This document shows, one piece after another, positions 1-64,000 of a stretch of 64,000 bases of DNA. This DNA comes from Ornithinibacillus caprae. GTDB lineage: Bacteria; Bacillota; Bacilli; Bacillales; Amphibacillaceae. The translations under genes and the position numbers were made by a program. The stretch lies in assembly GCF_009728145.1 (NCBI RefSeq), contig NZ_WOCA01000008.1:62001-126000 (forward strand), in the 5' to 3' direction. The notes below the pieces were generated by a model, which was not told the DNA's origin, ran no database searches, and saw nothing but the letters and a program-made list of their open reading frames with translations. The stretch's first letter is position 1. Each line of letters opens with the position of its first letter.

Positions 1-38
1 AAATGTACTGTATGCGCTTTATTTTGTCAATTAAAATA

Positions 39-48
39 CAAACGTTTG
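39..48. promoter_or_regulatory. LacI-family operator, distal
   Basis: CAAACGTTTG is a perfect 10-bp palindrome with the central CG typical of LacI/MalR-type operators. It lies about 135 bp upstream of the -35 box of the maltodextrin operon and resembles the two operators nearer the gene, so it could take part in looping or serve an upstream gene outside the window. Confidence 0.5.
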
Positions 49-120
49 CATTATATTAAAGTAATTCACCATTTATGGATATATATACTTACTTGTTCAC
101 ATGTGTTTATGAACATTTTA

Positions 121-134
121 TGAAAGCGGTAACT
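121..134 (+). promoter_or_regulatory. cre-like site (CcpA)
   Basis: TGAAAGCGGTAACT matches the catabolite-responsive element consensus TGWAANCGNTNWCA at all but the last base. It sits about 40 bp upstream of the -35 box of the maltodextrin operon, where CcpA could act according to glucose supply. The direction of regulation cannot be told from position alone. Confidence 0.5.
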
Positions 135-173
135 ATATTGTCAATATAATATTAAGTAAAGAATAATTTGTAG

Positions 174-201
174 TTGATTTTCTCAAAAATCAATGTATAA
201 T
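174..201 (+). promoter_or_regulatory. Sigma-A promoter of the maltodextrin operon
   Basis: TTGATT, a 16-nt spacer and a perfect TATAAT. Transcription would start near 208, immediately before the LacI-type operator at 217, which is the layout of a repressor roadblock. Confidence 0.6.
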
Positions 202-216
202 AAAATTAAAGTGTTT

Positions 217-256
217 GCGCAAACGTTTTCACAAAAAGTGTCATGCAAACGCTAAC
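217..256. promoter_or_regulatory. Two MalR-type operators
   Basis: GCGCAAACGTTTTC (217-230) and GCAAACGCTAAC (245-256) share the GCAAACG half-site typical of LacI-family regulators. They lie between the predicted transcription start and the first gene. The LacI-type protein encoded at the end of the operon (6296-7315) is the natural candidate to bind them. Confidence 0.6.
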
Positions 257-286
257 AAACTATATTCCTTTGGGGAGGTTAATTAG

Positions 287-1573
287 ATGAGAAAGTGGTT
301 AGGAGCATTATTTGCTTTAGCTTTAATTATTGGTGTCCTTGCAGCATGTGGACCTGATGAAGTGCAGGACGATTCTGATGTTTCGGAAGAGGGAAATGAG
401 GAAAATGCTGAAACGGAAATGCCGGAAAAACCCGAAAGTCTAACAATTTGGGTGAATGATGAAGAAAAACAAGTAGAAGCTGTTACACAAATTACGGAGA
501 ATTATACATCAGAAACTGGTATTGAAGTTGAACTAGTTCCAGTTAGTATGCTAGACCAAGTGGAAAAATTAGATGTAGAAGGACCGGCAGGGAATGGCCC
601 AGACATCATTTTCCAACCTCATGATCGTGTTGGAGATTTAGCAATGCGTGGTTTAGTAGATTACGTTGAATTAGGTGACATTGAATCAGAATATACGGAT
701 ATTGCTTTAGATGCTGTCACATATGATGGCGATTACTGGGGATACCCAGCTGTAATGGAAACATATGCAATGTTCTATAACAAAGCACTAGCAGAGGAAC
801 CCGAATCAATGGATGATATTATGGCAGTTGCTGAAGATTTTACAGATCCTAGTCAAGACCAATATGGTTTCTTAATGGAGGCTGCTAACTTCTATTTTGT
901 ATATCCGTACTTCTCTGGATTTGGAGCATATGTATTCCAGTTTGATGGTTCAGGATATGATATCAATGATATCGGACTTGCAAATGAAGGTTCAAAACAA
1001 GGTGGAGATCTTGTTCAATCTTGGTTTGACAATGGATACATTCCACAAGATTTAACTCCAGATATTATGAATGGCCTATTTAAAGAAGGTAAAGTTGCCT
1101 ATGTATTAAATGGACCATGGATGGTTCGTGAGTATCAAGATTCACTTGGTGATGACTTAGGTGTAGTTCCATTACCAAAGCTTGAAAATGGTGAGCATCC
1201 AAAATCCTTCGTTGGTGTGAAATCGTATATGCTATCGTACTACTCTGAGAACAAAGAGTGGGCTCAAGATTTAATGAAGTACATTACCAATGCAGAAAAC
1301 TCTATCACTTATTATGAGGTTGCTGGTGAAATCCCACCACGTCATGATGCAGTAGAGAACCCAACAATTGCAGATGATCCAATTTATTCTGCTTTCGCTG
1401 AACAAACTGGGTATGGTGAGCCAATGCCAAACGTACCAGCTATGGGGCAGGTTTGGGACCCTATTAATGATGCTTTAAGCTTTATTTCAAAAGGAGAGCC
1501 TGTTAATGAAGTGTTAGATGAAGCTGTTCAAATGATTCAAGATAACATTGATGCATCTGGAGCAAGTAATTAA
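287..1573 (+). CDS. malE: Maltose/maltodextrin ABC transporter substrate-binding lipoprotein
   Basis: 428-residue extracellular sugar-binding protein (SBP family 1). The N-terminus is a lipoprotein signal peptide with lipobox LAAC and Cys21 as the lipidation site, followed by an acidic low-complexity linker (about residues 22-50) and a periplasmic-binding fold beginning at LTIWVNDEEK. The features GPWMVREYQ and MPNVPAMGQVWDP are typical of MalE-like proteins. It starts at ATG after a GGGAGG ribosome site. It heads an operon with two permeases, an alpha-glucosidase and a LacI-type regulator, which makes maltose or maltodextrin the likely ligand. No ATPase gene is present; a shared MsmX-type ATPase is expected elsewhere. 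The exact oligosaccharide is inferred. Confidence 0.88.
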   Translation: MRKWLGALFALALIIGVLAACGPDEVQDDSDVSEEGNEENAETEMPEKPESLTIWVNDEEKQVEAVTQITENYTSETGIEVELVPVSMLDQVEKLDVEGPAGNGPDIIFQPHDRVGDLAMRGLVDYVELGDIESEYTDIALDAVTYDGDYWGYPAVMETYAMFYNKALAEEPESMDDIMAVAEDFTDPSQDQYGFLMEAANFYFVYPYFSGFGAYVFQFDGSGYDINDIGLANEGSKQGGDLVQSWFDNGYIPQDLTPDIMNGLFKEGKVAYVLNGPWMVREYQDSLGDDLGVVPLPKLENGEHPKSFVGVKSYMLSYYSENKEWAQDLMKYITNAENSITYYEVAGEIPPRHDAVENPTIADDPIYSAFAEQTGYGEPMPNVPAMGQVWDPINDALSFISKGEPVNEVLDEAVQMIQDNIDASGASN

Positions 1574-1592
1574 TTATTTATAGATTAATATA

Positions 1593-1631
1593 AACCATTA
1601 TATGGGGGCTAACAGCTCCTATATAATGGTT
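1593..1631 (+). terminator. Intercistronic stem-loop after malE
   Basis: AACCATTATATGGG and CCTATATAATGGTT form a 14-bp stem closing an 11-nt loop. There is no strong U-run, so it is more likely a partial terminator or 3' stabiliser that keeps binding-protein mRNA above permease mRNA than a full stop. Confidence 0.6.
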
Positions 1632-1677
1632 ATCTTTCATTCGATGCTTTAATTGTATGATTTAGGAGGAAACTAAA

Positions 1678-2979
1678 ATGGCAAATGATCAAACCAAGAA
1701 GAAAAACAGTATTACGCAACCTCGTAATCTTGCTACATTATTATCTGTCTTGGTTCCAGGGTTAGGCCAAATATATAATCGTCGTATATTAAAAGGACTT
1801 ATACTTCTTATTGTTGCACTCTCTTTTCTAGTTACCACGTGGGATTATTTAGATATCGGTATTTGGGGATTGTTTACACTAGGTACCATACCTAAAGAAC
1901 ATCACTCGATACAATTATTATTACAAGGACTTATTTCACTAATTGTACTTTTTGTAGGTATTGTTATCTATATCTACAATATAGTAGATGCTAGAAAGGG
2001 TGCAATAGCAAGAGAAGAAGGAAAACCAAATCCAACTTTAATAAAAGCAATTACAAACTTTTATGATCGTGGATTTCCATACTTTATGGTATTACCGGGA
2101 CTGATCATGCTTATTTTTATTGTTGTATTGCCTTTATTATTTATGGTGGCTTTAGCATTTACGGATTACAACCAATACAATGCACCGCCACGTAACCTAT
2201 TAAACTGGGTTGGTTTCGATAACTTTGTTGACCTTGTTAATATAGATATTTGGAAAGATACGTTTTTTAGTGTATTTGCCTGGACAATAGTTTGGACAGT
2301 TGTAGCAACCTCATTACAAATTGTCCTCGGATTTTTCTTAGCATTATTGGTGAATGACAAGCGTATTAAGTTCAAACGAACCATTCGTACAGTTCTTATT
2401 TTACCGTGGGCTGTACCAGCGTTTGTTTCGATCTTAATATTCTCAGCTTTGTTTAACCCCACTTTTGGGGCCATTAACCGTGATATTTTAAGTACATTTG
2501 AAATTATGATTCCATGGTTGTCTGATCCATTTTGGGCTAAAGTTGCCTTAATTATGATTCAAACATGGTTAGGATTTCCGTTTGTGTTTGCTTTATTTAC
2601 AGGAGTACTCCAAAGTGTGCCAGCAGATATGTATGAAGCTGCTGATGTCGATGGTGGATCACGTTGGCAAAAACTGCGTCATATTACCGTTCCACATGTA
2701 TTGTTTGCTACAGCTCCATTATTGATTATGCAATATGCAGGGAACTTTAATAACTTTAATATTATCTATCTATTTAATGAAGGGAACCCAGCTGTGCGTG
2801 GTCAAAATGCAGGGGGAACAGATATCTTAATTTCCTGGGTTTATAAGTTAACGTTTCAAACGAACAACTATAACATGGCTGCGGCAATCACCATTATTAT
2901 GGGTGTTCTAGTTATGGGGTTTGCTTTCTATCAATTTAGAAAAACAGCTGCATTTAAAGAGGAAGGGGGACGTTACTAA
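1678..2979 (+). CDS. malF: Maltodextrin ABC transporter permease, MalF type
   Basis: 433-residue membrane permease of the binding-protein-dependent transport family. An N-terminal cytoplasmic/TM extension (about residues 15-120), which opens with a PGLGQIYNRR motif, precedes the core TM domain, as in Gram-positive MalF proteins. The EAA loop reads YEAADVDGGSRWQKLRHITVP (about residues 318-338) and docks the ATPase. Start ATG follows AGGAGG. The stop codon overlaps the next ATG (TAATG), giving translational coupling to the second permease. Confidence 0.88.
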   Translation: MANDQTKKKNSITQPRNLATLLSVLVPGLGQIYNRRILKGLILLIVALSFLVTTWDYLDIGIWGLFTLGTIPKEHHSIQLLLQGLISLIVLFVGIVIYIYNIVDARKGAIAREEGKPNPTLIKAITNFYDRGFPYFMVLPGLIMLIFIVVLPLLFMVALAFTDYNQYNAPPRNLLNWVGFDNFVDLVNIDIWKDTFFSVFAWTIVWTVVATSLQIVLGFFLALLVNDKRIKFKRTIRTVLILPWAVPAFVSILIFSALFNPTFGAINRDILSTFEIMIPWLSDPFWAKVALIMIQTWLGFPFVFALFTGVLQSVPADMYEAADVDGGSRWQKLRHITVPHVLFATAPLLIMQYAGNFNNFNIIYLFNEGNPAVRGQNAGGTDILISWVYKLTFQTNNYNMAAAITIIMGVLVMGFAFYQFRKTAAFKEEGGRY

Positions 2980-3827
2980 TGGCAATGAATAGAAAAACAA
3001 AATCAAAAATAGAAGTAACGTTCATCTATATCTTTTTCCTAATTATGTTTGTCATTATCGGTTATCCATTATTTTGGGCGATCATGATGAGCTTGAATCC
3101 AGGTAGTAATATGCTGGTAACGGAATTATTCCCTAAGAATCCAACGCTAGAGCATTACAAATGGCTATTTACCAGCCCTAATAGCGACTATTTAATATGG
3201 TATAAAAACAGTCTGTTCGTTGCTGTTTTAAACGCAGCAGGATCAGTTGTGATTACGTCGTTAATCGCATATGCTTTTTCTCGGTATAAATTTATTGGGA
3301 GAAAATACGGTTTGTACATGTTCTTATTACTACAAATGTTCCCAGCTTTAATGGGAATGGTTGCTCTTTACATCCTATTAAACACAATTGGCTTAACAGA
3401 TTCATTATGGGGATTATTACTAATCTATCTAGGTGGCCAAATACCGTTTAATGCTTGGTTAGTGAAGGGATACTTTGATACGATTCCGAGAGAATTAGAT
3501 GAGGCAGCGAAAATCGATGGTGCTGGTCACTTAAAGATATTTTGGACGATTATGTTACCACTTGCCAAACCAATATTAGCGGTTGTAGCATTGTTCAACT
3601 TTATGGCACCATTTATGGATTTCTTATTGCCACGTATCGTATTATCAAGTCCTGAAAACTATACGCTAGCATTGGGCTTATTTAACTTTATTAATAACCA
3701 ATTCTCTACAAACTTTACACGATTCGCAGCTGGGGCAATTTTAATTGCAATACCAATTGCGCTTGTTTTCTTATTGTTACAGCGATACCTTATCTCCGGT
3801 TTAACCTCTGGAGCAACAAAAGGGTAA
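2979..3827 (+). CDS. malG: Maltodextrin ABC transporter permease, MalG type
   Basis: 282-residue inner-membrane permease, the partner of the preceding MalF-like subunit. The EAA loop is present (ELDEAAKIDGAGHLKIFWTI) and the C-terminus carries the usual RYLISGLTSGATKG tail. Six TM segments are apparent. It overlaps the upstream gene by one base, which supports equimolar synthesis of the two permeases. Confidence 0.88.
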   Translation: MAMNRKTKSKIEVTFIYIFFLIMFVIIGYPLFWAIMMSLNPGSNMLVTELFPKNPTLEHYKWLFTSPNSDYLIWYKNSLFVAVLNAAGSVVITSLIAYAFSRYKFIGRKYGLYMFLLLQMFPALMGMVALYILLNTIGLTDSLWGLLLIYLGGQIPFNAWLVKGYFDTIPRELDEAAKIDGAGHLKIFWTIMLPLAKPILAVVALFNFMAPFMDFLLPRIVLSSPENYTLALGLFNFINNQFSTNFTRFAAGAILIAIPIALVFLLLQRYLISGLTSGATKG

Positions 3828-3839
3828 TTAACTTTGAAA

Positions 3840-3886
3840 GAGAAATGAGAGATCCTTCGTTAAATTAGCGGAGGACTACATTTCTC
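3840..3886 (+). terminator. Intercistronic hairpin between malG and the GH31 gene
   Basis: GAGAAATG/CATTTCTC forms an outer 8-bp stem and TCCTTCG/CGGAGGA an inner stem. No U-run follows, so an mRNA-processing or stability element is more likely than a terminator. Confidence 0.45.
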
Positions 3887-3916
3887 CTGAATAATGTTTG
3901 AACAGGAGGTACAACT

Positions 3917-6256
3917 ATGCTTGAAGATACTAGCTTTGCAATCCACCCCGGGAAAGAACAACAATCTGGACCAGTGGTTTATCGAGATATCGGTAGGTTA
4001 ATAAATTATGAAGTAAAAGAAAATGCGTATCAAATCAATTGTGAAAATGGGAACGTAGTGATTCAATTTTATACGGATTCCATTGTTCGTATTGTAATGA
4101 ACCAAAAGGAACAACCAAAATTAAATGGTTCAAGAGCAGTAGTAGCTGAACCAGGAATAGTGAGTATTCACGAAACAAACCAAGATGAAGAACTAATACT
4201 TTCAACTGCAAAAATAGAATTGAACATTACGAAAGAACCGTTTCGCTTAACCATGTTTGATGGTCAAGGTCGAGAAATTATTGCGGAAGGTGACCGTGGT
4301 ATGGCTTACCGTGAGAACGGAGAAGTTGTAGCATTTAAAAGGATGCATGATACCGATCATTTTTATGGGTTTGGAGAAAAAGCGGGTCACCTAGATAAAC
4401 GTGGAGAATCCTATGAAATGTGGAACTCAGATGTTTATGCTCCACATAACCCGGAAACTGATCCATTATATGAATCGATTCCATATTTCATGACGTTACG
4501 TGATGGAAAAGCACATGGTGTGTTTTTTGACAATACATTCCGTACGAAATTTGATATGAAAACATCTAACGACTATTACTCGTTTTCAGCAGAAGGTGGA
4601 CAGTTAGACTATTATATAATGGCTGGTCCTGAACCAAAGGCTGTATTGCAACAATATACCCATCTTACTGGTAGAATTCCATTGCCACCAAAGTGGTCAT
4701 TAGGATATCATCAATCACGCTATAGCTATGAAACAGAGCAGGAAGTCCGTGATTTAGCGAAAAACTTTGTGGAAAAAGATATTCCAGTAGATGTAATCCA
4801 TCTAGATATTCATTATATGAATGGATATCGAGTGTTTACGTTTGATAACGAACGGTTTCCGAATCCTGAAAAACTTATTGCTGACCTCCGTGAAATGGGG
4901 ATTCGCGTCGTGCCAATTGTTGACCCAGGAGTGAAGAAGGACGCGGAGTATCCTATTTATCAAGAAGGTGTAAACCAGGATCAATTCTGCAAATATATCG
5001 AAGGGGAAACTTATTTTGGAGAGGTTTGGCCTGGAATTAGTGCCTTCCCTGATTTCACCGATGAGAAGACTCGAAAATGGTGGGGAGAAAAGCATGAATT
5101 CTACACCAATATGGGAATCGAAGGTGTTTGGAATGATATGAACGAGCCAGCTGTCTTTAATGAAACCAAGACAATGGATGTTAATGTAATGCATCGTAAT
5201 GATGGGGAACCTACAACTCACCGTGAGTTGCATAATGTATATGGGTTATTAATGGGGAAAGCAACGTATGAAGGTATGAAGGAACAGCTTCATGGCAAAC
5301 GTCCATTTTTACTAACACGTGCTGGCTATGCTGGAGTTCAGCGCTATGCATCGGTATGGACAGGAGACAACCGTAGCTTCTGGGAGCATTTGCAAATGTC
5401 ATTACCAATGGTTATGAACCTCGGACTCTCAGGTGTAGCATTTACTGGTCCAGATGTAGGTGGTTTCGCACATGATACAAACGCTGAGCTTCTTACTCGT
5501 TGGACACAGGTAGGAGCATTTACCCCATTCTTCCGTAACCATTCAGCGATTGGCTTCCGTTATCAGGAGCCATGGCAGTTTGGCGAAAAGCACGAGGAAA
5601 TTATGAAAAAATATATAAAAATGCGATACGAATGGATGCCTCAGCTTTATTCGTTATTCTATGAGGCAAGTCAAAAAGGTCTTCCTGTTATGCGTCCATT
5701 ATTAATGGAGTATCCAGAAGATGCAAAAACGTATAATTTAAATGACCAATTTATGATCGGAGATAATGTGGTGTTAGCACCAATTCTACAGCCTTCTATC
5801 ACAGATCGTGTTGTATATTTACCAAAAGGTGATTGGGTAGAATTTTCAACTGGAGTTAATTATGAGGGTGAGAAAACACATTTAATTCATGCAGAATTGG
5901 ATGAATTACCGATCTTTGTGAGAAAAGGTAGTGCCATCATGCAAGGTGAATGGATCTCTAATAAAGATAAAACACCAAAACAAGTGAGCATGAATGTCTA
6001 TGCAGGCATATCCGGTGAATCATATCGCTTTACGTACTATGATGATGATGGAGAAACATTTGCATATGAAAATGGTCAATTTTTAGAGTTAGATATTGAG
6101 GTTGTTTCTACTAAAAATGCAGTAGAAATTACAGTAGTAGACCAACAGGGTGCGTTCAAACCTGCTTACCAAGAAATAAAGTTACATGTTATCGGTCTAA
6201 ATGAGGATCAAGATGTTATAATAAATGGCGAAAAGAAAACGACAATTCAGTTATAA
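3917..6256 (+). CDS. Alpha-glucosidase, glycoside hydrolase family 31
   Basis: 779-residue cytoplasmic GH31 enzyme, normal length for the family and without a signal peptide. An N-terminal beta-sandwich (about 1-250) precedes the (beta/alpha)8 barrel. The nucleophile motif is GVWNDMNEP; the acid/base aspartate is in WTGDNRSFWEHL; HLDIHYMNGYRVFTFD is the family signature upstream. C-terminal beta domains follow, with DDDGETFAYENG typical of GH31. It should release glucose from the alpha-glucosides brought in by the upstream transporter; alpha-1,4 versus alpha-1,6 preference cannot be read from sequence. Start ATG follows AGGAGG. Confidence 0.9.
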   Translation: MLEDTSFAIHPGKEQQSGPVVYRDIGRLINYEVKENAYQINCENGNVVIQFYTDSIVRIVMNQKEQPKLNGSRAVVAEPGIVSIHETNQDEELILSTAKIELNITKEPFRLTMFDGQGREIIAEGDRGMAYRENGEVVAFKRMHDTDHFYGFGEKAGHLDKRGESYEMWNSDVYAPHNPETDPLYESIPYFMTLRDGKAHGVFFDNTFRTKFDMKTSNDYYSFSAEGGQLDYYIMAGPEPKAVLQQYTHLTGRIPLPPKWSLGYHQSRYSYETEQEVRDLAKNFVEKDIPVDVIHLDIHYMNGYRVFTFDNERFPNPEKLIADLREMGIRVVPIVDPGVKKDAEYPIYQEGVNQDQFCKYIEGETYFGEVWPGISAFPDFTDEKTRKWWGEKHEFYTNMGIEGVWNDMNEPAVFNETKTMDVNVMHRNDGEPTTHRELHNVYGLLMGKATYEGMKEQLHGKRPFLLTRAGYAGVQRYASVWTGDNRSFWEHLQMSLPMVMNLGLSGVAFTGPDVGGFAHDTNAELLTRWTQVGAFTPFFRNHSAIGFRYQEPWQFGEKHEEIMKKYIKMRYEWMPQLYSLFYEASQKGLPVMRPLLMEYPEDAKTYNLNDQFMIGDNVVLAPILQPSITDRVVYLPKGDWVEFSTGVNYEGEKTHLIHAELDELPIFVRKGSAIMQGEWISNKDKTPKQVSMNVYAGISGESYRFTYYDDDGETFAYENGQFLELDIEVVSTKNAVEITVVDQQGAFKPAYQEIKLHVIGLNEDQDVIINGEKKTTIQL

Positions 6257-6295
6257 GAGTTTACAAGAAAAAATGTAGAGGGTGGAAGATTAGAT

Positions 6296-7315
6296 ATGGT
6301 AACAATTAAAGATGTGGCAAAGGCGAGTGGGGTCTCCCCCTCTACAGTTTCACGAGTAATTGCTGACAATCCACGAATTACAGAGGAAACAAAGAAAAAA
6401 GTGCGCAAAGCGATGAAGCAATTAGGCTATCATCCCAATATTAGTGCACGAAATCTGGTAGCTAAATCTACTAAAGCAATTGGTGTAATCATGCCATCAT
6501 CAGCAAATACTGCTTTGCAAAACCCGTTCTTTCCGGAAATTTTGCGAGGAATTGGCTCTGTTATCCATAAAATGCAATATTCAATGTCGCTTTCGACTGG
6601 TGAAACGGAGGAGGAGATATTTGCAGAAGTGCAACGGATGGTATATGGAAGCTATGTGGATGGCGTTATCTTGCTCTATTCCCGGGTTAACGACCGAATT
6701 ACCAATTTCTTACGTGAAAAAGACTTTCCGTTTGTGATTGTCGGAAAGCCTTATGATTACGAAACAGCAATTACCCATGTTGATAATGATAACTTTAATG
6801 CTGGGAAGGAGATAACCAAGCATTTAATCGAAAAGGGTCATAAAAGAATTGGTTTTATCGGTGGATCGCGGGAGTTATTTGTGACCATGGATCGTGAGGC
6901 AGGATATATAGCTGCTTTACAGGAAAATGGTCTGGAAATTCGTGATGAATATAAAATACACACCGAATTCCTTAAATCGGGAGGTCGTGAAGCGATCGAA
7001 TATTTATTGTCGCTTGAGACACGACCAACTGGATTAGTGGTAAGTGATGACTTGATTAGTCTAGGTATTTTAGCTAGGTTGGAGGAAGCTGGAATTCAGG
7101 TTCCAACCGATGTATCACTTGTTAGCTTCAACAATGTGTACTTATCTGAAATAACGCGTCCAGCTTTAACGACCGTAGACATTCAAATATATGAACTAGG
7201 CGCACAATCAGCCAAGGTTCTCATTGAAAAAACAAAAAATAAAGACGAACCTGCAAAGCGAATTATTATTCCGTATAAAATTGTACATCGAGATTCCGTG
7301 AGTGAGATTGAATAA
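6296..7315 (+). CDS. malR: LacI-family transcriptional regulator, MalR-like
   Basis: 339 residues with an N-terminal LacI HTH (TIKDVAKASGVSPSTVSRVI, residues 3-22) and hinge helix, then a periplasmic-binding-like effector domain (about 60-335). It is the last gene of the maltodextrin operon, only 39 bp after the glucosidase. The palindromic operators at the operon promoter have the central CG that LacI-family hinge helices recognise. Most likely a maltose/maltodextrin-responsive autoregulated repressor; the inducer is inferred from context. Confidence 0.85.
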   Translation: MVTIKDVAKASGVSPSTVSRVIADNPRITEETKKKVRKAMKQLGYHPNISARNLVAKSTKAIGVIMPSSANTALQNPFFPEILRGIGSVIHKMQYSMSLSTGETEEEIFAEVQRMVYGSYVDGVILLYSRVNDRITNFLREKDFPFVIVGKPYDYETAITHVDNDNFNAGKEITKHLIEKGHKRIGFIGGSRELFVTMDREAGYIAALQENGLEIRDEYKIHTEFLKSGGREAIEYLLSLETRPTGLVVSDDLISLGILARLEEAGIQVPTDVSLVSFNNVYLSEITRPALTTVDIQIYELGAQSAKVLIEKTKNKDEPAKRIIIPYKIVHRDSVSEIE

Positions 7316-7320
7316 TTGGA

Positions 7321-7349
7321 AAAACCGTCCTTAGTGGGGCGGTTTTTTG
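7321..7349 (+). terminator. Rho-independent terminator of the maltodextrin operon
   Basis: AAACCGTCC and GGGGCGGTTT form a GC-rich stem with a short loop and end in a T6 run, just after the malR stop. Confidence 0.85.
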
Positions 7350-7352
7350 TAG

Positions 7353-7391
7353 TTAGGAGAGTATAAACTTTCCTATCCTGCACGAGTGCGA
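7353..7391. repeat. Dispersed hairpin repeat, partial copy
   Basis: TTAGGAGAGTATAAACTTTCC followed by TATCCTGCACGAGTGC matches the 5' half of the longer copies at 15281 and 29952 (inverted AGGAAAGT/ACTTTCCT arm then ATCCTGCATAAGTGCAACTAAGG). It is placed directly after a terminator, as are other copies. Confidence 0.6.
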
Positions 7392-7660
7392 AATCTCGGA
7401 AATGCTGAATTAACCGCTTGAAATGCTGAATTAACTGCTTGAAATGCTGAATTAACCGTTTGAAATGCTGAATTACATTCCAAAATGCTGAATTAACCGC
7501 TTGAAATGCTGAATTACATTCCAAAATGCTGAATTAACCGCTTGAAATGCTGAATTATACTCCAAAATGCTGATTAATAAAAGATAATACTGAATCTAGA
7601 GAGAATGAAGAGTAAGCGCAGGTCTAGTCCGTACCTCCCTGTATAAGACGCTTGCGCTTT
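7392..7660. repeat. Tandem 20-21 bp repeat (AAATGCTGAATTA) with conserved tail
   Basis: About ten contiguous units of form RAAATGCTGAATTAACCGCTT or AAAATGCTGAATTACATTCC (7392-7590) are followed by a non-repeated tail, CTAGAGAGAATGAAGAGTAAG then CGCAGGTCTAGTCCGTACC. The same units and tail recur at 63587-63745. Units abut with no spacers, so this is not CRISPR. The rest of the gap up to the flavodoxin gene contains only the Fur box and promoter. Confidence 0.8.
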
Positions 7661-7800
7661 TCTTCCGTGAGTGGAGGACGGTTGATCAAAGGAATCGCAG
7701 ATATAAACCAGCACAAATGATCTTTCATTCCAAATAAAATCATCCCCTTGGCCAAATTGCCACATAATCGACAAATTAAACTACCAATCTTTATTGAAAG

Positions 7801-7815
7801 TGATTATCATTATCA
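7801..7815. promoter_or_regulatory. Fur box upstream of flavodoxin
   Basis: TGATTATCATTATCA matches the 7-1-7 Fur consensus TGATAATNATTATCA with a single mismatch. It lies about 45 bp upstream of a flavodoxin start; flavodoxins replace ferredoxin under iron limitation, so Fur control is biologically coherent. Confidence 0.75.
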
Positions 7816-7862
7816 ACTAAACTGATAGTGTAAGGAATTTCAATAAAGGAGAGGATTTGTTG

Positions 7863-8327
7863 ATGGGCAGATTCTTAATCTTATATACAAGCTCTACTGG
7901 AAATACAGAAATAATGACAAAGGTTATGGAAACATATTTGCAGGAGAGAAAACATGAGGTTGTAATGAAGCATTTTGAGTATGACCGAATTGATGTGGAG
8001 GAGCTGTTGGGATATGATGTGATATTAGTCGGAACCTACACATGGGATGATGGTGAAATTCCGTATGAAGTCGAGGACTTCTATGATGAATTGGACGACA
8101 TCGATTTATCTGGAGTACATTGTGGTGTATTTGGATCTGGGGATACTTTTTATGATGAATTCTGTGGAGCTGTTGATTTGATGGCTGAACGGTTGATGGA
8201 ACGAGGAGCTGTTGTTATGAGGGAAAGGTTGAAAGTGGATTTGGAGCCTGATCGAGAGGATGTTAAAAGATGTGAAAGGTTTGTAGCGAATGGGTGTCAG
8301 GTAGTGAAGCCTTCTGATGCAAGTTGA
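7863..8327 (+). CDS. Flavodoxin
   Basis: 154-residue short-chain flavodoxin. The FMN phosphate loop reads YTSSTGNTE near the N-terminus and the later isoalloxazine loops are GTYTWDDGEIPYE and FGSGDTFYDEFCGA. It should be a cytoplasmic low-potential electron carrier. A TTG at 7857 is also in frame, but the ribosome site AAAGGAGAG (7846-7853) is only 3 nt from it and about 9 nt from ATG 7863, so ATG is chosen. The monocistronic setting and upstream Fur box point to iron-starvation expression. Confidence 0.88.
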   Translation: MGRFLILYTSSTGNTEIMTKVMETYLQERKHEVVMKHFEYDRIDVEELLGYDVILVGTYTWDDGEIPYEVEDFYDELDDIDLSGVHCGVFGSGDTFYDEFCGAVDLMAERLMERGAVVMRERLKVDLEPDREDVKRCERFVANGCQVVKPSDAS

Positions 8328-8333
8328 AATTGA

Positions 8334-8362
8334 AAAGAGGCTGCGAACCTAACAGCCTCTTT
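8334..8362. terminator. Bidirectional terminator between convergent genes
   Basis: AAAGAGGCTG and CAGCCTCTTT form a perfect 10-bp stem with a 9-nt loop, lying between the flavodoxin stop and the stop of the minus-strand SpoIID-like gene. A/T tails on both sides allow use in both directions. Confidence 0.8.
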
Positions 8363-8366
8363 AACC

Positions 8367-9941
8367 TTAATAACGTTCTTCTAGTTCGATACCTTGGTAA
8401 TAATGTTTTAAAATTTCATCATAGGTATGTCCTTTAACAGCCATGCCCATTGCACCCGTTTGGGATAGTCCAACACCGTGGCCCCATCCACCACCATAAA
8501 CTTCAAATCCAGTCAGCTCTTTTGTTTTGTTATCGATTACCGGTTCTATATAGAAAAGAGTACTTAGTAATACACTTGGAGTTCCATTTGTATTAATGTA
8601 TTGTAATGCCCAGCGAACTCTGTCTTTATATTCATAGAAGTTACCATTTTCTGTAACAAATTCAATTTCCAGTACTCTACCAGAATCAGATCGTTCAAGT
8701 ACATTAATTTCATAGACTTCTCCAACATCTGTATTGAAATAGGAGCTAAGTACATTACTTATTTCTTCATTAGTCCACTCAAAATGCCAGCGATGATATC
8801 TAGACCAATCTGCTTCGAAGTCACCATTTCTCATTGCGCGTAATGATTTTAGATTACTACTATTCTTAAACACTTCTAAAGTAGGTACATTTTCAAAAGC
8901 CTTGCCTCGTTGTGCATCTGGTACACCTCGTAAATAATCAACCGGACCGGATTCCCAAACATCTTCATTGTTAGCAGTAAATCCACCTGTAGTAGAGTGG
9001 TAAACAGCGTTAATTAGATTATCGTTATAAGTAGCAACAACACCAGTTGTTTCTTGAACTGCTTGTGTAGAAACCGAATGTTCTGCTTCATAACCACCAT
9101 ATACTTGATCAGATGTTGTCGGTAGCAAATCGTACCCATCACTATTGCGTTTTCCAAGACCTGAGATTGCATATGTTCTAGCAGCTACTGCCTGTGATTT
9201 TTGTGCTTCTAATTCACCATAAGGTACTGGTGGTAATTCTAGTGGAACTACTCCATATAAATATTCTTCTAAAGGTAATTCATTGATTCCTGCTAGCGTA
9301 CCGCTACTATTGAAAGCTACTTCACCAATTCCACGGTATTTTTTACCGTTAATTTCAATTAAATCATCCGAAGATTCGATTTGAACAGGATTGGAAACAA
9401 TTTCTTCATAGTTTTCTGCTGAAATTTTTAATTGGGATTCACCAGTTGAAATGGTAATAAGCCTCCAGTAGGAATCACTTTCTGCTAACCCATTTGCAAT
9501 AACTTCTTGTCTGAATGTTTCGCGTTCTCCCCAACCTGCATCTGCAGGAAACTCACCGATCAGTAATCTCCAACCATTGTTATATGGTTCGATATATGTT
9601 GCATATCCCCCTATTTCTGCTCTATTTAACCAATCTTCCACATAAGCATTACTTGTGGTCCATGCTACTTGCAGTCGGTAATTGGTTTGAATATTAGCAA
9701 CTGAATCAAGTGCAACCTGAACGGATTCACTTGTTCCAGAATATAGTACCTCTTTAGTTTCTTTGTCAGTAATAGAAAAATTACCATCACTTCCAACTGT
9801 AACTGCTTCTGCACTTGGAACGACTCCAATTCGTATCATTTGCGTGTCTTCTTCCTCTGCAAAGCTTACTCCGGTATTACTAAATACTGTAGAAAAAACA
9901 AATAAAACTATGAATAATAAACCAAATAGTTTTTTACTCAA
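8367..9941 (-). CDS. SpoIID/LytB-domain cell-wall protein
   Basis: 524-residue exported protein. An N-terminal signal peptide (about 1-28, ending near SFAEEE) is followed by a roughly 180-residue region containing a possible SPOR-like repeat, then the SpoIID/LytB domain (about 215-520): LPLEEYLYGVVPLELPP, AQKSQAVAARTYA, VYHSTTGGFTANNEDVW and the C-terminal GGGWGHGVGLSQTGAMGMA. SpoIID members are peptidoglycan glycan-strand lytic enzymes; LytB is an amidase enhancer. The start is TTG preceded by GGAGGTGG. It is divergent from the murein-recovery operon, which fits a role in producing wall fragments. Confidence 0.85.
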   Translation of the reverse strand: MSKKLFGLLFIVLFVFSTVFSNTGVSFAEEEDTQMIRIGVVPSAEAVTVGSDGNFSITDKETKEVLYSGTSESVQVALDSVANIQTNYRLQVAWTTSNAYVEDWLNRAEIGGYATYIEPYNNGWRLLIGEFPADAGWGERETFRQEVIANGLAESDSYWRLITISTGESQLKISAENYEEIVSNPVQIESSDDLIEINGKKYRGIGEVAFNSSGTLAGINELPLEEYLYGVVPLELPPVPYGELEAQKSQAVAARTYAISGLGKRNSDGYDLLPTTSDQVYGGYEAEHSVSTQAVQETTGVVATYNDNLINAVYHSTTGGFTANNEDVWESGPVDYLRGVPDAQRGKAFENVPTLEVFKNSSNLKSLRAMRNGDFEADWSRYHRWHFEWTNEEISNVLSSYFNTDVGEVYEINVLERSDSGRVLEIEFVTENGNFYEYKDRVRWALQYINTNGTPSVLLSTLFYIEPVIDNKTKELTGFEVYGGGWGHGVGLSQTGAMGMAVKGHTYDEILKHYYQGIELEERY

Positions 9942-9962
9942 GCCTAACCACCTCCATATTTT

Positions 9963-9976
9963 TTAAAACGCTTTCA
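9963..9976. promoter_or_regulatory. cre-like site upstream of the SpoIID-like gene
   Basis: On the minus strand TGAAAGCGTTTTAA fits the cre consensus apart from the next-to-last base. It lies just upstream of the minus-strand gene start and in the divergent region shared with the murein-recovery operon, so either could be under CcpA control. Confidence 0.35.
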
Positions 9977-10309
9977 TAGATTACTATTCAACAGCAATGA
10001 GAAATAATCCTCTAGGTCAATAGGAGCGTTTTTTATTACAAACTAGTTCAAAATATGTAGTTTCTTATCATGTATATGAGTTAAATTGAAATTTAAATAC
10101 AACTTTTTAAAGTTATTTTTGAATTACTATTTCATTTTTATTTTTTTTATGTATAATGAAAGTGATAAAATAATTAGAAAAAAAGTACTATTCAATAAGG
10201 GGAGTTTCACATATTTAAACCATTTATTTCAAATGATAAATGTAAGCGATATCATTATTTTAAAAGATTTTAATGACAGAAAAATACTTTAGTAAAGAGG
10301 TGGCGGAGA
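9977..10309. promoter_or_regulatory. Divergent promoter region of the murein-recovery operon
   Basis: Very AT-rich 333-bp region. A perfect TATAAT at 10152-10157 is the best rightward -10 box, with only a weak TTCATT-like -35. No gene is supported here: a 68-codon reading frame at 10086 has no ribosome site and AT-driven composition. I could not pick out a convincing MurR operator by eye. Confidence 0.4.
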
Positions 10310-11026
10310 GTGTCTGATAAATTCCATTTAATGATTGTTGGTGCACATTGTGGTGATGCTGAAATACAAGCGGGAGCAATTGCCCATAAGTATGCAAAAG
10401 CAGGGCATAAAGTAACATTTCTACATTTAACTGCTGGTGAGAAAGGTAATCCACCACATATTTCTGTGGAAGAATATCGGAAACAAAAAATAGAAGAAGC
10501 GGAAAAGGCAGCTTCGGTTTTAGGAGCTAAAAGTATTACGTTGGACTATAAAGATGCGGAATTAAAGGAAGATGATGAAACAGTTACAAGAGTAGCAAAA
10601 CTACTCCGTGAGCTAAAACCAACTCTAGTAATTACTCATTGGGAAAATAGCATGCACCCAGATCATGCAATATGTCCAAAGATTGTGCAAGCAGCATGGC
10701 TTAAGGCAGCATTACCAGGTTTTGAGATTGATGGATTACCACCACACTCTCTAACTCGAATGTTTCATAGTGAAAACTGGGAAGACATGGAGGGTTACGA
10801 GCCAGATATTTTTGTGGATGTTTCAGATGAATTTGAAACTTATTTAGAGGCTTTATCCCACTATTGGTTCATTATGAATTCTCGTGACTTTAGATATTAC
10901 GATTATTATAAAGCATTAGGAACAATGAGAGGCTGTCTAAATAGAACAGAGTATGCTCAGACGCTGAAGTTTCCTACTGGAACAAATCGAAGAAAAGGAT
11001 CAGGTATACCAGGGTTCGATTTATAG
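10310..11026 (+). CDS. PIG-L family (GlcNAc-type) deacetylase
   Basis: 238-residue zinc-dependent LmbE/PIG-L deacetylase. Metal ligands are recognisable in GAHCGDAEIQAG (His and second Asp) and in MHPDH later. The canonical AHPDD motif is AHCGD here, so the aspartate used as general base in MshB-type enzymes is Gly; related family members with HPGD exist. Start GTG follows GAGGTGG with 7-nt spacing. As first gene of a MurNAc/GlcNAc recovery operon it may deacetylate an amino sugar or muropeptide fragment; bacillithiol BshB activity is a less likely alternative. Confidence 0.75.
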   Translation: MSDKFHLMIVGAHCGDAEIQAGAIAHKYAKAGHKVTFLHLTAGEKGNPPHISVEEYRKQKIEEAEKAASVLGAKSITLDYKDAELKEDDETVTRVAKLLRELKPTLVITHWENSMHPDHAICPKIVQAAWLKAALPGFEIDGLPPHSLTRMFHSENWEDMEGYEPDIFVDVSDEFETYLEALSHYWFIMNSRDFRYYDYYKALGTMRGCLNRTEYAQTLKFPTGTNRRKGSGIPGFDL

Positions 11027-11053
11027 ATCAAATACATAATGGAGTGAAACGAA

Positions 11054-12664
11054 ATGAATCTTAGTGAAACAGAAAAAAAGATAGGACAGTTAATGGTTTT
11101 TGGATTTAAAGGAAAAACTCCTACTCCTGAAATAAAAAAACTAATACATGAACATCATGTAGGCGGAATTATTTTATTTGGTAGAAATATAGGAACTCCT
11201 AATGAAGTTCTACAGTTAACGACAGATCTGCAAAGAATAGCAAAGGATGCTGGACACGAAAAGCCTTTATTGATTTGTATCGATCAAGAAAATGGTGTCG
11301 TAAGAAGGCTAGGAGAAGGCTCAACTGTATTACCAGGACAAATGTTACTCGGAGCAACAGGAAGAAGTGAAAATGCTTATATAACTGGATTATTGACTGG
11401 AAAGGAATTAAAAGAACTCGGTGTGAACTGGAATTTAGCACCAGTACTCGATGTCAATAATAACCCAAAAAATCCTGTGATTGGTGTGCGCTCTTACGGC
11501 GAAACACCTGAAATGGTTTCAGAATTTGGGAAGCAGGCAGTACAAGGGATGCAGGATGCTGGGATCATTACAACACTTAAACATTTCCCAGGACATGGGG
11601 ATACAAGTGTAGATTCGCATCTAGATTTGCCTACGATTTCTCATGATTTAGAGAGGTTAGAGAATATTGAATTGAAACCGTTTATGGAGTGCATGGAACA
11701 AGGTGCAGATACGATTATGTCTGCGCATGTCTATTTTCCTGCAATTGAAGAACGAGAAAATGTTCCTGCAACACTATCGAAAAAGGTTATTACCGATCTG
11801 TTACGAACCAAACTAGGTTTTAACGGAGTAGTTACAACAGATTGCATGGAAATGAATGCAATATCTGAAACGATCGGAACTGCTGAAGGAGCTGTAGAAG
11901 CAATAAAAGCTGGGGTAGATTTAATAATGGTATCCCATTTGCAATCTAGACAATATGAAACGATTGATTTGATAGCAAAAGCAGTTGATTCTGGAGAGAT
12001 TTCAATGGAAATACTAAATAGTGCCTATCAAAGAGTGATGGAATTAAAAAATAAATACTTAACATGGGAAGACATTCCTCTTCATGAAGCACCTAAACTT
12101 TCTTCGGATTTTGGCAGTAAGTTTCATGAAAGTGAAGCCTATGAAATTTATAAACAGGGAATTACGATGGTAAAAAATAAAAATGACATATTGCCATTAT
12201 CAACAGTGGAATCAGACAGACTACTAGTTGTTTACCCACAAAATAGCTATGCAATGCAAGTGGAGGATAAACGTTATTCTACGTTTTCATTAGGGAAAGC
12301 AATAAAGGATATTCATCAAAATACGGATATTCTTGAGTTGTCCAATCCTCCTACTAAAGATGAAATAGACCATGTCGCTTCATTTGCTAATGATTATGAA
12401 GCAGTGATTGTTGGTACATTGACGGTAAAACATGAAGATGCTCAAGTGAAGTTAGTCCAAGAGATTGTACGTAAAAATGATTCTGTCATCGTGGTAGCGA
12501 CTAGAAGCCCTTATGACATTGCTTATTTACCAGAAGTTCCAGCATATCTAGCAACCTATGAATTCACTCACCCTGCTTTGATTACAGTAGCAAATGCATT
12601 ATTTGGCAAAGTAAAGGTGAAAGGGAAGCTTCCAGTTACACTACCGAAACGAAGGGGAGTGTGA
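11054..12664 (+). CDS. nagZ: Beta-N-acetylglucosaminidase NagZ (GH3)
   Basis: 536-residue GH3 enzyme. The diagnostic NagZ loop KHFPGHGDTSVDSHLDLP carries the catalytic His-Asp dyad and TTDCMEMNAI the nucleophile aspartate. A second, C-terminal alpha/beta domain (about 370-536) is present, as in Bacillus NagZ. Unlike B. subtilis NagZ there is no signal peptide, so this version should act in the cytoplasm on imported GlcNAc-MurNAc fragments. It overlaps or abuts the start of anmK, indicating tight coupling. Confidence 0.88.
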   Translation: MNLSETEKKIGQLMVFGFKGKTPTPEIKKLIHEHHVGGIILFGRNIGTPNEVLQLTTDLQRIAKDAGHEKPLLICIDQENGVVRRLGEGSTVLPGQMLLGATGRSENAYITGLLTGKELKELGVNWNLAPVLDVNNNPKNPVIGVRSYGETPEMVSEFGKQAVQGMQDAGIITTLKHFPGHGDTSVDSHLDLPTISHDLERLENIELKPFMECMEQGADTIMSAHVYFPAIEERENVPATLSKKVITDLLRTKLGFNGVVTTDCMEMNAISETIGTAEGAVEAIKAGVDLIMVSHLQSRQYETIDLIAKAVDSGEISMEILNSAYQRVMELKNKYLTWEDIPLHEAPKLSSDFGSKFHESEAYEIYKQGITMVKNKNDILPLSTVESDRLLVVYPQNSYAMQVEDKRYSTFSLGKAIKDIHQNTDILELSNPPTKDEIDHVASFANDYEAVIVGTLTVKHEDAQVKLVQEIVRKNDSVIVVATRSPYDIAYLPEVPAYLATYEFTHPALITVANALFGKVKVKGKLPVTLPKRRGV

Positions 12665-12666
12665 AA

Positions 12667-13842
12667 GTGACTACGGAGCAAATAGTTCAATATGTTATTG
12701 GATTAATGTCAGGAACATCAGTAGATGGAATTGATACAGCAATCGTAAAAATAACTGAGGAACAAAATGATATAGCTTTGGATTTAGTACATTTTGATAC
12801 GATTCCGTATGAGCAAGAAGTAAAAGAAGAAATATTGAAGCTATGTGATCCGAATACAGCAAGGGTTGAAAATCTATCAAACATGAACATGCTATTAGGT
12901 AGCTTATATGCTGATGCAGTCAATCAAGTATTACAAGATACTGAACTGGATCATAAAGACATCTCCCTAATTAGCTCTCATGGTCAAACGATATTTCACC
13001 AGCCTACAGCGATAACATTTTCGGGGCATTCTGTTGCTTCGACCCTGCAGATTGGTGATATAGCAGTCATTGCTGAAAAAACTGGTATTACGACAGTTGG
13101 GGATTTCCGAACTAGAGATATGGCAGCAGGAGGGCAAGGAGCACCACTTGTCCCATATGCTGATTATCTATTATTTCAAAAAAAGGATTTTGGTAGAGTA
13201 CTAGTTAATATTGGTGGAATATCTAATATTACCGTACTACCAAAGGATGGTGATGAATCCAATGTGCTAGCCTACGATACGGGACCGGGTAACATGATCA
13301 TTGATTATTTTGCAGAAAAAATTACCGGTGGAAACTTATCATATGATCATGATGGTCTTCTTGCAGCAAACGGTAAGGTACAGATGGAATGGCTTGATAA
13401 TTTAGTACAGCATCCATATTTCACACAAACGCCACCAAAAAGTACCGGAAGAGAGATGTTTGGTAGAGACTATGCAAAAGCTTTATGGGAGCAAGCGGAA
13501 CAGCGATCGATTCCTTATGAGGATCGAATCGCAACGATTACTGCATTAACTGCTTCAACATTGACAGCTGAAATTATACGTTATATCACAGAGACTAGCA
13601 TAAAAGAAGTATTAATTAGTGGCGGAGGGAGTAATAATCCAACATTAATGAAATACATTACCAACTATCTTCCTTCAAATGTAATGGTAAAAGGAACACA
13701 TGATTATGGCATCAATCCTGATGCAAAGGAAGCAATGATATTTGCTTTACTTGGTTATCAGTGTTTAAAGAAAAGAACCAATAATCTACCAGCAGCTACA
13801 GGCTCCAAGCGAAATGTAGTGATGGGAAAGATTGCATGGTAA
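12667..13842 (+). CDS. anmK: Anhydro-N-acetylmuramic acid kinase
   Basis: About 391 residues. The AnmK signature GLMSGTSVDGID lies near the N-terminus, with DTGPGNMIIDYF and ISGGGSNNPTLM further on (ASKHA-type ATP-binding blocks). It phosphorylates and hydrolyses 1,6-anhydro-MurNAc to MurNAc-6-P, the substrate of MurQ encoded downstream. Two in-frame GTG codons exist (12661 and 12667); AAGGGGA lies 8 nt from the second, which is preferred. Its presence implies the cell meets anhydro-muropeptides made by lytic transglycosylases. Confidence 0.87.
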   Translation: MTTEQIVQYVIGLMSGTSVDGIDTAIVKITEEQNDIALDLVHFDTIPYEQEVKEEILKLCDPNTARVENLSNMNMLLGSLYADAVNQVLQDTELDHKDISLISSHGQTIFHQPTAITFSGHSVASTLQIGDIAVIAEKTGITTVGDFRTRDMAAGGQGAPLVPYADYLLFQKKDFGRVLVNIGGISNITVLPKDGDESNVLAYDTGPGNMIIDYFAEKITGGNLSYDHDGLLAANGKVQMEWLDNLVQHPYFTQTPPKSTGREMFGRDYAKALWEQAEQRSIPYEDRIATITALTASTLTAEIIRYITETSIKEVLISGGGSNNPTLMKYITNYLPSNVMVKGTHDYGINPDAKEAMIFALLGYQCLKKRTNNLPAATGSKRNVVMGKIAW

Positions 13843-13925
13843 GGATTTTTAAGGGGGTGAATGGTACAAGAAAAATCAATTTATCGTAATACCTATTTGA
13901 AACTAAAATCTAGGGGGTAAGAAAA

Positions 13926-15275
13926 GTGAAAGGTAAAACTAATTTTTTTACATTATTGATGATGGTTGTACTTATTGGATTATTAACAGCTTGTAGTAAT
14001 GATTCGTCTAATACGAATGAAGATGGAGAGTGGACTGGAAAAATTACGATTTGGGATGGTCCCCGTTGGGCTCAAGAAGGTGACGATTCTGGTGAGGACG
14101 GAGAAGGAAATAAATATTTTTGGTTAGAAGAAAAAATTGAAGAATTTGAAGCAGAGCACGAAGGTGTTGAAATTGAATTAGTTCAAGTACCATGGGCAGA
14201 GCTTCCAGATAAATTAGGTGTAAACATTGCGGGTCAATCATGGCCAGATATTGCACCAGTTGATATTAGTGGTAGTGCAGTAAGTATCGAACATATTGAG
14301 CAAGGTGTCATTGAATCAGTAGATGAGTTCTTTACAGAAGAAGAATTAGCTGATTTCTATGATAATGCATTAGAAGCCTATACGCATGAGGATAAATTAT
14401 ATGGTGTACCTAACTCAATCACAGTGCACTCTATGCTTTTAAACTTAGATCTATTTGAAGAGGCTGGTGTTACACCTCCAGAAAATGGCGAGTGGACTTG
14501 GGAAGAGTTTGTTGATGCTGCAGAACAATTAACTTTCGATAGAGATGGCGATGGAGAAACAGATGTATATGGATTTTCAACGTACATTTTAGAAGGGTAT
14601 TATGAAGCATGGCCGTTCTTCTACATTAATGGAGGTCAACCTCTAAGTGATGATCTGTCTGAATTTACTTTCGATGACCCAGAAGCAATTGAAGCTATCC
14701 AACAGTTAGCTGACTTGAAACTTGAAAAAGAGGTAGCTCCAGTATCTATGGGTGGTGCCGACGTAGGTGGTACTTTCCAAGCATGGGCAAATGAAGAACA
14801 ACGTACAGTTGCAATGCAACCATGGGCAACTTGGGCGATTACAGCAGCTCAAACATCATACCCAACGAATTTTATGGTAGCAAACTACCCTACAGGTTCA
14901 ACTGGTGAACCAGTTACATTAGGTGGTGTTGGTGGATGGACAATGTTCCACCAAGAAGATGAGGGTAAAAAAGCAGTTGTAGCAGAGTTTATTAAACACA
15001 TTTCTTCTACAGATGAACAGTATAGAATGTCTAAAGAATATGGTGTCTTCCCAGCACTTATTAGTGCAGCTGAAATGGATCCATATGCAGATAACCCTGA
15101 AATGGCACGTGCACTTGAGATGTCTGAACAAGTAGTCATGTTACCACGTCATACAGAGTGGAAAAAAATTGATGAAGTCATTCAACGTGAACTTCAATTA
15201 GTATTTAACGGTGAAAAAACAGCGGCTGAGGCAATGGAAGCAGCAAAGCCAGAGGTAGAATCTTTATTAGAGTAA
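13926..15275 (+). CDS. Sugar ABC transporter substrate-binding lipoprotein (muropeptide/amino-sugar importer)
   Basis: 449-residue family 1 binding protein. The signal peptide ends in a LTAC lipobox, followed by an Asn/Asp-rich linker and the fold beginning at KITIWDGPRWAQ. Neighbouring MurQ, NamZ, NagZ and AnmK genes make a MurNAc-containing saccharide the probable ligand; the B. subtilis counterpart operon uses a PTS permease (MurP) instead. Start is GTG after AGGGGG. It is followed by two permease genes but no ATPase gene. Confidence 0.82.
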   Translation: MKGKTNFFTLLMMVVLIGLLTACSNDSSNTNEDGEWTGKITIWDGPRWAQEGDDSGEDGEGNKYFWLEEKIEEFEAEHEGVEIELVQVPWAELPDKLGVNIAGQSWPDIAPVDISGSAVSIEHIEQGVIESVDEFFTEEELADFYDNALEAYTHEDKLYGVPNSITVHSMLLNLDLFEEAGVTPPENGEWTWEEFVDAAEQLTFDRDGDGETDVYGFSTYILEGYYEAWPFFYINGGQPLSDDLSEFTFDDPEAIEAIQQLADLKLEKEVAPVSMGGADVGGTFQAWANEEQRTVAMQPWATWAITAAQTSYPTNFMVANYPTGSTGEPVTLGGVGGWTMFHQEDEGKKAVVAEFIKHISSTDEQYRMSKEYGVFPALISAAEMDPYADNPEMARALEMSEQVVMLPRHTEWKKIDEVIQRELQLVFNGEKTAAEAMEAAKPEVESLLE

Positions 15276-15280
15276 ATTTT

Positions 15281-15371
15281 TAGCAGATAGGAAAGTAAAA
15301 ACTTTCCTATCCTGCATAAGTGCAACTAAGGTATTCACCATAAAGGCTTGGTGAATGCCGAGTTTTCTAAT
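15281..15371. repeat. Dispersed hairpin repeat, full copy
   Basis: A 91-bp element: AGGAAAGT/ACTTTCCT hairpin, then ATCCTGCATAAGTGCAACTA, ATTCACCATAAAGGCTTGG and TGCCGAGTTTTCTAAT. A near-identical copy is at 29952-30040 and shorter or diverged copies are at 7353, 41991, 50490 and 55793. Here it separates the binding-protein gene from its permeases and may act as a terminator or processing site. Confidence 0.75.
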
Positions 15372-15461
15372 AAAAGGTAGACTTTAGCAATTCTAAAGTC
15401 TACCAATTTTAAATAATGATCATGTACCTGTAAATTCTTTTAACAGCCGGGAGGGAAAAAC

Positions 15462-16376
15462 GTGAAAGGATCAAAAGCATCTATGACGATGAATAAAAAT
15501 AAAGGAACCTGGTATTTAATGAAAAAAAATTATGCCGCATACCTCTTTTTGCTCCCTAAATTAGTTTTATTTACTACATTTATAGCCATTCCTGTAGTTT
15601 GGGCATTTATACTTTCTTTTCAAGAATACAAAATAATGGGCGGTAATGATTGGGTTTGGTTAGCAAATTATACAGATGTATTTAAGAGTGAAGCTTTTAA
15701 AAAAGCCCTTATGAATACTACGATATATACGCTAGTAACCGTTCCTTTTAATGTAATAACTGCATTAATTGCAGCTTCTTTAATTCACTCACTTGGCCGA
15801 TTTGCTCAAAGCTTCTTTCGGGCAGCTTTTTATCTGCCAACAGTTGCCTCAATGGTAATTATAGCAATGGTATGGAGATGGATGTATAACTATGAATTTG
15901 GTTTATTCAACTATGTTATTGGTTGGTTTGGTTTTGAATCAGTAAACTGGTTAGGGCAATCCAATACTGCCTTATGGGCAATCATAATCATGCAGATGTT
16001 GATTCCATTTGGAGTTGGTATTATTTTATACCTTGCTTCCATGAGTTCTATATCAGAATCCCTATATGAAGCAGCAACTATCGATGGAGCGAATGCATTT
16101 CAAAAATGGGTCAAGATTACTATTCCGATGTTAAAGCCATCTACCGTTTATTTGGTGTTATTAAGTACAATAGGATCTTTCCAAGTATTTACCCAAATTA
16201 TTTTAATGACCGGTGGAGGACCAGGTTATGCAACCGAGACAATTGTTCACTTAATCTATAAAACTGGATTTAGAGATTTTGAGTTTGGATTAGCAGCAGC
16301 ACAGTCTGTTGTACTATTCTTTATAATTTTAGTTATATCAATCATACAATACAGAGCGCTACGCCATGACGAATAG
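15462..16376 (+). CDS. Sugar ABC transporter permease (MalF/UgpA type)
   Basis: 304-residue permease with about six TM segments and the EAA loop LYEAATIDGANAFQKWVKIT. ILMTGGGPGYATETIV before the last TM helix is characteristic of UgpA/LacF-type subunits. Start GTG follows GGGAGG; an ATG at 15483 is a possible alternative. It pairs with the next gene to form the channel of the presumed MurNAc-saccharide importer. Confidence 0.85.
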   Translation: MKGSKASMTMNKNKGTWYLMKKNYAAYLFLLPKLVLFTTFIAIPVVWAFILSFQEYKIMGGNDWVWLANYTDVFKSEAFKKALMNTTIYTLVTVPFNVITALIAASLIHSLGRFAQSFFRAAFYLPTVASMVIIAMVWRWMYNYEFGLFNYVIGWFGFESVNWLGQSNTALWAIIIMQMLIPFGVGIILYLASMSSISESLYEAATIDGANAFQKWVKITIPMLKPSTVYLVLLSTIGSFQVFTQIILMTGGGPGYATETIVHLIYKTGFRDFEFGLAAAQSVVLFFIILVISIIQYRALRHDE

Positions 16377-16390
16377 GAGGGAAATACATA

Positions 16391-17353
16391 ATGAAAAAAT
16401 TTAATACGAAAAAGACACTTATAGTTTCCATGTTATTGATATTCTCAATTGTTTCCCTTTTACCGTTATATTGGGTGTTTAGTACGTCTATGCAATTAAG
16501 TAGTTATCAGGATGAAGATTTAGAAAAGCCAACGTCCTATGTTAATGCAAATCCACCTAAGATGTATCCAATGGGGATTCCAGAATACTTCGAACATTGG
16601 GGGAAGGCAAGAGAAGCTGAGAAAAATAATGATTTAGAAAAAGCAACATATCATAGAGATATAATGTCATATATTGTGGAAGATACATTCAATGGTTTTA
16701 AACGGTTATTCCAGCAAAATAATATGGGAATGTGGTTTTTCAACAGTTTGTATATTGGTGTTGTTGTAACCGTAGGAATCCTATTATTTGATTCAATGGC
16801 AGGATATGTTCTTGCCAAAAAGCGATTTCCAGGGAGAAATATCATTTTCTGGTTAATCATTTCGACAATGATGATTCCATCTCAAGTGACCCTCGTACCG
16901 ATGTTTATTATGGTTCGTGATTTGGGTTTAATGGATACCCATTGGGCATTAATATTACCAGATTTATCTATGGTTTTTGGTGTTTTCCTCATGAGGCAAT
17001 TTATGTTTTCGATTCCAGATGAATTAATCGAAGCAGCTAAGATTGATGGGGCTAGTGAGTGGAAAACCTACTGGAGTATTGTACTTCCATTAGCGAAACC
17101 AGGATTAGCTGCACTAGGAATATTTACGTTTATGAACGTTTGGAATTCATTCTTATGGCCAATTATTGTTCTAAACAGTGCAAATTTATATACGCTTCCT
17201 GTTGGATTAAAGACATTACAGGATGCCAACTTAGCAGATTTTAAATTGCTAATGAGTGGTGCGGCAATTGCAGCTATTCCAATGATTATCGTATTCCTTA
17301 TTTTCCAACGTCACTTTGTAAAAGGATTAACATTAGGTGGAGTGAAGGAATAG
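16391..17353 (+). CDS. Sugar ABC transporter permease (MalG/UgpE type)
   Basis: 320-residue permease, 15 bp after its partner. EAA loop: LIEAAKIDGASEWKTYWSIV; C-terminal HFVKGLTLGGVKE. An extra-cytoplasmic insertion between TM1 and TM2 (about residues 35-110, with charged KAREAEKNNDLEKATYHR) is longer than in MalG and may contact the binding protein. Confidence 0.85.
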   Translation: MKKFNTKKTLIVSMLLIFSIVSLLPLYWVFSTSMQLSSYQDEDLEKPTSYVNANPPKMYPMGIPEYFEHWGKAREAEKNNDLEKATYHRDIMSYIVEDTFNGFKRLFQQNNMGMWFFNSLYIGVVVTVGILLFDSMAGYVLAKKRFPGRNIIFWLIISTMMIPSQVTLVPMFIMVRDLGLMDTHWALILPDLSMVFGVFLMRQFMFSIPDELIEAAKIDGASEWKTYWSIVLPLAKPGLAALGIFTFMNVWNSFLWPIIVLNSANLYTLPVGLKTLQDANLADFKLLMSGAAIAAIPMIIVFLIFQRHFVKGLTLGGVKE

Positions 17354-17416
17354 TGAAATGAATCGACTTTTGTTTGAAAAGGCAAGAGTCTCAACCTTCC
17401 ATAGGAGTGATCCAGT

Positions 17417-18565
17417 TTGAAGCTAGGGCTCGATCTGTTTTTAGAAGAAAACTATAAACAATTTATTGGTAAACGTATTGGATTAGTAACCAATATGACT
17501 GGTGTCAATAAACATTTGACTCCAGCCATTGATTTATTTGTTCAACATCCAGATATACAAATAGTGGCATTATATGCTCCAGAACATGGAATCCGTGGAG
17601 ATGTACGAGAAGGAGATCAGGTTGATTCGACAATAGACCCGATAACAAATTTACCTGTATACAGTTTATACGGGACTTCGAAAAAACCAACGGAAGAAAT
17701 GCTTCATCATGTAGATGTAATGGTATTTGACCTTCAGGATATCGGCTCAAGATATTATACATTTATTTATACGATGGCTTATGTAATGGAAGCTTGTGGG
17801 GAATACGGGAAGGAATTTGTTGTGTTGGACCGCCCCAATCCAATCTCCGGTATGAAAATGGAAGGAAATTTGGTAGAGGATGATGCTCGATCCTTTGTAG
17901 GGTTATATCCAATTCCGAACCGCCATGGAATGACAGTTGGGGAAATTGCCCAGTTTTATCAAGGAGAAATTGGCATTACTTGTGATTTGGTTATTGTTCC
18001 GATGTCTGGGTGGAATCGAAACCAATACTTTAATGATACAGATCTATTTTGGGTTTCCCCATCACCAAATACAACAAATATTGATATGTGTACGCTGTAT
18101 CCAGGTACATGTTTAATAGAGGGAACGAATCTATCAGAAGGTAGAGGGACGACGCGCCCTTTTGAATATGTTGGCGCACCGTTTGTGGATGGGTATCGGT
18201 TGGCACAACGATTTAATGCCCTAAACATGCCAGGAGTATTAGCAAGACCAACTTCGTTTATTCCCACTTATCAAAAGTATGAAGGCAAGATTTGTGGTGG
18301 GATTCAATTACATGTTGTAGATCGAAATAAATTAAATTCCTTTGAAGTGGGAGTTTTGCTAATTGAATTGATCGCTAATATGTATCCAAATGATTTTAGT
18401 TTTTTGAAGCATGAGAATGGAAAGTATTTTTTTGATTTATTAGCGGGTACGAAAAAATTACGAGATAGTATTATAAATGGTAAATCCAACGATTTTTTAT
18501 CGAGATGTGATGAGGAATTAGAAAGGTTTAAAAACCAAAGGAAACCATATCTTTTATATAATTAG
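17417..18565 (+). CDS. namZ: Exo-beta-N-acetylmuramidase NamZ (DUF1343)
   Basis: 382-residue DUF1343/YbbC protein. Family blocks: GLVTNMTGV, YAPEHGIRGD, FDLQDIGSRYYT, DRPNPISG and SEGRGTTRPFE. NamZ removes MurNAc from the non-reducing end of wall fragments, complementing NagZ. The B. subtilis enzyme is secreted; this one lacks a signal peptide, suggesting cytoplasmic action on imported disaccharides. Start TTG follows AGGAGTGA. It lies 11 bp before murQ, as part of the same transcript. Confidence 0.87.
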   Translation: MKLGLDLFLEENYKQFIGKRIGLVTNMTGVNKHLTPAIDLFVQHPDIQIVALYAPEHGIRGDVREGDQVDSTIDPITNLPVYSLYGTSKKPTEEMLHHVDVMVFDLQDIGSRYYTFIYTMAYVMEACGEYGKEFVVLDRPNPISGMKMEGNLVEDDARSFVGLYPIPNRHGMTVGEIAQFYQGEIGITCDLVIVPMSGWNRNQYFNDTDLFWVSPSPNTTNIDMCTLYPGTCLIEGTNLSEGRGTTRPFEYVGAPFVDGYRLAQRFNALNMPGVLARPTSFIPTYQKYEGKICGGIQLHVVDRNKLNSFEVGVLLIELIANMYPNDFSFLKHENGKYFFDLLAGTKKLRDSIINGKSNDFLSRCDEELERFKNQRKPYLLYN

Positions 18566-18576
18566 GATGGGATGAG

Positions 18577-19509
18577 ATGAACAAATTATCAACATTGACA
18601 ACGGAAATGCGAAATGAGAATTCTACAAATATCGATAATATGTCCACTAATGAAATATTGACTGTAATTAATAATGAAGATATGAAAGTAGCTGTCGAGA
18701 TTCAAAAGGTTATTCCTCAAATTGAAAAAACGGTTGAAACAGTTTATGCAGCATTAAAGTCTGGTGGTCGATTATTTTATGTTGGAGCTGGAACAAGTGG
18801 GAGATTGGGAATTCTTGATGCGGTTGAATGTCCCCCCACATTTAGTACACCACCTAATCTTGTTCAAGCTGTAATGGCCGGTGGAACGAAAGCAATTGAA
18901 AGAGCAGTTGAAGGTGCAGAGGATAGTGAAGAACTTGGCGCAAAGGATTTACAAGAAAGAAATGTAACAGAATTAGACGTTGTAGTTGGAATTGCTGCAA
19001 GTGGGAGAACTCCCTACGTGGTTGGAGCATTAAAATATGCAAATAAAACAGGAGCTCACACGGTAAGTCTATCTAGTAATCAACATTCGGTTATTAGTGA
19101 ATTTGCAGACATTAATATTGAAGTTTTAACGGGACCTGAGGTGCTAACTGGTTCAACTAGAATGAAGGCTGCCACCGCACATAAACTAATTTTGAATATG
19201 ATTACGACAACTTCGATGATTAAAATTGGAAAGGTGTATGAAAATTTAATGGTGGATGTAAAAGTTAGCAATCAAAAGTTGATGGAGCGTGCAATTAATA
19301 TCGTATCAACAATTACAAAGGTATCTTATAGTGAAGCAAAAGGAACGTTAGAAAAAACGAATTTTGAAGTTAAACCAGCAATCGTCATGATTAAAACAAA
19401 AGTAACACTAGACGAAGCTAAGTCTTCTATCGATAAAGCAGATGGATTTGTAAGAAAGGCTATCGAAATAGCTTTACAGGGAGGTAATGAAGATTATGGT
19501 CACATATAG
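18577..19509 (+). CDS. murQ: N-acetylmuramic acid 6-phosphate etherase
   Basis: 310-residue SIS-domain enzyme. GAGTSGRLGILDAVECPPTF contains the phosphosugar loop and the catalytic glutamate; AVEGAEDSEE holds the second conserved acidic site. It cleaves the D-lactyl ether of MurNAc-6-P, giving GlcNAc-6-P and lactate. Full length for the family. Its last codons overlap the start of the following acetyltransferase gene. Confidence 0.92.
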   Translation: MNKLSTLTTEMRNENSTNIDNMSTNEILTVINNEDMKVAVEIQKVIPQIEKTVETVYAALKSGGRLFYVGAGTSGRLGILDAVECPPTFSTPPNLVQAVMAGGTKAIERAVEGAEDSEELGAKDLQERNVTELDVVVGIAASGRTPYVVGALKYANKTGAHTVSLSSNQHSVISEFADINIEVLTGPEVLTGSTRMKAATAHKLILNMITTTSMIKIGKVYENLMVDVKVSNQKLMERAINIVSTITKVSYSEAKGTLEKTNFEVKPAIVMIKTKVTLDEAKSSIDKADGFVRKAIEIALQGGNEDYGHI

Positions 19510-20443
19510 ATATTATCAGCCAGGAGATGAAAAGGAGATTGTTTCACTATGGAATACATGCTTGTCTCCTGATCCAATTACACCTAAGCGATTTCGAAAC
19601 CTGGTTCTACTCGATGCGAATTTTGATCCAGAAGGAGTAAGATTAGCATATGACGGTGAAAAGCTGATAGGTTGTGTGTATGCGGTACGTAGACTATTAC
19701 CAATGTATGGGGATGACTTAGAAATAGAAAATGGTTGGATTCCATTCTTCTTTGTTAATGAAGCATACAGAAAATTAGGTGTTGGTGCTCAATTAATAAA
19801 TGAAGCAATTGAATTTTTAAAGAATCATGGCAGAAAAAAGGTGTTCTTTGCTTCCTATGCACCGAACTATATTTTACCTGGTATTGATGAAGATAACTAT
19901 TCAGAGGGCTATCGATTTTTATTAGATCAAGGCTTTAAAAAACTATATTCTCCTGTTGCAATGGATCGTAGTTTAGTGGATTTCAAGCGTTCACAGGATA
20001 TAATTAATTTGAAAAAAGAAAGAGAGCAAGAGGGATATCGTATTGCAATGGCAGAAGATAAAGATTTATTTGAGGTAATTCAGTTTGCTAATACGAAATT
20101 TAATCCGGATTGGGGAAGAGCAATACGAGAAGGAATCTTGCAGGGATTACCATTAGATCGTATCTTAGTAGCTCGTCACGACGAAAAGCTCGTTGGATTT
20201 TGTATTTATGGTGGTTATGAAGGGGTACCAGAACGTTTTGGACCTTTTGGAGTAGATCCAAAACAACAAGGAAAGGGATTAGGGAAATTAATCCTACATG
20301 AATGCTTACACAACATGAAAGCAGAAGGGCTGCATAGTGCATGGTTCCTTTGGACTGGTGAAAAGAGCTCTGCAGGTTATTTATACAAAAAGACAGGATT
20401 TCATATAACAAGAACATTTCATGTAATGAGTAAGGAAATATAG
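19496..20443 (+). CDS. Tandem GNAT-domain acetyltransferase
   Basis: 315 residues with two GNAT folds. The first (about 1-165) has NEAYRKLGVGAQLINEAIEF; the second (about 180-315) has FGPFGVDPKQQGKGLGKLIL, the acetyl-CoA pyrophosphate loop. A YILPGIDED motif between them is matched by YFPGIPHE in the second GNAT gene at 22382. The start ATG 19496 is 10 nt from GGAGGT; ATG 19487 is too close. Substrate unknown; location between murQ and murR suggests an amino-sugar or muropeptide-derived amine. Confidence 0.75.
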   Translation: MVTYRYYQPGDEKEIVSLWNTCLSPDPITPKRFRNLVLLDANFDPEGVRLAYDGEKLIGCVYAVRRLLPMYGDDLEIENGWIPFFFVNEAYRKLGVGAQLINEAIEFLKNHGRKKVFFASYAPNYILPGIDEDNYSEGYRFLLDQGFKKLYSPVAMDRSLVDFKRSQDIINLKKEREQEGYRIAMAEDKDLFEVIQFANTKFNPDWGRAIREGILQGLPLDRILVARHDEKLVGFCIYGGYEGVPERFGPFGVDPKQQGKGLGKLILHECLHNMKAEGLHSAWFLWTGEKSSAGYLYKKTGFHITRTFHVMSKEI

Positions 20444-20479
20444 CAAAATGATAAATTACTAGAAAGAGAGCTGATATCA

Positions 20480-21349
20480 ATGTCATTTATGACTGGGGGA
20501 CTTGTAATGCTAACCGAAATGCTTCCAATATTACCTCCATCCGAGAAAAAAATTGCTTCTTATATTATTGAAAATCCACAGGAAGCTATTACACTAACAG
20601 CCCAAGAATTAGGTAAGCGAAGCTCAACTAGTGGGGCGGCAGTCATTCGACTTTGTAAATCCTTAGATTTAAAAGGATTTCAAGATTTAAAGTTTCGGAT
20701 TGCTGGAGACCTTCAGAAGACAAATGATCAAGGCTTTCGCGATGTTGAACCGAACGAACCATTACCATCCATTATTGAAAAAATGACTAATAATAGTATC
20801 CAAACCATTCGTGAAACGGTGGAATTATTAAATACTGAAGAACTACAGAAGGCTGTAGAGGTGCTACAAAAAGCAAATAAAATCCATTTTATTGGTGTCG
20901 GTGCTTCCGGCATTATTGCACAGGATGCCCAGCAAAAATTTCTTCGAATTAATAAAATGTCCTATGCATTTTCTGATATTCATATGGCTGCAACCCTAGT
21001 AGCGAATGCAGAAGAGAATGATGTAGTTGTAGGAATTTCTTTTTCTGGAGAAACATTAGAGGTTGCCAATGTACTTAAATTAGCTAAGCAAAATAATATT
21101 ACTACAATTAGCTTGACGAAGTATGGAAGTTCCAATGTAACGGAGCAGGCGGATATTCGATTATATACTTCGGCCACAAAAGAGCCAACTTTTCGAAGCG
21201 GTGCGACATCATCGAGAATTGCTCAACTACAGGTGATTGATATTTTATTTATGTGTGTTGCTTCTATGCAATATGATCAAACGGTTAAACATATTGATAC
21301 TACAAGAGAGGCAATTGATTTTTTAACGAATAATGGGAAAAGAAAATAA
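20480..21349 (+). CDS. murR: RpiR-family regulator, MurR-like
   Basis: 289 residues: an N-terminal RpiR HTH (about 1-80, LPPSEKKIASYIIENPQEAI and SSTSGAAVIRLCKSL) and a C-terminal SIS sugar-phosphate-binding domain (about 120-260, IGVGASGIIAQDAQQKF, SFSGETLEV). By position and fold it is the MurNAc-6-P-responsive regulator of the operon, as MurR (YbbH) is in B. subtilis. The effector is inferred from that parallel. A terminator follows it. Confidence 0.82.
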   Translation: MSFMTGGLVMLTEMLPILPPSEKKIASYIIENPQEAITLTAQELGKRSSTSGAAVIRLCKSLDLKGFQDLKFRIAGDLQKTNDQGFRDVEPNEPLPSIIEKMTNNSIQTIRETVELLNTEELQKAVEVLQKANKIHFIGVGASGIIAQDAQQKFLRINKMSYAFSDIHMAATLVANAEENDVVVGISFSGETLEVANVLKLAKQNNITTISLTKYGSSNVTEQADIRLYTSATKEPTFRSGATSSRIAQLQVIDILFMCVASMQYDQTVKHIDTTREAIDFLTNNGKRK

Positions 21350-21361
21350 AAATCAGAGCAA

Positions 21362-21390
21362 GAGCTATCATCATGGTGGCTCCTTTTTCT
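21362..21390 (+). terminator. Hairpin/terminator inside the murein-recovery operon
   Basis: GAGCTATCA and TGGTGGCTC (with two G-U pairs) close a 3-nt loop and are followed by CTTTTTCT. It lies between murR and the kinase gene and could reduce expression of the distal genes. Confidence 0.6.
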
Positions 21391-21408
21391 ATAAAGGGGG
21401 AAGCATCA

Positions 21409-22368
21409 ATGTATGTGATTGGTATTGATGGTGGAGGTACGAAAACGATAGGTGCAATTGTGGATGAAAGTGGTCACGTTTATGCTAAGTCCGAGGTTGG
21501 TCCGTCAAATCCAAATAGCGTGGACACTTCACTAGTAAAGAGCGAACTAGAAAAAATCTGTTATAGCTTGCGTGAGCAACAGCCTGAGGTATTTGCCCAA
21601 GTGACAAACGTGTTTGCAGGGATGTCTGGTGGAGACCATCAAGAAAATCAACAGCTACTAAAATCCATTTTAGAAGGGTGCTTTCCGAAGCATGTGAAAG
21701 TGAACATCGATAATGATGCGATAACCGCATTATATTCAGGGACATTAGGTAAACCAGGAGTGGTTCAGATTTCTGGAACTGGATCAATTACATTTGGTGT
21801 AAATGAACATGGTGAAAGACAACGGGTTGGTGGATGGGGATATTTGTTTAGTGATTATGGAAGCGGTTATGCAATCGGAAGAGATGGTGTAAGTGAAGCC
21901 TTTAAGGCATATGATGGTATAACAGAAGAAACGGTGCTCATTCGGTTGTTGGAAATGCATTACCAGGTGACCAGTCTACCAGATATAATTCCGTTTATCT
22001 ATCAGAGCAAAAATCCCCGTACAGAATTAGCTTCTATTAGCAAGATAGTTTCAGAGGCAGCAGATCTTGGTGATCAGGTAGCTGCAAAAATCTATCAGAA
22101 AAATGGAGAAGATTTAGGGCAATCCATTGTTTGTTTATCTAAAAAACTATTTCCTCATACATGTAAAGTTCCGGTGGTGTTAACCGGTGGAGTATTTAAG
22201 CGACATGACTTGCTAATGGATACGATGCAGGAAGTTTTAGTAAAGAGTGATATAAGAGGTGAATTCATTATTCCTTTAGTCGAACCGATTGGAGGTGCAG
22301 TTATTGCTGCATTAAAGGAAGAAAAAGCAGAAATACATAGCAATTTTGTGGACAATTTCAATCAATAA
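21409..22368 (+). CDS. BadF/BadG/BcrA-type amino-sugar kinase (GlcNAc/MurNAc kinase candidate)
   Basis: 319-residue ASKHA-fold kinase. GIDGGGTKTIGAIVDESG is the phosphate-1 loop, QISGTGSITFGV the phosphate-2 motif, and GGWGYLFSDYGSGYAIGRDG is typical of eukaryote-like N-acetylglucosamine kinase and MurK relatives. It would phosphorylate GlcNAc or MurNAc freed by NagZ and NamZ, feeding MurQ and NagA. The start ATG 21409 follows AAAGGGGG; an upstream in-frame start at 21373 lies inside the terminator and is rejected. Confidence 0.78.
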   Translation: MYVIGIDGGGTKTIGAIVDESGHVYAKSEVGPSNPNSVDTSLVKSELEKICYSLREQQPEVFAQVTNVFAGMSGGDHQENQQLLKSILEGCFPKHVKVNIDNDAITALYSGTLGKPGVVQISGTGSITFGVNEHGERQRVGGWGYLFSDYGSGYAIGRDGVSEAFKAYDGITEETVLIRLLEMHYQVTSLPDIIPFIYQSKNPRTELASISKIVSEAADLGDQVAAKIYQKNGEDLGQSIVCLSKKLFPHTCKVPVVLTGGVFKRHDLLMDTMQEVLVKSDIRGEFIIPLVEPIGGAVIAALKEEKAEIHSNFVDNFNQ

Positions 22369-22381
22369 GGGAGGTGTCATC

Positions 22382-23302
22382 ATGAAATTAATTCCTTGGA
22401 GTTTAGATAGAATCACGGAGATTGTTAAGCTATGGAATAAAGAGCTTCACAATAGTTTTCCTATGAGAGAAGAATTATTGAAGCAAAATAGTTTTTTAGA
22501 TGAAAATGTTTGTTTAGATGGTTCTCGAATTGCAGTTGATGAACGTGATCGTATTATCGGATTTGTCGTTGCAAAACGCTGGCAAGAGGAACTGCAAGTA
22601 GGAATGCGAAAGGAAGTCGGTTGGATTCAAGTAATTTTAATTGATCACCGTTACCGAAATCTAGGAATTGGTAAGAAAATGCTTACGCATGTGGAGACCA
22701 TATTTAAAGACAAAGGTATCGAACGTATTTTAATCGGAAGAGATCCTTGGCACTACTTTCCAGGAATTCCTCATGAATTGGAAGATACGAAGCGTTGGTT
22801 TGAAAGGCAGGGGTATGAGCAGCAGGGAAAAGATTATGATTTAATGTGTAACTATGATTCTAGTTCTATAGCCTCTACCCCAGACTTTGAAGAAGTCGAG
22901 TTTAGCCTATTAATTATAGAAGAGAAAGACCAGTTTTTGGATTTTCTTCATCGTTGTTTTCCTGGCAGGTGGGAATATGAAGCAATTCACTATTTTGAAA
23001 AAGGTGGAAATGGCAGGGAGTTCGTATTATTGAAGAAAGAAGGGGGTATTATCGGCTTTTGTAGAATCAATGATTCTCATTCACCGATCATCGCTCAAAA
23101 TGTTTATTGGGCACCACTTTTCCGTGATGAGTTAGGTGGGATTGGACCTTTAGGAATCGACGCTAATGAGAGAAAGAACGGCTATGGTTTAGCAATTGTC
23201 GAGGCTGGGGTAGCATTTTTAAGGAAACGTGGAATTAATCGGGTTGTGATCGATTGGACTGGATTAGTAGATTTTTATAAAAAGCTAGGCTATGACGTCT
23301 GA
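22382..23302 (+). CDS. Second tandem GNAT-domain protein, C-terminus cut by a nonsense codon
   Basis: 306 residues with the same two-GNAT layout as the protein at 19496: LIDHRYRNLGIGKKMLTHVE in domain 1, YFPGIPHE between domains, IGPLGIDANERKNGYGLAIV in domain 2. The reading frame ends at FYKKLGYDV with TGA, but continues past it for 11 codons (KSYNSYKKDL, TAG at 23333-23335), which line up with the tail of the first GNAT protein. A TGG-to-TGA change would explain this. The enzyme may keep activity because only the last beta-strand is affected. Confidence 0.72.
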   Translation: MKLIPWSLDRITEIVKLWNKELHNSFPMREELLKQNSFLDENVCLDGSRIAVDERDRIIGFVVAKRWQEELQVGMRKEVGWIQVILIDHRYRNLGIGKKMLTHVETIFKDKGIERILIGRDPWHYFPGIPHELEDTKRWFERQGYEQQGKDYDLMCNYDSSSIASTPDFEEVEFSLLIIEEKDQFLDFLHRCFPGRWEYEAIHYFEKGGNGREFVLLKKEGGIIGFCRINDSHSPIIAQNVYWAPLFRDELGGIGPLGIDANERKNGYGLAIVEAGVAFLRKRGINRVVIDWTGLVDFYKKLGYDV

Positions 23303-23352
23303 AAAAGCTATAACTCTTATAAGAAAGATCTATAGATTCGGAGGGATTATTC

Positions 23353-24399
23353 GTGAGAGAAAAAGTACGAGCATTTCTGCAGAAAGAAATCAATTTAGAG
23401 CATATTCCTGGAGCGGTGGTGAATGTTTCCCATAAGGGAGAGGTGATTTTACAGGAAGCGATCGGAAATCGCGTCGTTTATCCAGAAAAAGCACCAATGC
23501 AGTTGGATACAGTGTTTGACCTTGCATCCTTAACAAAAGTGATCGCAACTTTACCCGTGATATTAAAGCTAATGGATGAAGGGGAAGTACGGTTGGATGA
23601 TCGTATCGGCTACTTTTTACCTGACTTTGCGCAAAACGGAAAAGAAAAAGTGACAATTCGTCACTTACTTACCCATACCTCGGGTTTACCGGCTCATCGA
23701 GAGTATTTCCGTGAAGAATTGAATGCAGAACAGGTATTGGAGAGAATTTATAAACAAGAATTAGGATATGCGACAGGAGGCAAAGTAGTATATAGTGATC
23801 TTGGACTAATTACGTTGTATAAAGTGATAGAAGTAATTACAGGGAAACGATTCGAACAATTGGTTGAAGGTGAAATTTTGTCACCTCTTAAAATGAATGA
23901 AACTATGTTTAATCCATCGTTTAAGAGAGAACGTTATGCTGCTACGGAATACAATGAAAAACTACAAGACTATAAACACGGAATTGTTCATGATGATAAT
24001 ACAGAATTTATGGGTGGAATAAGTGGGCATGCGGGGCTGTTTTCAACGGTCCATGATTTGCAAAACTTTGCTACTATGATTGAGAATGAAGGAGTTTTTA
24101 ACGGAAAGCAAATCTTGTCTGAAGCAGCACTTCGCTTATCAAGAAAGAATTATACATCTTTTGATAGTGAGTTTAGAGGACTAGGTTGGATTTTAAAAAG
24201 TCCAGATTATTCGTCCTGTGGGGATTATTTTTCTGACGCAGCATATGGCCATACAGGATTTACCGGAACAAGTATGTGGTTTGATCCAGAGGTAGATCTA
24301 CATGTAATATTATTAACCAATCGTGTACACTTTGGAAGAAAACCTCCAATATTACGTTTGCGACCGAGATTACATAATATAATACGATCTTATTTTTAG
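23353..24399 (+). CDS. Serine hydrolase of the beta-lactamase/AmiE (YbbE) type
   Basis: 348-residue penicillin-binding-protein-like hydrolase. The SxxK nucleophile motif is in DLASLTKV, the YxN-type motif is YSDLG and the KTG box is HTGFTG. No signal peptide is seen. The B. subtilis MurNAc operon encodes AmiE (YbbE) at the equivalent place, which removes peptides from MurNAc, so an intracellular amidase on imported muropeptides is the best guess; a D-aminopeptidase or esterase is possible. Start GTG follows GGAGGG. Confidence 0.75.
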   Translation: MREKVRAFLQKEINLEHIPGAVVNVSHKGEVILQEAIGNRVVYPEKAPMQLDTVFDLASLTKVIATLPVILKLMDEGEVRLDDRIGYFLPDFAQNGKEKVTIRHLLTHTSGLPAHREYFREELNAEQVLERIYKQELGYATGGKVVYSDLGLITLYKVIEVITGKRFEQLVEGEILSPLKMNETMFNPSFKRERYAATEYNEKLQDYKHGIVHDDNTEFMGGISGHAGLFSTVHDLQNFATMIENEGVFNGKQILSEAALRLSRKNYTSFDSEFRGLGWILKSPDYSSCGDYFSDAAYGHTGFTGTSMWFDPEVDLHVILLTNRVHFGRKPPILRLRPRLHNIIRSYF

Positions 24400-24438
24400 G
24401 GTAGAACAGAGGGGGAGGGACATTGTTCAAAGCAAGAT

Positions 24439-24466
24439 GGGGACAGTGGACCTGACCCTCTGTCCC
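24439..24466. repeat. GGGACAG/CTGTCCC dispersed palindromic repeat
   Basis: GGGGACAGTGGACCTGACCC then TCTGTCCC: a short imperfect palindrome of a family also found at 25406, 28321, 28399-28470 and 32449. This copy lies right at the broken 5' edge of a permease remnant. Confidence 0.7.
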
Positions 24467-24468
24467 AT

Positions 24469-24648
24469 ATTCGATCGGAATCTTTTAAAACGATACCACT
24501 TGGAATGTTAACATTATTTGGTGAATACGATACACAATGGAATCTACTATTCGCTGGATTAACTTTATCTTCTTTACCAATGATTATTGCATTCCTTTTT
24601 GCATCAAGACAATTTATGGACGGATTAACACAGGGAGCGGTGAAGTAA
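24469..24648 (+). pseudogene. 3' remnant of a carbohydrate ABC permease (UgpE/MalG type)
   Basis: The plus-strand frame ending with TAA at 24646-24648 reads SFKTIPLGMLTLFGEYDTQW, then NLLFAGLTLSSLPMIIAFLF and ASRQFMDGLTQGAVK. This is the C-terminal 60 residues of a MalG/UgpE-type permease, including the GLTxGAVK ending. Everything upstream is missing and replaced by a dispersed repeat, so the rest of the gene, and probably a whole transporter operon, was deleted. The stop overlaps the ATG of the HAD gene (TAATG), a relic of translational coupling. Confidence 0.8.
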
Positions 24649-25436
24649 TGATGAAACGATGGATTACGTTTGATTTAGACGGAACGCTAATGCAGAACCC
24701 ATTTGTAGAATGGATTTTTCCAGAGATTGTATGTACTATTAATCAACAATTGAACCAAGTGATTGATATACAGGAGCTAATATTGGAAGAACACGAAATA
24801 AGAATGAAAGAAAATAGAATAGTTGATGCTTATGATTGGGATGATATTGTAAGTAAAGTAATAGAAAAATTAAATATACCAATAAAAGTTGACGTTACGC
24901 AGTTGGTCAAAAAGCATGCTGTGATACCTAAAATATATCTTTTAGAAAACAATATTTTAACGAGTTTAAACGAATTAAAGAAAACGGGATATTCATTAGC
25001 TGCGGTAACAAATGGATATTCCTTCTATCAAGTACCAGTCATGAAAGAATTGGGCTTAGATATACTATTTGACAAGGTTATTACACCTGACTTATGTGGT
25101 TATGCAAAACCAGACGAAAGAATTTTAAATCAATTATTAGATGATGGAGAAATTTTTGCCCATATTGGAGACCGAATCGATCATGATATTATTCTAGCAA
25201 ATAAGCTGGGAATTACTTCCGTATTGATACATAGAAATCTACCAAGCAATCTCATAGAAATTCCTTTCGATAAAAGGAATGAAGATGATCAATTATTAAA
25301 ATTATGTGAGGTTAAATGGAGAGCAGAAAACAGGTCTACTGCCCCATTTGTAAACGAAGGTATCCCCAATTATGTTATAAGTTCTATTGAAGAATTGATT
25401 ATTTGGGGTCAGGTCCCATGTCCCAAAGCCGATTAG
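24648..25436 (+). CDS. HAD-superfamily hydrolase with repeat-derived C-terminus
   Basis: 262 residues. Motif I FDLDGTL, motif II in AVTNGYSF, motif III lysine in AKPDERIL, motif IV HIGDRIDHDI, so a functional phosphatase or phosphoglucomutase-like core is intact. The ATG overlaps the stop of the decayed permease and ribosome binding probably uses GGGAGCGG inside it. The last residues (WGQVPCPKAD) are encoded by a GGGTCAGG-type repeat which supplies the stop, so the original C-terminus has been replaced. Substrate unknown; it once belonged to a sugar-transporter operon. Confidence 0.72.
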   Translation: MMKRWITFDLDGTLMQNPFVEWIFPEIVCTINQQLNQVIDIQELILEEHEIRMKENRIVDAYDWDDIVSKVIEKLNIPIKVDVTQLVKKHAVIPKIYLLENNILTSLNELKKTGYSLAAVTNGYSFYQVPVMKELGLDILFDKVITPDLCGYAKPDERILNQLLDDGEIFAHIGDRIDHDIILANKLGITSVLIHRNLPSNLIEIPFDKRNEDDQLLKLCEVKWRAENRSTAPFVNEGIPNYVISSIEELIIWGQVPCPKAD

Positions 25437-25462
25437 GGGTCAGGTCCCTCGTCCCAAAAGTT
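25406..25462. repeat. Two GGGTCAGGTCCC-type repeats
   Basis: TGGGGTCAGGTCCCATGTCC (from 25406) and GGGGTCAGGTCCCTCGTCCC (from 25437) are adjacent copies of the dispersed repeat. The first lies inside the HAD reading frame and the stop codon lies between the two. Confidence 0.75.
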
Positions 25463-25469
25463 AGAAAAT

Positions 25470-25502
25470 AGCAAAGCCATTTCGTGTGGTTTTGCTTTTT
25501 TA
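25470..25502 (+). terminator. Rho-independent terminator after the HAD gene
   Basis: AGCAAAGCCA and TGGTTTTGCT pair (one G-U) around a 7-nt loop and run into T6. Confidence 0.8.
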
Positions 25503-25536
25503 TTGGTTATTTTTGTTTCAAGGTAAAAATAATTAC

Positions 25537-25590
25537 TTTTAAACGAAATAATTGTTGCGTTTTAAAGTAACTTAAATTACTATATATAGT
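25537..25590 (+). promoter_or_regulatory. Inverted repeats in front of the HTH/F1-beta-like gene
   Basis: CTTTTAAACG (25537) and CGTTTTAAAG (25558) form an imperfect inverted repeat; AGTAA/TTACT (25566/25577) and ACTATATATAGT (25579) are two more palindromes overlapping a possible -10 region. They are candidate operators for the HTH protein that starts 18 bp further on. Confidence 0.4.
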
Positions 25591-25607
25591 AAAGGAGGTT
25601 TTATTTA

Positions 25608-26660
25608 ATGAAGGAAAACATTCGTTTAAATGTAGCTTTGTTAAAGAGACGTGTTCCAAACCTTACGATCGCAGCAAAGTCAGTAGGATTACGACCAGCA
25701 ACAGTATCTAACCTCACAACAGGGAAAATATCAATCGCAAAATCTGAGGTTAAAACGCTAGTTGCCCTAGCAACTATTGCTGATTGTACACTTGATGAAT
25801 TAATCATCAGGGAAAATGATACGGAAAAAATTGAAACCGGTATCAAAGTATTGGACTTGTTTGCACCTCTAGTACGTGGGGGCACCGCTGGGTTAGTTGC
25901 TAGACCTGGAATGGGACAATTAGTACTTATGGCAGAGATCTTCCATCGATTGAAAAAACTCCATTTTACAACTTTATTTCTTATGCCTAGTGAAGAGATA
26001 GCAGGTGTAAATGATGTCATTGAGCAAGTCGATTATAGCAGCTCTTACCCAGATGATATTTACAACCGAGTTCAAGAAATGAACGAGGAATCAAATATCG
26101 TTATTGGGGTAGATCGTACAATGGTAGTTACTGGTGATCTTTTTGATTTTCAAGAAAAACTACAAGAGGCTACAGTACGACCGGTCACAATTGTGTTAGT
26201 TGATACATTAGGGGAGGTAGTTGATGAAGATTTACCGTATGGTCCTTTGGAAACGTTTTGGCGATTTGATATGGATTTAGCGACCAGAAAGATGTTTCCA
26301 GCGGTAGATCCAGTTGTTTCAACCTCCTCTATTCTAGAAGGTGCGTATTTAGATTCACCCCATTTTTCCATCCAACAACGTGCTAGAAAACTATTACGTC
26401 GATATAAGGAATTAACATTTATCGTTGATCAATGGGGAATAGAAAAATTATCTGAATCTGATTTATTGGTTTATCGCCGAGGACAACGATTAGAAGCTTT
26501 TCTTACTCAACCATTTTATGTCGCAGAACCAGTGGCAAAGAAAAAAGGGGAGTGGGTAAGCCTTCAGGATACGATTGAGCAGGTACGTAAAGTGTTAGAT
26601 GGTGTCGTTGATCATAAAGATGTTGAAGATCTATTGTATGTAGGTGGTTTGGATGGCTAA
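25608..26660 (+). CDS. XRE-type HTH protein fused to a degenerate F1-ATPase beta-like domain
   Basis: 350 residues. Residues about 1-70 form a Cro/XRE-like HTH (AKSVGLRPATVSNL). From residue 75 on the protein follows the F1-ATPase beta subunit: IETGIKVLDLFAPLVRGG (beta: ETGIKVxDLLAPYxxGG), PAVDP with STSSIL (231-242), a LSESD segment (281-285) at the DELSEED position, FLTQPFYVAEP (298-308), WVSLQDTI and VLDGVVDH. The P-loop GGAGVGKT is ARPGMGQL (98-105), so the Walker A lysine and threonine are gone; the GER catalytic segment is also absent while a Walker-B-like VLVD (197-199) remains. The beta-barrel domain is replaced by the HTH. Probably a regulator using a dead ATPase fold for ligand sensing or oligomerisation. 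It overlaps the acetamidase gene by 8 bp. Function unknown. Confidence 0.75.
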   Translation: MKENIRLNVALLKRRVPNLTIAAKSVGLRPATVSNLTTGKISIAKSEVKTLVALATIADCTLDELIIRENDTEKIETGIKVLDLFAPLVRGGTAGLVARPGMGQLVLMAEIFHRLKKLHFTTLFLMPSEEIAGVNDVIEQVDYSSSYPDDIYNRVQEMNEESNIVIGVDRTMVVTGDLFDFQEKLQEATVRPVTIVLVDTLGEVVDEDLPYGPLETFWRFDMDLATRKMFPAVDPVVSTSSILEGAYLDSPHFSIQQRARKLLRRYKELTFIVDQWGIEKLSESDLLVYRRGQRLEAFLTQPFYVAEPVAKKKGEWVSLQDTIEQVRKVLDGVVDHKDVEDLLYVGGLDG

Positions 26661-27609
26661 CGTGTACCATGTATCTCCATCAAGAGAGACCCTACATGGA
26701 TTTTTTAGTAGAGAGCTAGAACCAGTTTTAGAGATTCAACCAGGAGATACTGTTGTTTTTAAAACACTTGATTCAGCATGGGGGCTAGAGAAACGATCCA
26801 GTGCTGGTAGTCCGAGAAAGAAATTTTCGGATATCGCTACACATCGTCAAAGTAAAACCTTTGGCCATTCGTTAGTTGGTCCTATATTTATAGAAGGGGC
26901 AATGCCGAACCAAACGTTAGAAATTAAGATAAATGAAATCATTCCTGGAACATGGGGATGGGCTTCTGCTGGAGGTTTTAAAAGCTATTGGAATGAAAAA
27001 ATGGGTATGGTAGATGAAAAAGAGGTAACTTTAGACTTTGAACTTGATCATAGTAAGATGATTGGCCGTAGTCAGTTTGGAAGTTTTGATTATTCGGTCA
27101 AGCTGAATCCATTTATGGGGATTATGGGAATGCCACCGGCGGAATATGGGCAACACACGACGATTACACCAAGACGGTGGGGTGGAAATATAGATTGTAA
27201 AGAATTACAGGCGGGAAGTACTCTCTACCTACCCGTTCCAGTTGAAGGCGGCCTGTTTTCGGTTGGAGATGGTCATGCTGCACAAGGGGATGGTGAGGTT
27301 AGTGGACCAGCGTTAGAGTGTCCGATGGAGAGAGTCAGTTTAACATTTAACGTACTAAATGATATGCCTATAAATATGCCTCGAGCTAAAACGAAAGACG
27401 GTTGGATAACGATGGGATTTCATGAAAACCTTGAAGAAGCTATGTGGTTAGCATTAAGCGAAATGTTAGATTTGATGTCAACCAACTATCAAATTTCACG
27501 GACAGAAGCTTATGCATTTGCATCCCTTGTTGTCGATCTACATATTACCCAAGTTGTTAATCATGTTAAAGGAGTTCATGCTTTTCTATCTTTTGATGCA
27601 TTACGTTAA
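26653..27609 (+). CDS. Acetamidase/formamidase family protein
   Basis: 318-residue FmdA/AmdA-family amidase. Typical blocks are LEIQPGDTVVFKT, HSLVGPIFIEGAMPNQTL, WGGNIDCKELQAGSTLYLPV and FSVGDGHAAQGDGEVSGPAL. These enzymes hydrolyse formamide, acetamide or related short amides to ammonia and a carboxylate. ATG 26653 is placed 5-6 nt after TAGGTGG; an in-frame GTG at 26644 lies inside that ribosome site. Overlap with the HTH/F1-beta-like gene indicates that the two are one transcriptional unit and probably one functional module. Confidence 0.82.
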   Translation: MANVYHVSPSRETLHGFFSRELEPVLEIQPGDTVVFKTLDSAWGLEKRSSAGSPRKKFSDIATHRQSKTFGHSLVGPIFIEGAMPNQTLEIKINEIIPGTWGWASAGGFKSYWNEKMGMVDEKEVTLDFELDHSKMIGRSQFGSFDYSVKLNPFMGIMGMPPAEYGQHTTITPRRWGGNIDCKELQAGSTLYLPVPVEGGLFSVGDGHAAQGDGEVSGPALECPMERVSLTFNVLNDMPINMPRAKTKDGWITMGFHENLEEAMWLALSEMLDLMSTNYQISRTEAYAFASLVVDLHITQVVNHVKGVHAFLSFDALR

Positions 27610-27635
27610 TTCACATTTGGAGAGGGGATTGTATA

Positions 27636-28377
27636 ATGAGTAACATTGAAAAGGGTTTTGTAGCTGTAAATGGAGGTAACATATATTTTGAAGTGGCAGG
27701 GGAAGGTGAAGCGATTTTATTTTTACATGGGCTTTTTTTAGATTCTCGATTGTGGGAGGATCAATTTCACGAATTCGCTAAAACCCATAAAGTTATTCGC
27801 CTTGACCTCCGTGGCTTTGGCCAAACAGAGATTACTGAGGAACCGTTTACTAACTATGAGGATTTAAAAGGTGTATTGGATTATCTAAATATAGATAATG
27901 TGCATGTAGTTGGGCTTTCATTCGGTTCATTACTTGCTCTAGAATTAGCTATCGTCTATCCCAACCTTGTTGATAGCTTAAAAAATCTTTTTCTCCATAT
28001 ATTATTAAAGTTTTTGCCTGAACCTCCCCTAGTCTCTCTTGAGTATTTCCAAGAAAGATCGGCTTCCTGTTTATTGCTGGCTTTTGAAAGTTTTCTTTTA
28101 GCATGGATTGATATAATCTTTCATTTTGCTTGGAAACTTCAACCTCAGAGCTTCCTCCAAATAACCACATATCCGTTTGTAACTGTAGGATTATACAACT
28201 GGCGTAGAATTTCTACATTCCAACATAAACCATAGTGAAAAAGATTCCTTTAAACACTCTGCCCACATGATCAACCTAAGCGAACCAGACTTATTTAACA
28301 ATAGATTACGAAACTTCTTAGTGGGGTCAGGTCCCTTGTCCCACAGAGAAAATGAAGAAAATTCCTTGTCTAAATAG
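27636..28377 (+). pseudogene. Alpha/beta hydrolase gene broken by an internal inversion
   Basis: The plus strand reads a normal alpha/beta hydrolase start up to about 27980 (LFLHGLFLDSRLW, VVGLSFGSLLALELA with the nucleophile Ser, YPNLVDSL). From about 28195 it reads a normal hydrolase end (FKHSAHMINLSEPDLFNN, containing the catalytic His). The piece between (about 27981-28194) reads as hydrolase only on the minus strand: LQTDMWLFGGSSEVE to AKTLIIYGEKDF, the latter with the catalytic Asp. So the central third has been flipped in place, probably with loss of some residues. The plus-strand frame through it is nonsense. The 3' end runs into a GGGTCAGG repeat. Third gene of the HTH/acetamidase unit. 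Confidence 0.82.
28321..28345. repeat. GGGTCAGGTCCC-type repeat at the pseudogene end
   Basis: GTGGGGTCAGGTCCCTTGTC then CCACA, a further copy of the dispersed family, fused in frame to the hydrolase C-terminal codons. Confidence 0.7.
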
Positions 28378-28398
28378 GGTTTTGCTGGAAAATAAAAA

Positions 28399-28470
28399 GG
28401 GGACAGTGAACCTGTCCCTAAGTTGCACGGAATTGAAAATGGGACAGTGTACCTGTCCCCATTGTCCCAT
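28399..28470. repeat. Paired GGGACAGTGWACCTGTCCC palindromes
   Basis: GGGGACAGTGAACCTGTCCC (28399-28418) and GGGACAGTGTACCTGTCCCC (28441-28460, with a further TGTCCCA) are near-perfect palindromes, the cleanest copies in the window. The second ends exactly at the stop codon of the minus-strand atoE-like gene and could fold as its terminator. Confidence 0.8.
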
Positions 28471-29805
28471 TTAGAAGAATAATAGTCCAATAGATATTGG
28501 GATGAAGCTGTAGATTAGTATTATGACGCAGAATCCCATGATATCTTTTACTTTTAATCCTGCTATTGCTAGTAGTGGTAATGCCCAGAATGGTTGGATC
28601 ATATTTGTCCACGCATCTCCCCAGGCAACTGCCATAGCTGTTTTTGCTGTATCTACGCCAAGATCCATTGCAGCTGGAATCATAATTGGCCCTTGGATTG
28701 CCCATTGTCCTCCACCAGAAGGAACGAAGAAGTTTACAATTCCTGCACTGATAAAGCTGAATAAAGGAAGTGTGAATTCCGTTGAGATATTCACAAACCA
28801 CATTGACATTTGCTCCGATAATCCTGATGTCACCATCATACCCATAATCCCTGCATAGAACGGAAATTGAATAATTATTCCACCCGCATTTTTTACTGCA
28901 TCCGTTACACTATTTAAGAAGCGGCGCGGTGTACGGTGAAAAATGATACCTAAGAATAGAAAGATAAAGTTAACGATATTAATATTTAGATCTAATCCAT
29001 TCTGTATGAAATGGTAGATAATAAACACAAGACCTAATACCCCGATAATTAAAGAGATAATCTGACTGTTTTCCAAACGCTCTGCAGGAGTCATTTCTTC
29101 CTTAGGTGCTTCTGTTGGTACCTCAATTTGGGTTGCCTGCAAGTCTAGTAGCTCAGGATCGATTTTACCTAATCCTTGCGTAGACTTCATTACTAAACGG
29201 TTTAATAGTGGTAGTGTAATTAGAAGCGTCCCTACAATAAATAGGTTAAAACTACTTAACAATGTTTCGGTAACAGGGATAACACCAACGAGATCAGCTA
29301 GAAAGTGATCTTCTGTTGCAATGGTTAAAGGAACAGATCCTGATAATCCACCATGCCAAAGCAAGAATGCACTATACGCACTTGCCATAAGTAGACGGTA
29401 ATCTACCGATGGAACTCTTTTCGCAACATGAATGGCAAGTAGTGCACCAACAACTAGCCCAAAACCATAGTTAATTAAGTTTGCAATTCCCGCAACAAAT
29501 GTTACCAAGATAATAGCTTGTCCAGGCGAGTTAGCTAGATTACTAATTTTCCCCAGCATTTTTTTAACAATAGGGCTGTTTGCTAAAATGTAACCAGTCA
29601 CCACGACTAAGGACATTTGCATGGCAAAGGCTAATAGATCCCAAAAACCTCCACCCCAATATTCCACCATCTGCACAGCAGAACTATCGGTAAAAAATAC
29701 ACCTAATAAAAATACAACAAAGGTTAAAATGATAGCAAATAAAAATGCATCAGGTAAGTACCTTCGCACCATGCGGTCAAAAAAAGCAGTAATTGAACCG
29801 AACAT
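28471..29805 (-). CDS. atoE: Short-chain fatty acid transporter, AtoE family
   Basis: 444-residue polytopic membrane protein of the AtoE/TIGR00366 family, about 11-12 TM helices. FWDLLAFAMQMSLVVVTGY, SAFLLWHGGLSGSVPLTIAT, FFVPSGGGQWAIQGPI and VAWGDAWTNMIQPFWALP are family landmarks. It should import short-chain fatty acids such as butyrate or acetoacetate. The start ATG at 29805 follows AAAGGAGG; a longer frame upstream lacks a ribosome site. The gene stands alone and convergent to the hydrolase pseudogene. Confidence 0.88.
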   Translation of the reverse strand: MFGSITAFFDRMVRRYLPDAFLFAIILTFVVFLLGVFFTDSSAVQMVEYWGGGFWDLLAFAMQMSLVVVTGYILANSPIVKKMLGKISNLANSPGQAIILVTFVAGIANLINYGFGLVVGALLAIHVAKRVPSVDYRLLMASAYSAFLLWHGGLSGSVPLTIATEDHFLADLVGVIPVTETLLSSFNLFIVGTLLITLPLLNRLVMKSTQGLGKIDPELLDLQATQIEVPTEAPKEEMTPAERLENSQIISLIIGVLGLVFIIYHFIQNGLDLNINIVNFIFLFLGIIFHRTPRRFLNSVTDAVKNAGGIIIQFPFYAGIMGMMVTSGLSEQMSMWFVNISTEFTLPLFSFISAGIVNFFVPSGGGQWAIQGPIMIPAAMDLGVDTAKTAMAVAWGDAWTNMIQPFWALPLLAIAGLKVKDIMGFCVIILIYSFIPISIGLLFF

Positions 29806-29951
29806 AGAATAACCTCCTTTTAATATGATAGAATTACTACATTTTATTCTTAACATTCGCAATTGCCCGACATATTGTATGTGGTTTTTAGACGCACATG
29901 GAACCATTTTATCTTGTATTGGGAATCGGTTCAATTGAGAAGCTGATTTTT

Positions 29952-30040
29952 TGGCAGATAGGAGTATAAATTTTTCCATCCTGCATAGTTGCAACTAAGG
30001 CATTCACCATAAAGGCTTGGAAAATGCCAAGTTTTCTAAT
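29952..30040. repeat. Dispersed hairpin repeat, full copy
   Basis: Second long copy of the element at 15281: AGATAGGAGTATAAATTTTT, CCATCCTGCATAGTTGCAAC, TAAGGCATTCACCATAAAGG and GCCAAGTTTTCTAAT. The remaining parts of this 522-bp gap (29806-29951 and 30041-30327) hold the atoE promoter side and sequence in which I see no gene. Confidence 0.75.
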
Positions 30041-30327
30041 GTGGGTTATTTTGAGGGTGGGTTGTGGAGCGCTGAACTGGAGGGTGTTGGATTCGCGATG
30101 GTAGTGTGAACGAAGAGGTAATGAGCAGGACTAAGTGGAATGGTCACGTTTATCAGCAAATTACTCCTCAACGAGAATATTAAAATATCATCCATTTCAA
30201 GTTTCCCTACTAAAGAAACAAAATTAACTTTACGAGTGCATTACAGAATAAATGATAATTGAATATATCACGACTTCACCGAATAGTAGTTAAGAAAGTG
30301 ACTCATTAAAAGTGAAGGGTGTTTATT

Positions 30328-31407
30328 ATGATCGTAAAAGAGAAAATTCACCTACTAGAAAGTCAGTTCCGCAAAATGGTTCAAAAAGATAATAATGTAC
30401 ATAATGCCTACTTACTGGTTCATTCAGATCGGAAGGGCATTCATGTGAATTTGGCAGAGGGTATTACAGGTGAGATGAAGGCTACTGCCAACCAACCCTA
30501 TTATGTGGCTAGTGTAGGGAAGATGTTTACGGCTGTTGTTGTTGCTAAGTTAGTAGAGGAAGGAAATCTGTCCTATGAGGATTTTATTGCAAGGTATTTA
30601 GATGAAGATATGGTACAAGCGTTGCATGTATATGAAGGAACGGATTATACGTATGACATTAAAGTGAAGCATTTATTGAATCATACAGCAGGGATCCATG
30701 ACTTCTTTGAGGATAAACCAAAAGAGGGAAAACCTATTGTTGATTTGCTTCTAGAAGAACCAGATAGATATTGGACACCTCGAGATGCTATCCAATGGTC
30801 AAAGGAGAATCTTACATCACATTTTCCACCCGGTGAAGGGTTTCATTATTCGGATACAGGTTATCACTTGCTTGGATTAGTAATTGAGCAGGTGACAGGT
30901 GAGCCGTTTCAGGAAGTATTGAAACAATATATTTTTCAACCACTTGGTATGAAAAATTCGTATTTACTGCATTATTCCACTCCAATTCAAGAAAGTAATT
31001 ATCCAATGGCGGATGTATTTATTAATGATAATAAAGCTACCAATTATCGGTGTTTGAGTATCGACTATGCTGGTGGTGGGGTTGTAGCTTCATCTAAGGA
31101 ATTATTGAGGTTTATGAAGGCAGTAGTGAATCATGAGATTCTTTCAAAGGAGGCATTGGAGCGTATGCATGATTGGGCGAAGTTCGCTCCAGGGATCGAC
31201 TATGGATATGGAATTATGAAATTTAAGTCAACACCACTTGTACTTCCGAAGAGATATAATATGTGGGGGAATGCTGGTATTACGGGCACGTTCATGTTTT
31301 ATCATCCAGAATTAGAGACTTATTTTGTTGGGAGTTTGAATAATTATTTAGATCATCGGAAAGGAATTAAGATGGTGTTTAAGATGGTGGATGCGCTGAT
31401 GAAGTAG
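30328..31407 (+). CDS. Serine hydrolase, beta-lactamase class C-like
   Basis: 359-residue cytoplasmic-looking (no signal peptide) member of the beta-lactamase/PBP4-like family. SxxK nucleophile in YVASVGKMFTAV, second motif YSDTGYHLLG, third motif around WGNAGITGTFMFY (HxG/KTG position). The gene is monocistronic. ATG 30328 is 8 nt after GAAGGG; an earlier GTG at 30319 overlaps that site. Most similar in layout to bacterial esterase/D-peptidase types; substrate not predictable. Confidence 0.75.
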   Translation: MIVKEKIHLLESQFRKMVQKDNNVHNAYLLVHSDRKGIHVNLAEGITGEMKATANQPYYVASVGKMFTAVVVAKLVEEGNLSYEDFIARYLDEDMVQALHVYEGTDYTYDIKVKHLLNHTAGIHDFFEDKPKEGKPIVDLLLEEPDRYWTPRDAIQWSKENLTSHFPPGEGFHYSDTGYHLLGLVIEQVTGEPFQEVLKQYIFQPLGMKNSYLLHYSTPIQESNYPMADVFINDNKATNYRCLSIDYAGGGVVASSKELLRFMKAVVNHEILSKEALERMHDWAKFAPGIDYGYGIMKFKSTPLVLPKRYNMWGNAGITGTFMFYHPELETYFVGSLNNYLDHRKGIKMVFKMVDALMK

Positions 31408-31493
31408 TCACAATGAACCTCAATTGGTTGAATAGTTTTTTAGCCCTCTGATACACGAAGGAAACAGAATTATCAGTATTCCTGATATCGTGT

Positions 31494-31499
31494 TATAAT
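31494..31499 (+). promoter_or_regulatory. -10 box of the Uma2-type gene
   Basis: A perfect TATAAT 31 bp upstream of the ATG; no clear -35 box could be assigned. Confidence 0.35.
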
Positions 31500-31530
31500 A
31501 ATACAAATAAATTCCAGGGGGTAAATTTTT

Positions 31531-32091
31531 ATGAGTTTACCACAAGAAAGAAAAGTTAGTCTTGAAGAATTTTATACGATGAGAGAAGATACCAATCAGT
31601 TATTAGAATACGTAGACGGTGTGATTTTAACGTCTCCGTCACCATCAACAAAGCATCAAAGAATATCAGGAAAGTTACAAGCAAAATTATTCAATTTCCT
31701 AGAATATAGTGATTGTGAGGTATTTGCTGCTCCATATGATATTCAGCTATATCGTGATGATTTGGATGATGTAAAGATATTTATCCCTGATTTGTCTGTA
31801 ATTTGTGATAAAAGTGGGTTAGTTGAAAATAAATATGTAGGTGTCCCAAAACTAATCATCGAGATTTTAAGTCCATCCAATCAGTCCCATGACTTAGTTG
31901 TAAAAATGGAAGCCTATATGAAATACGGTGTTGAGGAATATTGGATCATTAATCCGATGTTAAATGTCATTCAAATATATACCTTGAATGATGATCATTT
32001 GTATGAGCAAACGGAAGTTATGAAGGAAACAGGAATGATCAAATCAGAAGTTTTAGCTGGATTTGAAGTACGGTTAGAAGAGGTGTTTTAA
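31531..32091 (+). CDS. Uma2-family (DUF820) putative endonuclease
   Basis: 186 residues of the DUF820 PD-(D/E)xK fold: LLEYVDGVILTSPSPSTKHQ, IPDLSVICD, PKLIIEILSPSNQSHDLVVKMEAYMKYGVEEYW. The pattern P-D-(x)n-E-I-L and a following lysine are consistent with a restriction-like nuclease core. Common in cyanobacteria and some Bacilli, with unknown biological role. It has its own promoter and terminator and no linked modification gene, so a classical restriction system is not supported. Confidence 0.8.
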   Translation: MSLPQERKVSLEEFYTMREDTNQLLEYVDGVILTSPSPSTKHQRISGKLQAKLFNFLEYSDCEVFAAPYDIQLYRDDLDDVKIFIPDLSVICDKSGLVENKYVGVPKLIIEILSPSNQSHDLVVKMEAYMKYGVEEYWIINPMLNVIQIYTLNDDHLYEQTEVMKETGMIKSEVLAGFEVRLEEVF

Positions 32092-32115
32092 AAGGGGAAA
32101 AGCTCCCCTTTTTTT
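32091..32115 (+). terminator. Terminator of the Uma2-type gene
   Basis: AAAGGGGA and TCCCCTTT with a 5-nt loop and a T7 run, beginning at the stop codon. Confidence 0.85.
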
Positions 32116-32753
32116 AATGATTGTATCCAGTATAAAGAGTAACGAAGATAATTCAGCTTCAAATGGTTTATTGAGCAACTCGTTAAACGTTTTTCCAATG
32201 AAAATATGACTCAAAAGTTAAAGATTAATGTTAAAAATGGAATCTATATAGCTAAGAAAGAAATAACATCTTATCTTCTACAGCTATCAGTCGTTAGGAT
32301 ATGTAACAGAGGAACCAGGGTCAAATAGAAAAGAAAGTATAGAACAAATAAGGTTGTTTTAAAGTTTCTTCCAATAGTATTCGATTAATAAATATAAAGA
32401 AGCCGCTTATCCAGTGAATCGGATAAGCGGTTAGTTCTTTGGGATAGAGGGTCAGGAACCTTGTCCCATCCCAACAGTATTCGGACTGTGAATCTTCGTC
32501 CCTCTCTTCACGTGCGAGAGTGGTACTAATGTTGCAGGAAATTCGCGTACATAACTAGAAGTCCTTCTTATATCAGTGAAAATTAAAAAGCAATGAAGAT
32601 ATACAAGCAAAAATTAATATATTACTTGTGTGAAACAGTAATTTTAGTGGCAAGGCTTGCTATAATACAACTTTTTATTCGCTTGTTGGTAATATGAGAA
32701 CATGATAAACTAAAACATAATATTCATTCACTTCAATATAGGGAGGGAATCGG
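32116..32753. other. Intergenic region with a possible gene remnant and repeat debris
   Basis: No intact gene. At about 32157-32330 a short frame reads FKWFIEQLVKRFSNENMTQK and continues to GIYIAKKEITSYLLQ before stopping; it has no start or ribosome site and looks like decayed coding sequence of unknown origin. At 32402-32431 a hairpin (AGCCGCTTATCC/GGATAAGCGGTT) could be an old terminator. It is followed by diverged GGGTCAGG/TTGTCCC repeat pieces (32449-32503). Confidence 0.45.
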
Positions 32754-33089
32754 ATGAGCGAATTTACGATGAAAGATATGTACCAGATAATGAAAGAAAT
32801 TTCTATAAATGTTAAACAGCTTGATGAAAAGGTGAACAAAATTGATGGTAAAGTTAATAAGCTAGATGAAAAAGTTAATAAGCTAGATGAAAAAGTAAAT
32901 AAGTTAGATGAAAAAATTGATACGGTAAAGATTGAATTGAAACAGGATATTCATGAACTAAGAGAAGAAACAAAAGACATTAAAAAAGATACGCGTAGAA
33001 TTGATCAAAAGATTAACATTTTTAGCGAAGACCTTGGTAATGCAAGGGCCGATGTGGCACTTTTACAAAAAGAAGTGAAACTAAAATAG
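32754..33089 (+). CDS. Small coiled-coil protein with heptad repeats
   Basis: 111 residues, soluble and highly charged. Residues about 20-62 are repeats of VNKLDEK (the gene shows a matching 21-bp tandem repeat, AAAGTTAATAAGCTAGATGA), a hydrophobic-polar heptad expected to form a coiled coil; the rest continues as a helical stretch. ATG follows GGGAGG. It stands alone with its own terminator. Similar short coiled-coil proteins occur widely in Bacilli without known function; I do not recognise a specific family. Confidence 0.65.
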   Translation: MSEFTMKDMYQIMKEISINVKQLDEKVNKIDGKVNKLDEKVNKLDEKVNKLDEKIDTVKIELKQDIHELREETKDIKKDTRRIDQKINIFSEDLGNARADVALLQKEVKLK

Positions 33090-33102
33090 TAATGAAACCT
33101 TT

Positions 33103-33131
33103 AAGCATGCAAAAGCAGGCTTATTTTTTTT
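33103..33131 (+). terminator. Terminator of the coiled-coil gene
   Basis: AAGCATGC and GCAGGCTT pair (one mismatch) around an AAAA loop and run into T8. Confidence 0.75.
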
Positions 33132-33628
33132 GGACGATTTATAGGAAACAAGGATTTAGATGCTGAACTATTACTTTCATTTACTTTCATTCTGAATGTA
33201 CAAATCATTTTAACCGTTATATTTGCAATCTACTTCGGTAAAATTTGCATTATTTGGTAGATTCCCTTATTGACTTGGTACACTTCCATTTATTCGTCAA
33301 AGGGACGGGGAATAGGAATTAGCCACTGAAGATTAAATTGACTAATTTATAGTCGCAAGATATAGATGGAAATATTACAGTTTGCTACCAGAAATAGTGG
33401 AAGTATACCTGAGTTTTATACAACAGTGGACTATTTCAGTGGTCTCGGACAAGAAACTCTTCACAATTTTGACAATATGGGACACCTTTCCTGCCCCCCC
33501 GTCCCGCACCCGATCCTCCGTCCCTGTCACTAATTCCAATACATACTCATATTCTTCCCACCCCGCTCATATGCCTAACATATAGGACAGGAATTAAGTC
33601 CTGTATTAAACCAATAGGAGGAGTTTGT
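33132..33628. other. Intergenic region before the symporter unit
   Basis: 497 bp without a supported gene. A C-rich stretch near 33477-33515 (GGGACACC, CCTGCCCCCCCGTCCC) is probably a decayed copy of the GGGACAG repeat family. ACAGGA-ATTAAG-TCCTGT (33587-33604) is a perfect 6-bp inverted repeat just ahead of the small membrane protein gene and could be an operator or the transcript's 5' hairpin. Confidence 0.4.
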
Positions 33629-33742
33629 ATGGAGTATGCCTTAACAGGCTGGACATGGTTTTGGTTCTTTATTCCGATGCCACTGCTTGTGGTATGGGCG
33701 GCTATTACATTTTTCACAGAGAGGAGGAATGATGAAGAATGA
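33629..33742 (+). CDS. Small single-span membrane protein coupled to the symporter gene
   Basis: 37 residues: a short N-terminus, one hydrophobic Trp/Phe-rich helix (GWTWFWFFIPMPLLVVWAAI) and a charged tail ERRNDEE. ATG is preceded by AGGAGGAG, a strong ribosome site, and the stop overlaps the symporter start (ATGA). Small accessory membrane peptides of this kind accompany several sodium:solute symporters, so a role in transporter assembly or stability is inferred. Too short to be identified by similarity alone. Confidence 0.65.
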   Translation: MEYALTGWTWFWFFIPMPLLVVWAAITFFTERRNDEE

Positions 33743-35238
33743 ATGCAACGTTAGTAACCTTTGTTCTATATTTATTGATCATGATCACCATTGGAATAAT
33801 AACCTATCGTATGACAAATACCTTATCGGATTATGTACTTGGAGGCAGAAAATTAAACAGCTGGGTAAGTGCATTTTCAGCTTCGGCCAGTGACTTTAGT
33901 GGTTGGCTTTTAATTGGTCTACCAGGTGCTGCGTATGCGGCTGGTCTTGGTACGTGGAGCTTATGGATTGCTGTTGGTTTAGCAATTGGTGCAATGATTA
34001 ACTGGCAGTTTGTTGCAAAACGCCTTCGTATTTATACGGAATACACGAATGATTCGATTACGTTGCCACAGTTCTTTGAAAATCGTTTTCGCGATAACTC
34101 CCACCTGCTTCGGGTTGTGTCTGCTGCTTTCATTTTGGCGTTTTTCCTTTTCTATACCGCATCAGGGCTCGTTGCTGGAGCTAAATTATTCCAAGGGACT
34201 TTTGAAATTGATTATCATATGGCATTGATTGTTGGTGCAATCATTATTGTTGCATATACGTTCCTAGGTGGTTTTTTGGCGGTAAGCTATACGGACTTTA
34301 TTCAAGGAGCATTGATGTCTGCTGCGCTATTATTTACTTCCATTTATGGATTGTTTAAGATTGGTGGATTTGGGGAACTGTTTAATCAACTAGGTTCTAT
34401 TAATACGAGTTTAATAGATGCTTTTGCTGATACTTCGTATGACCAAGCTGGAGGAGTGCTGTGGGAAGCAGCGGGTGCGATTGGTGCTGTCGGTATTATT
34501 TCCGCATTAGCTTGGGGACTTGGATATTTTGGACAGCCACATATTCTAGCACGTTTTATGGCAATTCGTTCCCATAAAGAAGTCCGGAAAGCTCGTTTGA
34601 TCAGTGTAACACTTGGGCTTGTTATTCCCCTTTATGGTGCTCTAATTGTAGGGATGTTAGGTATTGTTTCCTTTAATGAACCATTAGGCGATCCAGAGCA
34701 AGTATTTATTCAGTTAGTTCAATTTATGTATGATCCATGGGTTGCAGGCTTTTTATTAGCTGCTGTATTGGCTGCGATTATGAGTACGGTTGATTCTCAA
34801 CTTCTTGTATCATCTAGTGCGTTAACGGAAGACTTCTATAGAAGATATTTCCGTAAAGAGGCTAGTCAAAAAGAGTTGGTGTGGTTCGGACGGATGTCAG
34901 TATTAATCATTGCTGTCATTGCATTGATTCTTGCATGGAATGAAAGCAGTTCGGTGCTAGACCTAGTGTCCTATGCATGGGCAGGATTTGGTGCAACATT
35001 CGGACCTGCGATTTTGTTCTCATTATTCTGGAGAAAAACTTCTCGAAATGGAGCAGTTGCTGGGATATTAGTTGGTGGTCTGACTGTATTCCTATGGCCA
35101 TTAACCGGTTCGGCATTATATGAAATGGTGCCTGGATTTATATTCTCTAGTGTCGCAATTGTAGTCTTTAGTTTAATTGGAAATGGACCATCAGAGGAGA
35201 TATTGAAAGAATACGATAAGGTTGCAAAAGTAAAATAG
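33739..35238 (+). CDS. putP: Sodium/solute symporter, PutP (proline) type
   Basis: 499 residues of the SSS family with about 13 TM helices. ASASDFSGWLLIGLPGAAYA (residues 51-70) and LGYFGQPHILARFMAIRS (about 265-282) are PutP/OpuE hallmarks, and STVDSQLLVSSSALTEDFYR is the Na2-site helix region. Sodium-coupled proline uptake is the family role; the ureohydrolase-like gene downstream leaves room for another amino-acid-like substrate. It overlaps the upstream small membrane protein gene by 4 bp. Confidence 0.85.
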   Translation: MNATLVTFVLYLLIMITIGIITYRMTNTLSDYVLGGRKLNSWVSAFSASASDFSGWLLIGLPGAAYAAGLGTWSLWIAVGLAIGAMINWQFVAKRLRIYTEYTNDSITLPQFFENRFRDNSHLLRVVSAAFILAFFLFYTASGLVAGAKLFQGTFEIDYHMALIVGAIIIVAYTFLGGFLAVSYTDFIQGALMSAALLFTSIYGLFKIGGFGELFNQLGSINTSLIDAFADTSYDQAGGVLWEAAGAIGAVGIISALAWGLGYFGQPHILARFMAIRSHKEVRKARLISVTLGLVIPLYGALIVGMLGIVSFNEPLGDPEQVFIQLVQFMYDPWVAGFLLAAVLAAIMSTVDSQLLVSSSALTEDFYRRYFRKEASQKELVWFGRMSVLIIAVIALILAWNESSSVLDLVSYAWAGFGATFGPAILFSLFWRKTSRNGAVAGILVGGLTVFLWPLTGSALYEMVPGFIFSSVAIVVFSLIGNGPSEEILKEYDKVAKVK

Positions 35239-35244
35239 TTTGTT

Positions 35245-35272
35245 TACGGGACAGCTGTATTGCTGTCCCGTA
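35245..35272 (+). terminator. Strong hairpin after putP
   Basis: TACGGGACAGC and GCTGTCCCGTA form a perfect 11-bp stem with a 6-nt loop. No U-run follows, so read-through into the ureohydrolase gene is likely and the hairpin may protect the upstream mRNA. Confidence 0.6.
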
Positions 35273-35297
35273 TCTATAAAAGGAAAGGAGATTGATT

Positions 35298-36245
35298 GTG
35301 AGTCAGGAAAAATTATATGGTAATACACCTTGTTTTTTAGACGGTAAAAAAGTGAGTTTTAGAGATGATAGTTTTAAAGATAGGGATGTTCTAGTGTATG
35401 GAGTACCTTGGGAAGGTTCAGTAACTTGGGGGGATTATACTGGATGTGAGTTAGGGCCAAAAGTAATTCGATTGAATTCGGCACGATATTCGGGTTACTT
35501 GCCCGAGTTGAATCATATCGACGTACTAAGCCATTATTCCATAGGAGACTTAGGAGATGTGGATGTCGTTCCTGCTGACACTCTGGAGACAATGTATCGA
35601 ATTGAAAATTTTGCAAGTGAGGTTTGGAAAACAGGAAAGTTTCCTGTTGCATTTGGTGGGGATCATGGAATTACATATCCGATTGTGAAAGCGTTAAGTG
35701 AAGAGATTGATGGAAAAGTAGGGATCATTCACTTGGATGCACATTATGATAATCACCCAGATTATGAAGGAGAGCTATTTGCACGTAATACTCCATTCCA
35801 TCGAATTTATGAAAGTGATAGTGTAAGAAATGAGAGTATTGTTCATATGGGGATTCATGGACCAAGGAATAAGCCGGAAACCGGGGAGTATGCGAAGAAG
35901 GTTGGGGCGACTACAATTTCTTCAAGGGATATTCGGTTGTCTGGTGATTTGATAGACCTGGCTAAAAAGGCATACGAGATTGCATCTAAAGGGACAGAAG
36001 CGGTTTACTTGAGTATTTGTAGTGATGTACTAGATTTCGCGTTTAATCCAGGTGGCCCTGTTGATGGAAATGGATTGACTTCATTTGAATTGGTGGAGTT
36101 AGTTCATGAGTTTGCGAAGCTTGGTATTCGTGGGATGGATTATGTGGAGGTGTATCCGCAGCAGGACGTGAATGATAATTCCTCGCATTTTGTGAGTACG
36201 GTTGTGTTGTATGCGTTGGCGGGGAGGATTTTGGGAGAGAAGTAG
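35298..36245 (+). CDS. Ureohydrolase (arginase/agmatinase) family protein with altered metal site
   Basis: 315 residues with the arginase fold. Manganese-site motifs: AFGGDHGITYP (His), HLDAHYDNH (Asp-His-Asp) and LSICSDVLDFAFNPGG, where the usual S-I-D-x-D-x-x-D has Cys in place of the first Asp. The Glu near the end (VEVYPQQD) is kept. Agmatinase, guanidinobutyrase, formimidoylglutamase or guanidine hydrolase activity are all possible, and the Cys substitution could change metal use or abolish the classic binuclear site. The start GTG 35298 is 7 nt after AAAGGAG; TTG at 35292 is too close. Confidence 0.75.
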   Translation: MSQEKLYGNTPCFLDGKKVSFRDDSFKDRDVLVYGVPWEGSVTWGDYTGCELGPKVIRLNSARYSGYLPELNHIDVLSHYSIGDLGDVDVVPADTLETMYRIENFASEVWKTGKFPVAFGGDHGITYPIVKALSEEIDGKVGIIHLDAHYDNHPDYEGELFARNTPFHRIYESDSVRNESIVHMGIHGPRNKPETGEYAKKVGATTISSRDIRLSGDLIDLAKKAYEIASKGTEAVYLSICSDVLDFAFNPGGPVDGNGLTSFELVELVHEFAKLGIRGMDYVEVYPQQDVNDNSSHFVSTVVLYALAGRILGEK

Positions 36246-36366
36246 AATTATTTGTGTAGGTCCGTTCTCTTATTGGGAGAGAGGTATTTTGTTGTAATAA
36301 AAAACTTGATACTTCTAATTTTAGTATGGATAAAAATAATTTTATAAAATTTTTATCAAAAAGTGT

Positions 36367-36392
36367 TAAACATTATTTAAATCTGTCGATAT
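36367..36392 (+). promoter_or_regulatory. Sigma-D-type promoter of flagellin
   Basis: TAAA, a 14-nt spacer and GTCGATAT, one base off the sigma-D -10 consensus GCCGATAT. It is located about 145 bp upstream of the flagellin ATG, leaving a long 5' leader that contains a stem-loop AATAACTC/GAGTTGTT. The 36246-36366 stretch shows nothing else. Confidence 0.7.
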
Positions 36393-36538
36393 ATAAAGTA
36401 CATCATCAAGATGTATAAATGTTATGGCCGTAACATTCACAAATTTGGTAATAACTCTGATTGAGTTGTTATAGATGTGTGGCACAAGGATGTGACTCAC
36501 AAAAAATAAAAATACACTTACATGGAGGTAAGGAAAAC

Positions 36539-37910
36539 ATGATTATCAATCATAATATCGCGGCGTTAAACACACACCGCCAAATGGGAGCAAACAACAA
36601 TGCAGTACAAGGATCTTTAGAAAAACTTTCTTCTGGTCTTCAAATTAACAAAGCTGGAGACGATGCAGCGGGTCTTGCAATCTCTGAAAAAATGCGTGGA
36701 CAAATCCGTGGATTAGAAATGGCTCAAAAAAATTCACAGGATGGAATTTCATTAATCCAAACTGCTGAAGGTGCATTGAATGAAACGCATTCTATTTTAC
36801 AACGTATGCGTGAATTAGCGGTTCAAAGTTCTAATGATACTAATACAGATGCTGATCGTGCAGAGTTACAAAAAGAAGTTAATGAACTTGCCTCAGAAAT
36901 AACAAGAATTGGTGACAACACAGAATTTAACACAAAGAACCTATTAGATGGTTCATTCTCTGGAACTTTTCATATTGGAGCGAATGAAGGTCAAAACCTT
37001 CAAATTGCAATAAATGATATGCGTTCTGATACATTAAATGTTGGACAAGTTTATACTGTTGATTCTGCTGGTGATTTGATTGGTCAAGATGGAAATTCAC
37101 TTGGAAGTTTTACAGATGCAGTGGATGATGATCCAGCTACTCCTGATGATGAATCTGCCCCTGCTGGTTATTATAATACTGATGGAGACTTATTATTTGA
37201 ATCAGAAGCAGCTTTATCTGAAGGTACAAAAGGTGCGCTTGGAATTGATATCTCATCACAAGGAGCGGCTGATACTGCAATTACAACTCTAAATAATGCA
37301 ATTGAAACTGTTTCTGCTGAACGTTCAAAACTTGGTGCGACTCAAAACCGCTTAGAACACACTATTAACAACTTAGGAACTTCTGCAGAAAACCTAACTG
37401 CTGCAGAATCACGTATCCGTGACGTTGATTATGACTTAGCTGCTGCATAAGCAGTAACAGTCACAGTCGTCCTAACTGGTAACGGTTAGCGAGTATGATC
37501 GGGTGAATTGCTGGAAACCCCTTAGAGCTTTCTTCTCCACAACGTAGCTGGAAACGGCAAGCGTGAAGGAGCGAAAAGAAGAGAGATTGGGCAATCGAGC
37601 AGCCAAGCGCCTGTGGTGAAAACCTGGCGAAGGTTCAACGACTAGAATAGACCACCTAAAGCGTAAGCTATGGTGATGAAATTCGTAGGTGAAAGAGGTG
37701 CCGCTTAAGCCTCTGAATCCGAAGTGCCCGGCCCCTACTAGAAAACTAGAGGGTGAAGATATAGTCTAGTCATTTATGAAAGTAAATGTTCGCACGATGG
37801 CGAAAGAAATGATGAACTTCACTAAGAACAACATCCTTTCACAAGCGGCTCAGAGCATGTTGGCGCAAGCAAACCAACAGCCTCAAGGAGTATTACAATT
37901 ACTTCGTTAA
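36539..37910 (+). CDS. hag: Flagellin, gene split by a group I intron (exons 36539-37429 and 37797-37910)
   Basis: Joined exons give a 334-residue flagellin. Exon 1 (297 codons) carries the N-terminal D0/D1 helices (MIINHNIAALNTHRQMG, LSSGLQINKAGDDAAGLAIS), a short acidic variable region rich in Asp/Pro (about 185-230) and the start of the C-terminal helix up to ESRIRDVD. Exon 2 (37 codons) supplies MAKEMMNFTKNNILSQ to QQPQGVLQLLR, the conserved filament terminus. Without splicing, translation would run 6 codons into the intron and stop (TAA 37448-37450). The ribosome site GGAGGTAAGGA precedes the ATG. The protein is exported through the flagellar basal body and forms the filament. Confidence 0.9.
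37430..37796 (+). mobile_element. Group I self-splicing intron within flagellin, no internal ORF
   Basis: 367 nt. Joining GAT (37427-37429) to ATG (37797) restores the canonical flagellin sequence RDVD-MAKEMM. The upstream exon ends in U and the intron ends in G, as group I chemistry requires. Core signatures are visible: TTCAACGACTAGAA (37633-37646, P7 side) and GAAGATATAGTCTA (37756-37769, 3' P7 strand). IGS-like GTCA and CGTC segments (about 37464-37475) can pair with exon UGAU and GACG to give P1. The 5' end folds into a CTGCT/AGCAG hairpin. It has no reading frame of its own, so mobility would depend on an endonuclease in trans. Confidence 0.87.
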
Positions 37911-37922
37911 TTTAAATAGTAT

Positions 37923-37954
37923 AAAAGGAATCCTCGCTTTGCAGGGATTCCTTT
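37923..37954. terminator. Terminator between flagellin and the endonuclease gene
   Basis: AAAAGGAATCC and GGGATTCCTTTT form a strong stem followed by ATTTT. It lies between convergent genes and could serve both. Confidence 0.85.
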
Positions 37955-37958
37955 TATT

Positions 37959-38870
37959 TTATAAACTAAAACATAACTCTGTTAGTTTACTATAGTTTAA
38001 ACCTGTAACTCTATGCATGAATTCTAAATTATTTATATTCTCTTTATATATAACTATTTGATATCCCTTTGTTTCTTTTTGATCAAAGGGTACTGTAAAG
38101 TATGTATCATAGAATAAATCGTTTTTATACAATCCAATAATATTATTTAGTTTGTTAAGTACGTTATTTATTTCCTTTGTTGGGTACTTCAAGTCATAAA
38201 ATGAAGGTAGGTATATTGTAGTCCTTCTAGAAGGGGAATTAAATTGAATGTTGTAACTTGAGATAAACTTTCTGTTCATACTTTCATGAAGGTAAGGAGT
38301 TACCAAGCAGAGAAAATAATAAATTTGAAATTGGTTATACAAAATAATTCGATTTTGCTTATCAAGATGAAACTGTAGACTATATTTTTGCTGAAGAAAT
38401 TCAATAAGCATATGATTTTCCTCAATAGTAAAACTGTCAGTTGATAATATTATTTTTTCAGGAATATTTTCATTTAATTTAAGGTGACCATCATCCATAT
38501 ACCACCAGGCTAATGCTTGTTCATTAAAATAATTCATTAAATGATTAAATGGAATTATCTTAACTGAATTAGGATACCATTGTGCTCTTAAGTATGTAAT
38601 GATATCGGAGGTTTTAGATTGTACATAATAACACTCACTACTACCGTGTTTTAACCTATGATCTATTACTTTCTTATATTTTGGTGGATTGAGTGGAATT
38701 TCCTTTCCTAGTTTACTATAGCAATAATAGATCCATTGGTAATCTTTTTTACGATGAGTAAATTGAAACCTTGGTTTTCTACCTTTTTGCAAAGTAATGC
38801 ATCCATCTCCTAGCAATTTGCCAATGATCATGGCTTTAAAAGAAGGACTAGAATTTAACCACGATTGCAT
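37959..38870 (-). CDS. LAGLIDADG homing endonuclease, free-standing
   Basis: 303 residues with two LAGLIDADG-type motifs, AMIIGKLLGDGCITL near the N-terminus and ALAWWYMDDGHL about 100 residues later, so a monomeric two-domain enzyme. It lies on the opposite strand immediately after the intron-bearing flagellin gene rather than within the intron. The likely target is the intronless flagellin 3' coding region, giving intron homing in trans. ATG 38870 has GGGGTG 5 nt upstream; an upstream extension to 38987 overlaps the neighbouring gene and lacks a ribosome site. AT-rich, with low codon-usage adaptation, as usual for mobile endonuclease genes. Confidence 0.85.
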   Translation of the reverse strand: MQSWLNSSPSFKAMIIGKLLGDGCITLQKGRKPRFQFTHRKKDYQWIYYCYSKLGKEIPLNPPKYKKVIDHRLKHGSSECYYVQSKTSDIITYLRAQWYPNSVKIIPFNHLMNYFNEQALAWWYMDDGHLKLNENIPEKIILSTDSFTIEENHMLIEFLQQKYSLQFHLDKQNRIILYNQFQIYYFLCLVTPYLHESMNRKFISSYNIQFNSPSRRTTIYLPSFYDLKYPTKEINNVLNKLNNIIGLYKNDLFYDTYFTVPFDQKETKGYQIVIYKENINNLEFMHRVTGLNYSKLTELCFSL

Positions 38871-38957
38871 AATAACACCCCATAAAGAGAACGCATGTTT
38901 TGTATAAATTATACTATAAAGTAAACTATTAAAAAAGATAAAAGTGAGGGAATCCAC

Positions 38958-39326
38958 ATGGAAAACTACCTCTCCATAATGAAACAATCACAAAACCTAC
39001 AAGAAACCGTACAAGAAGGGTTGGAACATATACAGTCCCTACTTAAAGTTGGGAAATATGAAGCAACAATTACACTATTTAGTGATATTGTACAAGCTTT
39101 TGCAACAATTGAAAGCACACTGAGAGTTATACCTAAGGAAGTAGTAACTGACGATATCAATGAAATGACTGCAAAAATAAAAGAAACATTAAATATAATA
39201 GTATCTTCATACGAAGATCAAAACTATGCCAAAGTCGAAGAGGTGTTTCAATTCAACCTAATGCCGAGATTTAACAAATGGAAAACAAAGCTTGAGGAAG
39301 TCTTTAATCCATTTCTTTTGTCCTAG
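38958..39326 (+). CDS. Small helical protein next to flagellin genes, function unknown
   Basis: 122 residues, all-helical and acidic in the middle, with no TM segment or signal peptide: EGLEHIQSLLKVGKYEATIT, VVTDDINEMTAKIKETLNII and a C-terminal LMPRFNKWKTKLEEVF. The ribosome site GTGAGG precedes ATG. I do not recognise a named family. Similar small helical proteins are found in flagellar clusters of Bacillaceae, so a chaperone- or export-related role is possible but not shown. Confidence 0.65.
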   Translation: MENYLSIMKQSQNLQETVQEGLEHIQSLLKVGKYEATITLFSDIVQAFATIESTLRVIPKEVVTDDINEMTAKIKETLNIIVSSYEDQNYAKVEEVFQFNLMPRFNKWKTKLEEVFNPFLLS

Positions 39327-39475
39327 TTTTCCAATGTATAACTCCTTTTTTACCATGACTATATACCTAGTAAACTTTCCCAACCAAATAAGTAAGGGAT
39401 TCCCCTTGCCATTTTCGACAAATTCCGATACTATTACTATAGTAAATTATTACTATAATAATATTGAATTCCAAT

Positions 39476-39562
39476 AGAAAAAGGCAAACTATCTGAAAAG
39501 GTAGGACGCAAAGCCTAGGGTCTAAGGTCACGATACTATGATCGCCTGGTTGCCAAGATGGA
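39476..39562 (+). ncRNA. c-di-GMP-I (GEMM) riboswitch, first copy
   Basis: The aptamer has the family landmarks in order: GGCAAACTATC, a GAAA-containing loop, GGTAGGACGCAAAGCC, CTAGGGTCTAAGG, GATCGCCTGG and a closing TTGCC that pairs with GGCAA. It lies about 115 bp upstream of a LuxR-type regulator, with a terminator in between. A -10 box TATAAT is at 39454-39459. The rest of the 352-bp gap contains nothing else I can support. Confidence 0.88.
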
Positions 39563-39588
39563 TTTTTGATTACATAAAATCTTTTTTT

Positions 39589-39619
39589 GGCTGTTCTTTT
39601 TTAGGAATAGTCTTTTTTA
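39589..39619 (+). terminator. Expression-platform terminator of riboswitch 1
   Basis: GGCTGTTC and GAATAGTC (with G-U pairs) followed by T6, located 27 nt after the aptamer; the same arrangement is seen after the second riboswitch. Termination is therefore the likely mode of c-di-GMP control. Confidence 0.75.
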
Positions 39620-39678
39620 TTGGGAAAATCAAAAGGCCTTTGATGTGAAAAGAAAAATTAGAACAGGAGTCGATGGCT

Positions 39679-40314
39679 ATGGGGAAAATTTCAATAATTA
39701 AAGAAAAAGATTTAGTTCGGGATGTTGTGTTAGAAAAACTACAGGAAATGCTGCCAGAACATATTCTTACAGCGTATAATTCCGATGAGTTTAGATTGCT
39801 TAGGCATGATGAACACGAAGCAGATTTAATGATTATCGATATGAATACATCTATAAACATTATCGATGCTGTTCATACGTACACAGAGCGAAATGTAAAG
39901 ATTGCTGTTTGGTCATCAGAGCTTGAAAGTGATCGATTAACTGAATTATTTCGATTAGGATTACATGGTTATTTTTACAATGGAATGGAAATTAGCGAAT
40001 TACTTTTTGCAATTAAGACCATGTTAAATGGGACACAGTATATTCACCCAAAACTAGGTGCTGTTTTGTTAAATGATTATATAAAAGTAACGAACAGAAA
40101 GCCTACACGTCCTTCAGGTATCCTAACCGAACAAGAATGGAATGTGCTAGAACATATCGTAAAAGGACATAACAACGGAAGTATAGCTAGTAGCCTATTT
40201 ATATCTGCTAACACCGTAAATAACCATGTTAGTTCGATTTTGAAAAAATTGCATGTATCCGATCGAACGAATGCTGTTATTTTAGCAGTTAAAAATAACT
40301 GGGTTACCTTGTAA
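39679..40314 (+). CDS. LuxR/NarL-type regulator with atypical receiver domain
   Basis: 211 residues. The N-terminal receiver-like domain (about 1-118) keeps an aspartate in LMIIDMN but lacks the paired acidic residues at the start (KEKD) and the conserved lysine (GYFYNG), so phosphorylation may be weak or absent. The C-terminal LuxR HTH (about 145-205) is normal: LTEQEWNVLEHIVKGHNNGS and TVNNHVSSILKKL. ATG 39679 is 9 nt after AGGAG; ATG 39673 is too near. It is the only gene between the riboswitch terminator and the next terminator, so c-di-GMP probably sets its level directly. Confidence 0.78.
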   Translation: MGKISIIKEKDLVRDVVLEKLQEMLPEHILTAYNSDEFRLLRHDEHEADLMIIDMNTSINIIDAVHTYTERNVKIAVWSSELESDRLTELFRLGLHGYFYNGMEISELLFAIKTMLNGTQYIHPKLGAVLLNDYIKVTNRKPTRPSGILTEQEWNVLEHIVKGHNNGSIASSLFISANTVNNHVSSILKKLHVSDRTNAVILAVKNNWVTL

Positions 40315-40340
40315 GAATAATAGTTTTTCTTAAATTAGTT

Positions 40341-40375
40341 GACTATTCAGCTGTCATGGATAGTCACCTTTTTTA
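40341..40375 (+). terminator. Terminator after the LuxR-type gene
   Basis: GACTATTC and GGATAGTC with a 9-nt loop, then CACCTTTTTT. Confidence 0.75.
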
Positions 40376-40445
40376 CAAGTAGACAAACTTGGCCCTTATA
40401 ATTATAGGAGTTAAGTCCATTTTCACTTATTGGAGGTTTTAATAG

Positions 40446-41231
40446 ATGGATAAGTCATCATTAATAGGTATTATATTAGGTGTTTTAGCAATTGGAGTAG
40501 GTATGGTAATGAAAGGGGTTAGCCTTGGAGCATTATTTAACCCAGCCGCCATATTAATCATTTTAGTAGGGACAGCGGCTGCAGTACTTATAGCTTTCCC
40601 TATGCGTACTATAAAAAAATTACCAGCATGGCTAAAAATTATTTTCAAAGATGAACAGCAAACAGATGTTAAAGGGCTTATTAACTCGTTTTCTGAAATG
40701 GCAGATATTACTCGTAAAGAAGGAATTTTATCATTAGAAGGAAAATTAAATGAAGTGGATGATCCATTTTTGGCTTCAGGACTACAGTTAGCAGTTGATG
40801 GTCAAACACCGGATTTTATTCGAGAAGTAATGATGGAAAAAGTAGATGCGATGGAGCGAAGACATGAAGAAGGGGCCGCGGTATTTAATCAAGCTGGTAC
40901 GTATGCACCAACATTAGGGGTGCTGGGTGCTGTTGTAGGTTTGATTGCTGCCCTTGGAAACATGGAAGATATGGATAAATTAGGAGCAGCTATTTCAGCC
41001 GCATTTATTGCAACATTATTTGGAATTTTTACCGGGTATGTGTTATGGCATCCATTTGCAAATAAGTTAAAAAAGAAATCACAAGAAGAAGTTTTTATTA
41101 AGGAAATCATAATCGAGGGTATAGTTTCGATAACAACTGGAGACTCACCACAAGTTTTGAAAGAAAAATTAAGCTCTTACTTATCTACGAAAGAAATCGC
41201 AATGTTGAATCAGGAGGAAGACAATGGCTAA
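40446..41231 (+). CDS. motA: Flagellar motor stator protein MotA
   Basis: 261 residues with four TM helices. Strong likeness to B. subtilis MotA: MDKSSLIGIILG at the start, NPAAILIILVGT, AVDGQTPDFIREVM in the cytoplasmic loop, and GAAVFNQAGTYAPTLGVLGA in TM3, with HPFANKLKKKS after TM4. It forms the ion channel with MotB and drives flagellar rotation. Start ATG follows GGAGG. It overlaps motB by 8 bp. Confidence 0.92.
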   Translation: MDKSSLIGIILGVLAIGVGMVMKGVSLGALFNPAAILIILVGTAAAVLIAFPMRTIKKLPAWLKIIFKDEQQTDVKGLINSFSEMADITRKEGILSLEGKLNEVDDPFLASGLQLAVDGQTPDFIREVMMEKVDAMERRHEEGAAVFNQAGTYAPTLGVLGAVVGLIAALGNMEDMDKLGAAISAAFIATLFGIFTGYVLWHPFANKLKKKSQEEVFIKEIIIEGIVSITTGDSPQVLKEKLSSYLSTKEIAMLNQEEDNG

Positions 41232-41958
41232 TAGGAAAAGGAAAAAGGATGAACACCATACGGATGAGTCATGGCTACTTCCTTATGCCGATATGCTGAC
41301 CCTTTTATTAGCACTATTTATCGTTCTATTTGCGATGAGTGAAGTGGATACGAAGAAATATGAAGAATTAGCTCAGTTTTTTCGAAGTGAATTTTCTGAT
41401 GGATCAGGAATGCTAGAATATCAAGAAAATCCACTAAGAGAAATGGAATTGGAATCTAAACAACGGGATGAAGCAAATGAACTGAACGATATGTATGCAT
41501 TAAAAGCAGAGGTAGACCAGTATATAGAAGGAAATGGCTTAACAGATGTTCTAAGTACACAGTTATCCGAAGAAGGATTAATGATTTCGATCATGAACCA
41601 TGTTACCTTCGATTCTGGAAGTGCTACCGTGAAACAAGATGGAATAGAGATTGCTGCTGAAATCGCTAAATTCCTTGATACGGACCCACCACGTCAAATA
41701 GTTATTAGTGGTCATACAGATGATGTTCCGATACGTAGTAGTGAGTTTAGTTCGAATTGGGAACTAAGTGTGATGAGAGCTGTTAATTTTATGGACTTAA
41801 TTCTTCATAATGATAATCTTGATCCAACGAAGTTTAGTGCAAAAGGGTATGGGGAACATAAGCCAATTGCTCCTAATAACAACGATGATTCTCGTGAGAA
41901 AAATAGACGAGTTGAGGTTTTAATATTACCAAACTATGAAATTAAAATAGATGAATAA
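41224..41958 (+). CDS. motB: Flagellar motor stator protein MotB
   Basis: 244 residues: a single TM helix with the ion-binding Asp23 (LLPYADMLTLLLALFIVLFA) and a C-terminal OmpA/PAL peptidoglycan-binding domain (about 105-240; VISGHTDDVPI, NWELSVMRAVNF, NNDDSREKNRRVEV). It anchors the stator to the wall. ATG overlaps the motA end; GGAGGAAG inside motA is the ribosome site. The residues around Asp23 resemble proton-type MotB more than sodium-type MotS, but this is not decisive. Confidence 0.92.
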   Translation: MANRKRKKDEHHTDESWLLPYADMLTLLLALFIVLFAMSEVDTKKYEELAQFFRSEFSDGSGMLEYQENPLREMELESKQRDEANELNDMYALKAEVDQYIEGNGLTDVLSTQLSEEGLMISIMNHVTFDSGSATVKQDGIEIAAEIAKFLDTDPPRQIVISGHTDDVPIRSSEFSSNWELSVMRAVNFMDLILHNDNLDPTKFSAKGYGEHKPIAPNNNDDSREKNRRVEVLILPNYEIKIDE

Positions 41959-41961
41959 CAT

Positions 41962-41990
41962 AAAGTAGCACCAAATGGCTGCTACTTTTT
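41962..41990 (+). terminator. Terminator of motAB
   Basis: AAAGTAGCA and TGCTACTTTTT form a perfect stem with an 8-9 nt loop. Confidence 0.85.
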
Positions 41991-42060
41991 GGACAGTATA
42001 AGAGTGCAACTAGGACCGTTGCCATAAAATTCATAGCAAAAGGCCTAGTTTTTCCAGAGT
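41991..42060. repeat. Dispersed hairpin repeat, diverged copy
   Basis: GGACAGTATAAGAGTGCAAC, TAGGACCGTTGCCATAAAA and GGCCTAGTTTTTCC follow the order of the 15281 element with a lost 5' hairpin. Again it is directly behind a terminator. The region 42061-42370 shows no gene; it is AT-rich and contains the promoter of the riboswitch-controlled operon. Confidence 0.5.
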
Positions 42061-42370
42061 AAGCCTTGAATACGAGATGTTTTTACTTTCAAAAAATTCT
42101 ACTCTTTTGCAGGATAATAAAATGTTACAAAACGAAGCATCTCTTAAGAAAGTCAGCACAAATGCTTGTAATGAATAAAAGAATTATCAGACTCATTGTG
42201 ATTTAGTTTATTAACATGATTAACTGTATTAAATTTTATCCATTTATCACCAAAACACCCAGTTTTTAAAATAAATATATATTTAAAATACTTGTGATAC
42301 TATTGATTTCGTAACACGATTGTAATACTATTGATGTAGTAAAAAAGAACTATCAATCTATATAAATTCA

Positions 42371-42457
42371 TTGAAAAAGGCAAACTATTTGAAAAAATAG
42401 GACGCAAAGCCTAGGGTCTAAAGTTTATTAACCATGATCGCCTGGCTACCAAGTTAG
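42371..42457 (+). ncRNA. c-di-GMP-I (GEMM) riboswitch, second copy
   Basis: GGCAAACTATTTGAAAAAAT, AGGACGCAAAGCCTAGGGTC, then GATCGCCTGGCTACC: the same core as riboswitch 1, with the variable P1b loop (GAAA) and a different peripheral helix. It precedes the chemotaxis operon cheX-cheA-cheW-cheY-mcp. High identity between the two copies suggests duplication. Confidence 0.87.
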
Positions 42458-42468
42458 AATTAAAATTT

Positions 42469-42502
42469 GGCTATTCTGTTATATTCGGAATAGTCTTTTT
42501 TA
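42469..42502 (+). terminator. Expression-platform terminator of riboswitch 2
   Basis: GGCTATTC and GGAATAGTC with a T6 tail, nearly the same as the terminator after riboswitch 1 and 52 nt before the cheX start. Confidence 0.78.
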
Positions 42503-42553
42503 TTGTAACAGTCTATTTTTGGTTTGGCTTTACATTAAAAGGAGTGTGTCATA

Positions 42554-43015
42554 TTGACAACAGTAGCAAGTGAAAAAAGTAAGTCGATAACATCATTATT
42601 GAATGGAACAATCACATCCATTAAAGGGGTTGTACCAATCCAACATGAAATTAACAAACCTCAATTATTGCAACAATCATTAAAAATTAGCTTTGGAGTA
42701 CTTATTGGAATTACTGGAGATATAAAAGGAAAGATCGTGTTATCTGGAGATACCTCGGTTTTTGGATCAATTGGGCAAGCAATGTTTGGGATGCCACTAG
42801 AAGGTGAAATGCTTTCTTCTTTCAGTGGAGAATTAGGGAATATGATTGCTGGTCAGCTTTCAACTAATATTGTTGAAAATGGAATAAAAACAGATATAAC
42901 AGCTCCAACGATCATCGAAGGAAATACGACTTTATCTGGTTATGAAAAAGCAATACATATTAAAGCACTTTTTGAATCTGTCGGTGAACTAGGTATTTAC
43001 TTGTTGGTAGATTAA
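42554..43015 (+). CDS. cheX: CheX-like chemotaxis phosphatase domain protein
   Basis: 153 residues, a single CheC/CheX fold. The phosphatase helix carries the E-x2-N pattern in SGELGNMIAGQLSTNI; gly-rich GVLIGITGDIKGKIVLSGD is typical of CheX. It should dephosphorylate CheY-P. The start is TTG with AAGGAG 9 nt upstream. First gene of the riboswitch-controlled chemotaxis operon. Confidence 0.8.
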   Translation: MTTVASEKSKSITSLLNGTITSIKGVVPIQHEINKPQLLQQSLKISFGVLIGITGDIKGKIVLSGDTSVFGSIGQAMFGMPLEGEMLSSFSGELGNMIAGQLSTNIVENGIKTDITAPTIIEGNTTLSGYEKAIHIKALFESVGELGIYLLVD

Positions 43016-43032
43016 CGAAAGGAAGGTAGATT

Positions 43033-45015
43033 ATGGACACGAACCAATATATCGAAGTGTTTTTAGACGAAAGTCGTGAGCATTTACAATCGGTCAATGA
43101 CAATCTCTTAAAGCTTGAAAAACAACCTGAGGAACTAACAATTGTCTCTGAGATTTTCCGTTCAGCTCATACGCTAAAAGGAATGGCAGCAACAATGGGA
43201 TTTGAGGATGTTGCATCCCTTACTCATCAAATGGAGAATGTACTTGATAAAATTCGTAACGGTGAATTAGTAGTCACGACAGAAGTTATTGATGTAACCT
43301 TTTCTGCTATTGAGGCGCTAGAGGAGATGGTAGAGTCGATTAGTAATGGGAATGATGGAAAGAAAGATGTCACAGAGCTAGTTTCTAAGCTTGAGAAAAT
43401 AGAAAATGGATCATCCACACATGAACTCCATGAATCTACTCCAAGTAAAACGTCTGATACCCTTTTTGAAATGGATGAATACCAATCAACGATTATCTCT
43501 CAAGCAGCAGAACAAGGATACCAGGTTGTTCAGATTACGGTTCAACTAAATGATGACTGCATTCTAAAAGCAGCTCGTGCATACATGGTATTCGAGAAAT
43601 TGGAGAATAAAGGTGAGATTGTTCAAACCATCCCCTCCGTTGAAGAAATTGAAGAGGGTAATTTTGAGCAAGATTTTTCATTGCTTATGGTTACAAAAGA
43701 AACGAATACAGATATTGAAAAAGTTATCCATAGCGTATCAGAAATTAATCAAGTGGAAGTTTCAGAGTTTACACTAGAGAAGGCAAATAACAACGAGAAA
43801 CAAGAGAGCAAACCTGAATCCGTTACACCTGATACGAATACAGAAGCACCTCAGGGAAAACAAAAACAATCGAAAACAATTCGAGTGAATTTAGAACGAA
43901 TTGACAATCTAATGAATCTGTTTGAGGAAGTTGTTATTGATCGAAGTAGATTGGAAGATCTTGCACAAAAACTCAAAGAACCAGAGCTCACTGAAACGAT
44001 TGAAAATATGACAAGGGTAACAGAAGATATGCAAGGGTTAATGTTATCGATGCGTATGGTTCCAGTAGAGCAAGTATTTAACCGTTTTCCAAGGATGGTG
44101 CGAGGTCTAGCTAAAGAACTAGAGAAAGAAATTAACCTTGAAATTACTGGTGCAGATACGGAACTAGACCGAACGGTAATTGATGAGATAGGGGATCCTT
44201 TAGTTCATTTGATTCGAAATTCCTTAGACCATGGAGTGGAGTCACCTGCTAAACGAAGGGAATCTGGTAAACCAGAGGAAGGAAATGTTTCCCTTCGAGC
44301 GTTTCATAGTGGGAATCATGTATTTATCGAAATTGAAGATGATGGTGCTGGTATTAACCGAGACAAGGTTGAGGCAAAAGCTATTGAAAATGGCTTACTA
44401 AGTGCAGAGCATTCTGAGGTATTATCTGATGAGGAAATCTATCAACTAATATTTTCTTCTGGATTTAGTACGGCTGATCAAATATCCGATATTTCCGGCC
44501 GAGGAGTTGGGCTAGATGTAGTTCGAAGTAAGATTGAATCTTTAGGGGGAAACATTATCGTAGAATCGGAACCTGGTAAAGGTAGCAAGTTTTCCATTCA
44601 ACTGCCATTAACACTTTCGATATTATCTACGTTATTAGTTAATGTGCAAGATGAAATTTACGCAGTACCTTTATCAGCGATTGTTGAAACGATGCTCCTA
44701 GATGAAACGCAAATTATGTCTGTTCAAGGACAGAAGGTAATTGATTTTAGAGGGAAAGTAGTACCAATCGTTTCATTAAGGGAAATATTCGATGTACCTA
44801 GACAAGATGAGAGTAAGGAAGAAAATGCAGTTGTAATTATTCATAAAGGAGATAAGATGGCTGGTTTATTAGTAGACTCCTTTATTGGTCAAAAAGAAGT
44901 CGTTTTAAAATCATTAGGAAACTATTTGCGTGATGTATTTGCCATATCAGGGGCAACAATTCTAGGTGATGGACAAGTGTCATTAATTATTGATCCGAAT
45001 GCATTGGTGAAGTAA
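43033..45015 (+). CDS. cheA: Chemotaxis histidine kinase CheA
   Basis: 660 residues. HPt domain (1-110) with phospho-accepting His46 in SAHTLKGMAATMGF; a CheY-binding P2 region (about 150-250); dimerisation helix (about 285-345); HATPase core with N-box HLIRNSLDHGVE, G1 DDGAGI and G2 GRGVGLDVV; and a CheW-like P5 domain (about 525-655). All catalytic elements are present. It autophosphorylates in complex with receptors and CheW and donates to CheY. Confidence 0.93.
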   Translation: MDTNQYIEVFLDESREHLQSVNDNLLKLEKQPEELTIVSEIFRSAHTLKGMAATMGFEDVASLTHQMENVLDKIRNGELVVTTEVIDVTFSAIEALEEMVESISNGNDGKKDVTELVSKLEKIENGSSTHELHESTPSKTSDTLFEMDEYQSTIISQAAEQGYQVVQITVQLNDDCILKAARAYMVFEKLENKGEIVQTIPSVEEIEEGNFEQDFSLLMVTKETNTDIEKVIHSVSEINQVEVSEFTLEKANNNEKQESKPESVTPDTNTEAPQGKQKQSKTIRVNLERIDNLMNLFEEVVIDRSRLEDLAQKLKEPELTETIENMTRVTEDMQGLMLSMRMVPVEQVFNRFPRMVRGLAKELEKEINLEITGADTELDRTVIDEIGDPLVHLIRNSLDHGVESPAKRRESGKPEEGNVSLRAFHSGNHVFIEIEDDGAGINRDKVEAKAIENGLLSAEHSEVLSDEEIYQLIFSSGFSTADQISDISGRGVGLDVVRSKIESLGGNIIVESEPGKGSKFSIQLPLTLSILSTLLVNVQDEIYAVPLSAIVETMLLDETQIMSVQGQKVIDFRGKVVPIVSLREIFDVPRQDESKEENAVVIIHKGDKMAGLLVDSFIGQKEVVLKSLGNYLRDVFAISGATILGDGQVSLIIDPNALVK

Positions 45016-45030
45016 AAGGAGGTTAATTAG

Positions 45031-45489
45031 ATGGAAAACTATATGAAGGTTATTGTCTTTACGCTAAAGGGACAACGCTTTGGTGTAGATGTACAACAGG
45101 TTATTTCTATTGAAAAAATCCAAGAAATTACGAAGGTTCCGAGGACATCCGAATTTATTAAAGGTGTCATTAATTTACGCGGGGAAACAATCCCTATTGT
45201 TGATCTGAAAGAAAGATTAGAAATTGAGCAGACAGAATCCTCACCAAATAATAGATTTCTTATTGTTCAAGTGGAGGATGTACAGGTTGGTTTAATTGTT
45301 GATTCAGCAACAGATGTTTTAGATATTAATACAGATGCGATCCAACCTGCACCTAAAATGATTGGAGGAGTACAGGAAGTCTTTTTGCAAGGTGTTGCTA
45401 AATTAGAAAGTGAATTATTAATAATGCTAGATTTAGGTCGTGTACTTGATTTAGAACAAACAAACGAAATAAAAGAAATAATAGAGTAA
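45031..45489 (+). CDS. cheW: Chemotaxis coupling protein CheW
   Basis: 152-residue CheW domain: IVFTLKGQRFGVDVQQVISI, IKGVINLRGETIPIVDLKER and FLIVQVEDVQVGLIVDSATD. Couples CheA to receptors. AAGGAGG precedes the ATG, 15 bp after cheA. Confidence 0.92.
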   Translation: MENYMKVIVFTLKGQRFGVDVQQVISIEKIQEITKVPRTSEFIKGVINLRGETIPIVDLKERLEIEQTESSPNNRFLIVQVEDVQVGLIVDSATDVLDINTDAIQPAPKMIGGVQEVFLQGVAKLESELLIMLDLGRVLDLEQTNEIKEIIE

Positions 45490-45507
45490 CTTGTGAGGAG
45501 AAAGATG

Positions 45508-45864
45508 ATGGCAAATATACTAATTACCGATGATGCTGCATTTATGAGAATGCAGATGAAAGATATATTAACAAAGCTAGGACACCAAGTCGTAGGTGAA
45601 GCAGAAAACGGTCAAGATGCTGTTGAAAAATATCAGGAGTTGCAACCTGAACTAGTAACAATGGATATTACAATGCCAGAAATGAACGGTGTTGAAGCAG
45701 TAAGAGAGATTAAAAAGATTAATCCAGATGCAAAAATAATTATGTGCTCTGCTATGGGACAGCAGGGAATGGTTGTTGAAGCAATTCAGGCAGGTGCGAA
45801 GGATTTTATTGTAAAACCATTTACTCCTGATCGGATTAAAGAGTCTGTTGAGAAAGTATTATAA
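45508..45864 (+). CDS. cheY: Chemotaxis response regulator CheY
   Basis: 118-residue stand-alone receiver. Acid pair Asp8-Asp9 (ITDDAAFMR), phosphoacceptor Asp53 (VTMDITMPEMNG), switch Ser in MCSAMGQQG and Lys in FIVKPF. Closely resembles B. subtilis CheY. ATG 45508 is 7 nt from AGGAG; in-frame GTG 45493 overlaps that site. Confidence 0.93.
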   Translation: MANILITDDAAFMRMQMKDILTKLGHQVVGEAENGQDAVEKYQELQPELVTMDITMPEMNGVEAVREIKKINPDAKIIMCSAMGQQGMVVEAIQAGAKDFIVKPFTPDRIKESVEKVL

Positions 45865-45889
45865 ATGAACAACTTGAGGTGACTAAAAA

Positions 45890-47584
45890 ATGAAAAGTAA
45901 GTTTCAATTTAAAAGTATAAGGACTAAACTATTAGTTGGTTTTTCATTAATCATTGCACTAGCATTAGTTATGGCGGTATACAATAATATAACAACGAAC
46001 TTAACTATTAATAACACGAAGGATGTAGCAGAAAAAGAGCTTCCTTTGCTAATCGCAGATGAAAAGTTAGCATATAATATGGCTGAACGAACTGCACTTA
46101 TACAAGGTTTTCTACTTTTTGACGACCCGTCTTATCGAACCAAATTTGATGATACGTTAGAAGAGAGTTTTGCATTAGAAGATACTGTACTTGAATTGAG
46201 TAGTTCTGAAAAAGTACAAGAATTAATTGATAAAAAAATACAATGGGGTACGTATACTGACCAAGTCTTTGAAGCATATGATCGTGGGGATAAAGAGCGT
46301 GCAATGGATATCATGGCTAATGATATTGAGCCGTTAGCTGAAGAACTAATGAAAGAATTTAAGGAACTGGCGGAAACAAGAGAAACAGCGATCGATCATG
46401 AGATCAGTGAGATTATATCCACTGGGAACTTAGCACTGTGGATAGGGATTGCTTTATCTATTGCGATTATCGTTATAGGTATATTAATAACCATTATTAC
46501 ATCTCAAATGATTACGAAACCGACAAAACTATTAATGGAAAGAATGAAATTGATTGCTGAAGGAAATCTAAATAATACACCATTAGAAACGAAATCTAAA
46601 GATGAAATTGGTCAACTGATGGTTGCAACAAACGAAATGAATGAAAGCATGCGTGATCTATTAACACAAATTAGTTCTGTTTCTGAGGTTGTAAACACAC
46701 AAAGTGAAGAATTAACTCAATCAGCAAATGAAGTAAAAGCAGGTTCAGAACAAATCGCAACTACTATGCAGGAGTTAGCATCGGGCTCAGAAACACAAGC
46801 AAACAGTGCAAGTGATCTTTCGTCTACGATGAGTTCATTTACAAATCTGGTACAAGAAGCAAATGAGAAAGGTGAACTAATTGAAAAAGCCTCTTCAGAT
46901 GTATTAGGGATGGCAAACGAAGGCACTCAATTAATGGAACAATCTACGAACCAAATGAATAAAATCGATGAAATTGTAAAAGATGCCATTCAAAAAGTAC
47001 AAGGTTTAGATAAGCAGTCTCAAGAAATTTCAAATCTAGTAACAGTTATAAAAGATGTTGCAGAGCAAACAAATCTCTTAGCATTAAACGCAGCAATTGA
47101 AGCAGCTAGAGCTGGAGAGCATGGAAAAGGGTTTGCGGTTGTTGCAGATGAAGTTAGAAAACTAGCAGAGCAAGTATCTAGCTCGGTAACGGATATCACG
47201 ACAATTGTTACAGGAATACAACAAGAATCCAATATGGTATCTGATTCATTACAGGGGAGCTATATAGAAGTAGAAAATGGGAAGAAGTCCTTGGTAACGA
47301 CTAGTGAAACCTTTAACGGAATTAATATGTACGTATCGGAGATGGCAAATAGTATTAAAGATGTTTCGGAAAATTTAACTACGATTGCATCTAATAGCCA
47401 AGAAATGAGTACGTCGATTGAAGAAATTGCTGCAATTTCTGAGGAATCAGCTGCAGGTGTAGAACAGACTTCGGCTTCCACACAACAAACAACTAGTACG
47501 ATGGAAGAAGTAGCAGGAAGCTCAGAGCAACTGGCTAAACTAGCAGAAGAATTGAATGGGCTAGTACGTCGATTTAAGTTATAA
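45890..47584 (+). CDS. Methyl-accepting chemotaxis protein with four-helix-bundle sensor
   Basis: 564 residues: TM1 (about 12-34), an extracellular four-helix-bundle sensor domain (about 40-178), TM2 (about 183-205), HAMP (about 206-260), then the signalling domain. The CheA/CheW-binding tip is intact in [20 protein letters not shown], with [11 protein letters not shown] after it. No ligand can be predicted. It ends the cheX operon and is followed by a terminator. No cheR, cheB or cheD lies in the window. Confidence 0.9.
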
Positions 47585-47595
47585 AGGTAACATAA

Positions 47596-47631
47596 GAAAA
47601 TGATGGTTTGTTGTTACAGGCCATCATTTTC
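47596..47631 (+). terminator. Terminator after the chemotaxis operon
   Basis: GAAAATGATGG and CCATCATTTTC form a perfect 11-bp stem with a 14-nt loop. Confidence 0.8.
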
Positions 47632-47670
47632 TAAAATTTATTTTAACATGTTGAAACGGGTGCAAATACA

Positions 47671-48384
47671 ATGGATTTTTCAGAAAACGATAATTTATTT
47701 AATGATAAAAAATTTTATCATGCTGTTCAACCGATCATAAGAGCATCTACTAAAAATGTTTTCGGATATGAAGCACTACTACGTTCTACTGATTTACATA
47801 ACCCTGAAGAAATATTTGAGCATTATAAAGAAAATGACCTCTTATTTCATCTAGATATGAGTTCCATTATGGAAGCTTGTAAAGGGTTAAAAGATATACC
47901 AAATAGGAAAGACTCCTATTTGTTTATTAATATTTTTCCATCTACTTTAATCAATCCAGACTTTTTAAAACAACTCCATAGACTACATTCCATCAATAAA
48001 CCAAGTTCCATCGTATTTGAGATTAACGAAGATGGAAAAGAAACAAATTTCTCGGAAATTAAACATGTAGTAGGGGAACTAAAACATCTAGGTTATTTAA
48101 TTGCTCTTGATGATGTTGGCAAAGGTGAGTCAAGTTTTAAAGCTTTACTTGAGTTAGAGCCTAATATTGTGAAAATTGATCGTGCATATGCTAAGAATCT
48201 AACAGAAACAACTAAAAAGCAAACGATGATTCAATTAATCATGCAACTTTTTGGTAATGATGTACCAGTGATCCTAGAAGGTATAGAAACAGAAGATGAT
48301 TTTTTGACTGCAAAAGAATTAGGTGTTCCACTAATGCAAGGCTATTATTTTGGCAGGCCGAATCAACTACAAAAATATATATAA
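47671..48384 (+). CDS. EAL-domain c-di-GMP phosphodiesterase, stand-alone
   Basis: 237 residues, a bare EAL domain. Catalytic and metal motifs are preserved: EALLR, FINIFP (NxxP position), [16 protein letters not shown] (DDFG position), VKIDR, LEGIET and QGYYFGRP. Hence hydrolysis of c-di-GMP to pGpG is likely. It lies within the motility island and downstream of two c-di-GMP riboswitches, so its activity should feed back on their state. No sensory domain is attached. Confidence 0.85.
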
Positions 48385-48412
48385 TGTCCAAATAAAGAAA
48401 TGGGGTAAAAAA

Positions 48413-50443
48413 ATGAAACTAAAAGGGAAAGGTAACAAAATAAGTTTTAACTTTTTTAATAAATCTATTAGAAATCAAATATTATTTCCATTTATATTAT
48501 TAATCATTTTTGCTGGTGTGGTAGTATCGGTTGTTAGTTATAATTATAGTGTAAAAACAACAACGGATGAATTAACGAATAGTGTTGAAGGTCAAATGGC
48601 TAATATGAATGATACGTTTGAATTATTTTTTCGAAATATTGATAATACACTGGACCTTTTTATAAGTAAGGATCTTTTAATTCAGTATGACCCAGAAAAT
48701 CGTGATGAAGTAATTCAAAATTTAGGAGAGGCAAAAGAAAGTAATACCTCTATACTAAATATTTATACGGGTATCGATCAATCAGGGGACATGATTGTAT
48801 TTCCGGTAGCTGATTTAGGGGATGATTTTAATGTCAAGGATAGACCTTGGTATCAAGATGCCGTCGCTGCAAATGGAGATACGGTTTGGACAGAACCTTA
48901 TGAAGATACGGCAACTGGTGAAATGGTAATAACAGCCGCTAAAGCCTATTACAACAACAATAATCTTATTGGTGTAATAGGAATAGACGTAACTATTACA
49001 ACATTGCTTGAAATGATAGAGGGTGTTGAAATTGGTGAAACAGGTTATGCTGTTCTAATGGACCAAGCTGGTAGCTATATCGCTCATCCAGATAGTGAAT
49101 ATATTGGAAAAGACGAGTCTGAAACAGATTATTATATAGAAATTCAAGAGAGTGGCGATCAAGGAATTGTTGACTACCATCTCGATGGTGAAGATAAAGT
49201 TATGGGATTCGCAAAAAATACTACTACAGGATGGATCATAGGTGGAACGGTTTATGTGAATGAATTTGAACAAAAAGCTAGATCTATTCTCTTACCAATC
49301 TCTATCAGTCTGGGAGTTGTTATATTACTAGCAGTAATTGCTTCTATATTTATTACTAATAGAATTACCACTCCAATTAAGAAATTACAAGTAACGATGA
49401 AAGAAGTAGAAAACGGTAACTTAGTTGCTCATGTAGATACGAATCGAAAAGATGAGGTTGGTCAATTATCTGTAAGCTTTAAAAATATGCTAGATCAGAT
49501 GCGAAACATGATGCAGAAGGTGTCTACTATTTCATATAGTGTTTCAGAAGCATCACAAACATTAGTCGCTAGTGCTGAAGAAAACACAGCATCAGCAAAT
49601 GAAGTTGCTACAACGATGGAACAAATTGCATCAGGTGCAGCGGACCAATCAGAACTAATGGAAGAAAGCTCCGCAGCTGCAAGTGGTTTATCAGAAATGA
49701 TTAAACAGATTGAAGCACAAAATAACAAGTTATATGAAGAATCAATATCAATGAAAGAAGCCTCAGAAGAAGGGGCGACTATTATTGCAGAACTACGTGA
49801 CCAATCCATTAAAACTGGAAAAATGACAAAGGAAATGGTGCAAGCTATTAACTCACTTGATAATAGGTCAACAAATATAAATAAAATCGTTGAAAAAATT
49901 ACGGATGTAGCTAATCAAACGAATCTACTAGCATTAAATGCCGCAATTGAGGCAGCTAGAGCAGGAGAAAATGGTCGAGGATTTGCAGTTGTAGCTGATG
50001 AAGTTCGTAAATTGGCTGAACAGACAGAACATGCACTTGGTGATATATCTGGATTAATCTCAGAAATGCAAGAAGAAATGAAATCTACTGTTACGTTAAT
50101 TACCAATACAGATGAAGTGATTCAGACACAAGAACAATCTGTTAATAAAACTGGCAATGCATTTAATAGTATTTCAGATACAATTAAAACGAATAATGAG
50201 CTAATTAAAAATGTAATGGGATTAATGGAGAAAATGATCGAGCAAGAGAAGAAAATAACTGCTAATATCATGAATAATGCGTCCATTAGCCAGGAAACGG
50301 CTGCTGGTACGGAAGAAGTATCTGCTTCAATTGAAGAACAGACGGCCTCCATGGAGCATTTGAATAATTTAGCTACGGAACTGGAATCCTATTCCATACA
50401 AATGCAAGAAGAAATAGAGAGATTTGTTATAACAAAACAATAA
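48413..50443 (+). CDS. Methyl-accepting chemotaxis protein with dCache sensor
   Basis: 676 residues. TM1 (about 20-42), double-Cache extracellular domain (about 50-290; [55 protein letters not shown]), TM2 (about 300-320), HAMP and a signalling domain with tip [20 protein letters not shown]. dCache receptors often bind amino acids or small organic acids; the ligand here is unknown. ATG 48413 follows TGGGGT; a longer frame upstream overlaps the EAL gene and is not supported. Confidence 0.88.
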
Positions 50444-50455
50444 ATAGTTATTTTA

Positions 50456-50489
50456 AAAGCTTAGTTCAAAAGGACTAGGCTTTTTTTTT
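50456..50489 (+). terminator. Terminator after the dCache receptor gene
   Basis: AAGCTTAGT and ACTAGGCTT pair and lead into T9. Confidence 0.85.
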
Positions 50490-50560
50490 AGAGAGTGTTC
50501 TTAGGCAACATAATGAAGGCTTATTCCATAAAGGCTAGGCATAGTCAAGGTTTTAATGGA
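50490..50560. repeat. Dispersed hairpin repeat, diverged copy
   Basis: GGCTTATTCCATAAAGGCTA and AGTCAAGGTTTTAAT correspond to the 3' half of the 15281 element. Located directly after a terminator, like other copies. Confidence 0.45.
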
Positions 50561-51194
50561 GCATTCATTTCATATGGGAATATTTGTATTTGTTAGTTAT
50601 CTATTAATCTATTTGAAATTCATACGATAAATAGAATAAGTAAGTTTTAGGTTAGGGTAGTTTTTGTAAAGCGTGTTGCTATTCTTTCACAGTGTCTACT
50701 ATGCCGTGGGCGACTGGTGAGCATACATCTTGAGTTAACTTCTTTGCTACTTTGTACTGAGGAAGCATACTCCTTTGCGATATTATAGCACTTGATTGAA
50801 GAAGTAGATAGTGAAATCTACTAGGAAGTTATACGTATTTCAAATCAATTACTCATTAAGCTTCATTATTTAGAAAACCAAATCTCTAAGCAAATAACAA
50901 GTAAAATCCAAAATAGGAAAAATGTACTATTGATTTTAAGAATCACTTCTTATTCCAAATAGAAAGTGAATAACATATTATAGTTAGTACCATCAACTTA
51001 TTTTCTATATTTGTAAAAGAAATTTCATCTTCATATGAAACATATTTTTTAGAAATAAATTAGGTAATTTGACTTATACTGGTATATTGTTTTAGTAAAC
51101 ATTTTGTGAGCGACATATATTTCCGTATTCTGGGAAAGCACACATAGGGTACACATTTATTCTCGTATTAGATAGCGGAAAGGATCGCGATGAT
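50561..51194. other. Long intergenic region without a supported gene
   Basis: 634 bp, AT-rich, stops in all frames. A helical-looking fragment around 50790-50960 (reading EVIRISNQLLIKLHYLENQI) could be decayed coding sequence but has no start. The 3' end holds the leader of the next gene. I see no RNA gene or clear promoter here. Confidence 0.35.
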
Positions 51195-52232
51195 ATGATA
51201 AAAGAAAAAACAACTATTCAAAAAACATTGATGACAGCTAGATTATTTGAAGGATTTTGGGACCGTTGGGTTGCCCACGGTGTCATTTTATCAGAAGTAA
51301 TTTATATGAAGAATACACTTATCTCCTTAAAGGATTGGGAAGCTACCTTTGAAGAGCTTGCATTAAAGCATGAGGAAGCAGCAAATAGTTATAAACAAGA
51401 AGGGCTTAGCGACAAAGCAGAAGATTCGTACCGGTTATCTAGTTTGTATTACAACCTAATCCAGTGGATTTTTCCATACTGTAATCAAGAAAAAATAAAA
51501 TGGTATCAAAAGTCTTTGGATATGGTGAAAAAAGCGGATCATTTAATGGATATTCCTTGTGAATACGACTCCATTACTGTTGACGGTGTGGAATGTCCAG
51601 GTAGGATTCGAATTCCAGAAAATTCGAAGGGCTGTATTGTAATGGTGAACCCAATTGATTCTACGAAGGAAGAGCTTTATTCCTATGAGAAGCAGTTTAA
51701 TGAATCAGGTTATATTACTGTAATCTTTGATGGACCAGGACAAGGGGAGACATTTACTTTTAATGGATTACGGGCTACGAGAGCACGATGGGAAATTTTT
51801 ATAAATCTGGTAATCGAATATGCCGCTAAAAAGTTTAAGGGGTATTCTATTAATTTATTTGGTACAAGCTATGGTGCAGCATGGACCATCTATGGCTCTG
51901 GTAACTCAAACGTAAATAAAACTGCAGTTGTAAGTCCACCAGTTGAAGGAGAGGCTTTCATTCCTAACTTTTTAGAAGATAAGATGGATCATTTTATAGA
52001 AGGTGAATCGAAGGAAGTATTACCGGTTTATCCAGATTTAGACAATTCTTCTATTCTTGTATTCCATGGAAAACAGGATGTCTTGGTTCGTAGTGAGGAT
52101 ATGAATCGATTTTTTAATTCTTTGCCAGAACCAAAGAACTTAATTGAGTATTCGGATGAAGGGAATGGCTGTAATTTTAAGCTAACAGAAATTAGGGATT
52201 TATCTATGAAATGGTATGGGGGAGAGAAGTAA
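51195..52232 (+). CDS. Alpha/beta hydrolase (FrsA/DUF1100-like) with doubtful catalytic His
   Basis: 345 residues: a helical N-terminal domain (about 1-120) and an alpha/beta hydrolase core. The nucleophile elbow LFGTSYGAAWT has Ser in the GxSxG-like position and HGKQDVLV gives the acid. The C-terminal segment, usually GxHxC with the catalytic His, is EGNGCNF here, so that His appears to be lost. Related proteins are esterases or C-C hydrolases. ATG has AAAGGA 11 nt upstream. Located before a TRAP-TAXI transporter but with its own transcript boundaries. Confidence 0.68.
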   Translation: MIKEKTTIQKTLMTARLFEGFWDRWVAHGVILSEVIYMKNTLISLKDWEATFEELALKHEEAANSYKQEGLSDKAEDSYRLSSLYYNLIQWIFPYCNQEKIKWYQKSLDMVKKADHLMDIPCEYDSITVDGVECPGRIRIPENSKGCIVMVNPIDSTKEELYSYEKQFNESGYITVIFDGPGQGETFTFNGLRATRARWEIFINLVIEYAAKKFKGYSINLFGTSYGAAWTIYGSGNSNVNKTAVVSPPVEGEAFIPNFLEDKMDHFIEGESKEVLPVYPDLDNSSILVFHGKQDVLVRSEDMNRFFNSLPEPKNLIEYSDEGNGCNFKLTEIRDLSMKWYGGEK

Positions 52233-52326
52233 CATAAGTTTAGACGAATATTTGACTGTAATCAGATAAAATACAAATTCTCTCTAACTATATAAAGCTA
52301 GTAGGCAGATTTTCGAGGTGTAAGAA

Positions 52327-52389
52327 ATGGAGATGTTGATAGAACCGTTTCAGACACCAGAAATCTTAGGAGAAGGAGTTCTTGTCTGA
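52327..52389 (+). CDS. Possible 20-residue peptide or gene stump
   Basis: ATG preceded by GAGGTG (8 nt away) opens MEMLIEPFQTPEILGEGVLV and stops at TGA 52387-52389, seven bases before a strong terminator. It could be a short peptide, a leader, or the surviving start of a deleted gene. The surrounding 432-bp gap otherwise holds only this terminator and the TAXI gene promoter. Confidence 0.3.
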   Translation: MEMLIEPFQTPEILGEGVLV

Positions 52390-52395
52390 GGGAAC

Positions 52396-52437
52396 AATCA
52401 AAAACCAGGAGCTATTATTGGTTCCTGGTTTTTGATT
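52396..52437 (+). terminator. Strong terminator upstream of the TAXI gene
   Basis: AATCAAAAACCAGGA and TTCCTGGTTTTTGATT form a perfect 15-bp stem with an 11-nt loop. Symmetrical A/T flanks allow bidirectional action. Confidence 0.9.
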
Positions 52438-52520
52438 TGTGTAGCTTCTTTAACCTATGAATAATAGCAATAAAAACCTATCCTTAATTTACAATAATCA
52501 GAAAATAGAGAATAAACGTA

Positions 52521-52548
52521 TTGAATTTTTTTCAAAAACAAGTATAAT
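52521..52548 (+). promoter_or_regulatory. Sigma-A promoter of the TRAP-TAXI operon
   Basis: TTGAAT, a 16-nt spacer and perfect TATAAT, 117 bp before the TAXI gene start. Confidence 0.6.
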
Positions 52549-52664
52549 TGTAGTATGCTTCTATACATGTGCATAGTACATAGAACATTCTTATCTTTCA
52601 TGTACTTAAGTTGTGAAAGCGATGCCATTTGGAAGCACAAAAACTATTGAAAAGGGGTATGTAT

Positions 52665-53657
52665 ATGACAAAAAAGAGATTACTAGGTTTTGTAGGTATT
52701 CTTTTTAGTGTGGTTTTATTACTTGCCGCATGTGGTGGGAGTAATAATAACGTTGCGATCGGACCTGCTGGAAGTGCTACAAACACCATTTCTAAGCTGA
52801 TCTTTGACGCATATGAATTAGAAGAAGGAGACTATAATACATTTGAAGAAGGATTTGGAGATGCAGCCGAAGGTGTTCAAGATGGTAACATCAACATTTC
52901 TGTTGGTATTTTAGGATTACCAGCTTCTAGTATTGAAAGCTTACAAGCTTCTGCTGGTGATGTAAAAATGATCAGTCTTTCTGATGAAGCTATTTCCTAT
53001 ATCGAGGAAAACAGTGCATATAGAGAAATGACTATTCCTGCAGATTCCTATGATTTTCTAGAGGAAGATGTGAAAACAGTTACTGCTTATGCGATTCTAA
53101 TGGGAAATACAAATACAATAAGTGAAGAATTAGGATATGAGCTAGCTAAAGCAATGATTGAGAACTCAAACGAAATCAGTCATGCTCAAGGTGCTCAAAT
53201 GACACTTGATAATGCATTAAATGGATTAGAAGATTTACCTATCCACCCAGGTGCAGCACGTTATTATGAGGAACAAGGCTTAGAATTTGATAATCTAGTT
53301 GCAGAACTTAATGTTGCTGACCAGCCCAATGAGTTAACACTAGGAACTGGTAGCTCTGGTGGAACATACTATCCTCTTGGTGGTGAAATGGCTACAGTTT
53401 GGAATAACAACATTGATGGAATTAATGTAACAAGTACTGAAACTGGTGCTTCTTTAGAAAACTTAGCTAGCATTCGTGATGATAAAATGGACTTAGGTAT
53501 GTCAGTACATGGTCCAGCAATTGACGCGGTAAAAGGTCAAGGTGACTTTGATGCTCCAGTTGAAAACGCAGCATTTATTGGTCATATCTATCCAGAGGTA
53601 GTTCAAATCGTAACTCGTGAAGAATTTGGTATCGACAGCTTCGAAGATTTGAAATAA
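52665..53657 (+). CDS. TRAP transporter TAXI-family solute-binding lipoprotein, circularly permuted
   Basis: 330 residues. A normal lipoprotein signal (LLLAACGG, Cys23) is followed at once by what is normally the second half of a TAXI protein: VAIGPAGSATNTISKLIFDA (from residue 30), DAAEGVQDGNIN, IPADSYDFLEEDVKTVTAYA, ending IHPGAARYYEEQGLEF, which is the usual C-terminus. A linker (about 208-221) leads to the usual N-terminal half, NELTLGTGSSGGTYYPLGG (from residue 222), through to EEFGIDSFEDLK and stop. In normal members SFEDLK is followed directly by GKxVAIG. So both lobes are complete but swapped. ATG 52665 is 7 nt from AAAGGGG. Ligand unknown. Confidence 0.88.
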   Translation: MTKKRLLGFVGILFSVVLLLAACGGSNNNVAIGPAGSATNTISKLIFDAYELEEGDYNTFEEGFGDAAEGVQDGNINISVGILGLPASSIESLQASAGDVKMISLSDEAISYIEENSAYREMTIPADSYDFLEEDVKTVTAYAILMGNTNTISEELGYELAKAMIENSNEISHAQGAQMTLDNALNGLEDLPIHPGAARYYEEQGLEFDNLVAELNVADQPNELTLGTGSSGGTYYPLGGEMATVWNNNIDGINVTSTETGASLENLASIRDDKMDLGMSVHGPAIDAVKGQGDFDAPVENAAFIGHIYPEVVQIVTREEFGIDSFEDLK

Positions 53658-53710
53658 AACGCTGATTATGATAATTTCATAACATCGACTTACCGCATGT
53701 AAAAAGGATA

Positions 53711-53742
53711 GGGATCTTTGCTAAATAAGATCCCTTTTCTTT
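53711..53742 (+). terminator. Attenuating hairpin between TAXI and permease genes
   Basis: GGGATCT and AGATCCC pair around a 10-nt loop with a CTTTTCTTT tail. Likely allows partial read-through so that the binding protein exceeds the permease. Confidence 0.6.
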
Positions 53743-53771
53743 CTACCTAATTTAAGAAGGGGTGTGGTTAG

Positions 53772-55739
53772 ATGAAAGAAAACCAACAAGTCGATCAAGA
53801 TAAGACAAAGGAAATACTAGAGAAATACGATAAGGAAAGTAATTTCCGAGTTAACATAGGAAAATGGGCCTGGGTGATCACTTTTCTAGGTGTATCGTTA
53901 ACAGTTTTCCATTTATATACAGCTGCCTCAAGTGTTTTACCATCCCAACAGCAAGGTGCTATTCATTTAGGTACTGCCTTAGGAATTATCTTTTTACTTT
54001 TTCCAGCTAAAAAAGGATTACAAAAAAAGCAAAAAACAGTTCCATGGTATGATGTTTTATTAGCGTTTACAGCTATGTATGCTGGATATCATAAGATTAT
54101 ATTCTATGATCGATTGTCTCTTGCAACGATTAACGGGTATACGACGTTCGACATTATTGTAGCGATAATTGGTATCGTATTATTACTTGAAGCTACTAGA
54201 CGTACAGTTGGTGTTCCAATTATTATCGTAGCAGGGATTATGATTCTTTATACGCTTTTTGGAAGCTATATTCCAACACAAGTCCTATCACATGCTGGAT
54301 TCTCACTCAATGACATAACTACTAACCTTTGGTTTAGAACAAGTGGTGTGTTTGGAACTCCTATCCAAATTTCCGCAAAATTTATCTTCCTTTTCCTATT
54401 CTTCGGTGTCATTCTTGTGCATACGAAAATCGGACGGTTTTTCAATGATTTAGCATTTGCTCTAACTGGAAGGTATACAGGCGGTACTGCCAAAGCGGCC
54501 GTAGCAGCTAGTTCGTTACAAGGTATGGTTTCAGGGAGTTCAGTTGGGAACACAGTTGCCTCTGGATCATTTACGATTCCAATGATGAAGCGTGCAGGAT
54601 TTAAGCCAGAGTTTGCGGCAGCAACAGAAGCTTCTGCTTCTACTGGCGGACAAATCATGCCACCACTTATGGGGGCTGCAGCCTTCATTATGATGGAGTA
54701 CTTAGGTGTAGATTATGGCACAGTTATGTTAGCAGCAGTTGTACCAGCAATTTTATACTTCTCTGGTATCTTTATTGGAACACACTTTGAAGCGAAGAGA
54801 TTGCGAATTCATGGGTTGCCGAAATCAGAATTACCAAGTTTTCGTAAGCTAATGGTTAAGAATGGTTTTATGCTTCTTCCATTGTTCATTATTGTTGGAA
54901 CAATCTTAGTTGGTTACACTCCACAAAGAGCGGCACTAATGGGGATTATTTCCGCGTTTATTATAAGCTTTATCCGTAAAGAGACACGTATGGGCTTTCG
55001 AAAAATAATTGATGTTTTCGAGCAAGGTGCACGTGTTGCACTTCCAGTAATCGCGGCCTGTGCGACAGCAGGTATTATCGCAGGAGTTGTAAGTATCACA
55101 GGTCTTGGTAATAAATTTGCTGCTGGTATTATAGCCTTGTCAGGTGGAATATTACCATTTGCATTAGTCTTTACGATGGTTGCATGTATCATTTTAGGTA
55201 TGGGATTACCAACAACAGCAAACTATGTTGTAACAGCAACCATTGCTGCACCGGTTCTTATTAACGAGTTTGCCGTTGCACCAATCGCTGCACACATGTT
55301 TGTGTTTTACTTTGGTATCGTTGCTGATATTACTCCACCAGTTTGCTTAGCGGCATATGCTGGTGCAGGTATTGCCAGGGCGAATCCGTTTAAATCAGGT
55401 GTGAATGCTGTCAAACTAGCCATAGCAGCATTTATCGTACCGTATATATTCATCTATAACCCGATTCTAGTATTAGTGGATGCAACCCCTGTCATGTTCA
55501 TTATTTCTGTAACAACAGCGTTATTAGGAATTATGGCGGTAAGTAGTTCCGTTATCGGATTCTTCATCCGTAATTCTAAAGGCTGGGAAAGAATCCTTTT
55601 ATTCGCAGGGGGAATATTAATGATTTTACCAGAAGTTCTTACCAGTTCGATTGGTATTGTCATTATGTTAGCAGTATGGTTTATTCAAAAACAGCGTGAA
55701 GATGATGGAGGAAAAGTTACGATACAAGGGTCTGTTTAA
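53772..55739 (+). CDS. TRAP transporter fused permease (DctQM, TAXI type)
   Basis: 655 residues with about 16 or more TM helices: an N-terminal DctQ-like part (about 30-180) fused to the DctM part. Family landmarks: AASSLQGMVSGSSVGNTVAS, FAAATEASASTGGQIMPPLM, CIILGMGLPTTANYVVTATI and FGIVADITPPVCLAAYAGAG. It imports a carboxylate or similar anion delivered by the TAXI protein, driven by an ion gradient. ATG follows AAGGGGTG. Confidence 0.9.
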   Translation: MKENQQVDQDKTKEILEKYDKESNFRVNIGKWAWVITFLGVSLTVFHLYTAASSVLPSQQQGAIHLGTALGIIFLLFPAKKGLQKKQKTVPWYDVLLAFTAMYAGYHKIIFYDRLSLATINGYTTFDIIVAIIGIVLLLEATRRTVGVPIIIVAGIMILYTLFGSYIPTQVLSHAGFSLNDITTNLWFRTSGVFGTPIQISAKFIFLFLFFGVILVHTKIGRFFNDLAFALTGRYTGGTAKAAVAASSLQGMVSGSSVGNTVASGSFTIPMMKRAGFKPEFAAATEASASTGGQIMPPLMGAAAFIMMEYLGVDYGTVMLAAVVPAILYFSGIFIGTHFEAKRLRIHGLPKSELPSFRKLMVKNGFMLLPLFIIVGTILVGYTPQRAALMGIISAFIISFIRKETRMGFRKIIDVFEQGARVALPVIAACATAGIIAGVVSITGLGNKFAAGIIALSGGILPFALVFTMVACIILGMGLPTTANYVVTATIAAPVLINEFAVAPIAAHMFVFYFGIVADITPPVCLAAYAGAGIARANPFKSGVNAVKLAIAAFIVPYIFIYNPILVLVDATPVMFIISVTTALLGIMAVSSSVIGFFIRNSKGWERILLFAGGILMILPEVLTSSIGIVIMLAVWFIQKQREDDGGKVTIQGSV

Positions 55740-55754
55740 TTCATTTTGATAGAT

Positions 55755-55788
55755 AGCTACTAAGATTTTCAGTCTTGGTAGCTTTTTA
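55755..55788 (+). terminator. Terminator of the TRAP-TAXI operon
   Basis: AGCTACTAAGA and TCTTGGTAGCT (one G-U) with a 7-nt loop and T5. Confidence 0.85.
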
Positions 55789-55792
55789 TTTT

Positions 55793-55840
55793 GGAGATAG
55801 GAAAGTCCTATCCTGCAAAAGCCTTAGTTTTTTTCCAAGG
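55793..55840. repeat. Dispersed hairpin repeat, short copy
   Basis: AGATAGGAAAGTCCTATCCT then GCAAAAGCCTTAGTTTTTTTCC: the hairpin and an internally deleted body of the 15281 element, once more directly behind a terminator. Between it and 56006 I see only the leader of the MFS gene. Confidence 0.6.
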
Positions 55841-56006
55841 GAAATGTTACTTCGACAAAATCCGATTATTTCCTCGGAAATAATTAGGAAACGTAAATGC
55901 GTTTTCTGTTAAGTGTTGCCACATGTGGGTTGATGAAATATTAAATTTTCTAATATTCCTTCAATATGCTATAGTTAAAGATAGGTTATTTGAAGGGGCG
56001 AGCAAC

Positions 56007-57212
56007 ATGGGAACACATCAGGTTAATGAAAAAGCAAGTCAAATCTATCGCTTTTTCATTATTACAGGAATAATTATTGTAGCATTTAATCTAAGACCTG
56101 CGATTACATCGATTGGGCCATTAATCGGTGTTATTCGTGATGATGTAGGTTTATCTAATTGGAGTGTAGGTTTGTTAACGAGTTTACCGTTAATTGCATT
56201 CGCGGTAATGTCTCCAGTTGCTCCAAGATTAGGAAATAGATTTACAAATGAACGAGCATTATTACTAGGATTACTTCTTTTATTGATTGGCATATTAGTT
56301 CGGTCTATCTCAGTGATATTTTTGTTATTTTTAGGTACTCTATTTGTAGGATTAGGAATTGCAATTAGTAATGTTTTACTTCCTGGAGTTGTTAAGGAAA
56401 AGTTTCCAACCAAAGTGGGTTTAATGACAAGTATCTACTCAACAGCAATGGGGATATTCGCTGCAGGTGCTTCTGGTGTTAGTGTTCCTTTAGCTAGTGG
56501 ATTGAATTTAGGCTGGCAGTTAGCGTTAATTGTATGGAGCATTCCTGCTGTTTTAGGAATTGTGATTTGGGCATATTTAGCAAAACGTCGTAAAGCCGAA
56601 ACAACCATGGAGATGCAGTATGTGAGTACTACTGACAATCGTATGTGGCGTTCACCACTTGCCTGGCAAGTAGCTGCATACATGGGTTTTCAGTCTTTTT
56701 TATTTTATGTCACAATATCTTGGCTTCCAGAAATCTTACATGACTATGGTGTAAGTATGGAGACAGCAGGTTGGATGCTTTCTTTTACACAGTTTGTTGG
56801 ATTGCCAGCAAGTTTTCTCGTTCCAGTTATTGCAGAGAAATTTGCTTCCCAACGTGGAATTGTTCTTGTTATGGGGACATTTGCAGTTAGTGGTTATGGA
56901 GGTCTATTAATTGGATCCTCATACATTGTAATGGTTATTAGTACGATATTAATCGGGATTGCATTAAGTGGTAGCTTTGCATTAGCACTCTCCTTCTTAG
57001 CAATGCGAGCAAGGAACGCTAAACAAGCTGCAGAACTTTCTGGTATGGCCCAAGCATTTGGATACATATTAGCGGCCTTTGGTCCAATGTTTATTGGGTA
57101 TTTATACGATATAACTCATGTGTGGACGATTCCTTTATTTACGTTAATTATCGTAGCTATATTAGTGGTACTGTTTGGATTAGGTGCCGGAAGAAATCGT
57201 TATGTGCTGTAG
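56007..57212 (+). CDS. MFS transporter, CynX/NimT family
   Basis: 401 residues, 12 TM helices. The first helix carries FNLRPAITSIGPLIGVIRDD, the CynX/NimT signature; TSLPLIAFAVMSPVAPRLG follows. Family members include cyanate and nitroimidazole-related transporters, but substrates of most are unknown. The start ATG 56007 is 8 nt after AAGGGG; a 28-codon upstream extension has no ribosome site. It precedes the pyroglutamate operon, separated by a repeat array, so a link to pyroglutamate or amino-acid export is only conjecture. Confidence 0.8.
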   Translation: MGTHQVNEKASQIYRFFIITGIIIVAFNLRPAITSIGPLIGVIRDDVGLSNWSVGLLTSLPLIAFAVMSPVAPRLGNRFTNERALLLGLLLLLIGILVRSISVIFLLFLGTLFVGLGIAISNVLLPGVVKEKFPTKVGLMTSIYSTAMGIFAAGASGVSVPLASGLNLGWQLALIVWSIPAVLGIVIWAYLAKRRKAETTMEMQYVSTTDNRMWRSPLAWQVAAYMGFQSFLFYVTISWLPEILHDYGVSMETAGWMLSFTQFVGLPASFLVPVIAEKFASQRGIVLVMGTFAVSGYGGLLIGSSYIVMVISTILIGIALSGSFALALSFLAMRARNAKQAAELSGMAQAFGYILAAFGPMFIGYLYDITHVWTIPLFTLIIVAILVVLFGLGAGRNRYVL

Positions 57213-57249
57213 AAGTGATTTAAGGAACGGACGCTAAAGTGGGATTTTC

Positions 57250-57716
57250 GGACGTAGGAGCGCAAACATCGGACACAAAAGCGCAAACATCGGACACAAA
57301 AGCGCAAACATCGGACACAGGAGCGAAATCGTCGGACGCAGAGCGAAACTATCGGACACGGGAGCGAGAACATCGGACACAGGAGCGAGAACATCGGACA
57401 CAGGAGCGAGAACATCGGACACAAAAGCGCGAACATCGGACACAAAAGCGCGAACATCGGACACAAAAGCGAGAACATCGGACACAAAAGCGCGAACATC
57501 GGACACAAAAGCGCGAACATCGGACACAAAAGCGCGAACATCGGACACAGGAGCGCGAACATCGGACACAGGAGCGCGAACATCGGACACAGGAGCGCAA
57601 ACATCGGACACTGGTGCGTAAACATCGGACACAGGAGCGAGAACATCGGACACAAAAGCGCGAACACCGGACACAGGAGCGCAAACATCGGACACAGGAG
57701 CAAGAACATCAGACAC
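57250..57716. repeat. 21-bp tandem repeat array (CATCGGACACAAAAGCGCGAA)
   Basis: About 22 contiguous 21-bp units of ACATCGGACACARRAGCGMRA, with degenerate units at the left (TCGTCGGACGCAG) and right edges. The period is a multiple of three and units lack stops, so long reading frames appear on both strands (heptads such as REHRTQE or CPMFALL); these are by-products. No spacers, hence not CRISPR. One plus frame runs into pxpB. Function unknown. Confidence 0.85.
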
Positions 57717-57763
57717 ATAATCCCAAATATCAGACTCCTCTAAATCCAATCGAGGTGATTACT

Positions 57764-58489
57764 ATGAAATTAACTGCTATAGGTGATTCAGGCATTAAAG
57801 TAGAGTTTCCTGGAGAGGTAACTACTAAACTAAATCAAGTGATACAACAGTTTTGTGTTGCGCTACAAGATGCTGAGATTTCTGGTGTGATCGAGTGGGT
57901 ACCAGCGTTTAACTCAGTAACCATTTATTATGATCCTACTATCATATTATTCCATGAATTAGCTGAGAAAATGAATAGATTGGTATCAACGAAAACCAAT
58001 CAGTTTGATCCTGTAACTCAGTTATTTCATGTACCAGTACTATATGGTGGAAATGTAGGTCCGGATCTAGAGAGGGTTGCTAGTTACAATAATCTATCAA
58101 TCGAAGAAGTGATTAAGCTACATCAACAACCAAATTATTTTGTATATATGATTGGCTTTCTACCAGGATTCCCTTATCTAGGTGGTTTAAATCCTATAAT
58201 TGCAACACCTCGTCTGGATGAGCCGAGAAAGTCTACATTTGCTGGTGCGGTGGGAATTGCTCATGAGCAGACCGGGATTTATCCAATGGAATCACCTGGT
58301 GGTTGGAATATCATTGGGAAAACACCTATTAAGTTGTTTCGACCAGAACAAAGGGAAGAAGTTTTTCAGTTTAAAGCTGGGGATATGATTCGGTTTTACG
58401 AGGTCTCTAAGGAAGAATTTCAACACATTACGGATCAGGTAGATGCTGGAGTTTATAAACTTAAACAAGAGATCATAGAAAATAACTGA
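57764..58489 (+). CDS. pxpB: 5-oxoprolinase subunit PxpB
   Basis: 241 residues of the KipI/PxpB (AHS1) family: IPTFNSVTIYYDP-like segment WVPAFNSVTIYYDP, YMIGFLPGFPYLGGLNP, and GIYPMESPGGWNIIGKTP. With PxpA and PxpC it forms ATP-dependent 5-oxoprolinase. The true start is ATG 57764, 5 nt after GAGGTGA; the frame is open for another 175 codons upstream only because of the repeat array. Confidence 0.87.
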   Translation: MKLTAIGDSGIKVEFPGEVTTKLNQVIQQFCVALQDAEISGVIEWVPAFNSVTIYYDPTIILFHELAEKMNRLVSTKTNQFDPVTQLFHVPVLYGGNVGPDLERVASYNNLSIEEVIKLHQQPNYFVYMIGFLPGFPYLGGLNPIIATPRLDEPRKSTFAGAVGIAHEQTGIYPMESPGGWNIIGKTPIKLFRPEQREEVFQFKAGDMIRFYEVSKEEFQHITDQVDAGVYKLKQEIIENN

Positions 58490-58505
58490 AAGTGAGGTGG
58501 CTGTT

Positions 58506-59273
58506 TTGCAGAAGCGAATTGATTTGAATTGTGATATGGGAGAAAGTTTTGGTGCCTTTAAAATTGGATCCGATGAAGAATTAATGAAATGGATTACTTC
58601 TGCCAATATTGCATGTGGTGCTCATGCTGGTGATCCACATGTCATGGATCGAACGGTACAGTTAGCAAAACAATATGGGGTAGCTATAGGAGCACACCCT
58701 GGTTTTCCTGATTTAGCTGGTTTTGGTCGAAGGGTGATGGACTTTTCTTCAGATGAGATTTATCGATCGGTAATCTATCAAATTGGAAGTTTGCAGGCTT
58801 TTTGCCATATCCATGATGTTCAGATGAAACACGTAAAACCACACGGTGCATTATATAATCTTGCCGCACGTAATCGGCAGGTAGCCGATGCGATTGCGAA
58901 GGCTGTATATGATTTAGACAGTTCATTAGTATTATTTGGGCTAGCGGGAAGTGAATTATTAGCTGCTGGTCGTGCTATTGGTTTAGCTGTTGCATCGGAG
59001 GTTTTTGCTGACCGTAGTTACCAGCCGGATGGAAGTCTTACCCCTCGTAATCAGGAAGGTGCTCTTATCGAAGACGTGAATCAAGCAGTGACACAAGTAA
59101 CACAAATGGTTGCTGCTGGTGAGGTAAAGGCTTTGAATGGTGAAACCATTGCTATAGAGGCGGATACGGTTTGTATACATGGTGATGGTACAGATCCAGT
59201 TCGATTTGTAACCAAATTAAGAGAGAGTTTAGCGGATGATGGAATGGAAGTAGTTACCTTTGATCAGAATTGA
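58506..59273 (+). CDS. pxpA: 5-oxoprolinase subunit PxpA (LamB/YcsF)
   Basis: 255 residues. IDLNCDMGESFG, SANIACGAHAGDPHVM, GAHPGFPDLAGFGRR and VKPHGALYN are LamB/YcsF hallmarks. It converts 5-oxoproline to glutamate together with PxpBC and ATP. Start TTG 58506 is chosen, 7 nt from GAGGTG; GTG 58497 overlaps that site. Confidence 0.9.
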   Translation: MQKRIDLNCDMGESFGAFKIGSDEELMKWITSANIACGAHAGDPHVMDRTVQLAKQYGVAIGAHPGFPDLAGFGRRVMDFSSDEIYRSVIYQIGSLQAFCHIHDVQMKHVKPHGALYNLAARNRQVADAIAKAVYDLDSSLVLFGLAGSELLAAGRAIGLAVASEVFADRSYQPDGSLTPRNQEGALIEDVNQAVTQVTQMVAAGEVKALNGETIAIEADTVCIHGDGTDPVRFVTKLRESLADDGMEVVTFDQN

Positions 59274-59334
59274 TCCGAAGAGGTGAGAACATAAAGTTCT
59301 TAAATATCCCAAGTTAATCAAGAAGGTGTTACTA

Positions 59335-60279
59335 ATGGCAAGTCAACAAATTTTTCATGTTGTTAAACCAGGTTTGATGACAACATATCAAGATATGGGG
59401 CGGGTTGGCTACCAACGCTTTGGAGTGCCAGTTTCTGGTGCAATGGATCGTTTTTCCCTACAAATAGCTAATATATTGGTTGGTAATAGGCGGGATGAGG
59501 CTTGTCTAGAAGTAGCCTTAATAGGTCCTGAATTAGTAGCCGGACAATCGATGACGATTGCTATTACGGGGGCTGATCTTGAGCCTAAAGTTAATGGACA
59601 ACCAAAGCGGATGTGGACTTCATTTCGGGTTGAAAAAGGAGACCGTTTAACTTTTGGACAGCAACATGCAGGAGTATATGCATATATCGCTGTTGCAGGT
59701 GGTTTTGATTGTCCAACTTTTCTTGGAAGTAAATCAACGGATGTAAAAAGTGGTTTTGGTTCTCCATTAGAAAAACAGGATAACATATGTGGAAACCCAA
59801 TGATTACAACAGCTGGTGTCGGTATATTTCCTACAAGTATCCCAACCTATCCCAAACATGTTAAGGTCGGAGTTATAGAAGGACCACATACGGAGTTATT
59901 TTCGCATGCAGAGCGAAAGCATTTTTATGATAAAGTTCATACATTAGAGGCGAACTCTAATCGTATGGGGTATCGACTTCGTACGGATACAGATCAGTGG
60001 AAAAGCAAGACTAGTATATGGTCAGATGCCGTTCCAATTGGTGCTATTCAAATTCCTCCAAATGGTCAACCAATCATACTTATGGCTGATCGACAAACAA
60101 CAGGTGGTTACCCACGCATTGGAACGGTGATATCTAGTGATCTTCCTAAAGTAGCCCAACTAATACCACGTGGTAAAATTAGCTTTTATCCGATATCCGT
60201 CGACAAGGCCCAACAGTATGCGATTGCTATGGAAAAATATCTTCGTAAATTAACAATATTTCGTAAATATATTCATTAA
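59335..60279 (+). CDS. pxpC: 5-oxoprolinase subunit PxpC
   Basis: 314 residues of the KipA/PxpC (AHS2) family: TTYQDMGRVGYQRFGVPVSG near the N-terminus, AITGADLEPKVNGQP, and PIGAIQIPPNGQPIILMADR with QTTGGYPRIG late. Full length. ATG 59335 follows AAGGTG. Confidence 0.9.
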   Translation: MASQQIFHVVKPGLMTTYQDMGRVGYQRFGVPVSGAMDRFSLQIANILVGNRRDEACLEVALIGPELVAGQSMTIAITGADLEPKVNGQPKRMWTSFRVEKGDRLTFGQQHAGVYAYIAVAGGFDCPTFLGSKSTDVKSGFGSPLEKQDNICGNPMITTAGVGIFPTSIPTYPKHVKVGVIEGPHTELFSHAERKHFYDKVHTLEANSNRMGYRLRTDTDQWKSKTSIWSDAVPIGAIQIPPNGQPIILMADRQTTGGYPRIGTVISSDLPKVAQLIPRGKISFYPISVDKAQQYAIAMEKYLRKLTIFRKYIH

Positions 60280-60298
60280 TACAAAAGAGGTGCTTACC

Positions 60299-60895
60299 AT
60301 GAAAAAACTGTTACTAACAGGATTTGAACCATTTTTAGAATTTCCAATTAACCCAACAACAGAAATCGCTAATTCTCTAGATGGTGAAACAATTAACGAT
60401 TATGAAATTATTGGTGAAGTGTTATCCGTGGATTTTAAAAAATCTGGAAAACAATTACTTGAACTGATTGAAAAACAGAATCCAGATGCGGTCATTTCTC
60501 TTGGGTTAGCAGGTGGTAGAAACTGTATTACACCAGAGCGAATTGCAATAAATTGTAATGATGGTCCAGTTGATAATAATGGACATAAACCAAATGGAGA
60601 AAAGATATTTGATGATGGACCAGATGGATATTTTTCAACCTTGCCGATCATGGAGATCGTTAATAAGCTAAAAGAGAACAAGCTACCAGCAAAAATTTCG
60701 AACACTGCTGGTGCATATCTTTGTAATAATGTAATGTATCATGGTTTACATCATTTTAAGCAACAGAATGTAACTATTCCATCGGGATTTATCCATATTC
60801 CAGCTTCCCATGAACTAGCTGTAGAAAAAAATATTCCAAGCTGGGCACAGGAAGTTTTAGAAAAGGGGATTCGGATAGCGGTTTCTTGTCTTTAG
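60299..60895 (+). CDS. pcp: Pyroglutamyl-peptidase I
   Basis: 198-residue C15 cysteine peptidase. Start KKLLLTGFEPFLEFPINPT; catalytic Glu in CITPERIAINCND, Cys in NTAGAYLCNNVMYHG and His in GFIHIPASHE, all present. It releases N-terminal pyroglutamate from peptides, which PxpBAC then turns into glutamate. ATG 60299 follows AAGAGGTG, 19 bp after pxpC, so the four genes form one pathway operon. Confidence 0.92.
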   Translation: MKKLLLTGFEPFLEFPINPTTEIANSLDGETINDYEIIGEVLSVDFKKSGKQLLELIEKQNPDAVISLGLAGGRNCITPERIAINCNDGPVDNNGHKPNGEKIFDDGPDGYFSTLPIMEIVNKLKENKLPAKISNTAGAYLCNNVMYHGLHHFKQQNVTIPSGFIHIPASHELAVEKNIPSWAQEVLEKGIRIAVSCL

Positions 60896-61041
60896 AAATT
60901 GGTGGTTATGAAAATAAAAGTAGAGATTGAACGTATAGAATATTAAAGCCACCTTCATTCTTACGTTACAATTGTGATGAAGAAGCTTTCACTACAGGAT
61001 ACAATTGAAATAATATACCAAAAGTAATTAGGGTGACGAGC

Positions 61042-61539
61042 ATGCAAAATAATCCCATGAATGAATTACCTACTAGCAAAATAGTTTCAAATTTAAATAA
61101 ACCGTTAATATGTATTATCTTAGGTAACTTGATATATGCCATTATTTCATTCACTAGTTTGCCAGATGAAATCCCGATTCATTTTAATCTAGCAGGGGAA
61201 GCGGATAATTGGGGAAATAAGGCACTTATCTTTATATTACCACTTATGTTTAAGGTGATTTTTTTGATTCTTTATTTCGTAAGTAAGTCTCCTTCCATGA
61301 TTAATTATCCCGTTAAAGTTACAGAGGAAAATGCGATAGATCTATATAAGCTAGGAAGACTTGTTTTAACGATCATGAATGTAGAAATGGCTCTAATTAT
61401 GACTGCACTAACCGTAGTGATGATTCAAACAGCAAAAGGGAATATAACCGGAACTGGTTTGCTAATTCCAATAATAATTGCTCTCCCCATAATTACAATT
61501 ATAATTTTTATGATAAAGATTAAAAAAATGGCATCCTAG
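61042..61539 (+). CDS. DUF1648-domain membrane protein
   Basis: 165 residues with four TM helices. The DUF1648 signature is LPDEIPIHFNLAGEADNWGN between TM1 and TM2. Such proteins resemble the N-terminal half of the immunity protein SdpI but no toxin gene is visible. ATG 61042 is 6 nt after AGGGTGA. Function unknown. Confidence 0.75.
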   Translation: MQNNPMNELPTSKIVSNLNKPLICIILGNLIYAIISFTSLPDEIPIHFNLAGEADNWGNKALIFILPLMFKVIFLILYFVSKSPSMINYPVKVTEENAIDLYKLGRLVLTIMNVEMALIMTALTVVMIQTAKGNITGTGLLIPIIIALPIITIIIFMIKIKKMAS

Positions 61540-61640
61540 CACAGAGTTTTCTCATTGCCTATCTTATTTAAATGTATTAGAATAAGTTGAATGAATTTGA
61601 ACGAATGCATAATAGATAACTAGAATGAGAGTTGATAAAG

Positions 61641-62828
61641 ATGCCAAAATATATTTGGTTGTTAGTAATTGCGATGGCAATCAATGTAACGGGGGCCTCT
61701 TTTCTATGGCCACTTAATACGATTTACATGCACAATGAGCTCGGTAAAAGTCTTGCTTTTGCTGGGGTCATTTTAATGTTTAACCAAGGTGCAGCTATTG
61801 TTGGGAATTTAATAGGTGGTATACTATTTGACAAGTTCAGTGCTTATAAAACTATTATTTTTGGAACGGTACTTGCCTTAGTTGCTTCCATTATTTTATC
61901 GTTTAATCATAATATTGTTCCGTATTCAATTTTGTTGGTTGTTATTGGATTTGGTTCCGGTATTACCGGGCCAGTTATGTTTGCCATGGCAGGATCAGTA
62001 TGGCCACAAGGCGGTAGAAGAGCATTTAATGCTATCTATGTTGCACAGAATCTAGGTGTAGCTTTAGGTGCAACGATAGGTGGATATGTAGCTAGTATTT
62101 CGTTTGATTATATTTTCGTAGCGAACGCTTCTCTTTTTGTTATTTTTTTTCTAATGGTTTTATTTACCTTTAAAGGAATGGATCAGGAACGTGATCGCCA
62201 AATGCATACTTCCGTTATTGAGCAAAGTAAAAAGATTCAAAACAAATCTTCCATTATGGCGTTGATTATTTTAAGTAGTGGATTTTTTGTTACATGGTTA
62301 GCTTATAGTCAGTGGCAATCAACAATCGCATCCCATACACAGGATATTGGAATTCCGTTAGAGCAATATAGTACGCTTTGGGCAATAAATGGTTTTCTTA
62401 TCGTTCTCCTGCAACCTTTGGTAAAATGGATTACAGAAAGAGTAACCAATATAAAGGCACATATTTATATTGGGAATTTCATATTAATTATTTCATTCGT
62501 AATTGCAATGGTTGCAGAACAGTTTACGGTGTTCGCAGTGGCAATGATAATTTTAACGATTGGAGAAATACTTGTTTGGCCGGCTATTCCAACATTGGCA
62601 AATGAGCTCGCACCGAAAGGAAGAGCTGGTTTCTATCAAGGATTTATAAATAGTGTTGCAGCAGCTGGCCGAATGATTGGACCTGTTGTTGGTGGAGTAA
62701 TTGTGGATGTTTTTAATATTCAATTATTATTCTATATATTATTGTTCTTACTCTTTATTCCATTTGTGACTACGAAACTGTTCGACCGAGGGGTTCAACC
62801 GGAAAAAGAACTAGCAGAAGCTAAGTAA
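61641..62828 (+). CDS. MFS transporter (drug-efflux-like)
   Basis: 395 residues, about 12 TM helices, with the MFS loop GGILFDKFSAYKTI between TM2 and TM3 and AGRMIGPVVGGVIVD late. A multidrug or sugar efflux role is typical of the group; substrate not predictable. ATG 61641 is about 9 nt after TGAGAG. It is 13 bp from the next gene, so the two are probably co-transcribed. Confidence 0.8.
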   Translation: MPKYIWLLVIAMAINVTGASFLWPLNTIYMHNELGKSLAFAGVILMFNQGAAIVGNLIGGILFDKFSAYKTIIFGTVLALVASIILSFNHNIVPYSILLVVIGFGSGITGPVMFAMAGSVWPQGGRRAFNAIYVAQNLGVALGATIGGYVASISFDYIFVANASLFVIFFLMVLFTFKGMDQERDRQMHTSVIEQSKKIQNKSSIMALIILSSGFFVTWLAYSQWQSTIASHTQDIGIPLEQYSTLWAINGFLIVLLQPLVKWITERVTNIKAHIYIGNFILIISFVIAMVAEQFTVFAVAMIILTIGEILVWPAIPTLANELAPKGRAGFYQGFINSVAAAGRMIGPVVGGVIVDVFNIQLLFYILLFLLFIPFVTTKLFDRGVQPEKELAEAK

Positions 62829-62841
62829 AAGGAGAATCGAT

Positions 62842-63576
62842 ATGTCAGAAGTTAAATTAGTTGCACTTGATATGGACGGAACACTCCTAAATATGAACGA
62901 GGAAGTCTCTGATTACACAAAACAAGTGATTGCTCAAGCTTTGAAAAAGGAAGTCCATGTTGTTTTAAGTACAGGCAGGTGGCTACAGTCTTGTTACCCA
63001 TACGCAGAAGCATTACAATTACCTTCTTATTTGGTTACATGTAATGGTGGTGAAATATGGACCATGGAGAAAGAATTAGTTGAACAGCATCTATTGAATG
63101 CAACAGATGTTGAAAAGATGTGGCAATTAGGAGAAGAAATTGGTGTCCATATGTGGATGATTTCTACGGAGGATGTATACCGTGGGGAGCGACCAGAAGA
63201 TTTTCAGAAACATCAATGGCTAAAATTTGGTTGTGATTCATATGATACAGATAAGCTAGATCACATGGTCAAAGAGCTATCCTATTTAAAGGGTCTTGAA
63301 CTAACTAATTCATTGCCTACAAATATAGAAGTAAATCCAAAGGGTGTAAGTAAAGCAAGTGCCTTAAAAAAAGTTTGTCAAAAGCTAGGGATCACCATGA
63401 ACGAAGTAATGGCTGTTGGTGATAGCTTGAATGATATAAAAATGATTCAAGAAGCAGGTATTGGTGTTGCAATGGGAAATGCACAGGAAGCCATTAAAAA
63501 TGTAGCAAATTATGTAACGGATACAAACAACAACGACGGTGTAGCAAAAGCTATTGAACGATTTGTATTATCGTAA
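62842..63576 (+). CDS. Cof-type HAD-IIB phosphatase
   Basis: 244 residues. Motif I ALDMDGTLLN, motif II VLSTGRW, motif III Lys in NPKGVSKASAL and motif IV GDSLNDIKMIQEAG; an alpha/beta cap (about 80-180) places it in the IIB/Cof class. Hydrolyses sugar phosphates or flavin/PLP-type phosphates. ATG follows AAAGGAG. Confidence 0.87.
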   Translation: MSEVKLVALDMDGTLLNMNEEVSDYTKQVIAQALKKEVHVVLSTGRWLQSCYPYAEALQLPSYLVTCNGGEIWTMEKELVEQHLLNATDVEKMWQLGEEIGVHMWMISTEDVYRGERPEDFQKHQWLKFGCDSYDTDKLDHMVKELSYLKGLELTNSLPTNIEVNPKGVSKASALKKVCQKLGITMNEVMAVGDSLNDIKMIQEAGIGVAMGNAQEAIKNVANYVTDTNNNDGVAKAIERFVLS

Positions 63577-63586
63577 CATGCTATAT

Positions 63587-63745
63587 ATGAAATACTGAAT
63601 TAGTGAGTAGATGTGCTGAATAAATTTTGGAAATGCTGAATTAGTCGCTTGAAATACTGAATTATTCTCCAAAATGCTGAATAATCAAATATAATGCTGA
63701 ATCTAGAGAGAATGATGAGTAAGCGCAAATCCAGTCCGTACCACT
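63587..63745. repeat. Second AAATGCTGAATTA repeat cluster with the same tail
   Basis: About six diverged units (GAAATACTGAATTAG, AAATGCTGAATTAGTCGCTT, AAAATGCTGAATAATC) are followed by CTAGAGAGAATGATGAGTAA and GCGCAAATCCAGTCCGTACC, matching the tail after the array at 7392. Both clusters lie right behind a gene end. Confidence 0.75.
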
Positions 63746-63803
63746 CTGCCCCGGGCGTTTGTGAGTTTCCTAATTCCCTTAAATTTCTCTATTAATACGT
63801 TAT

Positions 63804-63890
63804 AAAGAACACTTATCTTTCGTTTACGCGATTTTTCTCCTATTTACTTGAATTATCATATTTTGTAAAGTTGGAATTGTTCTATATAAT
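63804..63890 (+). promoter_or_regulatory. Promoter and possible self-operator of the SinR-like gene
   Basis: TTGTAA, 16 nt, TATAAT (63863-63890) make a plausible sigma-A promoter. AAAGAAC at 63804-63810 is the reverse complement of the SinR operator core GTTCTTT, and a further TTGTTCT lies in the spacer. The operator reading is tentative. Confidence 0.4.
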
Positions 63891-63930
63891 GTACATATGA
63901 TGATTGCCTTATGGTAAAGGAGAAATGGAA

Positions 63931-64000
63931 ATGATCGGAAAACGGATCAATAAGATAAGGTTAGATAAGGGATACTCGCTAGCCTTGCTAGCTGAAATGT
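63931..64000 (+). CDS. SinR-like XRE-family regulator, 5' part only
   Basis: The first 23 codons (MIGKRINKIRLDKGYSLALL AEM) run off the window edge. They match the SinR N-terminus, MIGxRIxxxRxxKGYSLxxLA, the start of its HTH. ATG follows AAAGGAG. SinR represses biofilm genes in B. subtilis; the full gene is needed to confirm. Confidence 0.6.
   Translation, partial: MIGKRINKIRLDKGYSLALLAEM

Follow-up and report, generated by a model that had tools for sequence, protein, structure and literature searches.

A Naturally Circularly Permuted Variant of the TAXI Family of TRAP Solute-Binding Lipoproteins in Ornithinibacillus caprae and Its Relatives

Introduction

The closest described relatives of the protein analysed here are the standard TAXI-type solute-binding proteins of TRAP transporters (family models TIGR02122 and PF16868), among them VcGluP (structures 8s4j and 9ibo) and the T. 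thermophilus protein (1us4 and 8u79), which share both of its sequence blocks and the conserved residues of its close kin, and which likewise have a lipoprotein signal and an adjoining fused TRAP permease. PMC11574862 states that a large proportion of TAXI proteins are reportedly lipoproteins, terms VcGluP a Cluster F protein, and divides it into domain 1 (residues 29–115 and 268–328) and domain 2 (132–254), with hinge strands at 116–131 and 255–267. The permuted form differs from these standard members in that its blocks stand in reversed order, its termini and lipid anchor lie in lobe 2, the tether behind the anchor is short, and a new linker is present.

PMC4990184 presents TpMglB-2 (Tp0684), for which the label “Type Ic / Cluster Bc” is proposed, as another natural permutant of a bilobed binding lipoprotein; its authors consider tethering likely for most of its homologues and mention anchoring as one possible explanation of the arrangement. 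It differs from the present case in its glucose ligand and its ABC or chemoreceptor context, and its fold is of Type I. The glycine betaine-binding proteins, in the sections of PMC2395249 that compare them, are structural circular permutants among themselves within the bilobed solute-binding fold, but they are ABC-type and less than 24% identical in any compared pair, versus about 48% between the normal and permuted forms here. The Bordetella TAXI-GltS protein, as described in PMC12344293, is also a lipoprotein of unusual TAXI architecture, but it has extra domains ahead of a standard binding domain and a GltS membrane partner.

The letters “permut” do not occur in the texts of two recent TAXI papers (PMC12344293 and PMC11574862), and where PMC3454389 and PMC7683729 touch on permutation, it is in engineered sensors or reference lists. 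Natural permutation of binding proteins is known from TpMglB-2 and the glycine betaine-binding proteins; in open-access papers that link permutation to TRAP, TAXI or other solute-binding proteins we found no permuted TRAP protein. We argue below, with a probability of about 0.9, that a gene of Ornithinibacillus caprae encodes a functional TAXI-type TRAP solute-binding lipoprotein that is a natural circular permutant.

Block Order of the Window Protein

The DNA analysed (“the window”) is a 64,000-nucleotide stretch of the O. caprae genome. Its open reading frame at 52665–53657 on the plus strand encodes 330 amino acids from an ATG at 52665, as earlier described, and the parts of the locus are as follows:

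52665..53657, plus strand: circularly permuted TAXI-family TRAP solute-binding lipoprotein, 330 aa (from the HMM block order)
52665..52730, plus strand: lipoprotein signal peptide, ending LLLAA/C (from the sequence)
52731..52751, plus strand: lipobox Cys and short tether, CGGSNNN, ahead of the first strand (VAIG)
52752..53282, plus strand: block A, the usual C-terminal part of a TAXI protein, VAIGP...HPGAARYYEEQGL (TIGR02122 positions 144–320)
53283..53330, plus strand: new linker from the old C-terminus to the old N-terminus, EFDNLVAELNVADQPN
53331..53654, plus strand: block B, the usual N-terminal part, ELTLGTGSSGGTYYPLGG...SFEDLK (TIGR02122 positions 26–140)
53710..53735, plus strand: terminator-like hairpin between the binding-protein and permease genes
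53772..55739, plus strand: fused TRAP permease, 655 aa (TIGR02123, 724.7 bits, cut-off 320.65)

Both family models match the reading frame in two stretches, Pfam NMT1_3 (PF16868) with 213.2 bits against a cut-off of 27 and NCBIfam TRAP_TAXI (TIGR02122) with 221.3 bits against a cut-off of 84.35. The HMM search of the organism's own genome placed TRAP_TAXI positions 144–320 at 114752–115279 of contig C39, followed by positions 26–140 at 115316–115654. The protein passes the TIGR02122 and PF16868 family scores, yet its model positions are not collinear; it is a permuted variant of the TAXI family and not a standard member. Against the solved TAXI protein 8s4j its C-terminal block corresponds to chain residues 6–115 and its N-terminal block to 119–298, and a profile–profile comparison of the permuted with the normal alignment covered only 180 columns, in which the first block of one pairs with the second half of the other. 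HMM, BLAST and profile–profile comparisons all bear out the reversed order of the TAXI halves given in the preliminary description of this DNA.

The chain has been opened in a loop that reads DLK-GKx-VAIG in normal kin. There the junction is unbroken (for example DLKGKRVAIGPPGSG / DLKGKRVAIG), just as had been claimed when the SFEDLK end of standard members was said to join directly to GKxVAIG. The only model positions absent between the blocks are 141–143, the GKx loop, and the near-invariant residues are kept, so the assertion that nothing essential is missing holds in the sense that no conserved block has been lost. The halves are homologous to those of an unpermuted relative, the old termini are joined and new termini lie elsewhere, which are the marks of a natural permutant.

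Position of the Break and of the Lipid Anchor

AlphaFold2 modelled the permuted protein with a pLDDT of 88.5 and a pTM of 0.80 from an alignment of 30 rows, all sharing the permutation, and a normal-order sister with values of 87.0 and 0.80. On our reading of the models, the predicted elements appear in rotated order (residues are numbered on the translation from 52668; one is added for numbering from the ATG): the N-terminal strand E27–31 of the permuted protein is E167–169 of the sister, its hinge strands E135–147 and E301–317 are E273–285 and E136–152, and its C-terminal helix H325–328 is H160–163. On these models block A (strands E27–31 and E135–147) comprises the second hinge strand together with most of lobe 2 and the C-terminal portion of lobe 1, and block B (strand E301–317 and helix H325–328) contains the remainder of lobe 1, the first hinge strand and the first short helix of lobe 2.

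Foldseek aligned the normal model with solved TAXI chains over 298–304 columns in the seven chains listed, with target TM values of 0.89–0.90 for 8u79, 1us4, 9ibo, 8s4j and 4ddd and 0.78–0.79 for two 9ibp chains. The permuted model aligned with 9ibp and 9ibo over 202–203 columns with target TM values of 0.45–0.50 in the three chains listed, the sequential Foldseek alignment covering the collinear part only. Among the best 50 Foldseek rows for the permuted model a TAXI protein came first and no glucose/galactose-binding protein was named. Full-length matches of this model included the glycine betaine-binding OpuAC (target TM 0.56–0.58, rmsd about 9 Å); with rmsd values of about 7–10 Å, the full-length OpuAC and PhnD matches were not used as proof.

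The cut between 8s4j chain residues 115 and 119 corresponds to about VcGluP 143/147, on the assumption that the 8s4j chain starts at residue 29. It therefore falls inside domain 2 (132–254) and after the first hinge strand, and both hinge strands survive. The earlier reading of the cut as a lobe boundary was mistaken, and the blocks are not the lobes: the chain has been opened at a surface loop of lobe 2, which leaves lobe 1 contiguous and lobe 2 split.

The lipid anchor has accordingly moved to lobe 2, on a very short tether. The distance from the Cys to the first strand is 6–19 residues (median 7, n = 67) in permuted proteins and 8–44 residues (median 25) in normal ones, the latter from 40 of 45 proteins, since five rows without a pattern lipobox were left out (in two of these, L060 and L097, a Cys is nevertheless present that escaped the pattern). 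The p-value for this difference takes no account of relatedness among the proteins and carries no weight here. A lipobox-like pattern, loosely defined, occurs in all 67 distinct permuted proteins, an export signal is predicted, and every one of the 30 rows of alignment A1 has the lipobox Cys, so the lipoprotein signal does appear to have been correctly re-placed, as had been suggested. The new linker holds a DNPxAEL-like stretch in many A1 rows, and the HPGA-to-LGTGS distance is 31–34 residues in 66 of the 67 permuted proteins (those in which both motifs were found).

Distribution of the Permuted Form

Genomes were searched with profile A1, built from 30 permuted proteins, at E-value limits of 1e-80 or 1e-100. 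Permuted TAXI genes were found 72 times in 70 genomes belonging to two Bacillota and two gammaproteobacterial family groups (we take Halomonadaceae and Aeromonadaceae to be gammaproteobacteria; the analysis itself gives Pseudomonadota). The window's own family has 32 such genes in 30 of 159 genomes, 14 of 397 genomes matched in the sample of the order (11 of them new, all in a second family), and the family groups of the Oceanisphaera and Halomonas genomes gave 10 of 75 and 19 of 201 genomes, respectively. All 72 full-length profile matches are permuted, a figure that reflects conservation of the form and not its share among TAXI genes, since strict limits and a permuted-only profile favour permuted matches; block order was checked by positions in 71 genes with a wide neighbourhood and separately in the 72nd (L023, genome G072). 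Among 28 loci from genomes of named species 16 are permuted, 11 normal and one undecided, and carriers of the permuted form include Paucisalibacillus, Oceanobacillus, Ornithinibacillus, Filobacillus, Alkalibacillus, Oceanisphaera arctica and an uncultured Halomonas. At 1e-60, a sample from across the Bacillota gave, beyond the own genome, one match in 299, the normal-order half-match L097, and of 257 plasmid records with a match none spanned 80% of the query in one place.

These results bear on the possibility that the reversed order is an assembly error, or a collapse of two tandem normal-order genes, peculiar to this genome. The order recurs in the 72 genes and 70 genomes of two phyla, at least four of which are listed with one contig (G074, G172, G196 and G394), and the linker length is nearly fixed in the measured proteins. 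A protein search of the own genome gave one match, the window gene itself, and no second TAXI gene or normal-order copy; its sole other TRAP_TAXI match spans 46 positions and scores 26.6 bits, under the cut-off. Nothing was found in favour of such an artefact; the relatives refute it as a general account, and we give it a negligible chance of being the explanation. The permutation had been called rare as well as natural: natural it is, but it is no private oddity, being the property of a conserved clade that is present in another phylum as well.

Phylogeny and Selection

The protein trees started from 67 distinct permuted proteins and 45 normal ones; the permuted set was thinned to 39 and, with the 45 normal ones, rearranged into the same order to give 84 rows. 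The permuted proteins form one clade (support 100/98) nested among normal-order Bacillota proteins, of which L024 and L097 are nearest to it, and the clade is retained at 100/97 when five rows are dropped for their long branches or odd make-up; L100 and L107, also flagged as long, stayed in. The ten rows from gammaproteobacteria group together (100/98) within a permuted clade of 34 rows (100/99) whose other members are Bacillota, and this nesting points to transfer from Bacillota. A quick permease tree without bootstrap placed the permeases of permuted operons on one side of a single branch (SH-aLRT 99) from 19 normal ones, with 24 gammaproteobacterial permeases of permuted operons in one group (100), which suggests that binding-protein and permease genes moved together as one operon. 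Judged from these trees, the permutation most likely arose once, in Gram-positive bacteria (Bacillota), and later entered the gammaproteobacteria.

The permuted form is under strong purifying selection. Median dN/dS is 0.05 and the highest value 0.14 in the 57 pairs with dS below 1.5, out of 128 pairs with more than 84% identity, and no internal stops were seen in the listed genome matches of permuted genes. When the 67 permuted proteins were compared with 25 of the 45 normal ones, the nearer ones being chosen, 36 near-invariant columns were common to both forms, with no fixed difference at that threshold. Low dN/dS and retention of conserved residues thus favour the earlier suggestion of selection for function. 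They also argue against the view that the gene is a rearranged relic, expressed or not, that has no transport function. Six permuted loci do lack an adjoining permease, among them a branch that is long in the tree (below), as that view might lead one to expect; a permease adjoins the other 65 of 71, however, and taken together these observations leave it very improbable, though less so than an assembly artefact.

The Permease and Other Neighbours

The fused permease reported downstream scores far above the TIGR02123 cut-off, as listed above, and is the likely partner of the permuted binding protein; such a gene lies directly downstream in the 65 loci just mentioned. The permuted chain would still work as a Venus flytrap that shuts on an acidic amino or keto acid, and would then pass the ligand to the permease. 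Between the two genes, the hairpin at 53710..53735 is a possible attenuator: an inverted repeat resembling it was seen by eye in two same-genus relatives, and the region 52230–56000 has five terminator-like sites where 2.1 are expected from shuffles.

Five of the six permuted loci without an adjoining permease (L154–L157 and L201) make up one gammaproteobacterial branch, long in the tree and of the same family group as Oceanisphaera, in which hisG is the next gene. Its relatives L150 and L198–L200 have the TAXI, permease and a LysR gene together ahead of hisG, and for that reason the orphan branch appears to have lost a permease that once stood at this site. All five of its genomes hold other fused permeases. 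By eye, L154–L157 show a gap of about 0.5 kb before hisG with an apparent his leader peptide. The sixth locus, L209 (contig 10 of genome G050), is a second permuted TAXI gene of its genome and possibly an extra binding protein for the permease that adjoins the other copy, L221. These six loci may serve another role.

Could the chief role of the protein be signalling, for example presentation of the ligand to a chemoreceptor, and not transport? Upstream of the operon, at window positions 44008–50440, lie genes for an EAL protein and for chemotaxis components (a CheW-domain kinase, a response regulator and two MCPs); members of the MCP cluster are found near 5 of 21 loci, and the permuted TpMglB-2 has been studied, according to PMC4990184, as a putative chemoreceptor. 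The adjacency to a permease and the history shared with it are far more constant, and we think a chiefly signalling role improbable, if somewhat less so than a functionless relic; transport with the adjoining permease remains our preferred reading.

The neighbours give a clue to the substrate in gammaproteobacteria. Among the 29 gammaproteobacterial permuted loci surveyed (L150–L157, L169 and L182–L201; the 10 normal-order comparison loci are from Bacillota), 23 have HglS, a 2-oxoadipate dioxygenase/decarboxylase, at a distance of up to about 6.5 kb and 13 have a 2-aminoadipate transaminase homologue within 9.5 kb, and two representatives of each exceed the NCBIfam equivalog cut-offs. Because of these neighbours we suggest 2-aminoadipate or 2-oxoadipate as the gammaproteobacterial substrate, one carbon longer than glutamate, the known TAXI ligand, or than the keto acid of glutamate. 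HglS was found near none of the 42 permuted TAXI genes of Bacillota and in none of the 159 genomes of the window's own family, so it was dropped as a general partner and the aminoadipate suggestion is confined to gammaproteobacteria. Around the permuted TAXI gene, the HglS and transaminase homologues are grouped in several different ways, as parts of a lysine or aminoadipate catabolic unit might be.

Downstream in the window, CT_C_D, LamB/YcsF and CT_A_B genes stand in a row at 57720–60276 and presumably encode a PxpABC 5-oxoprolinase. These 5-oxoprolinase-type genes were set aside as a substrate clue, since no more than 2 of 71 permuted loci, one of them that of the window, have homologues of two of these genes.

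Origin of the Permutation

Duplication followed by trimming is the commoner route to circular permutation, and we guess that it was also the route taken here, which is plausible. Most likely, an in-frame tandem duplication of a TAXI gene would have come first, after which the signal peptide of the second copy and the stop between the copies would have been lost, the first copy deleted from just after the lipobox Cys to VAIG, and the second copy truncated after DLK. A deletion reaching VAIG would also have removed the long flexible linker and so have produced the short tether. Only later would the operon have moved from Bacillota into the gammaproteobacteria. Alternatively, two half-genes made separately could have been joined in the opposite order by fission and fusion, with no duplication or trimming. 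The nearly fixed linker length fits a defined fusion event equally well. Neither a tandem intermediate nor a split pair was found in 81 stretches (71 permuted, the window included, and 10 normal), each of which has one copy of each block, an outcome that does not tell the two routes apart. As duplication and trimming is the more usual mechanism, we regard fission and fusion as unlikely, though a far more serious contender than the alternatives weighed above, and prefer the former.

The above observations can be combined into a broader proposal, a “TAXI-c” subfamily, which we put forward tentatively and with the odds somewhat against it in its entirety. A single ancient permutation would have been favoured because anchoring by the opposite lobe on a very short tether alters presentation to the TRAP permease; the pair would then have spread from Bacillota to gammaproteobacteria for 2-aminoadipate or 2-oxoadipate catabolism, and one branch would have lost the permease while its binding protein stayed upstream of the his operon.

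The normal and permuted forms share about half of their residues and stand beside a homologous permease in nearly all of the loci examined, and they constitute a natural experiment on which lobe must carry the anchor, on the minimum tether, and on chain order versus Venus-flytrap closure and TRAP docking. It is an apparently single permutation event that seems to have been kept under selection and passed between phyla. Family models name the permuted proteins without flagging the permutation, and a sequential structural search recovers only part of them.

Tandem repeats occur elsewhere in the window. About 22 copies of a 21-bp unit, TCGGACACAGGAGCGCGAACA, lie at 57248–57717; the array is open in several frames and, as called, runs into the reading frame that carries the CT_C_D domain (a carboxyltransferase domain) and that probably begins further downstream than called. 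Two distant places, 7399–7577 and 63631–63682, have a different 21-bp tandem repeat, with the core AAATGCTGAATTA in common.
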